Shown here in pieces: positions 1 to 34,249 of a stretch of 34,249 nt of DNA. The position numbers were made by a program, and so were the translations under genes. The stretch covers positions 1 to 34,249 of the IMG/VR virus record IMGVR_UViG_3300032241_001567; one strand, given 5' to 3'. The notes under the pieces were generated by a model. It made no database searches and was not told the origin of the DNA. It saw only the letters and a list, made by a program, of their open reading frames with translations. Every line of letters starts with the position of its first letter. Within the stretch, counting starts at the first letter, position 1. Source of the DNA: a virus.

Positions 1-67
1 AAACTCCTTCTTCATCCATTATCTCTTTAATGACGTGTTCCTTTATAATCTCCTTTGCTGTTTTCAT
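1..67 (-). CDS. partial early-operon gene, hypothetical
   Basis: An ATG at 67 opens a frame with no stop before the window edge, giving 22 residues beginning MKTAKEIIKEHVIKEIMDEE. The fragment is charged and probably helical. The start overlaps the TGA of the preceding 25-codon frame in an ATGA arrangement, the same coupling seen between other genes of this operon, and that is the main reason to call it. No family is recognised, and the fragment is too short to exclude a chance frame. Confidence 0.35.
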   Translation of the reverse strand, partial: MKTAKEIIKEHVIKEIMDEEGV

Positions 68-141
68 TTCTTTTCTTTTTTAGCGTTAATAATAGCAAGG
101 GCTGATTCCCATGATTGTTGTTCTACTTCTATTTGTGTCAT
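64..141 (-). CDS. tiny early-operon protein, 25 aa, hypothetical
   Basis: The 25-codon frame starts at the ATG at 141 and ends in a TGA that overlaps the next ATG. The product (start MTQIEVEQQSWESALAIINA) ends in a lysine-rich tail, KKEKK. It lies between a 58-residue gene and the partial gene at the left edge, on the same strand and with little spare sequence. No function can be assigned. The coupled stop-start and the ordinary amino-acid composition argue mildly for a real gene. Confidence 0.3.
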   Translation of the reverse strand: MTQIEVEQQSWESALAIINAKKEKK

Positions 142-226
142 GGTATCAGTCCGTTTTGGGTTAAAAGATCGTTTGAATATGTTGACGGACTTTATCGCCT
201 GCTTTGAATTTTGTACTCATATAGCT

Positions 227-403
227 TTACTTTTTAGTTTGTTTTGAAATGCTGTTACTTGTCAGGATCGTTTGTACCAATTCTTTTACGGCAGTTGTAC
301 CACCGTTCGCATCTATCACCTTTGCAGGGATAAACACGGTTATTGGCTGTTTCTTTTCACCTGCTGGCAACTTTTTGCGCCCTGTTTGTTTGCTTTTTGA
401 CAT
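227..403 (-). CDS. small basic protein, 58 aa, possible ribbon-helix-helix-like
   Basis: This 58-codon frame runs from the ATG at 403 to a TAA at 227-229. The product begins with a lysine- and arginine-rich tail (MSKSKQTGRKKLPAGEKK). A predicted beta strand (PITVFIPAKVI) and a helix containing AVKELVQTIL follow. A basic N-terminus, one strand and helices is the layout of small ribbon-helix-helix DNA-binding proteins, but that is an inference from composition rather than a family match. It follows the DUF1064 gene in the early operon with about 50 bases between them. Confidence 0.55.
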   Translation of the reverse strand: MSKSKQTGRKKLPAGEKKQPITVFIPAKVIDANGGTTAVKELVQTILTSNSISKQTKK

Positions 404-454
404 TTTAGTTTACTTTTTATCAATTAAAATTTCACCAAAAGTACAATTTATTTG

Positions 455-955
455 CTAATAGTGACTGACTTTTATCTCTTGAATTTCAATTCCCAATACT
501 TTTTTCATCAACCGTTTTTTCTTTTTGTAAACAGCCGTTGACATACCTTTTACGTCTTCAACAACGGTCTTGCCGTCTTTGATATACACAAAATCGGCTT
601 TATACTTGTAAGAGAACGTGCCACCTTGATTCAGTTCATAACTTACTTGCCGTTGCAGGTCTTTAATGTGCCCCTGCCGTTCCAACTGTATCAGTTGCCC
701 GTACCTGCGATACTCAGCCTTACTGTCAAACGGTTTCATACCTTCAACATATACCCGCTTATTGCGCATTTTTGACGGTTTGGCAACATTCTGTTTAACC
801 GCATTTACTTCTTTCGGCTCCGGGGCAAATAATTCGGGCGTAACGGGCTTTGCGGGCTTGTTTTGGCGCAGCTGGCTACCGAGCTGACCAAATATCTGCG
901 CCTTGTATTTTTCTGGCATCTTTTCGATGGTATCGAGGGTTATTGCTTTTTTCAT
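455..955 (-). CDS. DUF1064 family phage nuclease (PD-(D/E)xK-like), 166 aa
   Basis: The C-terminal half matches the DUF1064 pattern found in phage replication regions. It has FDSKAEYRRYGQL near residues 76-87 (acidic Glu81), YKADFVY near 118-124 (Asp121) and VVEDVKG near 131-137 (Glu133/Asp134 and Lys136). Asp121 with the ExDxK-like run gives the core of a PD-(D/E)xK nuclease fold. The family is thought to be endonuclease-like and may process replication or recombination intermediates, much as RusA does in other phages; that role is inferred. Residues 1-65 are a lysine- and proline-rich linker. The ATG overlaps the TGA of the upstream gene (ATGA), so translation is probably coupled. Confidence 0.8.
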   Translation of the reverse strand: MKKAITLDTIEKMPEKYKAQIFGQLGSQLRQNKPAKPVTPELFAPEPKEVNAVKQNVAKPSKMRNKRVYVEGMKPFDSKAEYRRYGQLIQLERQGHIKDLQRQVSYELNQGGTFSYKYKADFVYIKDGKTVVEDVKGMSTAVYKKKKRLMKKVLGIEIQEIKVSHY

Positions 956-1308
956 GCTACCTTTTTTTGGTATGTTTCGGTTTCTTTTTTAAACTTGGTT
1001 ATCGCATCCTCAAAAGCTGCTCGTTGGTCTTCGGTCATATCGTTTAGCATGAACAGCACGCTGCTATAAACTTCAATATCGCGCTCCGTCAAATCGGTAT
1101 GCCACTTTTCGGATTCATTCGCCGGTAGTGATTTTTTGCACTCTTTTTGCATCTCCAAAACCCGATTCTTTAGCTTTTTAAGAGATAGCTTTAAATTGTT
1201 ATGCACCAATCCTGAGCCAATCAAATAGTCTGACCAATTCGTAATGATGTTGGACATGATCGTCAGGCAGTAGAATGTGTGTGCCTCTTGTGAGATATTC
1301 TGTTTCAT
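952..1308 (-). CDS. hypothetical early protein, 118 aa
   Basis: The product has 118 residues, is mostly helical, and has charged heptad-like stretches (around LKLSLKKLKNRVLEMQKECKK, residues 39-59) that could form a coiled coil. No family is recognised. It is joined to its neighbours by ATGA overlaps at both ends: its start overlaps the stop of the 27-residue zinc-knuckle gene and its stop overlaps the start of the DUF1064 gene. This tight packing fixes the start at 1308. It is probably a replication or nucleic-acid accessory protein by position only. Confidence 0.7.
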   Translation of the reverse strand: MKQNISQEAHTFYCLTIMSNIITNWSDYLIGSGLVHNNLKLSLKKLKNRVLEMQKECKKSLPANESEKWHTDLTERDIEVYSSVLFMLNDMTEDQRAAFEDAITKFKKETETYQKKVA

Positions 1309-1388
1309 ATTTTACATTTACATTTTTCGTTTCTCAAATCGTACTCCCACCCGCAGATCGGGCACATAGTCCATAGTTCGTGGTTCAT
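1305..1388 (-). CDS. 27-aa zinc-knuckle micro-protein
   Basis: The frame from the ATG at 1388 to the TGA at 1305-1307 encodes 27 residues. Cysteines at 9, 12, 23 and 25 fall in a CPIC...CKC arrangement, a plausible four-cysteine zinc site, preceded by WT and followed by GWEYD. Its TGA overlaps the ATG of the 118-residue gene, and it fills most of the space between that gene and the dnaB stop. The four cysteines in so short a frame and the coupled junction support a real gene. The function is unknown; small zinc ribbons of this kind often touch nucleic acid or protein partners. Confidence 0.55.
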   Translation of the reverse strand: MNHELWTMCPICGWEYDLRNEKCKCKI

Positions 1389-1407
1389 TATTGATACTAT
1401 CAATCGT

Positions 1408-2901
1408 TTAAAATGGCGCATCTTCATTATTAGTTGGTTTTAAAATTATCGGTTCGTCATTATCCCAGTCATCAGCCTTATTTTCCGCTTTCTCTTGCCA
1501 ATGCGGGCGAACAAATCCACCCGATGAAGGTATATTCGGTCTGCTGTCATCCCATGAAAGAAGCTGCTGAAAATCCCCGTTTTCTTTAAATTTAATAGTG
1601 CCCGTCTGCCCTTCACGATTCTTTGCTACTAATATTTGAAATACAGGATCCGAATAGCCCGGAATTACTTCTTTGTATGGCAACCAGACCTGATTCGCAT
1701 CCTGCTCGATCGCTCCCGATTCCCGTAGGTCGGATAACTGAGGTTTTTTATTGGTCTGTTTTTCCAATCCCCTATTAAGCTGCGATAACGCCACTACCGG
1801 CACATCTAATTGCATCGCCAATTCTTTCAACTTTCGGGACATATGTGATACTTCCTGTTCACGGTTGGCATTTTTATTTGACAACTGCACTTCCATCAGT
1901 TGCAGGTAATCGACAATTATTACGCCTCGTTTTTCAGCCGGTAACTGTTTTTTCCAACGCTTTGAAATGGATATGATGTGTCTCATGTCTCTCGCAACGG
2001 ATTCTATTTTTATATCCAACTTATCAAACCATGTCTTTGCAGCCCGTATTTTCTTTTCCTCGTTTTTATCCAAATTGCCCGTCCTTATTTTACTCATAGG
2101 TATTTCGCAACGGTTGGCAGCAACACGGGTTGTAAGCGGTATATCGTCGCTTTCTAAGCTGAAAAACAAAACAGCATCGCCGGAATTGGCAACATTCATA
2201 GCAATATTTATCGCAATCATGGTCTTTCCTATTGATGGTCTTGCGCCGATAATTACCAGTTCTTTAGGTATCAGCCCAAGTGTTATTCTGTCCAAGTCGG
2301 GGTAACCTGTCGGTATTCCAACGGCATCGCATTTGCCGTTTATCTGCTCATCTATGCGAAGAAGCAACCGATCGAAGCTATCAGATATAGTTACGGGTTT
2401 TTCGCTCAAAACGCCATCTAAAACGCCCCGTGCAGATAGTTGGGTATCTTCCATCACCTCAAATGGGTCATCACCGGCATAGATTTTATTTATGTTGACC
2501 CCTGACAACCTGATTACTTCACGCCCGATATACTTTTGAAATACGATTTTAGCGTGGTCGATGCAATTGGCGGTACTTGTTATGCTATCGCAAAGCTCAA
2601 CGATGAAGTAAGCCCCGCCGATCGTTTCAAGTTCACCGGTCTTTCGTAGTTCATTTGTTACCGTCAGCAGGTCAATAGGGTAACCCGATTTAAGTAGCGC
2701 CAAAATAGCCCCGTACACCTTTTGGTGATTATCGTTGTAAAAGCAGTCAGGTGAGGGTAATATCTCTATGACTTCATGTAATACCTCTTTTTCAAGCATA
2801 CAGCCGCCCAATACCGAAATTTCCATATCGGTTGCCTGTGGTGGTAACTTACCCATCATCAGGGATAATTCGGGCTGTATGGTGCGCTTATTATACTGCA
2901 T
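1408..2901 (-). CDS. dnaB: replicative DNA helicase, DnaB family, 497 aa
   Basis: This is a full-length DnaB-type helicase that unwinds the fork for phage replication. The N-terminal DnaB domain (about residues 20-125) is followed by a RecA-like motor domain. Visible motifs are Walker A GARPSIGKT (219-227), the catalytic glutamate in SLE (Glu250), Walker B VIIVDYLQLM (327-336), the motif-3 glutamine in ALSQLNR (Gln374) and the DnaB signature LSDLRESGAIEQDAN (389-403). The length is close to the usual 440-500 residues; the last 30 or so residues form an acidic tail. Its start overlaps the end of the initiator gene by 11 bases, which places initiator and helicase in one translational unit, comparable to lambda O and P. 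No separate loader is recognised nearby. Confidence 0.96.
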   Translation of the reverse strand: MQYNKRTIQPELSLMMGKLPPQATDMEISVLGGCMLEKEVLHEVIEILPSPDCFYNDNHQKVYGAILALLKSGYPIDLLTVTNELRKTGELETIGGAYFIVELCDSITSTANCIDHAKIVFQKYIGREVIRLSGVNINKIYAGDDPFEVMEDTQLSARGVLDGVLSEKPVTISDSFDRLLLRIDEQINGKCDAVGIPTGYPDLDRITLGLIPKELVIIGARPSIGKTMIAINIAMNVANSGDAVLFFSLESDDIPLTTRVAANRCEIPMSKIRTGNLDKNEEKKIRAAKTWFDKLDIKIESVARDMRHIISISKRWKKQLPAEKRGVIIVDYLQLMEVQLSNKNANREQEVSHMSRKLKELAMQLDVPVVALSQLNRGLEKQTNKKPQLSDLRESGAIEQDANQVWLPYKEVIPGYSDPVFQILVAKNREGQTGTIKFKENGDFQQLLSWDDSRPNIPSSGGFVRPHWQEKAENKADDWDNDEPIILKPTNNEDAPF

Positions 2902-3805
2902 TTATTGAAAGGTCTTTTTTATGCCATGCGCAGATACAGAGATATGCGCTACGGTATTTTTTCAGATACGTTTTGTTGTTTTCAATAGCCAATAGCAATT
3001 CCTGTGTTTTGGCTTTGGAAATTTCAACGGTCTTTTTAGATGAATTGGGTATCAGCCCGCGCAATACAAACAACTCCCGAATAGTTATTGGTTTTTCCAT
3101 TCTCAGGACTGCGGGGGTATTCTCAGCCATCCATTTTATAAAATTGTTATAGCTTTCAGCCTCTTGTTTGGTTGGGGTAAAGTTGTCATAGGTTCGGTTG
3201 GGTTGCTTTTCGTCTGAATAACTTTCGACATTCAACAAAAGATGTTTATACGTCGGCTCGCCGACAAAAGAATTAGTTTTAATACGGACATTATTTACTT
3301 TCCTGTTATGTCCTTTGGTTGGGTTTGGTTGGGTTTGGTTGAGGTCACCTTGACCAACGGTTGAATTTATTAAACCATTTGGTTGGTTATTTTCAACCAT
3401 TTGGTTGGAATTGTTTATTTTTTCAGCTCTTAGCTCGGCAGAACGCTGACCGGCTAATCTGCCTGATTCAACCCTTTTTAAACGAATTTCCTCTCTTGCA
3501 GCCTTATTCCTGTTGACCCGATTCGAATAAAAATTATTTTCTTCGAGTACAAATAATTCATGGTCTATACATGACATAACAATATTCATAAACAGGTCTT
3601 CATTCACTTTCTCAATACGAGCCAGCCGCCGCAGCTTTTTTTCGTCAAATTCAATTTTAGAATTTTCAGATTCATGCAGCATTTCAACCAATACCATATA
3701 CACCCCATAACTTACAGCCCCATATTCAGCCCTCAACGCTGCGGTTTTCTCATCGTTCCGGGCATTGTAATCGTGGGGAAACCAAAATGTATTATTCTTT
3801 GCCAT
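2891..3805 (-). CDS. replication initiator, Lin1244/Lin1753-type N-terminal domain (DUF4373), 304 aa
   Basis: Residues 1-95 match the Lin1244/Lin1753-like N-terminal domain of phage replication initiators: the FWFPHDYNARNDEKTAALRAEYG opening, YGVYMVLVEML, and a winged-helix-like LRRLARI region. A low-complexity Asn/Gln/Pro linker (about 130-170) follows. The C-terminal half resembles the DnaD-like helicase-recruiting part of such proteins, although that match is weak. It probably binds the phage origin and recruits DnaB, encoded directly downstream with an 11-base overlap. The linker-coding DNA holds an array of TTTGGTTGG repeats (separate entry) that looks like the binding site for this protein. 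The start at 3805 overlaps the end of the broken gene upstream. Confidence 0.82.
   Translation of the reverse strand: MAKNNTFWFPHDYNARNDEKTAALRAEYGAVSYGVYMVLVEMLHESENSKIEFDEKKLRRLARIEKVNEDLFMNIVMSCIDHELFVLEENNFYSNRVNRNKAAREEIRLKRVESGRLAGQRSAELRAEKINNSNQMVENNQPNGLINSTVGQGDLNQTQPNPTKGHNRKVNNVRIKTNSFVGEPTYKHLLLNVESYSDEKQPNRTYDNFTPTKQEAESYNNFIKWMAENTPAVLRMEKPITIRELFVLRGLIPNSSKKTVEISKAKTQELLLAIENNKTYLKKYRSAYLCICAWHKKDLSINAV
3167..3408. repeat. TTTGGTTGG iteron-like array inside the initiator gene (candidate origin)
   Basis: On the plus strand TTTGGTTGG occurs exactly at 3167, 3314, 3324, 3378 and 3400, and with one mismatch at 3193 and 3334. The cluster at 3314-3342 has a 10-base period and the last pair a 22-base spacing, close to one and two helical turns. 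A 14-base unit, AACCATTTGGTTGG, is repeated at 3373 and 3395. Because 10 and 22 are not multiples of three, the copies fall in different reading frames of the overlapping gene, so DNA rather than protein repetition is being kept. Phage origins embedded in initiator genes (as in lambda O) are the precedent. Confidence 0.55.
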
Positions 3806-3941
3806 TCGCGTCTTTTTTAGTGGTAGTCATTTTCTCCGCTATAATCCTCAACTGCTCGGCTATCAGCTTTCTATCTGCATAGGATATGAGTATCTCGCCT
3901 TAGAGTACATCCGCTAATCGGTTAATGTCGGTTGGGATCAT
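3792..3941 (-). pseudogene. small early gene broken by an in-frame TAA (49 codons)
   Basis: Reading from the ATG at 3941, one frame gives MIPTDINRLADVL, then a TAA at 3900-3902. It continues in the same frame as GEILISYADRKLIAEQLRII and AEKMTTTKKDANGKE before a TAA at 3792. The second half reads like a normal soluble helix-forming protein, and its end overlaps the start of the initiator gene by 14 bases, as real operon neighbours do. No alternative ATG restores the second half. The simplest reading is a nonsense mutation (one base from AAA, CAA or GAA) or a sequencing error. Stop-codon recoding is unlikely because many neighbouring genes end in TAA. Confidence 0.55.
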
Positions 3942-3960
3942 TAGAATAGGGTTAGCAGAT

Positions 3961-4218
3961 TTAAGCATATAAATCTTGTTCCCTCAATGCTTCTTCATGC
4001 TTCCTTTTTTCGATAGCCGCTATCAATTTACTGGCTTCTTTAACGGATTCTTTCAGTTCGTCTCGGGTTTTCTGTTGCTGCAAATTCATGTAGTTATTGT
4101 ACCTTATAATTAGGAGTTTGCAGTGAGCATTCACATCATTAAAGTCTCGCAGATATTGGACTGCTTTTTTTCGTATACTTTCTTTTTCAGCCTCTAACTG
4201 TTCGTAGGTTTGTTGCAT
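3961..4218 (-). CDS. hypothetical coiled-coil protein, 85 aa
   Basis: The product is a highly charged, almost entirely helical protein (start MQQTYEQLEAEKESIRKKAV) with two coiled-coil stretches, about residues 4-25 and 45-80. The frame stays open to an ATG at 4260, but that would add MKFPLFFPPINPRN and place a terminator-like hairpin (4245-4267) inside the gene. The ATG at 4218 is therefore preferred. No family is recognised. It is the first gene after that hairpin and precedes the broken gene and the replication initiator, so a replication accessory role is possible by context only. Confidence 0.6.
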   Translation of the reverse strand: MQQTYEQLEAEKESIRKKAVQYLRDFNDVNAHCKLLIIRYNNYMNLQQQKTRDELKESVKEASKLIAAIEKRKHEEALREQDLYA

Positions 4219-4244
4219 ATTTCGGGGATTAATGGGGGGAAAGA

Positions 4245-4267
4245 AAAGGGGGAATTTCACCCCCTTT
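4245..4267 (-). terminator. hairpin with U-rich tail inside the early operon
   Basis: On the minus strand an 8-bp stem, AAAGGGGG paired with CCCCCTTT, encloses a 7-base loop and is followed by TCTTTCC, giving TTTTCTTT in all. It lies just after the stop of the 245-residue gene (4275) and before the likely start of the 85-residue gene (4218). It has the form of an intrinsic terminator and would separate recombination genes from replication genes, either as a partial terminator or as a target for antitermination. Confidence 0.5.
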
Positions 4268-4274
4268 CAGATGA

Positions 4275-5012
4275 TTACCTATGGATTATTACGAAGTCGG
4301 ATACATTCGCCAATTCAGCCGCGAAAATGTCATCTATGGCACTTTCAGTGGCATCTTTCAGACCTACCGATTCAAGCCAAAAGGAAATATTACTGTCTTT
4401 GACTTCAAAGCAGATTTCCACGTCTATTTTCACAGGCGCGAAACCTTTGAAAAGTGGAATATTCAGGGTAAAAGTGTCCTGAAACCCATCCTGAGCGACT
4501 GACCTGCTTTCGTCATTATTAACACGATTGCCCTTGCCGTCACTTTCTTGGTTGATTTCCTGTTGGGTCTTCATCCTGATTTTGGTAAGACCGGATATAA
4601 CTTTATTATAGGTTAACCGGTCATCAAAATACAGCCGGTTGAATTTCAGCAATTGCAATAATTGCTTCCGGTCGTATCGATTCAGCGTATTTATACCAAA
4701 TTGTTTCAGTTCGTCCGATTGTTCCAATTTAGCAGTAACTGTACAGTTGTAGTGGCTTTCAGGGTCAAGGTGCATCGTAATACCACGGTCTTTTTTACTG
4801 ACCTCTACAACGATCGTATTCACATTGAGTGCCTGAATGCCTGCTGCACTGCTGCGGCGTACTTTCACAAATTCACTGATGGCATGAATGTCACCGGTAA
4901 ACGATAGCGATTTCGGTTCTTTGAGTGGCAACGGTTTGGCTACCGCATACTCATTTTCAATAACGGTAAGTGTCGCATTGCCTTCGGGCGCGATAAACTT
5001 TTCTGTTTGCAT
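4275..5012 (-). CDS. uncharacterised phage protein, 245 aa, DUF2303-like layout
   Basis: This 245-residue soluble protein has two recognisable blocks. In residues 35-95, SLSFTGDIHAISEFVKVRR is followed by a strand-rich section on a conserved-looking diacidic core (VVEVSKKDRGITMHLDP). In residues 175-245, a strand-rich region (FTLNIPLFKGFAPVKIDVEI) ends in a helix. The order of a short helix-rich motif and then beta strands resembles DUF2303 proteins found beside recombination genes, but the match is weak. It lies downstream of the RecT and exonuclease genes in the same operon, which suggests a role in recombination or early takeover. The gene is followed by a terminator-like hairpin. Confidence 0.7.
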   Translation of the reverse strand: MQTEKFIAPEGNATLTVIENEYAVAKPLPLKEPKSLSFTGDIHAISEFVKVRRSSAAGIQALNVNTIVVEVSKKDRGITMHLDPESHYNCTVTAKLEQSDELKQFGINTLNRYDRKQLLQLLKFNRLYFDDRLTYNKVISGLTKIRMKTQQEINQESDGKGNRVNNDESRSVAQDGFQDTFTLNIPLFKGFAPVKIDVEICFEVKDSNISFWLESVGLKDATESAIDDIFAAELANVSDFVIIHR

Positions 5013-5057
5013 TGGATTTTTAAATTTAGATTTGAATAATAAAAAAGATCGTTACGA

Positions 5058-5498
5058 TTACTGACCCACAACCTTTGCCGGTTTGAACGGTATGCGTTGG
5101 GATGCATGCCTTTTTTCTTCGGGCGTAAGCCTGCGGGAACTGATGAGTACACCGAATTTGGTGTAAACTTTCATCATGCTGTCTTCGAGGTCTGCAATGA
5201 AATACACTGCACCTTTTTTCTCTACCTTACCTTCCCTGATTTCTCGGCGCAAATTGTCGTTAGCGCTTTTCAGTTCCTTGATTTGGTCGGTAATGTCCTT
5301 TACCAATTCCTTCCTTTCTTCGGTCAATGCGATAATCTTACCGTCATTGATGAAGTAATCGTTCTTCCGGATTTCGATCTCTTCCGGCGTTAATGGCTCA
5401 TCGTAGCCATCTTCTTTGATTTGAAATGCTGCGTCTTGCAGCGCTTGCAGGATATCTTGTTCATCGACAAGCTCCGGCATGAATTGTGTGGTCTGCAT
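5058..5498 (-). CDS. hypothetical coiled-coil protein, 146 aa
   Basis: The N-terminal third is acidic. A long amphipathic helix at residues 57-90 (ITDQIKELKSANDNLRREI) is a likely coiled coil. The C-terminus is basic, ending RIPFKPAKVVGQ. No family is recognised. The alternation of acidic head, coiled coil and basic tail suggests a structural or adaptor protein. It sits between the small HTH gene and the 245-residue gene in the recombination part of the early operon. Confidence 0.68.
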   Translation of the reverse strand: MQTTQFMPELVDEQDILQALQDAAFQIKEDGYDEPLTPEEIEIRKNDYFINDGKIIALTEERKELVKDITDQIKELKSANDNLRREIREGKVEKKGAVYFIADLEDSMMKVYTKFGVLISSRRLTPEEKRHASQRIPFKPAKVVGQ

Positions 5499-5526
5499 CG
5501 GTTTTTATTTAATTGTGAAAAAAAAA

Positions 5527-5727
5527 TTAATGTATTATCGGTTTGCTTTCGCCAACTTTGGTTAACTTCCGTTTGCCGTATTGGGTTGATAAAACGTTCA
5601 TTACCAACCTACTATCGTTCGCACTCGTTCTGCCAAAATGCTCGGCTATCTTGCGATGTGTCATGCCGTTTGCAGCCATTTTGCGTATCTCCTTCACCTG
5701 CTGGGGTGTAAATGCTTTTTGTGCCAT
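5527..5727 (-). CDS. small helix-turn-helix DNA-binding protein, 66 aa
   Basis: The product begins MAQKAFTPQQVKEIRKMAAN and continues GMTHRKIAEHFGRT, a classic resolvase/Hin-type helix-turn-helix (about residues 8-38: helix, GMTHRKIAEHF recognition segment), then a basic tail. The frame stays open upstream to 5781, but that start would run into the end of the exonuclease gene (stop at 5753). The ATG at 5727 leaves a normal 25-base gap and begins with the conserved part. Homing-endonuclease-like and transposase-like proteins use the same fold; here it is probably a small regulator or replication helper. Confidence 0.7.
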   Translation of the reverse strand: MAQKAFTPQQVKEIRKMAANGMTHRKIAEHFGRTSANDSRLVMNVLSTQYGKRKLTKVGESKPIIH

Positions 5728-5752
5728 TGTTGTTTGGGTTAATTGTGAAAAA

Positions 5753-6523
5753 TTATAATTCAAACTCGCTGTTGCGCTCAACGAGCATCTTGCCTGCTTC
5801 CGCTACTTTGGAGGTTAAAAGGTCTTTGTCGGATTGTGGCACTTGGAAGCGGATAACGGTAATGTTTTGGAACACGCCTCCTTTGGGCAGGTACGGCAGA
5901 TCATCATTTTTCAGCCACCAAATGCCCTCTTGGTCGCCGATATTGCGGATGGCTTGCAGTTCATGCTTATACGGCATGTAAACGACCAATTCAGCCCAGT
6001 CTGTGCCATTGATGCAGGCGTTGGAAACTAACTGCCAATAATAGTCATCACCAGATTTGTGAGGTTCTACTTTCATGCCTTTGTACTCCCATCCATTGAC
6101 GATGCAGTCCATCGGGTTTTCTTCACCTGCATAGAATGGCAATACAAGCTGAATGAACGACTTGCGGGTAATCGGGCATTTAATGTCTATTACTGCTTTC
6201 CCACTATCTGAATGGTTCAGCCCATCCTTGCTGCCAACCCAGTAATCATATTCAGGGTGCGTGTCCGTTTCCTGTGAAGTAAGTGAATAGGATAGCCCTA
6301 ATAGGTCGAATACCCTGCTTTCCAATACCTTACCCCATGTGGTTGCTTTGGCATCTATATCAGTGCCTAAATTGCAGCCGATCAGCCTTTCGAAGTTCTT
6401 TTCCTGAATGTAAGTGAGCGCAGGTTTGCCAAAGTTTTTACCGGATTTATCTACCGTAAGTAAGTTGCTAATTTGAGATGATGTGAAATTGCCATGCCGG
6501 CAACGGTTGCTGAGTATTGACAT
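5753..6523 (-). CDS. YqaJ-type viral recombinase / lambda-exonuclease-like nuclease, 256 aa
   Basis: This is a PD-(D/E)xK exonuclease of the YqaJ/lambda-exo group, which resects double-stranded ends so that the annealase can load on single strands. Visible signature elements are TTWGKVLE (Glu68), SKDGL (Asp100), VIDIKCP with the catalytic Asp113 and Lys115, and YYWQLVSNACINGTDWAELVVY-like spacing with Gln164. The length of 256 residues is usual for the family (about 200-320). It is encoded 60 bases after recT on the same strand, the conserved exonuclease-annealase pairing. The start at 6523 gives a normal N-terminus (MSILSNRCRHGNFTSSQ), which matches the usual family opening. Confidence 0.9.
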   Translation of the reverse strand: MSILSNRCRHGNFTSSQISNLLTVDKSGKNFGKPALTYIQEKNFERLIGCNLGTDIDAKATTWGKVLESRVFDLLGLSYSLTSQETDTHPEYDYWVGSKDGLNHSDSGKAVIDIKCPITRKSFIQLVLPFYAGEENPMDCIVNGWEYKGMKVEPHKSGDDYYWQLVSNACINGTDWAELVVYMPYKHELQAIRNIGDQEGIWWLKNDDLPYLPKGGVFQNITVIRFQVPQSDKDLLTSKVAEAGKMLVERNSEFEL

Positions 6524-6583
6524 ATGTAAATAATTGTGGGAGTGAGTGAGAAAAAGTGATAGGGCGTATAGGTGATGAGTAGA

Positions 6584-7531
6584 TTACTTCTTGCTAAGTA
6601 TCTCGAATACCTTTTTGTAACTGGCGGTCTCTTTGTTCAGTAAAATACGCGAGATGGACGCGTCTTCTTCTTTAGTAAGTGTATCGCGTTTGTCGGTGAA
6701 CATGGCCATCAGGCTATCGTATTCGATTACTTCTTCGTATTCGTGGAATTCGTCGGCATCTGAATAGTCAACCTCGCCGGTCTCAGCATCCTTGACAACT
6801 GCCTGATCGTACTTGATGGCCTCACGCAATTCTACCGATAATGTGGCGTAGCTGGATAACAGCAGTTTCAATACGGTCTTTTTGGCCATCTTATCAAAAT
6901 CCGTGTTCCATACCCCGAATTTGAAGGTCTTGGAATACCTTTTGCCGTGCTTTTCAACTTCGTCTTTGTGCATCATCAACGTCTTAGAAAAGCCTGAATT
7001 AGTCTCTATGTAGGCTGCATAGGCAACTACCGGCTTGGCTTCACGTTCTTTCGTGTCCTGAATCCACTCAAATTGAACGTCACCGGAAAGACGGTCATAG
7101 TTCTTTATTTCACCCTCCCGAACATCGGTAGCGTTTATCTTTTTGAAATTACTGCTGCGGATGGCCAGCTGGATAAACCCTTTGTAACCCATTTGGAATT
7201 GAGCTACCTGCACGGGGTACTCGCGGCCTTGTTCATCGGTTCGCTTTTCGTTGTATGGCACGATGTAGGCCATGCCGAGATTGTTGTTAATTGGCAGATC
7301 GAGAATTGCGGCCACTGCTGCTGCCTGATAGATACTTGCGGGGTCTGCTTTGGCGAGTAGTTTGTTTTGGGCGACAGTTTGAAGTACGGAGGCAATGAAG
7401 CCCGGCGCACGTTTGCCCAATAATTCCTGAAATTTAGCTTTTACATCGTCCCGTTGGAAAAAGTCCTTTGATGTGAGCGCTTTACTTTGCTGTTGTTGCT
7501 GTGGTGCAACTGCTGATGTTTGTTCTGACAT
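6584..7531 (-). CDS. recT: RecT single-strand annealing protein, 315 aa
   Basis: This is a RecT-family recombinase that binds single-stranded DNA and anneals complementary strands during phage recombination. Typical elements are a glutamine-rich N-terminal tail (residues 10-16), a core with NKLLAKADPASIYQAAAVAA, LDLPINNNLGMAYIVPYN, QFQMGYKGFIQLAIRS and the KMAKKTVLKLLLS segment, and an acidic C-terminus. The length fits the family (250-320). The tail near residues 240-270 (GEVDYSDADEFHEYEEVIEY) is unusually acidic and may bind the partner exonuclease, which lies immediately downstream. The pair works as a two-part system like RecE/RecT or Exo/Beta. Confidence 0.95.
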   Translation of the reverse strand: MSEQTSAVAPQQQQQSKALTSKDFFQRDDVKAKFQELLGKRAPGFIASVLQTVAQNKLLAKADPASIYQAAAVAAILDLPINNNLGMAYIVPYNEKRTDEQGREYPVQVAQFQMGYKGFIQLAIRSSNFKKINATDVREGEIKNYDRLSGDVQFEWIQDTKEREAKPVVAYAAYIETNSGFSKTLMMHKDEVEKHGKRYSKTFKFGVWNTDFDKMAKKTVLKLLLSSYATLSVELREAIKYDQAVVKDAETGEVDYSDADEFHEYEEVIEYDSLMAMFTDKRDTLTKEEDASISRILLNKETASYKKVFEILSKK

Positions 7532-7560
7532 GATTTTGATTTTTATAGATTTGAATTGAA

Positions 7561-7836
7561 TTACTTTGAATTGATGTACCCTACCTGAATATCTACCCGT
7601 CTAATTTGCAATAAGCCGAGCAGCCTACCGATTAGTCGAGTTTCAGCAGGGTATCGCTGACGGAATACCCCTACCTGAGCATCGGCACCCATTATATCGA
7701 GCTGGCAATGAGACCTACCGATATACTCGCTAATCTTGTAATACATGCGCAGTGCGCCTGTCTCTGTGGTGCGCAGTTCATATACTTTGCACCCGCCGTA
7801 AATACGTCTGAAAATCAGTTGTTGTAGCTTCTTCAT
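7561..7836 (-). CDS. hypothetical basic protein, 91 aa
   Basis: This 91-residue basic protein begins MKKLQQLIFRRIYGGCKVYE and alternates short strands and helices; no motif or family is recognised. It fits between the 154-residue gene (gap of 8 bases) and recT (gap of about 30 bases) on the early strand. Tight spacing and a normal ATG support it. The C-terminus (RRVDIQVGYINSK) is strand-like. Confidence 0.6.
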   Translation of the reverse strand: MKKLQQLIFRRIYGGCKVYELRTTETGALRMYYKISEYIGRSHCQLDIMGADAQVGVFRQRYPAETRLIGRLLGLLQIRRVDIQVGYINSK

Positions 7837-7844
7837 TGTCCGGA

Positions 7845-8309
7845 TTATTTAGCTGCGTTAAGGATGGATTGATTATAGCTGCGAGTGATCTTGCTGATAT
7901 TCTCAAAAACGTCATCAATAATCGGATTAACCCTGCTGATCGGCTGAACGATGGTAGCCTTTACATCGTTGTCATATTGAGCAGTGGCGACTACGGTCGA
8001 TTTAACCTCAGCATCTACATGCGTGAAGACGAGGTACTTCTCACAGTTGGCGGTAAATACGGGTAATCTGTCATTCGCTTTACTGTATATTACGTCAAAG
8101 AATCGGGCGCAGGTACTCCACCGGCTACCTTCTTCGTCTGACTGCCATTGTGGGTCTTCACCCTCTACATCTTCGGGGAGTTTGAATTTGATTTTGTGCC
8201 TGTCTATGTAGGCTTCCATAATAGCCTGATTGTCGGCCATCTCTAATCCTGACAATTCAATCATTGAAAGTTTGTACAGGTCTTGGATTTGTTCTAATTT
8301 TGTGCTCAT
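7845..8309 (-). CDS. hypothetical early protein, 154 aa
   Basis: The product is an acidic 154-residue protein, with residues 43-60 especially so (LPEDVEGEDPQWQSDEEG). Strand-rich segments (VFTANCEKYLVFTHVDAEVK) and a helical C-terminus follow. No family is recognised. It ends 8 bases before the next gene and is one of several small early genes upstream of recT. Such proteins often modify host functions, but nothing in the sequence shows a target. Confidence 0.68.
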   Translation of the reverse strand: MSTKLEQIQDLYKLSMIELSGLEMADNQAIMEAYIDRHKIKFKLPEDVEGEDPQWQSDEEGSRWSTCARFFDVIYSKANDRLPVFTANCEKYLVFTHVDAEVKSTVVATAQYDNDVKATIVQPISRVNPIIDDVFENISKITRSYNQSILNAAK

Positions 8310-8331
8310 CTTGATTTGATTATTATATTGA

Positions 8332-8535
8332 TTAAGAATGAGCCGTATTTGCAGTACGGCTTTTTTTGTTTATTGACCTTAAGGCCTTTTCACGGATGTG
8401 CCTGATTTCTTCATCACTCAGCGGGCTTTCCTTAATCTCGGTTGCTTCGATAGCCCTGATCTGCTTTTGGATGGTTCGCAACTGAATGATGCAGTTGTTT
8501 TCAAGGCTTTTCAGGAATTGCAAGTCGTTACTCAT
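8332..8535 (-). CDS. hypothetical helical protein, 67 aa
   Basis: This short, strongly helical and charged protein has a coiled-coil-like first half (LQFLKSLENNCIIQLRTIQK) and a basic C-terminus. The start codon overlaps the stop of the upstream 49-residue membrane protein (ATGA), so the two are probably co-translated. That coupling raises the chance that they act together. No family is recognised. Confidence 0.65.
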   Translation of the reverse strand: MSNDLQFLKSLENNCIIQLRTIQKQIRAIEATEIKESPLSDEEIRHIREKALRSINKKSRTANTAHS

Positions 8536-8681
8536 GGCTGAATCTTTGAAAGTTCGTGAAGCACTTGTACTGCATCATACAGTACATACCATAACCCAAC
8601 GATTAGCACGGCAAGCAGACTGCTAATCAGTATCTCCCAATAGCCCTTGTTGCGAAATTGTGGTTGAACTTGAGTACGCAT
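8532..8681 (-). CDS. single-span membrane protein, 49 aa
   Basis: The frame from the ATG at 8681 to the TGA at 8532-8534 encodes 49 residues. A polar N-terminus (MRTQVQPQFRNKGYWE) is followed by one membrane helix at about residues 17-38 (ILISSLLAVLIVGLWYVLYD) and a short C-terminal tail. Its stop overlaps the start of the 67-residue gene. It is the second gene of the early operon, a place where phages keep superinfection or host-takeover proteins. Its function is unknown. The clear membrane helix and the coupled junction make it credible. Confidence 0.6.
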   Translation of the reverse strand: MRTQVQPQFRNKGYWEILISSLLAVLIVGLWYVLYDAVQVLHELSKIQP

Positions 8682-8697
8682 AAACGTTAAAAGATTA

Positions 8698-8922
8698 TTA
8701 ATTGTTTGAATTTAACTTGTCCACGATTTTTTGAATGGAGGCAAGCGATACCGGATAATTAGCCATCACCAAATTCAGCGTATTACGTTGAATGCCAAAG
8801 TGTTCGGCTGCATCGGTAAAAGAGTGGAAGCTGTCAACGGCTTTCGTAAAAGCCTTGTGGTCTGTCTTCGACAATGTTACATGTCGCTTGTTTCTTTGAG
8901 GTTTAACTGCTGTTGTATTCAT
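8698..8922 (-). CDS. Cro-like small DNA-binding protein, 74 aa
   Basis: The frame starts at the ATG at 8922. Upstream in-frame codons would run into the promoter and the divergent repressor gene, so the longer reading is rejected. The product begins with a basic tail (MNTTAVKPQRNKRHVTLSK). A helix-turn-helix-like segment follows, SFHSFTDAAEHFGIQRNTLNL (residues about 33-53), in which the turn and recognition helix are plausible. As first gene of the early operon and divergent from the CI-type repressor, it sits where Cro sits in lambdoid phages and may bind the operator at 8982-8994. The assignment rests on position and fold and is not a family match. Confidence 0.65.
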   Translation of the reverse strand: MNTTAVKPQRNKRHVTLSKTDHKAFTKAVDSFHSFTDAAEHFGIQRNTLNLVMANYPVSLASIQKIVDKLNSNN

Positions 8923-8969
8923 TTTGTGCTTATTTTTGTACTTCAATTGTGTTTGAAACGATTGTGATG

Positions 8970-9001
8970 CAAAGTAAACAAATGTCGCTGACATAAACAA
9001 A
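8970..9001 (-). promoter_or_regulatory. early promoter of the minus-strand operon
   Basis: Read on the minus strand, TTTG (9001-8998) is followed after 20 bases by TTACTTTG (8977-8970), one mismatch from the Bacteroidota -7 element TAnnTTTG and with the usual spacing. Transcription would begin about 40 bases before the ATG at 8922. The palindrome at 8982-8994 lies between the two elements, where a bound repressor would block the polymerase. Confidence 0.5.
8982..8994. promoter_or_regulatory. operator-like palindrome ATGTC-GCT-GACAT
   Basis: This perfect 5-bp inverted repeat around a 3-base centre lies in the spacer of the early promoter, 44 bases upstream of the repressor start and 60 bases upstream of the Cro-like start. 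The position suits a binding site for the repressor encoded at 9038-9745, the Cro-like protein, or both in competition. Confidence 0.5.
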
Positions 9002-9037
9002 GATGTTTCAGACTTTTTAAAGATAATTTTAACTGCG

Positions 9038-9745
9038 ATGAATAACTTATTGATAGATAAAGTATCAAGCGGTATTTTAAAACCCGTAATTGATGGATTA
9101 GGGTTGAGCACCAATGAATTTGAGAGACAAATCGGTGTTAGTTATTCATCAATCGCTACTGCCATAAGGAGAGGAACTGCAATAAAGTCTGAAACATCTA
9201 AAAGAATATTGAAGACATTCCCACAAATAAACCCTAAATACCTTGAAACAGGCATCGGCAGTATGTTTATAAATGAACAAACCCCGTCCAAATCAATACC
9301 GGTACTCGGTGATGCAGTAGCAGGTACTAATCAGCAATTGATATACAATGATACCCGACATGAACAGTCAGAACGTATAGACGTGGGCGACCTTTTGCGC
9401 GATTCAGAGGCGGCTTTTACGGTATTTGGCAACAGTATGGTTCCATCATATCCATCAGGCTGTCTTTTGGGTATAAGGCGTAACTATGATGGGTTTATTC
9501 AGCCCGGCGAGACTTATGTGATAGTAACCAAGTCAAACAGGGTATTTAAGAGATTATACAATACAGATGACCTCGGCGCCTATGAATGCTTTTCAGATAA
9601 TGTAATGGTTCACGAAAGCGGGGCATTGAAAGGCAAGTATTTTTATCCTCCGTTTAAAATCCCGAAAGATGATGTGATAGAAATTTGGGATGTAGTTGGA
9701 ATGATAAGGCGTAACCGTAATTCAATGATTTTAAATAGAATGTAA
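9038..9745 (+). CDS. phage repressor, LexA/CI type with S24 peptidase domain, 235 aa
   Basis: This is the lysogeny repressor. The N-terminal XRE-like helix-turn-helix (about residues 15-60; NEFERQIGVSYSSIATAIRRG) binds operators. The C-terminal S24 peptidase domain (about 85-225) has the catalytic serine in FGNSMVPSYPSG (Ser133) and the lysine in VFKRL (Lys171). A candidate self-cleavage bond, Ala95-Gly96, lies in LGDAVAGT. These three features predict RecA-stimulated self-cleavage and SOS induction of the phage. The gene is divergent from the early operon and overlooks the palindrome at 8982-8994, its likely operator. The product lacks nothing essential, so the lysogenic switch appears intact. 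Confidence 0.9.
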   Translation: MNNLLIDKVSSGILKPVIDGLGLSTNEFERQIGVSYSSIATAIRRGTAIKSETSKRILKTFPQINPKYLETGIGSMFINEQTPSKSIPVLGDAVAGTNQQLIYNDTRHEQSERIDVGDLLRDSEAAFTVFGNSMVPSYPSGCLLGIRRNYDGFIQPGETYVIVTKSNRVFKRLYNTDDLGAYECFSDNVMVHESGALKGKYFYPPFKIPKDDVIEIWDVVGMIRRNRNSMILNRM

Positions 9746-9746
9746 C

Positions 9747-9983
9747 ATGAAAAAAGTATTTTTTATTATCGCATTTATCTGCTTTGCATCATGCACTAAA
9801 AGAGGAACAGAGGTGAAATGTATTGTCTATGTTCAAACATATTTGGGTAATAACCTTTATTCATCTTTGAATGTAGATACTGTTTATTTCGCTAATAACA
9901 CACTTGCGCAAGATTATGCAGCCACCTTCCCAAAATTCGATTCGACTATGCGAAAAGAATATTGTCAATGTAATGTTCAATAA
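9747..9983 (+). CDS. small lipoprotein in the lysogeny module, 78 aa
   Basis: The product has a short lipoprotein signal peptide, MKKVFFIIAFICFASC, with the lipidation cysteine at residue 16 in an FASC lipobox. A polar mature domain of about 60 residues with two further cysteines near the end (YCQCNVQ) follows. The residues after the cysteine (TKRG) are basic, not acidic, so the Bacteroidota surface-export signal is absent and the protein probably stays in the periplasm. The gene begins one base after the repressor stop, so it would be made in lysogens. Small lipoproteins in this position often block superinfection; that role is inferred. Confidence 0.72.
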   Translation: MKKVFFIIAFICFASCTKRGTEVKCIVYVQTYLGNNLYSSLNVDTVYFANNTLAQDYAATFPKFDSTMRKEYCQCNVQ

Positions 9984-9990
9984 ATAGCTT

Positions 9991-10329
9991 ATGCAAACAC
10001 AGGATGAATTTCGCAACAGATTTATAAATGCCATTCGTAATGTAGTGGCAGACCCTAAATTTACAGAGACAACAGAGGGTGACGTAGCTATTAAAATCGG
10101 GATGCGGGCAAGTGTACTATCCCGGATAAAAAGTCATCACGGAATGCCGACACCTGAACAGATACTATTACTTTGCTCGGAATTTAATATAGCGCCGGAT
10201 TATTTATTACTCGGAATTGGTGAGGTATTTCGCAGCCATCAATTGAGTGTAGGTCAGCGATTAGAAAGACTTGAAGATGAAATTATAAAGCTGAAAAGAA
10301 TAAAAATACCGGCAGCCATTACCGGTTAA
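9991..10329 (+). CDS. XRE-like helix-turn-helix regulator, 112 aa
   Basis: This 112-residue protein has an XRE-type DNA-binding domain at about residues 28-72 (VAIKIGMRASVLSRIKSHHG, followed by TPEQILLLCSEFNIAPDYLLLG, a typical closing helix). A short coiled coil near residues 84-105 is likely to dimerise. It lies 7 bases after the lipoprotein gene in the same transcription unit as the repressor, and its last codons overlap the left integrase arm-type repeat. It may act on integrase or on the same operators as the repressor; the sequence does not say which. Confidence 0.78.
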   Translation: MQTQDEFRNRFINAIRNVVADPKFTETTEGDVAIKIGMRASVLSRIKSHHGMPTPEQILLLCSEFNIAPDYLLLGIGEVFRSHQLSVGQRLERLEDEIIKLKRIKIPAAITG

Positions 10330-10345
10330 CGCAACCGCTAACACC
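10323..10345 (+). repeat. integrase arm-type repeat, left copy
   Basis: The sequence CGGTTAACG-caac-CGCTAACACC matches the right copy at 10542-10564 at 19 of 23 positions; only the four central bases differ. It overlaps the stop codon of the 112-residue regulator and lies about 80 bases left of the tRNA-derived core. The halves form an imperfect inverted repeat of GTTARCG. It is a candidate site for the integrase N-terminal domain. Confidence 0.6.
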
Positions 10346-10380
10346 ACCCTACTAGTTTGACAAAAATAAATACTGCAATT

Positions 10381-10395
10381 TATTGATAATCAATA
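10381..10395. promoter_or_regulatory. 15-bp palindrome TATTGATAATCAATA in attP
   Basis: This perfect inverted repeat (7 bp on each side of one central A) lies in the AT-rich segment between the left arm repeat and the tRNA-derived core. It could bind a DNA-bending protein or excision factor, or act as an operator. The sequence shows the symmetry but no partner. Confidence 0.35.
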
Positions 10396-10427
10396 CAATA
10401 AATAATGCTATCCCACTAAAAAACATT

Positions 10428-10469
10428 TTCCCAAGCTGAGGGTCGCGGGTTCGAGTCTCGTCTTCCGCT
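10428..10469 (+). other. attP core: 3' half of tRNA-Gly(CCC)
   Basis: The 42 bases copy a tRNA from the anticodon loop to the discriminator base. They comprise the loop TTCCCAA (anticodon CCC at 10430-10432), stem strand GCTGA, variable loop GGGTC, T arm GCGGG-TTCGAGT-CTCGT, acceptor strand CTTCCGC and discriminator T, the base usual for tRNA-Gly. The 5' half is absent, so it cannot fold into a tRNA. Such a fragment is the hallmark of an attachment site: on integration it replaces and restores the 3' end of the host tRNA-Gly gene. The integrase gene starts about 100 bases downstream. Confidence 0.85.
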
Positions 10470-10541
10470 CTTAACTAAAATGTTTAAAATCAATAAGTTA
10501 TAAAATCAACTACCCCACTAAGACCCTCATCATAAGCACAA

Positions 10542-10564
10542 CGGTTAACGATTTCGCTAACACC
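10542..10564 (+). repeat. integrase arm-type repeat, right copy
   Basis: The sequence CGGTTAACG-attt-CGCTAACACC is the partner of 10323-10345, in the same orientation, 219 bases away and about 72 bases right of the tRNA-derived core. It ends one base before the integrase ATG, so integrase bound here could also limit its own expression. A second shared element, CCCACTAA, occurs at 10412 and 10514, again one on each side of the core. Confidence 0.6.
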
Positions 10565-10565
10565 T

Positions 10566-11765
10566 ATGATAAAACTTGCCAACAATTGCTATTGCTCGGA
10601 TATAGCCGTTTCCCCTAAAAACTGGCAGAACAAAAACGTCTCGATCAAAAAGGCATGGTTCATTCACTTTCGGTTTTATGACCCGCTATTTAGGAAGGAA
10701 TGGCCGAATGGCATGCAACGGATTTACAAAAACGACATAAACAAGTTTAAGACCATTGAATCCCGACAAGCTGCCGTAAGGGAAACAATCAACTTTTACC
10801 GGTCACTACTGATAGACGCGAATTGGAATCCGATCACCGACACGATGGATGACCCAATCGCCCGACCACAGGAATACATCATCAGCCCCGGCGCAGGCTT
10901 TATAAATGCACTCGATGCAGCATTTGAACGGATGGACTTATCCACCCACACAAAGGAGGATATGCGCTCAGTGTTGAAATACACAAAGCAAGCCATCAAA
11001 CAATTACGGTTAGACTATCAGGCTATATCTGATGTTAAGCGGAGGCATATAATAGCTATACTCGATCAGATCGGGCGTAACAATAAGACATTTACACCTA
11101 AACGGTATAATGTGTACCGGAAGTACCTATCTGCTATATTTCGCGTTCTAATGGAGCTGGAAGCCATAGAGATAAACCCGATACCGGCTATTCCCCGAAA
11201 AAAAACAGATCCGACACCTCCCAAAACCCTACTCACCCAGTCCGACATCACCAAGATACACACGCTAAAAGACACGAATTACCCATTTTATAGGCTGATA
11301 CTGATGTTTTATTCAAGTGGGGCAAGGACGACCGAAATAATGAATATCAGGCGGGATGACGTGGATTTAATCAATCAGTTAGTTACCTACAAAGTCAATA
11401 AAGGCAAAGCTCGTTATGTAAAGCGGGCAATACCTGACACCTACCTACATTTATGGGCTGAAATTATTGGGGAGTGTTCGGGCAATCAATATCTATTCGG
11501 GGATGGCTTGAAACCTGCCGACAAACCTATCAGAGTTGACCAAGTGAAAAGGCGTTGGGCGTTATGGGTTCAAAAGGGACTGGGTATAAAAGCCACATGG
11601 TACAGTTTGAAGCATCTGTACACCGACAATCTCGCTGCGATCTATGGTACTGCTATCCCTGCACATCTGAACGCTCACGATATAGCGATGACTGAACGGC
11701 ATTATGCGGTCAACGAGGGTGAAAGGAAAAATGAGATATTGAAACGGGCAAATGTGAAATTCTAA
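10566..11765 (+). CDS. int: tyrosine-family phage integrase, 399 aa
   Basis: This site-specific recombinase integrates and, with helpers, excises the phage. Residues 110-205 form the SAM-like core-binding domain, and residues 225-390 the catalytic domain. Catalytic positions visible are Arg254 in SSGARTTEI, box II YSLKH (Lys349, His350), His371 in NAHDIAMTE and the nucleophile Tyr380 in ERHYAV. In box II the usual HxLRH reads YxLKH, a variation common in Bacteroidota integrases and not a sign of inactivity. The N-terminal 100 residues probably bind the arm-type repeats. The gene lies directly after attP. Length is typical (350-420). Confidence 0.93.
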   Translation: MIKLANNCYCSDIAVSPKNWQNKNVSIKKAWFIHFRFYDPLFRKEWPNGMQRIYKNDINKFKTIESRQAAVRETINFYRSLLIDANWNPITDTMDDPIARPQEYIISPGAGFINALDAAFERMDLSTHTKEDMRSVLKYTKQAIKQLRLDYQAISDVKRRHIIAILDQIGRNNKTFTPKRYNVYRKYLSAIFRVLMELEAIEINPIPAIPRKKTDPTPPKTLLTQSDITKIHTLKDTNYPFYRLILMFYSSGARTTEIMNIRRDDVDLINQLVTYKVNKGKARYVKRAIPDTYLHLWAEIIGECSGNQYLFGDGLKPADKPIRVDQVKRRWALWVQKGLGIKATWYSLKHLYTDNLAAIYGTAIPAHLNAHDIAMTERHYAVNEGERKNEILKRANVKF

Positions 11766-12265
11766 TTACGCCCGCTAAGACTAAAAAAACAATACAATAA
11801 AAATCAGTCAGTTACACTTATATCAAATAAATATTTGTTAGTCACATAAATATATAATAAGTTCCTGCGCCTACATGCACGCGGGTACTGACTATAATAT
11901 ATTATTACTATAATAGAGAGTATATATATCGTTTGTAAGGAAAGAGAGTAAAGAGAGAAAACCATTTACTTTTTTTTCGCAACATTTTTTTGTTTTGGTA
12001 GATGGCGATAAAAACTAATGCGTTTATCTAATCAGCCTAAAAACCGAAATTGGCAAATCGCATTCAACGCAATAACCCAAAATCAATTCTAACCCTATTC
12101 CTATCCCCTAAATTTCGATTATCTACCCTGCCCGTGTATGTTTATACCCCTGAAACGGAATTTACCGCCTTAAAATCGCAAAGAATGCATGTGCGTATTT
12201 CTCTTGAAGTATATTTTTTTCGCAATTAGAAAATTTATACCTTTGCAATTAGAAATAATTACAAT
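11766..12265. other. 500-base non-coding stretch, candidate packaging region
   Basis: No credible gene or tRNA was found on either strand. The left part is very AT-rich, with TATATA-like runs around 11850-11860, 11891-11915 and 11921-11930. A GC-rich hairpin sits alone at 11864-11885 (CCTGCG/CGCGGG stem, 10-base loop). A purine-rich GAGAG run lies near 11915-11960 and T-runs near 11970-11990. The right end carries the late promoter. Because the stretch directly precedes the terminase small subunit gene, it is where a cos or pac site would be expected, but no site can be proven from one sequence. Confidence 0.5.
12222..12255 (+). promoter_or_regulatory. late promoter with paired direct repeats
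   Basis: TACCTTTG at 12238-12245 is a perfect TAnnTTTG element, with a T-rich stretch about 17-23 bases upstream in place of a clear -33 TTTG. The 11-base GCAATTAGAAA occurs at 12222-12232 and again at 12245-12255, a 23-base period that brackets the -7 element. Paired sites two helical turns apart suggest a regulator bound over the promoter of the terminase operon. The start codon follows at 12266. Confidence 0.6.
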
Positions 12266-12670
12266 ATGGGTATCAAGGAACTCGGAACGCATATAGACGA
12301 AATAATCGCAATGATTGAAAACGGCAAAACGTATTCGAATATTTGTAAAAAGCATAAGTGTTGTCGAAGTACGTTGAATAGCCTTTTATCAAAGCCTGAA
12401 CACTTCGCGCGTGCGTCTCAGGCTTACACAATGGCTGCTGATGCTGATGCTGATAGAGCTATTGAAGTTCTTGAAGATCCAAATATCGATATTCAGAGAG
12501 CAAGAGAGATAGCGCATCACTTGCGCTGGTCTGCAAAAATGAAGAATCGCAATAAGTTTGGTGATAAAATCGTCACACAGGGCGACCCTAATAATCCAAT
12601 CCATACCGACAATACCCTAACCGTAATCTTCAAAGACCACGATACCCCGAAAAATGGAGATCGCATTTAA
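12266..12670 (+). CDS. terminase small subunit, 134 aa
   Basis: This is the probable DNA-recognition subunit of the packaging motor. The N-terminal helix-turn-helix (about residues 8-45; GKTYSNICKKHKCCRSTLNS) would bind the packaging site. A helical segment follows, with AREIAHHLRWSAKMKNRNKFGDK (about 78-100), a pattern seen in small terminases of P22-like and Mu-like type. The C-terminal tail is polar and would contact the large subunit. It overlaps the large subunit gene by 17 bases and lies right behind the late promoter and the non-coding stretch that may carry its target. Confidence 0.8.
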   Translation: MGIKELGTHIDEIIAMIENGKTYSNICKKHKCCRSTLNSLLSKPEHFARASQAYTMAADADADRAIEVLEDPNIDIQRAREIAHHLRWSAKMKNRNKFGDKIVTQGDPNNPIHTDNTLTVIFKDHDTPKNGDRI

Positions 12671-14057
12671 AAAGCTATATAAGCCCGTATTTACAAGCGA
12701 GGCACGGTATATCCATCTTTGGGGCGGTAGGTCTCGCGGTGCATCACACTTTGTTACTGATTACTTTCTGTTTATGATCATTCAGCCGCAATACTTTCGC
12801 GGCATGTTCCTACGGGCGATACTATCGGACGTAAGGTTATCGCTGTGGCGAGGATTTAAAGATCGGGTTAATTCGCTCGATGATGCAGGTCAGATCAAAG
12901 CTAAAGATTTCGCATTCAACGAAACAACGATGTCATGTACCTACCTGCCTACCGGCAATAACATTGAGTGCAAAGGATTTAAAAAGTCATCCGGAACACA
13001 ATCAGCGAAGTTAAAATCGGTGGAAGGATTTACACATGTGGCTATTGAAGAAGCCGAAGAGGTCGATTATGATGATTTTAGCCAGCTCAATGAAACCCTG
13101 CGAACCGACAAAGTAAAGCACATCCAAATATTTCTGTTATTCAATCCGCCGGGTAAGAACCACTGGATAATGCGGAACTATTACAATCTTTCGCCATCAG
13201 ATTTTACAGGGTGGTATAATGCCACTCCAAAGGATATGCCGGAGTTACTGAGTATCAAAAGTAACTACTTGGATAATGTGGCTAATTTGAATGAATCAAC
13301 CATACAGTTATTCCGGAACTACGGCAATCCCGCCAGTCCCATGTATGATGCCGATAAGTATTACCGGAATGTACTTGGATTGGTATCTGAGGGTAAGAAA
13401 GGACGAATACTGCGCCGGTGCTGGCCAATCACGGTAAAACAGTTCGAAAATTATCCATATAATGAGTTTTACGGTCTTGACTTTGGTTATTCAACAGATC
13501 CCGTTGCATTGGTCATGCTAAAATACCACAATGGCAATCTGTATGGCCATGAAGTCATTTACAAGACGGGGCTTACCGATGACGACCTGATACGCGAGAT
13601 GCGAAGGAATGGCATAACCGATCAGCACATTATTGCCGATTGTGCAGAGCCTAAGTCTATTGCCACATTACGCCGAGCTGGTTTTAACATCACCGAATCA
13701 GTAAAGGGCGCCGACAGCATTCTGAACGGTGTAAAATTCTTATTATCGCTAAATCTGTTTGTTACAGACGTATCTAAAAACTTCTGGTTTGAGATTGAGG
13801 AGTATAGCTGGGAGCTGGACGGCAATAAAGAACCGACAGACCGGCCGGAGGATAAACATAACCACTTAATTGATGCAACACGGTATGCATCAACGATAAA
13901 ATGTCAGCGTGGTGAAGTGGCGCTATCACTCGGATTACCTGATGAGCCTGAGCAAAACATATTACCCGAATTTAAAAACCAGTCCTTTATCCCGCCTGAG
14001 CCACAGCCCGACCCGCCATCAAGATTTATGTTCATCACCCCGCAATTCAAGGATTAA
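12654..14057 (+). CDS. terL: terminase large subunit (ATPase/nuclease), 467 aa
   Basis: This is the motor that pumps and cuts DNA into proheads. The ATPase domain has a P-loop-like GGRSRGAS (24-31) and Walker B with catalytic glutamate HVAIEEAEE (128-136); FNPP (163-166) marks the coupling region. The RNase H-like nuclease domain has three acidic residues: Asp276 in GLDFGYSTDP, Asp329 in IIADCAEPKS and Asp407 in HNHLIDATRY. The order and spacing are those of PBSX-type terminases. The P-loop lacks the usual GK(S/T) lysine (GAS instead), so Arg26 or Arg28 may take its place. Overlaps the small subunit gene by 17 bases. Confidence 0.94.
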   Translation: MEIAFKKLYKPVFTSEARYIHLWGGRSRGASHFVTDYFLFMIIQPQYFRGMFLRAILSDVRLSLWRGFKDRVNSLDDAGQIKAKDFAFNETTMSCTYLPTGNNIECKGFKKSSGTQSAKLKSVEGFTHVAIEEAEEVDYDDFSQLNETLRTDKVKHIQIFLLFNPPGKNHWIMRNYYNLSPSDFTGWYNATPKDMPELLSIKSNYLDNVANLNESTIQLFRNYGNPASPMYDADKYYRNVLGLVSEGKKGRILRRCWPITVKQFENYPYNEFYGLDFGYSTDPVALVMLKYHNGNLYGHEVIYKTGLTDDDLIREMRRNGITDQHIIADCAEPKSIATLRRAGFNITESVKGADSILNGVKFLLSLNLFVTDVSKNFWFEIEEYSWELDGNKEPTDRPEDKHNHLIDATRYASTIKCQRGEVALSLGLPDEPEQNILPEFKNQSFIPPEPQPDPPSRFMFITPQFKD

Positions 14058-14064
14058 AATAAAA

Positions 14065-14096
14065 TTTGTTTTATATTCTCATAGTTCATATTTTTG
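14065..14096 (+). promoter_or_regulatory. internal promoter after terL
   Basis: TTTG at 14065-14068 and TATTTTTG at 14089-14096 are separated by exactly 20 bases, a full match to the Bacteroidota promoter pattern. A start near 14103 leaves a leader of about 18 bases before the ATG at 14121. It would let the virion genes be expressed apart from the terminase genes. Confidence 0.6.
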
Positions 14097-14120
14097 CCTT
14101 CAAGTATAAATAATACACTT

Positions 14121-14627
14121 ATGGCAAAGCAATTGACCAACGAACAGAAAGAGCAGAATTTTGTCCAAATGCTGCTTGAGGCACGGGAATACGCCGATAA
14201 AGAGCTGACCCACAATGAGGGGCTGCAAAATCGCCTCGTATTCGCTTTAAAGCGCATCATCGACTCGATCAATCACCAAAATCTTGTTCGCTCGGAATCT
14301 GAAAAGCAGTCAGGCGGTTCGGTTGCCGAGCAGCAATCGTACAAGATGACGCCTGATAATAATCACATCATGGGCATTCCGGTCAATTCAGCGCCTAAAA
14401 TGGTGGCATCTGCAAAGCCAAGCGAGGAAGAACAGAAAGCGTTTAACGCAGAAGTTGAAGCTGCAAAAGCCGACTTCCTGACTATGCCTGCTGATGCAAT
14501 AGCAGGTAAGTATGACCCGAAGATCATAAAGGGCGTGGCTAAGATGGCCGGTGTCGAAGTGACTGAAAAAACCGTCGCAACCCCTGAGTTTATCCAATCC
14601 GTAATTGATGCGTTGATCGTAGCCTAA
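14121..14627 (+). CDS. hypothetical virion-region protein, 168 aa
   Basis: This acidic, mainly helical 168-residue protein starts at the ATG at 14121; in-frame codons upstream overlap the promoter and lack an ATG. The N-terminal 55 residues are a strong helix (MAKQLTNEQKEQNFVQMLLE onward). A polar linker and a compact C-terminal part ending FIQSVIDALIVA follow. No family is recognised. It is the first gene behind an internal promoter, and its TAA overlaps the ATG of the tail-chaperone-like gene by one base (TAATG), so the two are linked in translation. Confidence 0.7.
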   Translation: MAKQLTNEQKEQNFVQMLLEAREYADKELTHNEGLQNRLVFALKRIIDSINHQNLVRSESEKQSGGSVAEQQSYKMTPDNNHIMGIPVNSAPKMVASAKPSEEEQKAFNAEVEAAKADFLTMPADAIAGKYDPKIIKGVAKMAGVEVTEKTVATPEFIQSVIDALIVA

Positions 14628-15346
14628 TGCAGTTTAAATTCCAAGATACCACCTACACATTCCCCGATAGCCTGAGCCAAATCAAGCTATCAGATCGCAT
14701 CGCATTTTATAACCTGCATGGCAAGTTCCTCGATGACCTTGCTAAAAAAGTGCAGGAGATGAAAGATGTTGACGAAAAGGAAGCTGAGGCGTATGAGTGG
14801 AATTTACACAGCATTGCGAGGCATGTATCGTTCTATTCAGGCATCCCGCTTGAGTGCATCATGTCAGAGATGGATATTACTGATCTGCAATCCATGTTCT
14901 TCGCTGCGTGGGCTAATCTCAACGAGCAAGAACAGGTAGTTAATATTCGTGGCAGTTACGACTGGAATGGTTGCAAATGGGTAATCGCTTCACCGGTGGT
15001 AAGTCCTACAAGCAGATTCACGCTTGGGGAGTTCATATATGCAAAAGAAGTGGTACGCAATATGGAACAGGTCGCAAATGGCAAATGGGCATCATTACCG
15101 TTTCTCTGTGCCATATTCCTGCGCAAAGAAGGTGAGGCGTTTGATGAGCTATTTTGCGAGGAAGGTAGCGAGCGATTGCAACTGATGCAAGACTTACCGA
15201 TGGATATTGCCATTGAGGTAGGTTTTTTTTTGAGCAGTTCAATGACTATTTGTACGAGCATTTCCCACTATTTAGATCAAAAGGAAAGCCGGGAGGATTA
15301 CCCGTTGGAAAGCACTTTGAGCGATGGGGGTGGCTTACATTCCTAA
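14627..15346 (+). CDS. tail assembly chaperone-like protein, zero-frame product, 239 aa
   Basis: The zero-frame product has 239 residues: a helical N-terminal domain (residues 1-100), a strand-rich middle (NIRGSYDWNGCKWVIASPVV) and a helical segment SRFTLGEFIYAKEVVRNMEQ. At codon 199-201 (GFF) lies a T9 run with a perfect slippery heptamer, T TTT TTT. The zero frame continues 38 more residues to 15346, while a -1 shift opens a different C-terminus to 15513. A short and a long form made by -1 slippage are the hallmark of tail chaperones such as lambda G and G-T, which coat the tape measure protein. The family assignment rests on this design and on genome position, since sequence similarity is weak. 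Confidence 0.65.
   Translation: MQFKFQDTTYTFPDSLSQIKLSDRIAFYNLHGKFLDDLAKKVQEMKDVDEKEAEAYEWNLHSIARHVSFYSGIPLECIMSEMDITDLQSMFFAAWANLNEQEQVVNIRGSYDWNGCKWVIASPVVSPTSRFTLGEFIYAKEVVRNMEQVANGKWASLPFLCAIFLRKEGEAFDELFCEEGSERLQLMQDLPMDIAIEVGFFLSSSMTICTSISHYLDQKESREDYPLESTLSDGGGLHS
15223..15229 (+). promoter_or_regulatory. -1 ribosomal frameshift site, T TTT TTT
   Basis: In the frame of the 239-residue gene the bases read GGT TTT TTT TTG AGC. The run T15223 TTT TTT is a perfect X XXY YYZ heptamer, and slipping back one base gives TTT GAG CAG onward in the frame of the second gene. No strong hairpin or pseudoknot was found within 10 bases downstream; a weak CGGG/CCCG pairing lies about 60 bases away. 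Confidence 0.65.
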
Positions 15347-15513
15347 CCTACATTGCTGAAACACCGGCATTTGTACGGTATAACGGCAAAGATGCGATTG
15401 ATAATGCTAAAGATGCACAGCTTTATAAAGTGCTCATTTATGCATCAGAACGGCAAGAGTGGAACGATTTAGTTAACGGGCATTTTGAAAAACAATCCAA
15501 GAAAAACCAATAA
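15229..15513 (+). CDS. -1 frame extension of the tail chaperone-like gene (94 aa added)
   Basis: This frame contains no ATG at all; its only in-frame start-like codon is a TTG at 15250. It can be read by ribosomes that slip back one base at 15223-15229, giving a fusion of 201 zero-frame residues plus 94 residues, about 295 in total. The added part starts FEQFNDYLYEHFPLFRSKGK and has a normal soluble composition with aromatic-rich helices (FERWGWLTFLTYIAETPAFV). A T-run sequencing error, which would join the frames into one ordinary gene, is the main alternative. Confidence 0.65.
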   Translation, partial: FEQFNDYLYEHFPLFRSKGKPGGLPVGKHFERWGWLTFLTYIAETPAFVRYNGKDAIDNAKDAQLYKVLIYASERQEWNDLVNGHFEKQSKKNQ

Positions 15514-15525
15514 AAAAAGCAGCAC

Positions 15526-16041
15526 ATGCAATTTCAACTGAAATCGCCGGAAGGCATCAAACTAACAGACCGTCAGAGGCAATTACAAAGCAAGCTCAAT
15601 CAGCAGTTCACGCAGGCGTCTATTGAGGTATTGAAAAACACACCTTCGGATATGGGTGAGACGTACCGGCAAAATGTGTGTTCACAGTTCATCGTGGCGA
15701 TTGGACATGAAACTGAGATGTCTTGCGCCATCCCACTAGAGATGTATGAAGAAATCGTTACTGATGCATACCAATCGGCATTACAGCCCATTAGCCTGCG
15801 TAATCTCGGCTTTTTGATAAACGTACTCAGCCATCGTACTGCTGATGAGATGGGGCTACCGGTGCAGGGTTTCAGAACGAAACTTGCCGCCAAAGTCAAA
15901 GCCCTTACCGAAGACTGGACAAAGCAAGCAGGTGACGCTTGCAAGGATTTGGAATCCGAGTATCAGGGTTATATGGATATGCTTACCAAAGGCCAATCAA
16001 ACCTGTTGCCGAAAGAATTGCAAGAGGCGATTGGCGCATAA
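15526..16041 (+). CDS. hypothetical virion-region protein, 171 aa
   Basis: This helical, soluble 171-residue protein begins MQFQLKSPEGIKLTDRQRQL and has several amphipathic helices and one cysteine-containing segment (YRQNVCSQFIVAIGHETEM). No family is recognised. It starts 12 bases after the tail-chaperone-like gene and is followed directly by a tRNA gene. By position it may help head completion or tail assembly. Confidence 0.68.
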   Translation: MQFQLKSPEGIKLTDRQRQLQSKLNQQFTQASIEVLKNTPSDMGETYRQNVCSQFIVAIGHETEMSCAIPLEMYEEIVTDAYQSALQPISLRNLGFLINVLSHRTADEMGLPVQGFRTKLAAKVKALTEDWTKQAGDACKDLESEYQGYMDMLTKGQSNLLPKELQEAIGA

Positions 16042-16050
16042 GAATAAAAG

Positions 16051-16123
16051 TGTGGGTTAGAGCAGTGGTTAGCTCGCTGGCCTCATAAGTCAGAAGTCAC
16101 AAGTTCGAATCTTGTACCCGCTA
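16051..16123 (+). tRNA. phage-encoded tRNA, anticodon CAT (Met or Ile2)
   Basis: A full cloverleaf can be folded: acceptor TGTGGGT / ACCCGCT, D arm GAGC-AGTGGTTA-GCTC, anticodon arm CTGGC-CTCATAA-GTCAG (anticodon CAT at 16084-16086), five-base variable loop, and T arm ACAAG-TTCGAAT-CTTGT with five perfect pairs. The first acceptor pair is T-T, a mismatch, and one G-T wobble is present. The anticodon stem lacks the three G-C pairs of an initiator, so it is an elongator Met tRNA or, if C34 is lysidine-modified, an AUA-reading Ile tRNA. CCA is not encoded after the discriminator A. Confidence 0.85.
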
Positions 16124-16139
16124 CAATATAGTACATAAT

Positions 16140-16784
16140 ATGACCGGCGCCAACGAATTAGGATTATACAACTTGTTCCAAGCTATCTTAAATAGCTCAA
16201 TGGTCATACAAGGCCGTTTCTTTCCGTTGCGGGATGGCAAAGACCTCAATACTACCAACTTCGGGCAACTTGAAAAAGACCCGATGACCGGTATTTTTGA
16301 AAATAAAAAGTATCCCTGCTGCGTGATGATGCCGCCTACTGAAAAAGAAAAGGTAGATGATCAGGGTTGGAGTGCCTACCAAATCACCATGTATTTTTTG
16401 ACATTGAACGGTCAGACCGGAGATGGAGGTATCAAACAGCCGGATATGCAAACGCTTACATCTACGCAACCATTTCAGCAAGATTGGTCAGATATGAGGC
16501 AATGCGCCGGTCAGTTCCGGAAGATGATACGCCAAATCACCAATGGGAACGATACCAACGGCAATCGCATAATGAGCTACTTACAAGAGCATCCGAGACA
16601 GGTGGATATTTATCATCGGGTGACCAATGTAGGTGCTGATAATGCCAATGGCGTATGTCTGATATTTGAAATGCGAGTATTTAATGGCTATAACCTGACC
16701 TGCAACCAACCATTACCGGATTATCCAAATGGCGTACCGACCCCGACCATCAATTATATTCCAACAACATTAAGTCAGCAGTAA
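16140..16784 (+). CDS. tail completion or terminator-like protein (inferred), 214 aa
   Basis: This 214-residue soluble protein has alternating strands and helices. It includes an N-terminal helix (NELGLYNLFQAILNSSMVIQ), a conserved-looking PMTGIFENKKYPCCVMMPP segment and a C-terminal strand block ending in the polar tail TPTINYIPTTLSQQ. It starts 16 bases after the tRNA. Gene size, order (before an HK97 gp10-like gene) and fold mix fit a tail terminator or completion protein, but no family signature is visible. Confidence 0.6.
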   Translation: MTGANELGLYNLFQAILNSSMVIQGRFFPLRDGKDLNTTNFGQLEKDPMTGIFENKKYPCCVMMPPTEKEKVDDQGWSAYQITMYFLTLNGQTGDGGIKQPDMQTLTSTQPFQQDWSDMRQCAGQFRKMIRQITNGNDTNGNRIMSYLQEHPRQVDIYHRVTNVGADNANGVCLIFEMRVFNGYNLTCNQPLPDYPNGVPTPTINYIPTTLSQQ

Positions 16785-16785
16785 T

Positions 16786-16968
16786 ATGAAGCCACAAACT
16801 AAAGTAGAAGGGCATGTAAAAAATGCTGCACCAATAGGCAAGACACTCGCCAATCTGTCAAAGATGATGCCGAGTGAGCCACCTGTACAATGTCCGAACT
16901 GCTTTGAGCTTGTTCCGGTGGCTGAAATAAAGAAACATCTGCGTAACTGTGAAGTAGAATTCGATTGA
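16786..16968 (+). CDS. small C2HC zinc-finger protein, 60 aa
   Basis: The product has a flexible basic N-terminus, followed by CPNCFELVPVAEIKKHLRNC. Here Cys36, Cys39, His51 and Cys55 fit CxxC-x11-HxxxC, the UBZ4-type/C2HC zinc finger. Such fingers in eukaryotic proteins bind ubiquitin; here a structural or nucleic-acid role is more likely. It starts one base after the previous stop, and its TGA overlaps the next ATG (TGATG). Its place among tail genes is unusual. Confidence 0.7.
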   Translation: MKPQTKVEGHVKNAAPIGKTLANLSKMMPSEPPVQCPNCFELVPVAEIKKHLRNCEVEFD

Positions 16969-17261
16969 TGGGAAACAATCAACAATATATCGGACTTGCG
17001 ATGCGCATACCTGATGAGATCAGGAGCCAGCGATTACTTGTTGACCCATCGCCGATAGACTTAGCCACTAATAGCCCGTTAGACCCCCATATGAATGTCC
17101 TTTATGTCATTTACGAGGAATATATGAGCTTTAATAAAGAGGACTTGGATATTGACTGTGGCCGGTGCAGAAGTAAAATACTTTGGTGGTTCAATGAGTT
17201 GAAACCGTATTTAATAGACCTTGAAAAAGAATATCAGTTGATCAATGGACTATCTGCATGA
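16968..17261 (+). CDS. hypothetical protein, 97 aa
   Basis: The ATG at 16968 overlaps the TGA of the zinc-finger gene by one base; a TTG three bases upstream is a poorer start. The product is acidic and helical. It has a Cys-Gly-Arg-Cys segment (DCGRCRSKILWWF) that might pair with the preceding protein's zinc site. It overlaps the next gene by 17 bases. The size and place between a tail completion gene and a gp10-like gene are those of small head-tail or neck proteins, but no family is recognised. Confidence 0.62.
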   Translation: MGNNQQYIGLAMRIPDEIRSQRLLVDPSPIDLATNSPLDPHMNVLYVIYEEYMSFNKEDLDIDCGRCRSKILWWFNELKPYLIDLEKEYQLINGLSA

Positions 17262-17769
17262 AGAAATATCAGTCATTAAAGACGCTTGTTCCATCTTGGA
17301 TAAAGAGTTGGCTGATGAACTTGCAGATCAGGGTCACAGATTGACCGGTGCATTGGAAGCATCCATTAAAGGTACGGTTGTAGCCACCGGCAATGCAGTG
17401 ATTGGAAGCACCACGATGCTTAATTATGGCAAATATGTGGAAAATGGCGTACCGGCATCAAGTATTCCATTTAGTCAGGGTTCAGGGGCGAAAAGTAGCA
17501 AATACATTGACGGGTTGACCCGGTTTTTCATATTGCGTGGATTGTCACCGAAAGAAGCCAAATCAGCGGCATTCGCAACGGCAAAAAAGCAAAAAAAAGA
17601 AGGCATGCCGACGCAAAATAGCTATTCATTCAGTCATAACGGATTCAGGACTAAATTTATTGAAAATAGCGAATCAGCAGCCCGAAAAAACCTTGATACC
17701 GTTGTTAAAACAGGCATTGACAACATTGTATTAACTGAATTTCACCAAACTAAAAGCGAAACAATATGA
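17245..17769 (+). CDS. HK97 gp10-like head-tail connection protein, 174 aa
   Basis: The product resembles the HK97 gp10 family of neck/tail completion proteins. It has a helical N-terminus (VIKDACSILDKELADELADQ), the DQGHRLTGALEASIKGTVVA segment with strand-turn-strand, then NYGKYVENGVPAS (the Y-x-x-x-x-E/H-N-G pattern typical of gp10, about residues 53-66). Lysine-rich helices follow. These proteins stop or join the tail at the head. The final TGA overlaps the next ATG. The length, 174, is near the usual 130-160 with a C-terminal extension. Confidence 0.7.
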   Translation: MDYLHEEISVIKDACSILDKELADELADQGHRLTGALEASIKGTVVATGNAVIGSTTMLNYGKYVENGVPASSIPFSQGSGAKSSKYIDGLTRFFILRGLSPKEAKSAAFATAKKQKKEGMPTQNSYSFSHNGFRTKFIENSESAARKNLDTVVKTGIDNIVLTEFHQTKSETI

Positions 17770-19199
17770 TCGTTACATATGTTATTGACCCATTTTACAA
17801 TACTATTCAGGCTGCATATCAGCCAATAGTCTATACTGTACAATGTACCGGTGTTCCTCCAATCGTTTATGGCGATCTGTATATCAACGATATTTACTAC
17901 AAGACCATCAGTAGCACATCCCCGATAGCCATAGCGCCGGGAGGCTCATCATCTTTTTGGCTATTCGATTTGTCAGGACTGGCTCAAGAGTATTTACAAA
18001 CCTTTATGCCGGACATTACAGCAGCGACTATTCAAAATGTGTTCACTACATGGGTATATCTATCAGGTGTTGGCTCACCCGATGGAATGCTAAAATGCTC
18101 AGTTTCATTTCGTAGTGCAACAGTAGATAGTTATGGAGTGATCACACCGGAAGGGCCTGTACCGGTTCAGGCCACTGTTGACAGTCCCGCAGTACCCGGA
18201 GTTCAATATTATGTGACCAATAATTTCTACATCGTCAATTCAGCATTGAACTGGAATAGCGATTTGTCAGTGTTCCAAACCATGTTAGCGAGCTTAAAGG
18301 TTACGTCAATTACCGGTACATTTCCGGCCGGCACTACGTTTGATAATTCATGGAATGTATTCCCGTTGTCGAAAGCGCCGAACAATGACCAATTAGGTAT
18401 AGGAACATGCGTTTATCAGTCTGATTACGGGTTATTCCCGATTATTACCGGATTAATATCCAGTCCTACGGATATGCAGTTGGTGGCCTACCTGTATGAT
18501 ATAAGTGGAAATCTTATTCATACTTCATCTACCGGCTTAGACCTTATATTGTCATCATTTCAAATCAACTATTTACCGACCGGATGGCAGAATCTGTTAG
18601 CATTGGATAGTGGTCTTTCTGCTTATGCTCAGACCTGCGCCAGCTACTTTGTTGCATTACAGTATCATGGTACATCAATGGGCGTGCCATTTACTAAAAT
18701 AACTTTTGCGACACCAAGATATTACCTTAAAAAGACTGTTATCCATGCGCATATGTGGTTCAGAAATCAGTTTGGAGAATTGGATGCGCTGAATTTTATA
18801 GAACGTGACGAAACTACGAAGGCCAGTAGCTCACCAATTGAGACCCCGCATAGCCCTTTCCAATTCAGCACCATGTACATGACCGGTCACGGTAATTTAC
18901 TGCGGACAATCGCAGCTAAAGGCCGCACCACTGTACGCAGCTTCGAAGCCAATACCATCACCGATACTTTTGATGAATCTCATTTGGAACAGGTTAAACA
19001 ATTGCTTGAATCCACATTTGTGGCCATAGAATCACCCAACCCGCAGAATATTGGCAGTGTTTACCCAACACCCACAATATTAATTCCGGTAGTGGTAGTG
19101 GATAGTGAGATAACTACACAGAAATGGGATGACAGGTATTTATATTTTGTAACACTTAAATATATCATGTCCAATGAGCGCATTGTTGTCCGTAATTAA
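17766..19199 (+). CDS. large tail protein (distal tail or baseplate-like), 477 aa
   Basis: This strand-rich 477-residue protein opens with MIVTYVIDPFYNTIQAAYQP. The first 100 residues look like an immunoglobulin-like strand domain (LYINDIYYKT, FWLFDLSGLAQEYLQ); a serine- and glycine-rich middle follows. The C-terminal 150 residues contain HMWFRNQFGELDALNFIERD and end in strands. Proteins of this size and opening occur in Bacteroidota phages just before the tail tip and tape measure genes; no named family can be given. ATGA overlap with the gp10-like gene marks one operon. Confidence 0.65.
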   Translation: MIVTYVIDPFYNTIQAAYQPIVYTVQCTGVPPIVYGDLYINDIYYKTISSTSPIAIAPGGSSSFWLFDLSGLAQEYLQTFMPDITAATIQNVFTTWVYLSGVGSPDGMLKCSVSFRSATVDSYGVITPEGPVPVQATVDSPAVPGVQYYVTNNFYIVNSALNWNSDLSVFQTMLASLKVTSITGTFPAGTTFDNSWNVFPLSKAPNNDQLGIGTCVYQSDYGLFPIITGLISSPTDMQLVAYLYDISGNLIHTSSTGLDLILSSFQINYLPTGWQNLLALDSGLSAYAQTCASYFVALQYHGTSMGVPFTKITFATPRYYLKKTVIHAHMWFRNQFGELDALNFIERDETTKASSSPIETPHSPFQFSTMYMTGHGNLLRTIAAKGRTTVRSFEANTITDTFDESHLEQVKQLLESTFVAIESPNPQNIGSVYPTPTILIPVVVVDSEITTQKWDDRYLYFVTLKYIMSNERIVVRN

Positions 19200-19290
19200 A
19201 TCCTGTTCGATAGTTGGCGTGGTAGTGGCATTATTTATGCTCAAGACTATCATACATGATATTTGCCTAACCATAAATGAGCATGAATGA
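19174..19290 (+). CDS. micro membrane protein, 38 aa
   Basis: The 38-codon frame opens at an ATG inside the last codons of the 477-residue gene and ends with TGA at 19288-19290. The product has one hydrophobic helix (about residues 10-29; SCSIVGVVVALFMLKTIIHD) and a short acidic tail. The TGA overlaps the ATG of a second tiny membrane-protein frame. Two coupled tiny membrane peptides in the only gap among the tail genes suggest holin-like or other membrane-active roles, or chance frames. Confidence 0.4.
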   Translation: MSALLSVIKSCSIVGVVVALFMLKTIIHDICLTINEHE

Positions 19291-19355
19291 TGTGTATTGT
19301 GGCGATCATATTCTTTGCCATCGTGACACTTTTAAGAAAGGTATTAAAAAATTAG
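19287..19355 (+). CDS. micro membrane protein, 22 aa
   Basis: The frame starts at 19287, overlapping the stop of the 38-residue frame (ATGATG), and ends with TAG at 19353-19355, four bases before the ATG of the 935-residue gene. The product is almost a bare membrane helix (MMCIVAIIFFAIVTLL) with a basic tail RKVLKN, the positive-inside layout of small phage membrane peptides. It is too short to be sure it is translated. Confidence 0.35.
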   Translation: MMCIVAIIFFAIVTLLRKVLKN

Positions 19356-19359
19356 CATT

Positions 19360-22167
19360 ATGCCAATTACACAGAACTTACAGGTAAATATCAATCAGCA
19401 ACCGTTGGACATTGGTAATTTGTCCGACCTCGCATTAAAAATATCTTGGGCATTGGAAGACCCTGAATCGTTTGAAAATAAGCAGGCTTCCATGTCTTTC
19501 GGAGTAAAAGTACCTGCAACGAATAATAATGCCAAAATACTCAATACAGCACATGATGTGAGCGTTGAGGATATGACGGCAGGGTATATCTTCGAGGGTG
19601 AACTACCTGCATGCTCAATTATCGTCAATGGCGTTGAGATATTGACCGGCAAAGCAGTGTTAAAAGGTGCAGGTCATACCCGACAGCCTGAATTTTACGA
19701 ATTGGATTTGTATGGTCAAAATGGCGACTGGGTGACAGAGGCGGACGATTATACGCTATGGGATTGCCTGAGTACTACCCCGCATAACTTCACCGTTGCC
19801 AATGTTATATCTTCATGGTCGAATTATGGCACGTCAGAAACAAATGATTATGTTTATGCACCGGTACGATACCGGCAACCATTTGCATATTATACCACTG
19901 TTGTAAATCAGGAAAATGCTCAGGGAGTAGCCCAACCCAATATCGGCACATTGGTAGGCAATGACGATACCTGCACAGTTTACCATCTGAGGCCATCCCT
20001 CAGCATTTATTTCATTCTATACCGGTTCTTTCGGGCATTGGGGTATAGTATCAATTCCAATTTCTTCAATACGCCTTATTTCAGAGGATTGGTATTACTT
20101 TGGACATGGGGCGATTTTTACGACATCAACAGTAATTTAAGCAATGCCATCGGATTTAAGGCAGGTGGTAACTTGCCGACAGATGCACCGCCAGCATCCG
20201 GCTATCCTACCGTTCAGTTTTGGTCGGGCAATACGTCGGGCGAGGAGTTATCATATGGTATAACTCCCGGTTCGTCTATTTGGATTGGATCAACAGACAA
20301 TGGACTTGATCCATTTACCACTGAGCCAGCTCCAACAGGCGGTTTGTATGTGTACACTTCCAATGCCGTTACCACAAATAACCGCTTTGACCTTAACAAT
20401 TTCATTGCACCTGTTGGGTTTAACTATCTTGGACTTACCTCATTCGATGATAGCTCAGGGACGGTAATATTTACCTACAATCCTCCCGCCGGCATATCCA
20501 CATTTGCCAACAATATAAATATCAACTTCTCGTTACAACTGTATTGCACCATAACGGGTACTGCGGGCGTAAACGCTTGTATAGGCATAGAGATAACGCA
20601 CATATTCGCATCGGGTGCAACTACGACCGTAAATACTTATAATATCTTGCCATCAGGGGGTAACCTTATAGGGGAAGACCAATTTCCCACCACATCAAGT
20701 AAATATCCGGTAGAGCCTGCTGTGTATAATTTCACAGTCGGGCCGGTTAGCATAGGCGATACCCTTAAATTCAGAATTCGCTGTCTTGCACAATTCGGAG
20801 GTGGCGCAACATTCCATGTCTATCAAGCAGGTTTTTTCCGTCAGGATGCGCCAAATGTATCGGGTTCAAGTCCGGCGGTATGGGCACCGGCATATTCATT
20901 TTTAACGATGACGGGCTTCGAGGTGGCACTCGGTCAGGCTGTTAACTTTCAATGGTATGATAAGTTCCGTTCTTACAAGACGATGGATTTGCTCAGGGGG
21001 CTTGTTGACCTGTTCAATTTGTCCATATCAACAGACCCCATTGCCCGAACTGTAACCATTGAGCCAACGCATGCCTATGCGCTACCCGATGGTAGTGGTA
21101 CTATGCAGAATGGATATTATTCCAATAACCGCTTAGATTGGACGGCAAAACAGGACATCAACCAAATCAATAACATTCAGCTATACGGCGATAGTGAGCG
21201 ACAATATGACTTTTCATTCAATCAGGATGGTTCTGACGGCGGTTCAAATATTTGGGCTGCTCGGTACATGGCTATTTATCTTAACAATAAAAAGTCAACG
21301 CCATTCAACAGCATCAATATGTCCAACAATGACAATACCGTCAATCAGGGCATACCCGGTGCAGCGAGATACCTATTGCCGTCTCGCTTTCGGAAAGGCG
21401 TAAGAACAATGGTTAACCGGTTCTTTTCGGCTACCATGCAATATTTACATTCAAGTTGGGCAAATATTGCAGTAAATAACTGGGGCGCAAGTAATCCGAT
21501 AGCGCCACAATTACCCTGCATCATTCCCGAAAATGTCAGCGATACATCAGCCGGTTCAATTACCGATACTTTCGAGCCTAAGATTGCATTTTATGCCGGA
21601 CTGCAATCCCCTGAAAAAGTTGGCGGTTGGCGGTTCGTTGGTGACCCGTTAAATCCATATATTGACGGCGGTACACCTAATTCATTAGGATTTAGCCTGC
21701 CTTACCTGTTTACTGTGGACTATACCGGATGGGTGGCTGCTAATGCTGCAAGTACGGGCGTTCCTTCACCGGTACTTACCTACTGTGATCAGAACGTTGG
21801 TGGCAGTCAGGTAAAAGGATTGTTCAATACCTTCTTTTTAAAGCGGTTCGCCATTATGCGTAATGGCAAAAGGTACATGCCGTTTATGAGGCTAAACCTC
21901 GGAGACATCACGGACTGGGAGCATCAGAACAGAATAATTATCAACGGAAACACATATTTTTTAACAGGAATCAGTAACTTTGACCCATTATCGGATGGTT
22001 CATGTCAATGCACTTTTTGGAAGGAATGTTTTCCCGAAGCAATCGACCAACAGAACACATTCCCTTCCACCGATAGCATTATAGATTACGCTCCTATCCT
22101 TGCCCAGTTCGATCTGCGTTATGCGCGGGTATTACTTTATCAATCAGACATGCCACAAATCGTATAA
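19360..22167 (+). CDS. tail tip / baseplate protein, 935 aa
   Basis: The first 130 residues contain FENKQASMSFGVKVPATNNN and EFYELDLYGQNGDW. This pattern starts large tail-tip proteins of Bacteroidota phages, in which a short strand domain binds the distal tail ring. The middle (about 200-500) is rich in Gly, Thr, Asn and aromatic residues, with short repeats typical of beta-sandwich carbohydrate-binding or shaft domains. The C-terminal 350 residues include a segment reading YDKFRSYKTMDLLRGLVDLF and end in a strand- and cysteine-containing block. It lies two genes upstream of the tape measure, as expected for tail-tip or hub proteins. Host-binding is inferred. Confidence 0.7.
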   Translation: MPITQNLQVNINQQPLDIGNLSDLALKISWALEDPESFENKQASMSFGVKVPATNNNAKILNTAHDVSVEDMTAGYIFEGELPACSIIVNGVEILTGKAVLKGAGHTRQPEFYELDLYGQNGDWVTEADDYTLWDCLSTTPHNFTVANVISSWSNYGTSETNDYVYAPVRYRQPFAYYTTVVNQENAQGVAQPNIGTLVGNDDTCTVYHLRPSLSIYFILYRFFRALGYSINSNFFNTPYFRGLVLLWTWGDFYDINSNLSNAIGFKAGGNLPTDAPPASGYPTVQFWSGNTSGEELSYGITPGSSIWIGSTDNGLDPFTTEPAPTGGLYVYTSNAVTTNNRFDLNNFIAPVGFNYLGLTSFDDSSGTVIFTYNPPAGISTFANNININFSLQLYCTITGTAGVNACIGIEITHIFASGATTTVNTYNILPSGGNLIGEDQFPTTSSKYPVEPAVYNFTVGPVSIGDTLKFRIRCLAQFGGGATFHVYQAGFFRQDAPNVSGSSPAVWAPAYSFLTMTGFEVALGQAVNFQWYDKFRSYKTMDLLRGLVDLFNLSISTDPIARTVTIEPTHAYALPDGSGTMQNGYYSNNRLDWTAKQDINQINNIQLYGDSERQYDFSFNQDGSDGGSNIWAARYMAIYLNNKKSTPFNSINMSNNDNTVNQGIPGAARYLLPSRFRKGVRTMVNRFFSATMQYLHSSWANIAVNNWGASNPIAPQLPCIIPENVSDTSAGSITDTFEPKIAFYAGLQSPEKVGGWRFVGDPLNPYIDGGTPNSLGFSLPYLFTVDYTGWVAANAASTGVPSPVLTYCDQNVGGSQVKGLFNTFFLKRFAIMRNGKRYMPFMRLNLGDITDWEHQNRIIINGNTYFLTGISNFDPLSDGSCQCTFWKECFPEAIDQQNTFPSTDSIIDYAPILAQFDLRYARVLLYQSDMPQIV

Positions 22168-22170
22168 AAA

Positions 22171-22410
22171 ATGGAAGACAAAACATTATTCGAAGTAATC
22201 ATCGAAGCCAAGACAAAGAAAAATGATACACCATTTTTCGTAACGGTATATGTGGTAACTGACACAGAGGAGTCGGCCATTGCTAAGTCCAAGAAAAAAG
22301 TAACGGGTTCATATGGACAGTGGCTTTATAACATCAAAACTAAATCATTGCAAATAATGGCTTCAACATTTCATGAGCCATCAACCTACACCCATTTAAT
22401 TATCGCTTAA
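22171..22410 (+). CDS. hypothetical small tail-region protein, 79 aa
   Basis: This 79-residue mixed alpha/beta protein (start MEDKTLFEVIIEAKTKKNDT) has no recognised family. It sits in the 245-base space between tail-tip and tape measure genes with four-base and one-base gaps, so it is part of the same operon. It may be a small tail assembly factor. Confidence 0.62.
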   Translation: MEDKTLFEVIIEAKTKKNDTPFFVTVYVVTDTEESAIAKSKKKVTGSYGQWLYNIKTKSLQIMASTFHEPSTYTHLIIA

Positions 22411-22411
22411 C

Positions 22412-25400
22412 ATGGCAGACAATACAGTTGAATTAGTATATGACATCCGGTCAACAGGCACACAGGACACAATAAAAGGTCTCACTACCATAAATGAACT
22501 TTTCAGAGAGATCAAAGCGAGCAAGCAAGCTCTTGGGGATGCCGGAATAAGTCAAACTATTGATATTAAAGGCGTAGATAAGGTAAATTCAGGGTTCAAG
22601 TCATTAATTGCAAGCAATAAGCAACTGAATGAATCCCTAAAAAGCATGATCGGGCAATTAACCCAATTGGGGCAGATTGGGCAGTCTATTGTTGAGCGCA
22701 TGAACAGGTCATTTGATGGGATGAATAAAAATTCTGTTCAGACTGCACAATCATTCAGAAATGTAACTGCTGCATTGGCTGGCGCCGGATTAAGTGTTGA
22801 AAATTACACCGAAAATATATCGCAACTTGCTAATAGGCTTGCCTATATGCGAGGCGATCTAGAAGCTACCAATGCTCAACTAAAAAATATAGAAGTTCAA
22901 TTTGCAGCCGGTAAAATATCAGGGCAACAATATGATGAACAGATTGAAAAATTGACCGTTAGGCAATCTCAATTAAAAACGTCCATCAATGAGGTTTCAT
23001 CGGCTATGATAACGATGAATAAGCTCTATAACCCTGCATTAATTGAGGAAGAAACAGCGGCGCAGCAAGCGGGTAATGTAGAGCTAAGGACTAAAAATGA
23101 ATTGCTGAAAAATGAAGCTATTGCTAATGGTGCAGCCGAGGGCAGTATGCAGCAGTTAGCGGCCCAGTTGAATATTCTTAAAATTCAGTACCGGCAATTA
23201 TCGGAGGAAATGCGCGAAAGCCCATTGGGTAAACAAATGTTGACTGAAATTCAGGAAACAGATACCCAAATAAAGCGATTGGATGCAACTATCGGTAATG
23301 CTCAAAGGAATGTCGGGGCTTACGGAAGTGCATGGGGTCAAATGGGCAATATAGTTGAGCGCATGGGGTTGCGCATGCTTGCTAATCTGCTGATATTCCA
23401 GGCCGTCATTGAGCTGGTGCAGGAAGTTACTACACTTTACCAAAACTTTGAACGTAACGCGAATGTAGCCGATACTGTGAGGGAGGAAATGGCTAAGACA
23501 ATGGCTAACAACTTCTCGGAGGAAGCGGCAACTGTTGGAGCGTTAAAGGATGAATTTGAGAGTCTGACAGCTACCGAATACGACCGTCAGCAAGTAGTTG
23601 ACGAGCTGAACAGTAAGTATGAGAAACAGATAGGACACCTGAATGGTATAAATGACGCCGAGGCGTTTTTCCGTGACAAATCGGCTGCTTTTATTCAAGC
23701 GTTAGATCTTCGCGCTAAGGCGGCAGCAGCCTTAAACCTTGTTGTCAAGGAGTATCAAACGCAAATGGAGCAACAATCTGATCCTGAAAAGAATTTGGAT
23801 TGGTTTAAAAAGATAGGCGTTGTTGCAAAGACGGGGATAGACGCTCTCGGCAATATGCAAGCCGGTCAAAGCACAAACCTCGGAGATCAGTACGATTTTA
23901 ATAAGATAATAGCGGCCGCAAATTCCGCTGATAAAGAATTGGGCGCATCATACAAACGTCAATCTGCGTATCAAAAGCTATTGCAGGAAGCGACGGAGCA
24001 AGCCAACGCTATCGACAAAAAAAACGGCTTCAAGACCAATGCCGACGAGGGTAAAGAAAAGGCGAAAAAAGAACACGATTATACCAACGCTCGCTTAGAA
24101 GCTCAAAAGAAACTTACCGAATTTACCGCCAAAGAGACCGAGGAACAGATACGGATTCAAATGGATGGGCAAAAGCAGGTGTATGATGACCAAAATCAGA
24201 CATTGCTGCGTAGGTTGGTGGCGTTTTCTGACTATACGAACAACATGCAGAAACTTGCCAAAGTGCAGGCTGATGCAGAAATAAAGGTAGTTCAGGATAA
24301 GTTGGATAAAATCGCCGAATTAAAGAAAAGAAAGCCATCCGGATTAACTACTGAGGAACATACCTTACTGCTCAATGAGGATGCTCTTAATGCCGAAAAA
24401 GGGTATTTGCAGACCAAATATCAGGAAACGAGCGCAGGTATTACAAGGCAGTCCGGCGCCGGTATCGCCTCAATGATAAAAACAGACCTGCAAGCCCAAT
24501 TAAGAGATTTGTCGGATGATGCTACCCAAAAAATTACCGATATTGAAAATAAGGCTCTTGCGGCTCAACAAAAACTCGGATTGTCGCCTGTTGATGCTAA
24601 AAAATCGGCTCAATTAGACCGGAATACATCCATTTCCGAGGATAGAGCCAATTTGTCATCAACCGCATCGCAAAGGGAAGCTATACAAGGCAGATTGGAT
24701 ATTTTAAAAGGGATGCAATCGACAAATCCCGCTAACATATCAGAGGAAAAGGAATTGCAGTCTCAATTGGTGGCTATCGACAAAAAAGCAGCCGATGAAC
24801 GTGTTAAACTCAATGCCGATGTAAAAAGCGACAAATTAGCCCAACAACAGCAAGAAAAAGAGGTTAACAAGGCTATTGCCGATGCTTCAATCGAGGTGTT
24901 TCAGGGCGTTACATCTGCCTATATTCAAGGCATTCAGGAGCAAATGGACTATAAAAACCGCCAAATGCAACTTGAAATGCAATGGAATAAAAAGGTAACT
25001 GATAGTCTTGCCCAGTCAAAACGCGAGCAAGAGAATAACGATAAGCGGTACATGGTTGAGCAACAGGCTATGGAACGTGAGCAGATGATTCAAAAGCGTA
25101 AACTTGCAGAGGCTCAGATGGGAATTGATTACGCAACAGGCGTTATGAAGATTTGGGCGCATGCCGGCGCGAATCAGGTTATTGCCGGTATAGAAACGGC
25201 TGCATTAACTGCTATTTATGGTGCAAAGCTGGCTATGGTGCAAGGGCAATCATTTGCTCAGGGTGGTGAAGTACCAACAGGTTCGGGCGGCATGATCGGA
25301 GGGAAATCTCACGCTCAGGGCGGCTCAAAGTTCGCTTTCGGCGGGCGCATGCACGAAGCTGAGGCAGGGGAAATGTCCATCATTAATAAACGCTCAACGG

Positions 25401-25747
25401 CGAGCAGTTCGGTATTGTCGGTTGTAGGCACACCCAAGCAGATCGGAAGCGCCATTAATGCCTATGGTGGTGGCGTACACTTTGCGCCGGGCGCAAGAGT
25501 GCGTAAACTTGCTTATGGTGGTGATTTGGGCGCATCGGTTCAACCGCCATCATTTATAAGCGATATGTATTTAAACAAGGCTTTTGGTGGTGGCAATACT
25601 GAGGCAATCAATAGCATGATGCAAACCTTACAATCTCATTCTGATGCGTTGGCTCGCATGGATAAAATTCAAGTAGTCCTAAACCCTCACGAAGTGATTA
25701 ACTACCAAAAAAGCTATCAGAAATCGGTAAAAATGGGGCAAATATGA
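22412..25747 (+). CDS. tail tape measure protein, 1111 aa
   Basis: This very long protein has several hundred residues of helix and coiled coil, with runs such as QLNESLKSMIGQLTQLGQIG and a Gln-rich segment near 875-935. A hydrophobic segment around residues 312-340 (LRMLANLLIFQAVIELV) and a second helical hydrophobic block near 905-940 are typical membrane-active parts of tape measures. The C-terminal region has a glycine-rich linker (about residues 945-975) and AEAGEMSIINKRS, a motif found in Bacteroidota tape measures. It sets tail length and takes part in DNA passage. Length predicts a tail of roughly 150-170 nm by the usual 1.5 angstrom per residue rule. The final TGA overlaps the next ATG. 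Confidence 0.92.
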   Translation: MADNTVELVYDIRSTGTQDTIKGLTTINELFREIKASKQALGDAGISQTIDIKGVDKVNSGFKSLIASNKQLNESLKSMIGQLTQLGQIGQSIVERMNRSFDGMNKNSVQTAQSFRNVTAALAGAGLSVENYTENISQLANRLAYMRGDLEATNAQLKNIEVQFAAGKISGQQYDEQIEKLTVRQSQLKTSINEVSSAMITMNKLYNPALIEEETAAQQAGNVELRTKNELLKNEAIANGAAEGSMQQLAAQLNILKIQYRQLSEEMRESPLGKQMLTEIQETDTQIKRLDATIGNAQRNVGAYGSAWGQMGNIVERMGLRMLANLLIFQAVIELVQEVTTLYQNFERNANVADTVREEMAKTMANNFSEEAATVGALKDEFESLTATEYDRQQVVDELNSKYEKQIGHLNGINDAEAFFRDKSAAFIQALDLRAKAAAALNLVVKEYQTQMEQQSDPEKNLDWFKKIGVVAKTGIDALGNMQAGQSTNLGDQYDFNKIIAAANSADKELGASYKRQSAYQKLLQEATEQANAIDKKNGFKTNADEGKEKAKKEHDYTNARLEAQKKLTEFTAKETEEQIRIQMDGQKQVYDDQNQTLLRRLVAFSDYTNNMQKLAKVQADAEIKVVQDKLDKIAELKKRKPSGLTTEEHTLLLNEDALNAEKGYLQTKYQETSAGITRQSGAGIASMIKTDLQAQLRDLSDDATQKITDIENKALAAQQKLGLSPVDAKKSAQLDRNTSISEDRANLSSTASQREAIQGRLDILKGMQSTNPANISEEKELQSQLVAIDKKAADERVKLNADVKSDKLAQQQQEKEVNKAIADASIEVFQGVTSAYIQGIQEQMDYKNRQMQLEMQWNKKVTDSLAQSKREQENNDKRYMVEQQAMEREQMIQKRKLAEAQMGIDYATGVMKIWAHAGANQVIAGIETAALTAIYGAKLAMVQGQSFAQGGEVPTGSGGMIGGKSHAQGGSKFAFGGRMHEAEAGEMSIINKRSTASSSVLSVVGTPKQIGSAINAYGGGVHFAPGARVRKLAYGGDLGASVQPPSFISDMYLNKAFGGGNTEAINSMMQTLQSHSDALARMDKIQVVLNPHEVINYQKSYQKSVKMGQI

Positions 25748-25986
25748 TTGAAATAAAAGGTGAAAAACTGAAAAGATTGGATGATACACTGCTTGAAATG
25801 GCGCTGACACGTTTTGAGGATTTTTGCAAGCTGACTAATATAGACAAAGTGCAGGCGTTTGTTTGCCTTGAAAAAAGAAAAGGGAAAAGCCTACGACAAA
25901 TAGGCAATTCCCTCGGACTATCTAAAACGGCGATTGAAAACCGTTGTAAAAAATGCGATTCTAACTTGATGTTACCGAGAATGTAG
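25744..25986 (+). CDS. small helix-turn-helix protein after the tape measure, 80 aa
   Basis: Residues about 45-70 (GKSLRQIGNSLGLSKTAIEN) form a sigma-region-4-like helix-turn-helix; the end is basic (RCKKCDSNLMLPRM). The ATG overlaps the tape measure stop (ATGA), a coupled junction. Its 3' end overlaps by 26 bases the end of the oppositely oriented Ig-like gene, so the two genes converge. A DNA-binding protein in the middle of virion genes could regulate the neighbouring head-gene promoter region; that is inference. Confidence 0.65.
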   Translation: MIEIKGEKLKRLDDTLLEMALTRFEDFCKLTNIDKVQAFVCLEKRKGKSLRQIGNSLGLSKTAIENRCKKCDSNLMLPRM

Positions 25987-26467
25987 CGGTAACGCTCACC
26001 CCTGAATAAGTATAGGTTATTACCGTTGTACCGGTTGCGACTGCTGTTACAACTCCGGTAGTTGAATTGATCGTAGCAACTGACGTTGTAGCCGATGACC
26101 ATGTACCACCTGCAACACTTGCCCCAAGCGTAACACCCTTACCAACCGCAGCAGTAAGAACGCCGGTAATTACTAATGCGATATAGGCACCGCTTATTAG
26201 AGGATTTGCCACATACACAGCAGCAGTTTTCAAATTACCACCGCATGTAGGGCATTGCACGTTTACCGATGCGCCTCCATTGATTACCATACTCACCCAA
26301 CCGGTAGGACTGCCAGATACCACACATTGCGGGCAATTATTGCTCAATCCGAGATTGGATTGCCATGCTGATATTGCATTGGCGAGCGTGGTACTGCCTC
26401 CCTGATCAAGTGCCACATCGTTGAGATTGGCTATTTTAAGATTACCGTAATTATAAGTTGCAGACAT
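25961..26467 (-). CDS. minus-strand Ig-like (Big_2) protein with CPxC knuckles, 168 aa
   Basis: The start is the ATG at 26467; a TTG further upstream would lie inside the promoter. Residues about 115-168 have the Big_2 bacterial Ig-like pattern (VAGGTWSSATTSVATINS, followed by TTGVVTAVATGTTVITYTY and VTATFSVTSS). The N-terminal half has two CPxC knuckles, Cys45/48 and Cys72/75, that could bind zinc, and a Gly/Ala-rich stretch near 90-115. Big_2 domains occur in phage tail and capsid decoration proteins and in adhesins. It is the only minus-strand gene in the virion block and has its own promoter, which fits a moron acquired by horizontal transfer. Confidence 0.72.
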   Translation of the reverse strand: MSATYNYGNLKIANLNDVALDQGGSTTLANAISAWQSNLGLSNNCPQCVVSGSPTGWVSMVINGGASVNVQCPTCGGNLKTAAVYVANPLISGAYIALVITGVLTAAVGKGVTLGASVAGGTWSSATTSVATINSTTGVVTAVATGTTVITYTYSGVSVTATFSVTSS

Positions 26468-26482
26468 AGAAATTCTTTTTTG

Positions 26483-26490
26483 CAAATGTA
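26483..26490 (-). promoter_or_regulatory. promoter element of the minus-strand Ig-like gene
   Basis: On the minus strand TACATTTG (26490-26483) is a perfect TAnnTTTG -7 element, 15 bases before the ATG at 26467; a T-run about 20 bases further upstream (26510-26515) can serve as the -33 element. The leader would be about 9 bases. The element stands outside any longer operon and supports independent expression. Confidence 0.55.
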
Positions 26491-26575
26491 GGGCAATAAT
26501 ACAAATTATAAAAAAGTGTCTTAATCATTAGGACATATAATTGACTATTTGGCAATTTAATTAGCAAAAAGAGCA

Positions 26576-26583
26576 AACCTTTG
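26576..26583 (+). promoter_or_regulatory. weak promoter candidate before the prohead protease gene
   Basis: AACCTTTG at 26576-26583 is one mismatch from TAnnTTTG. The best TTTG upstream (26548-26551) is 24 bases away, a little long. The start codon of the protease gene follows at 26588. This stretch (26491-26587) is AT-rich and shared with the divergent Ig-like gene. The head genes cannot rely on read-through alone if a convergent gene lies between, so a promoter here is likely even though the match is imperfect. Confidence 0.35.
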
Positions 26584-26587
26584 TGGT

Positions 26588-27724
26588 ATGAAATATCCGG
26601 TATTCAATTATTCGAGCAAACAAACCACTGATGACACATTAGATGTGTTCATTGATGGCGATATAGTTGATGCGAGTACCGAGCAGTTTTACAGGGATTA
26701 TTTCGGCGATGATACATCTACTAGTTATAAGACCCTGCGCGATTCCATCCTTTCATCCAATTGCAACAATATTAATGTTCATATAAATTCCGGTGGCGGG
26801 CAAGTAGCTGACGCATTGGCGATGCATGACTTTATAGTCGAACAGAAGGCGAAAGGCCGAAACATTAGTACCTACGGAAAAGGCATTGTTGCAAGCGCGG
26901 CTACTTATCCGCTAATGGCTGGAGGTTCAAACAGTCACATCAGCAAGAACGCATTTTTTATGATTCATAACGTATCTGGGCAAGCCTACGGTACAGTTGA
27001 TGAGATAGAAACAACAGCCCGCATGATGCGCAAGATGAACAATTGCATCCGCGATTGTTATGCTAATGCAACCGGCAAAGATGCCAGCGAGATCGCAGAA
27101 ATGATGAATGATGAAACGTGGATGACCGGTGAGGAAGCCTGCGCCAATGGCTTTGTAAAGAACTGTGACGGCACCGACAACGCAATAACCAATAGCATAC
27201 CTAAAGAAAAGTGGATTTATAAAAATACCACCATCCTCAATCAGATAAATAATTCTATTCCAAAACAAAACGAACCATTGAATATGGATAATATCAAAGA
27301 AGCCGTAACCAACGGTATCAAATCAGCTTTCGAGAAATTGGGCTTTACCAATGCTGACAAAACTGTCAAGATAAGTGATGTGCAAAATGCCATCGTAGAG
27401 GCAATGTCCGGGGTATTGGAAACGGAGGTAAAAAATACCATCGTTGAGACCCTGAACGCAGCCATTACCGGCGATTCATTCAAGGAATTGGTTGCCAACG
27501 CAATAAATGCTAAGGTAGCTGAGGCAACTGAAAATGTTGCTACCAAAGACGAATTGAATGCGCTCAAAGATGCGATCGCAGACAAAATAGCAACACCTGC
27601 CAAGCCTACCAATGTGACATTACCCGGCGGCGAAGGTGACGAAAAAGACCCTGCAAAAAAACGGCTGAACAAGATTAAAAATGCCGTTGAAACAGGCGGT
27701 ATCACCATTCAGGGAATGGACTAA
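26588..27724 (+). CDS. prohead protease (ClpP-like S14) fused to scaffold-like tail, 378 aa
   Basis: Residues about 15-200 form a ClpP-like serine protease: a GGG loop in INSGGGQVADA (69-71), catalytic Ser103 in GIVASAATYP, catalytic His127 in FFMIHNVSG, and the third catalytic acid near Asp175 in NDETWMTGEEA. Residues about 225-378 are a helical, charged, repeat-like tail (VTNGIKSAFEKLG, VKNTIVETLNAAI), as in scaffold domains that build the prohead and are then digested. Proteases of this kind are made next to the capsid gene, as here. The combination gives one protein with both jobs. Confidence 0.88.
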   Translation: MKYPVFNYSSKQTTDDTLDVFIDGDIVDASTEQFYRDYFGDDTSTSYKTLRDSILSSNCNNINVHINSGGGQVADALAMHDFIVEQKAKGRNISTYGKGIVASAATYPLMAGGSNSHISKNAFFMIHNVSGQAYGTVDEIETTARMMRKMNNCIRDCYANATGKDASEIAEMMNDETWMTGEEACANGFVKNCDGTDNAITNSIPKEKWIYKNTTILNQINNSIPKQNEPLNMDNIKEAVTNGIKSAFEKLGFTNADKTVKISDVQNAIVEAMSGVLETEVKNTIVETLNAAITGDSFKELVANAINAKVAEATENVATKDELNALKDAIADKIATPAKPTNVTLPGGEGDEKDPAKKRLNKIKNAVETGGITIQGMD

Positions 27725-27767
27725 AAACATCTGAAACCTTAATCATTAACAATAAAACTATAAAAAA

Positions 27768-28211
27768 ATGCCAAATACATTCAATTCAGGCTCAGGAATC
27801 GTTGGAAATCCGGCGATAGGCTCTAACGGCCTCGATAATCTTTTGGGTGGCTTACCCGGCTTAGGATATACCGCTTCGGTTTCTGTGGTTTATACCGCAG
27901 GTTCAACCAATACCCTTGTCATAACCGATAATACGACTTACGGGTCTTATACCGGTACATCTGACGGATTGGCAGCCATGAACGTAAACGTAACCGATGA
28001 CGAAGGTCGTCAGGTTGTTGGTCAAACAACTACTACCGGCTCAGGTGGTGCGCTGACCATCAGCACATCAACGCTTGATTTCACCGAAACAGGCGTAATC
28101 GTAAAAGTATCGATCGTGACAACCGAAGGCTTGCACTTCGAAGGTTCTTCTTTACCGATACTGGCAGCCGGAACGTATGCAATTACGAACTGGAAAACAT
28201 CACTCGGATAA
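27768..28211 (+). CDS. putative head decoration protein, 147 aa
   Basis: The product is rich in Gly, Thr, Ser and Val, with strand-like stretches (VSVVYTAGSTNTLVITDNTT, GVIVKVSIVTTEG) and no cysteine. An Ig-like beta sandwich is likely. It lies between the prohead protease and the major capsid gene, the usual place of a decoration protein, in good agreement with size and composition. No sequence family can be named. Confidence 0.6.
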   Translation: MPNTFNSGSGIVGNPAIGSNGLDNLLGGLPGLGYTASVSVVYTAGSTNTLVITDNTTYGSYTGTSDGLAAMNVNVTDDEGRQVVGQTTTTGSGGALTISTSTLDFTETGVIVKVSIVTTEGLHFEGSSLPILAAGTYAITNWKTSLG

Positions 28212-28258
28212 TCCACAGCCCCTATAAACTTTATTAAAAACCTGTAAATCTTAAAATA

Positions 28259-29401
28259 ATGAATATTCAGACCGAACCAAAGATGAACTATCCTCGGATA
28301 GTGTTCAACCCAAATCAGTTTTTCGAGCTGATTTTGCAACCGGTGATAAGTGATGTCGTTGGCGCCAGTGCTGACGCTAAAGATATGGGCGGTTATGCCG
28401 CAGCTTTGAAGGATTTCCGCATTGTGGACAATGTGTCGTTGGCGCGTGGGAAGGCAATCGGCGATCTGTTCATGTCCAGCTCACCTTTGCAACGAAAAGA
28501 TCGTTCATGTAACACGAATTGGACAAACCTCGGTACTACCGATACACGAAGGCTGACAATTGCAGAATTGTACGCTGCGACAATGATCTGTGGCGAATCG
28601 TTTTTTGATGGCGATTTCAGGGACTACCGCAATGACTTGCCTATGTTCTTGGACATCGTTTCAACGTACATCCGAAAGAATGCGTTTAAAGACGTATTCG
28701 TAAACACATGGTTTGGCGATACCACTCGCCTTGATGACTATGTGTCTGACGGTATCATACAACCATTGAAGTGGAACAGCTTTGATGGTGTGATCAAAAA
28801 GATTGCCTACTATGCAAGTTCTGCATGTAACGGGCAATTGTATCAGATCCCATCGGGACAACTGAACCCCGGCGGTTATATCCCGTCAACATCTACCGGC
28901 ATCCTTTCAGGCTCTCAGGCATGGACAGTTTTGAACAACATGTATTATGCACAGAATGCCTTGATGAAGGGTGTTGATGATACGCAGAAAAGGTTCTATG
29001 TGAACAAGGATTTGGCAGCAGCATACGCTGACTACCTGACCGGTTCCGGAACTTCAACAGTTGATACCATCCGCTACATTCAAGGCGGTGTACCAGTGTA
29101 CAGCTTCAAGGGGATAGATTTGGTGATCAATCCTTTCTTCGATGCTGTTCTGTACAAACTGAACAAGGTGTCATCTACCTGTACTCCGGCCAACCTTGCT
29201 ATCCTGACATTGCAGGACAACTTCATCTTCGGTTTCGATAAGACTTACGGAGGTGGGCCACTCAATGATATGACATTCGAATTCTACTGGGATTATCACG
29301 ATCGCAAGTGGAAGTATCGTATGGACTTGACGGCAGGTGTCGAAATTACTGCACCTCAGCACGTTGTATATGCTTCAACACAAATCTCTACTTACGCTTA
29401 A
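28259..29401 (+). CDS. major capsid protein, 380 aa
   Basis: This is a capsid protein of HK97-type fold by size, place and pattern. It has an N-terminal segment with NYPRIVFNPNQFFELILQPV, helical and strand domains, and C-terminal FGFDKTYGGGPLNDMTFEFY with WDYHDRKWKYRMDL. It follows protease and decoration genes, lacks a large scaffold-like N-terminus (the scaffold is in the protease gene), and is the most abundant expected virion product. The gene ends in a hairpin covering its stop codon. Confidence 0.85.
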   Translation: MNIQTEPKMNYPRIVFNPNQFFELILQPVISDVVGASADAKDMGGYAAALKDFRIVDNVSLARGKAIGDLFMSSSPLQRKDRSCNTNWTNLGTTDTRRLTIAELYAATMICGESFFDGDFRDYRNDLPMFLDIVSTYIRKNAFKDVFVNTWFGDTTRLDDYVSDGIIQPLKWNSFDGVIKKIAYYASSACNGQLYQIPSGQLNPGGYIPSTSTGILSGSQAWTVLNNMYYAQNALMKGVDDTQKRFYVNKDLAAAYADYLTGSGTSTVDTIRYIQGGVPVYSFKGIDLVINPFFDAVLYKLNKVSSTCTPANLAILTLQDNFIFGFDKTYGGGPLNDMTFEFYWDYHDRKWKYRMDLTAGVEITAPQHVVYASTQISTYA

Positions 29402-29422
29402 TGCGTAGGTAGGGGTTTCCCT
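29390..29422 (+). other. two hairpins at the end of the capsid gene
   Basis: An 8-bp stem, ACTTACGC with GCGTAGGT (loop TTAAT, one G-T pair), covers the capsid stop codon. Immediately after it, AGGG-GTTT-CCCT forms a second 4-bp hairpin at 29411-29422. There is no U-run afterwards, so it is not a classical terminator; an mRNA-stabilising or processing structure behind a highly expressed gene is more likely. Confidence 0.4.
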
Positions 29423-29457
29423 ATAAACATTATTTGAAACTATTCAAACTTTAACCA

Positions 29458-30042
29458 ATGACTTGTATTCAGTTAACACACTTATACTTTGGATGCGGTA
29501 GTAACACCGGCGGTATCACCCGCTTTTGGTTGTTCGACCCCCAAGACATCACTTTTACTCAGGCATCTGCCACAACCGGTATTCCTTATCCCCCTTACAC
29601 GGCTATTGCCCTTGTATCGGGTGCGCCAACAGGTGCAGGTCTGAGCAGGTTTGACATTGTGCCGGGTAGCGGTGAATTAAAAACGAGCCAGTCTGCAAGC
29701 AAGATGACCAACATTTGGAATTTCGATGTATCGGGTGAATGTGCAGTAATGAGCAATTCGATGGTCAACGCTCTTGTAAATGCCGGAACCGGCGTAAGCG
29801 GTTACGGTGTCGGTGTTATCGTTGAGGACAACAACGGTAATATATGGGTAATGGGTGAACTGTTTATCGGTACAGCGCAATTGAGCAAAATCTTTAAGAT
29901 GATGCTTGATGGTACTGAACTGGCAACAGGTAAGGACTACGGAGACTACAATGGCGCTACGGTGTCATTGAAAGGCAAGTACGTTCGTCCGGCCATCCAG
30001 TACACAGGTACACTTGCATCAGTTCAATCATTAGAGGTATAA
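29458..30042 (+). CDS. probable major tail tube protein, 194 aa
   Basis: This strand-rich, Gly/Thr-rich protein has a C-terminal KDYGDYNGATVSLKGKYVRP section. That section resembles the conserved end of tail tube proteins, in which a D/G-rich turn precedes strands that pack in the tube ring. The second half (VIVEDNNGNIWVMGELFIG) has the beta-hairpin pattern expected there. Position after the capsid gene fits. An alternative is a head decoration protein. The TAA overlaps the next ATG by one base. Confidence 0.5.
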   Translation: MTCIQLTHLYFGCGSNTGGITRFWLFDPQDITFTQASATTGIPYPPYTAIALVSGAPTGAGLSRFDIVPGSGELKTSQSASKMTNIWNFDVSGECAVMSNSMVNALVNAGTGVSGYGVGVIVEDNNGNIWVMGELFIGTAQLSKIFKMMLDGTELATGKDYGDYNGATVSLKGKYVRPAIQYTGTLASVQSLEV

Positions 30043-30359
30043 TGAATCAACCCATTGAAATAAAACAGGAATATAAGTCCACTTGTGTTGCATTCGGCGC
30101 AAGTGGACTTCCTCTTGGACAAAGGTCGCAGGATGACCTTGCTGATCTTGCGGAGATGGCTCAATACAACAAAGACCTTGAACGCTTTTTTGTCACAGTA
30201 CCCGATAGGCAATATTTGGACGAATACAAAAAGAACAAGGTTATGCAAGCCACGCAACCGGTTATAACGCCTGAGGCGGAACAAGTGCAAGAAAGCCCGA
30301 AGACAGACGAAACTACACCGGATGAATCAACAATAAACCCGACAGCACATGAAGGGTAA
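30042..30359 (+). CDS. hypothetical protein between tail tube and portal, 105 aa
   Basis: The N-terminal half (about residues 10-65) is ordered, with CVAFGASGLPLGQRSQDDLA and a helix. The C-terminal 35 residues are a disordered acidic, Thr/Pro-rich tail (ETTPDESTINPTAHEG). The gene overlaps the previous stop by one base (TAATG). Codons 12-23 encode a near-perfect 13-bp hairpin (30075-30110). No family is recognised; size and place suit a small head-tail adaptor. Confidence 0.6.
   Translation: MNQPIEIKQEYKSTCVAFGASGLPLGQRSQDDLADLAEMAQYNKDLERFFVTVPDRQYLDEYKKNKVMQATQPVITPEAEQVQESPKTDETTPDESTINPTAHEG
30075..30110 (+). promoter_or_regulatory. long intragenic hairpin, 13-bp stem
   Basis: AAGTCCACTTGTG pairs with CGCAAGTGGACTT (11 perfect Watson-Crick pairs plus T-G and G-C) around the 10-base loop TTGCATTCGG. 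The stem begins 33 bases after the start codon of the 105-residue gene. No U-run follows, so it is not a simple terminator. A control of translation, mRNA processing or packaging is possible. Confidence 0.6.
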
Positions 30360-30373
30360 AATCAGCATTATCT

Positions 30374-31801
30374 ATGGCAAAGGCGGTATCAAAAAGAAGT
30401 TCCAGCACCAACACAAAGGCCGAAACTCAAGAAAAAGAATTAGCGGTATCTAATAGCATCAAACTCGATGCGCAGAACCCTATTCCTATTGAATACAACA
30501 GCAACATCTTTGTTGATTTAAAAGGTAAGCGTTACGTTCCATTCCTATCCCCTCGCGATAATTTCGCTCAAATACTTATCGAGGCTGCAACTTTAAGCAA
30601 TACCAATTCTGCTTGTATCAATTCCATTGCCCGTTATGTGACCGGCGCAGGATGGTACAGCAAAAAGGGTGTTGATGATAAATTATTGACCGGTTGGGCT
30701 GCAAGGGTGAACCGTAAAGGTGATTCACTTAACCAAACATTAGAGGCAATAGTAAAGTCGTATAAGACGACAGGAAATGCTTACATTCATGTAATGCGGG
30801 GTGGTATTGCCGGCCGCAAGTTTGTAAGGGTTATGAATCGCAATGTAATGGATTGCCGGTTATCATTCCCCGATGACGACAATATCTGTACATCGGTTTA
30901 TATATCTGAATACTTTAGAAAGCTTGGTATCTTCAATAAGCAACAACTTTTGACTGAACAATATCCTATTTATAGCCCGAATCCATTTGATAATACATGG
31001 TGGCCGGACGATAAAGGATTTGAGCATACAATATTCCATATCAAAAATGATTCTACCGGCTATAACTATTACGGTATGCCGGAGAATATCGGCTGTTTGC
31101 CTCAGCAGATACTTGAATACAAAAATGCCCGATACAACATGGATATGTTCGATAACAAATGGGTTATCGGAGGCATTGTAGTGGTAAAAGATGCATTGAG
31201 CGATTTAGAGGCTCAAAAACTTGGCCAATCGTTGATATATCAGCATACCGGAGACGGAAGGCAGGGACGATTTATCATCATGGCCAGCAAGACCGGACTT
31301 GATAAAGATGTTGAAATAAAGGAATTCAATACCCAAAAAGAAGGCTCATTCATCGAATTCGACCAACACGTTGAAGAAAAGATTTATGTCGCTAACAATT
31401 GGAATAAATTATTACTTGGAGGCTCTGAAAGAAAGGGTATAGGTCAGGGCAATTCTGCTTATCTGCGGTCTGTTTACGATATGGCTAATGCCTCGGTAAT
31501 AGAACCGATGCAACAAATGCTGTTAGAGAAATTTTTGAACCCCCTACTAATGATTTGCGATGAATGGATGGGTACAAAATGGAGTACCTATGAAATAGGG
31601 TTAAAAACAATCAATCCTCTTTCGTTCCTCGGTGATATTAATGTGAATAGCATTATAACTGTAAATGAAGCGAGGCAAATAGCCGGATTAGAACCGATGG
31701 AAGATGAATCGATTGGCAAGCAGATAGTTGGCAATGTGAATACACGAAGTCAAGAAAAAGCAGTAACCACTAAAAACGAACCGGATAATGTACAGGATTA
31801 A
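30374..31801 (+). CDS. portal protein, 475 aa
   Basis: This is an HK97-type portal, the dodecameric ring at the DNA-entry vertex. Recognisable parts are SINARYVTGAG-like INSIARYVTGAGWY (about residues 82-95), TGNAYIHVMRGG (about 134-145), a middle of strands and helices (FRKLGIFNKQQ), and the C-terminal region with NEARQIAGLEPMED (about 434-447). Its C-terminus overlaps the connector gene by 14 bases. In most siphophages the portal gene directly follows terL; here it is some 16 kb away, after the capsid genes. Confidence 0.85.
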   Translation: MAKAVSKRSSSTNTKAETQEKELAVSNSIKLDAQNPIPIEYNSNIFVDLKGKRYVPFLSPRDNFAQILIEAATLSNTNSACINSIARYVTGAGWYSKKGVDDKLLTGWAARVNRKGDSLNQTLEAIVKSYKTTGNAYIHVMRGGIAGRKFVRVMNRNVMDCRLSFPDDDNICTSVYISEYFRKLGIFNKQQLLTEQYPIYSPNPFDNTWWPDDKGFEHTIFHIKNDSTGYNYYGMPENIGCLPQQILEYKNARYNMDMFDNKWVIGGIVVVKDALSDLEAQKLGQSLIYQHTGDGRQGRFIIMASKTGLDKDVEIKEFNTQKEGSFIEFDQHVEEKIYVANNWNKLLLGGSERKGIGQGNSAYLRSVYDMANASVIEPMQQMLLEKFLNPLLMICDEWMGTKWSTYEIGLKTINPLSFLGDINVNSIITVNEARQIAGLEPMEDESIGKQIVGNVNTRSQEKAVTTKNEPDNVQD

Positions 31802-32579
31802 CTACACCCCTACGCCGGTATTGATAACAGTGGATGAAGTATTGACACTGGCTCCGATAGACCAAAACGCAGATATACGTTATCTCAAATCTTCTATTCT
31901 GATTGCGGAACAGCGGTTTGTTATGCCGGTGCTTGGTTCTGTAATGTATCAAGACCTTGTTTCTCAAAAAAATGTTCAGGTAACATCCGGTAATCAATCT
32001 TCATTACTTACAAGCATCAACGCCTCACTTGCCCAATACGGTAAAAACCCGATTACTTTGGCAGAATTGCCCGTTGGAACTTGGGTTAATGCGATCGAGC
32101 AGACAAATACCACAAATGGCAATTATGCGCAGTTGTGGACATCTTATCTGTGGCAGGTGTGCGCCGAGTGTGTAACGATGATGTCTCTACCTCATACATG
32201 GGCGCGTTCAAATGCTCAGGGTGTGCAAAATAATAATCCTAAGACGTTGGGATCTGATGGTCAAGGTTCGGCATCGGTAAGTCGGAAGGATATGGAATTT
32301 CTGATCAATGACTTTTTACAGTCTCGGATTAACCCATTGATAGCAGCTATGCAGCTTTGGATTTGTCAAACAGGTGGGTTTACAAAGTTCAGCGGTAACT
32401 GTAATCATATTATGGGTCTTGACAGAAAGCAGATCGGCGGTATCGTTATGGGAATCTATAAAGATTACAACCCGAATGGCGCTGACCTGTGGATGATTGG
32501 CAACCGGTATGGAGGTGCGAATTCTGTACTTGAATACTTTGATTGCAATTGCGACAACAATAATTACAATAATGAGTAA
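31788..32579 (+). CDS. head-tail connector-like protein (DUF6712-like), 263 aa
   Basis: The N-terminus (MYRINYTPTPVLITVDEVLT, then PIDQNADIRYLKSSILIAEQ) is the pattern of Bacteroidota phage adaptor proteins, with a helical bundle as in gp6-type connectors. Residues about 170-215 are helical, and the C-terminus is an unusual Asp/Asn/Cys-rich end (YFDCNCDNNNYNNE). It overlaps the portal gene end by 14 bases, the usual arrangement of portal and adaptor. Confidence 0.7.
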   Translation: MYRINYTPTPVLITVDEVLTLAPIDQNADIRYLKSSILIAEQRFVMPVLGSVMYQDLVSQKNVQVTSGNQSSLLTSINASLAQYGKNPITLAELPVGTWVNAIEQTNTTNGNYAQLWTSYLWQVCAECVTMMSLPHTWARSNAQGVQNNNPKTLGSDGQGSASVSRKDMEFLINDFLQSRINPLIAAMQLWICQTGGFTKFSGNCNHIMGLDRKQIGGIVMGIYKDYNPNGADLWMIGNRYGGANSVLEYFDCNCDNNNYNNE

Positions 32580-32611
32580 ACAATTTTTATAACCAATAAA
32601 CCCAAAAAAAA

Positions 32612-33070
32612 ATGAAAAAGTTAGCTTTAATTCTGTTGGTAGCCTTAAGCTCCATTCTGTCATTTTCTGCATCGGCTCAGACCTGCAATTATGACCCGAT
32701 CTCAATGCGTAACCAGCGTTACGATGATAGTTGTAACATGGTGTCATGGTTTCAAGCCAATACCACATTCAGCCCGCTATTACAGACCTTAAAAGAGGTG
32801 ACAACGGCTCACGCTTATACGGTGGCGGGCAAACCGATCATCTACAACGGCTCAACCAACAAGGACACTATTACGCTCAATAATTCTGCGTACAGTGCCG
32901 GTTACCGCTTCACTATTATCAATACCAATTCCGGTAACGATACCACTTACCTGATACCTACATCCGGACGATTTGATTCTGTTTCAGTAAAAGTATGGGG
33001 TACTGCGCCATACAGGGCAAGAGAAATCTATTTTGACGGAACAAACTATTGGTCTATCTCTCAACAATAA
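32612..33070 (+). CDS. secreted protein with signal peptide in the tail-fibre region, 152 aa
   Basis: The N-terminus is a clear Sec signal peptide (MKKLALILLVALSSILSFSA, then SAQ) with cleavage likely after residue 22. The mature part of about 130 residues is strand-rich and soluble (TAHAYTVAGKPIIYNGSTNK, DTITLNNSAYSAGYRFTIIN). It stands 32 bases after the connector gene and just before a tail-fibre gene that also has a signal peptide. Signal peptides on tail-fibre-module genes are odd because virions assemble in the cytoplasm; they are seen in some Bacteroidota phages, for reasons not known to me. Confidence 0.7.
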   Translation: MKKLALILLVALSSILSFSASAQTCNYDPISMRNQRYDDSCNMVSWFQANTTFSPLLQTLKEVTTAHAYTVAGKPIIYNGSTNKDTITLNNSAYSAGYRFTIINTNSGNDTTYLIPTSGRFDSVSVKVWGTAPYRAREIYFDGTNYWSISQQ

Positions 33071-33083
33071 TATTTAGGATAAT

Positions 33084-34249
33084 ATGCGATGCCGATTTTG
33101 CATAGTGCTGATGATGATTATGGGCTGTTCTATTCTTGGAACGGCTCAGTCATCTACTTTTAACGCTCAATTGGATGCGTTCCAGCAATCCGTTAATTGG
33201 ATGTTTTTGTATTCCGGAAGTAAGAATACTTACAACCCCAATAATGAACAGGTGCAATTTTCGAACGTCATAACGCTATTTGAAAGCGCTTATGATACCG
33301 CCGCAGCTAATATCCATATTATTGACAGCACATTATTAGTTCAGCTCACCGACACCGCATCGGTATTACGTTCCAATATCAACTTAGAACAGGCATTACT
33401 TACGGGCGATTCATCAGACCAACAGATTAAAATGGTCGGCAATCTTACAAGTCCTACGGTGGTAGGATTGGTCAATGCTGCATCAATGGTATTGTATAAC
33501 ACTTCGGGCATAGGTGGTATAGGTATGCATCAGGATGCGGGTATCAACAACGCTGGTCAATTGAACATAGGCTACGGAACGAATCAAACCAACGTTTGGT
33601 CATACCCTGCCAATGCAGGCGCAACCTATAATGATACCTTACCTAACAAATCAGGAACTATCGCCATGAAGTCGGATATACCATCACTCACGGGATATGC
33701 GACAACAACGGCATTAACTGATAGCGTGCAAGGGCGTGTTAAATACAGCGATTCTGGCACAGTCTATGCCACCAATTACCAACTTGCCGATACATCAGCC
33801 ATATTGCGGGGCATTATACCAACTACCTATGTAGGCACACTTACAACAGGTTGGGGTCTAACAGGTACGGTTGCAGGTCACTCGCAGACGATTCGGGCTG
33901 ATTCTGGCTATGTTATCCCACAGAATGACACATCTATAAATATTGCGACACGGGCGTATGTGAATAGTCATAGCAGTACAACAGTAACGCAAGGGAGTGG
34001 AATATTGGTCACAGGCTCAGCAGGGTCGTACACGGTTCAAATAGATACAGGTAGAATACCCACATTTTACGACACTACTGCTATTGGAGGGTCGGGGTCT
34101 AACTACTTACTTACATCATCAAACGTTGCACAGAATTACGCTAAAATAGGGGGTAATCAGTTAGGTGCGGGCTTCGCATTAGGCACTAAAGACAGGTACT
34201 CGGATAGTATTTTAACCTCAAAAAACACAAAAAAGACATTAGGATTAGT
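33084..34249 (+). CDS. tail fibre protein, partial (runs off the right edge)
   Basis: The open frame runs from the ATG at 33084 to the last base, at least 388 codons. The first 21 residues are a signal-peptide-like MRCRFCIVLMMIMGCSILGT before A|QSSTF. The middle has a tail-fibre shaft pattern, with repeated short strands and turns and the motif DTLPNKSGTIAMKSDIP (about residues 187-203), common in Bacteroidota phage fibres. Later repeats include SGTVYATNYQLADTSAI and IATRAYVNSH. No catalytic domain is visible so far; the receptor-binding tip probably lies beyond the edge. Confidence 0.85.
   Translation, partial: MRCRFCIVLMMIMGCSILGTAQSSTFNAQLDAFQQSVNWMFLYSGSKNTYNPNNEQVQFSNVITLFESAYDTAAANIHIIDSTLLVQLTDTASVLRSNINLEQALLTGDSSDQQIKMVGNLTSPTVVGLVNAASMVLYNTSGIGGIGMHQDAGINNAGQLNIGYGTNQTNVWSYPANAGATYNDTLPNKSGTIAMKSDIPSLTGYATTTALTDSVQGRVKYSDSGTVYATNYQLADTSAILRGIIPTTYVGTLTTGWGLTGTVAGHSQTIRADSGYVIPQNDTSINIATRAYVNSHSSTTVTQGSGILVTGSAGSYTVQIDTGRIPTFYDTTAIGGSGSNYLLTSSNVAQNYAKIGGNQLGAGFALGTKDRYSDSILTSKNTKKTLGL

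Follow-up and report, generated by a model that had tools for sequence, protein, structure and literature searches.

The arm sites of Bacteroidota phage integrases have been little mapped in the open literature that we searched. The window analyzed here (i.e., the whole stretch of 34,249 nucleotides of viral DNA from IMG/VR record IMGVR_UViG_3300032241_001567) contains a pair of repeats, a partial tRNA sequence, and a tyrosine integrase gene (int) in close succession (Table 1). This arrangement raises the question of whether the locus is a complete phage attachment site (attP) and, if so, which of its elements the integrase would recognize. A first-pass annotation had read it as such a site, and this reading is supported by the tRNA core, the conserved layout of the arms, the matching of arm units, and a relative found in the same core. 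Judged from these sequence comparisons, the locus is very probably a complete attP of the lambda type, belonging to a temperate phage of Bacteroidota, with paired arm sites and a tRNA-Gly(CCC) core.

Table 1. Features in and around the predicted attP (window positions)
Feature	Positions	Strand	Remarks
HTH-like regulator ORF, 112 aa	9991..10329	+	PHROG transcriptional regulator match; stop codon inside left arm repeat
Left arm, tandem pair of predicted arm-type units GTTAACGC (10325) and GCTAACAC (10337), period 12	10323..10345	+	Kept in 15 relatives
Perfect IHF consensus TATCAATAAATTG	10376..10388	-	Overlaps palindrome 10381-10395
IHF-like match, 1 mismatch, AATCAATACAATA	10389..10401	+	Includes right half of palindrome
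attP core	10428..10470	+	tRNA-Gly(CCC) 3' part, anticodon loop to discriminator base, and 1 further base
Predicted 7-bp crossover region TTCCCAA (anticodon loop)	10428..10434	+	Left limit of attP/attB identity
Perfect IHF consensus AATCAATAAGTTA	10488..10500	+	Mirror partner of left site; coincides with an inverted repeat
Weak inverted repeat ATCATA (10529-10534)/TATGAT (10565-10570)	10529..10570	+	Encloses right arm pair; right half over int ATG
Right arm, tandem pair of predicted arm-type units GGTTAACG and CGCTAACA, period 12	10542..10564	+	Ends one base before int (ATG at 10566)
Tyrosine integrase, 399 aa	10566..11765	+	PHROG integrase, E = 2e-25; Pfam PF00589 domain just under cutoff

The core corresponds to the 3' part of a host tRNA-Gly(CCC)

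A search for tRNA-Gly(CCC) genes sharing the 42-base 3' half that had been proposed at 10428-10469 returned 12 exact matches (42/42 identity), all in contigs of Bacteroidota metagenome-assembled genomes (MAGs), and ARAGORN detected a complete tRNA-Gly(CCC) gene in 8 of these contigs. The locus thus combines a core equal to the 3' part of a host tRNA with an adjoining tyrosine integrase gene, as in tRNA-targeting attP sites, and attL/attR junctions of the same kind were found in integrated relatives. Neither the exact core nor the arm pattern occurred in the viral_contigs set. Because the attP is intact in a virus record, the sequenced DNA was presumably in a non-integrated form.

The first base of the anticodon loop (TTCCCAA) is exactly where the identity with the tRNA starts. 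Among relatives with mapped attL and attR, identity blocks nearly always run from the anticodon loop, or from a few bases before it, to the 3' end of the tRNA; the exceptions are L044, in which the block begins in the T arm, and L027, in which the longest block begins further upstream. Since the blocks start at or just before this loop, the crossover most likely sits within it, as far as the junction sequences indicate.

Several other features of the tRNA loci were observed. At many of the attL loci L023 to L049, the restored tRNA is followed directly by a terminator-like GC stem and a T-run. A GTAAGGGTTTC-type element is shared at those loci and also lies left of the core in several attR sites; the window has no terminator-like feature. 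In genome G079 (L090 to L093; integrase of L040), the region upstream of int, on a large chromosomal contig, contains the 3' part of a tRNA-Lys but not the 5' part, and another copy of the tRNA-Lys core is located ~56 kb away, possibly reflecting tandem or displaced elements. The window also carries a phage-borne tRNA-Met(CAT) at 16051-16124 (ARAGORN), between genes downstream of the terminase.

Paired 12-bp-spaced units flank the core across the integrase family

The two 23-base repeats described in the first-pass annotation were correct in their coordinates, their identity (19/23), and their distances from the core (82 nt on the left and 72 nt on the right). With up to 3 mismatches, the pattern CGGTTAACG-N4-CGCTAACACC had no match in the 34 kb apart from these two, with 0 occurrences expected in shuffled sequence. 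The repeats do flank the core as claimed, but each consists of two ~8-nt units, repeated in tandem every 12 bp, rather than one 23-nt site. The left and right arms of the window agree at all 16 unit positions (16/16).

The same design recurs in the relatives of the integrase. When the ~100 nt preceding int were compared in 32 loci, the highest-scoring tandem repeat had a period of exactly 12 bp in 29 of them. The right pair of the window is more degenerate and is not the top-scoring repeat before its int, but it is the repeat that recurs in both arms. Downstream DNA of the integrase loci was retrieved to locate the other junction; in all 15 relatives with a readable left side (i.e., 13 integrated relatives, the G004 element, and the free phage phi46:1), a left pair in the same orientation as the right pair lies 91 to 122 nt left of the core. 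The presence of arm-type repeats to the left and right of the core is therefore conserved together with the integrase, and the expectation that they would be kept in relatives with the same integrase type while their spacers vary was borne out in both arms.

The unit sequence varies by element (GTTAACA, GTAACAC, GTCAACG, CATCACA, CGGAACA, TTTGAACA, and others). Within an element, left and right units match at a mean of 14.0 of 16 positions, versus 10.2 for swapped elements (permutation P < 5e-5); right-arm units were chosen by eye and left arms by best match, and it is the shuffle and swap controls that carry weight in this comparison. Individual elements depart from or exemplify this pattern: the left pair of L025 is weak (10/16; P = 0.34); the L029 element (attR L088, genome G097) is only ~11 kb long and has a left arm of about six arrayed 12-bp units (GCTAACAAAAAA); and the G004 element shares the window's tRNA-Gly(CCC) core at both its attL (L017) and its attR (L006), with matching CTTTGAACA pairs. 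Such within-element matching would be expected if the integrase of each element read its own sites through its N-terminal domain.

An HTH gene lies beside attR or the left arm in some relatives but not in all. A universal partnership of this gene with the left arm, as a candidate excision factor, was rejected because the gene is missing in some relatives. Further upstream, an ORF at 8698-9114 on the minus strand gave a subthreshold match to NUMOD1, a domain often associated with homing endonucleases, and overlaps the beginning of the oppositely oriented repressor gene.

Predicted bending sites lie between the arms and the core

The 15-bp palindrome TATTGATAATCAATA noted at 10381-10395 is present and can be refined to 7-bp arms with an unpaired center. 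Matches to the integration host factor (IHF) consensus lie on both sides of the core (Table 1). Across the family, perfect matches numbered 6 in 16 elements left of the core (0.22 expected) and 3 in 29 loci right of it (0.30 expected), with many relatives having none; phi46:1 has one on each side, mirrored as in the window. Predicted IHF/HU-type bending sites between arms and core, as recognized by consensus, are thus enriched in the family and not universal.

Two minor repeats had also been pointed out. The repeat shared by both sides, CCCACTAA, does occur twice in the window (11/12 when extended). The inverted repeat AAACATTTT/AAAATGTTT likewise flanks the core, but it did not exceed swapped controls in 16 elements (P = 0.24); it is not a feature of the family, is probably incidental, and was rejected as a functional feature. 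In 240 nt of AT-rich sequence, by a rough estimate, neither of the two clearly exceeds what chance would produce.

The integrase, its relatives, and the likely host

Relatives of the integrase share ~30 to 47% identity with it and use many tRNA targets; in most cases, a tRNA gene (for Arg, Asn, His, Lys, Met, Val, Phe, Ala, or Gly) precedes the integrase gene by ~100 nt in the same orientation. Homologues were identified in 27 of the 296 genomes of the bacterial family of G009 (E ≤ 1e-20); broader sampling of the order and class to which G009 belongs yielded few (E ≤ 1e-30). A search of viral_contigs with the single integrase protein detected no relatives. The nearest homologue (47%) comes from genome G182. 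Of the 12 genomes carrying the exact core, 6 belong to the same genus as G182, and on these two grounds the phage host is likely to belong in or near this genus.

The ~100 N-terminal residues of the integrase are conserved in the family, and none of the Pfam arm-binding domain models clearly matched this region. A single-sequence AlphaFold model of the integrase had a pLDDT of 34 and was unusable. Alignment assigned R254, K279, Y346, K349, H371, and Y380 to the active site. The full RKHRH + Y catalytic set is not present: R254, K279, H371, and Y380 are kept, and Y346 and K349 fall where the usual catalytic His and second Arg stand in solved recombinases. The box (window 11601-11612; Y346 to K349) therefore reads YxxK in place of HxxR, as it does in all 34 readable family rows (drawn from L015 to L049, L102 to L104, and L002), and Arg I, the Lys, the second His, and the Tyr nucleophile are mostly kept in the family. 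A survey of tyrosine recombinases describes a His-to-Tyr change in one small Desulfovibrio group, and its main text makes no mention of a Lys at the second Arg (PMC8138268).

A possible mechanism and the control of int

The mechanism that we infer, which extends to protein binding, the exact crossover point, IHF-type bending, and autoregulation, would proceed as follows. Integrase monomers would place their N-terminal domains on the paired arm units and their core-binding and catalytic domains on the tRNA-derived core, while an IHF/HU-type bending protein at the two mirror sites would fold the DNA so that the arms reach back to the core. The phage would be inserted by crossover within the host tRNA-Gly(CCC) gene, at its anticodon loop, and the phage-borne 3' part would restore the tRNA upon insertion. 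Once inserted, the order would be tRNA, right arm, and int, so that integrase bound at the right pair would probably cover the int start region and lower its own expression.

The right pair sits a few tens of nucleotides from the int start throughout the family. A scan of 10200-10700 for sigma-70-type promoters found none; promoters of Bacteroidota differ from this type. In E. coli prophages with the same tRNA-to-int layout (KplE1), the integrase is negatively autoregulated (PMC2951348), and this shared layout makes it plausible that the window integrase likewise lowers its own expression via the right arm.

The DNA around the right pair may offer a second route to control. In the family, the native flanks of the right pair pair better with each other than swapped flanks do (mean, 6.9 versus 5.1; 32 loci; permutation P < 5e-5), whereas the effect at the left pair is only marginal (P = 0.045). 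A locus-specific inverted repeat (often GTAGCATTTT...AAAATGCTAC), which encloses the right pair and ends at the int ATG, was found in L023, L028, L034, L035, L042, L043, L049, and others. This repeat may be an RNA hairpin guarding the int start codon, a lead at the level of the family rather than one established for the window phage.

One could then suppose that the right pair controls int mainly through a surrounding RNA hairpin, which would mask the start codon of read-through transcripts, and that integrase binding has no part in expression. The position of the inverted repeat, the lack of a comparable one at the left pair, and the fold z scores of seven relatives (about -3 to -5) speak for this account of control; those seven were picked among the stronger stems, however, and the window stem has 6 bp and is no more stable than shuffled sequence (z, 0.02), its inverted repeat being not significant. 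We regard this account as unlikely. A broader suggestion is that a hairpin conserved in pairing, not in sequence, encloses the right pair and reaches the int start codon, making a single 60-nt element both a recombination arm and a brake on integrase production from transcripts that read through from the host tRNA, in a family that works with YxxK for HxxR; we put this forward tentatively, as an idea that we would sooner doubt than adopt.

As for the repeats themselves, reading them as operators of a phage repressor (S24/CI-like, 9038-9745, or the HTH protein, 9991-10329) instead of arm sites would fit the repressor-like genes directly upstream and the operator-like position of the right repeat next to a gene start. 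The pairs, however, lie beside the core at either end of integrated elements, are asymmetric direct repeats rather than palindromes, and track the integrase family into elements with no obvious HTH gene by the left arm (L028, L029, L034, L035, and L040), which makes the operator reading very improbable. The missing 5' part might suggest that the core is a tRNA fragment that has decayed or arisen by accident, not a working attachment site. This is hardly credible: the core is 42/42 identical to host genes and adjoins int, and relatives whose attL and attR were mapped show an identical layout.

Comparison with known attachment sites

Read as an attP, the locus can be set beside several characterized systems. 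As in lambda, where IHF sites between the arm and core sites bend the arms back, arm-type sites lie on both sides, IHF-type sites lie between, and the core is at the crossover, and a heterobivalent tyrosine integrase is assumed (PMC4880445). Unlike lambda, the window has symmetric tandem pairs with a 12-bp period, a tRNA core, and YxxK for HxxR, and no Xis or Fis sites were identified in its attP.

A precedent in arrangement comes from the mycobacteriophages L5, Giles, CrimD, and Pixie, in whose attP sites, located upstream of int, a tRNA- or tmRNA-derived core is flanked on each side by pairs of arm sites; the pairs of L5 and Giles are in direct orientation, and the arm unit sequence varies among related integrases, as in the window family (PMC3203893). 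The window differs from them in phylum and integrase, in having the right pair directly at the int ATG, and in a 12-bp period kept across a divergent family. Because paired direct arm sites around such cores are known from these phages, the window attP belongs to a kind that is broadly known. The comparative evidence for it is unusually clean, and its family shows two peculiarities, the inverted repeat at the start codon and the YxxK box.

In KplE1 (argW-intS), the tRNA and int also follow each other in the same direction, attL overlaps the region upstream of int, and integrase sites precede the integrase's own gene; autoregulation was shown by experiment there, whereas for the window it is suggested by the layout (PMC2951348). 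Integrases of the IntCTnDOT class are likewise Bacteroidota tyrosine recombinases and are described as having an arm-binding domain; this group varies in the first catalytic Arg, whereas the window integrase keeps Arg I and has YxxK at the His/second Arg box (PMC8138268). Finally, Cellulophaga phage phi46:1 (NC_021800), a free phage with a homologous integrase (34%), has the intact design, with the same order of arm pair, IHF consensus, tRNA core (tRNA-Phe), IHF consensus, arm pair, and int; its attP is unannotated in NC_021800.

Two units spaced by 12 bp on each side, matched within an element and varying between elements, make arm sites readable from sequence throughout this family and across many tRNA targets. 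The code of arm recognition and the question of autoregulation thereby become directly testable, and an attP design becomes available for integrative vectors in Bacteroidota.
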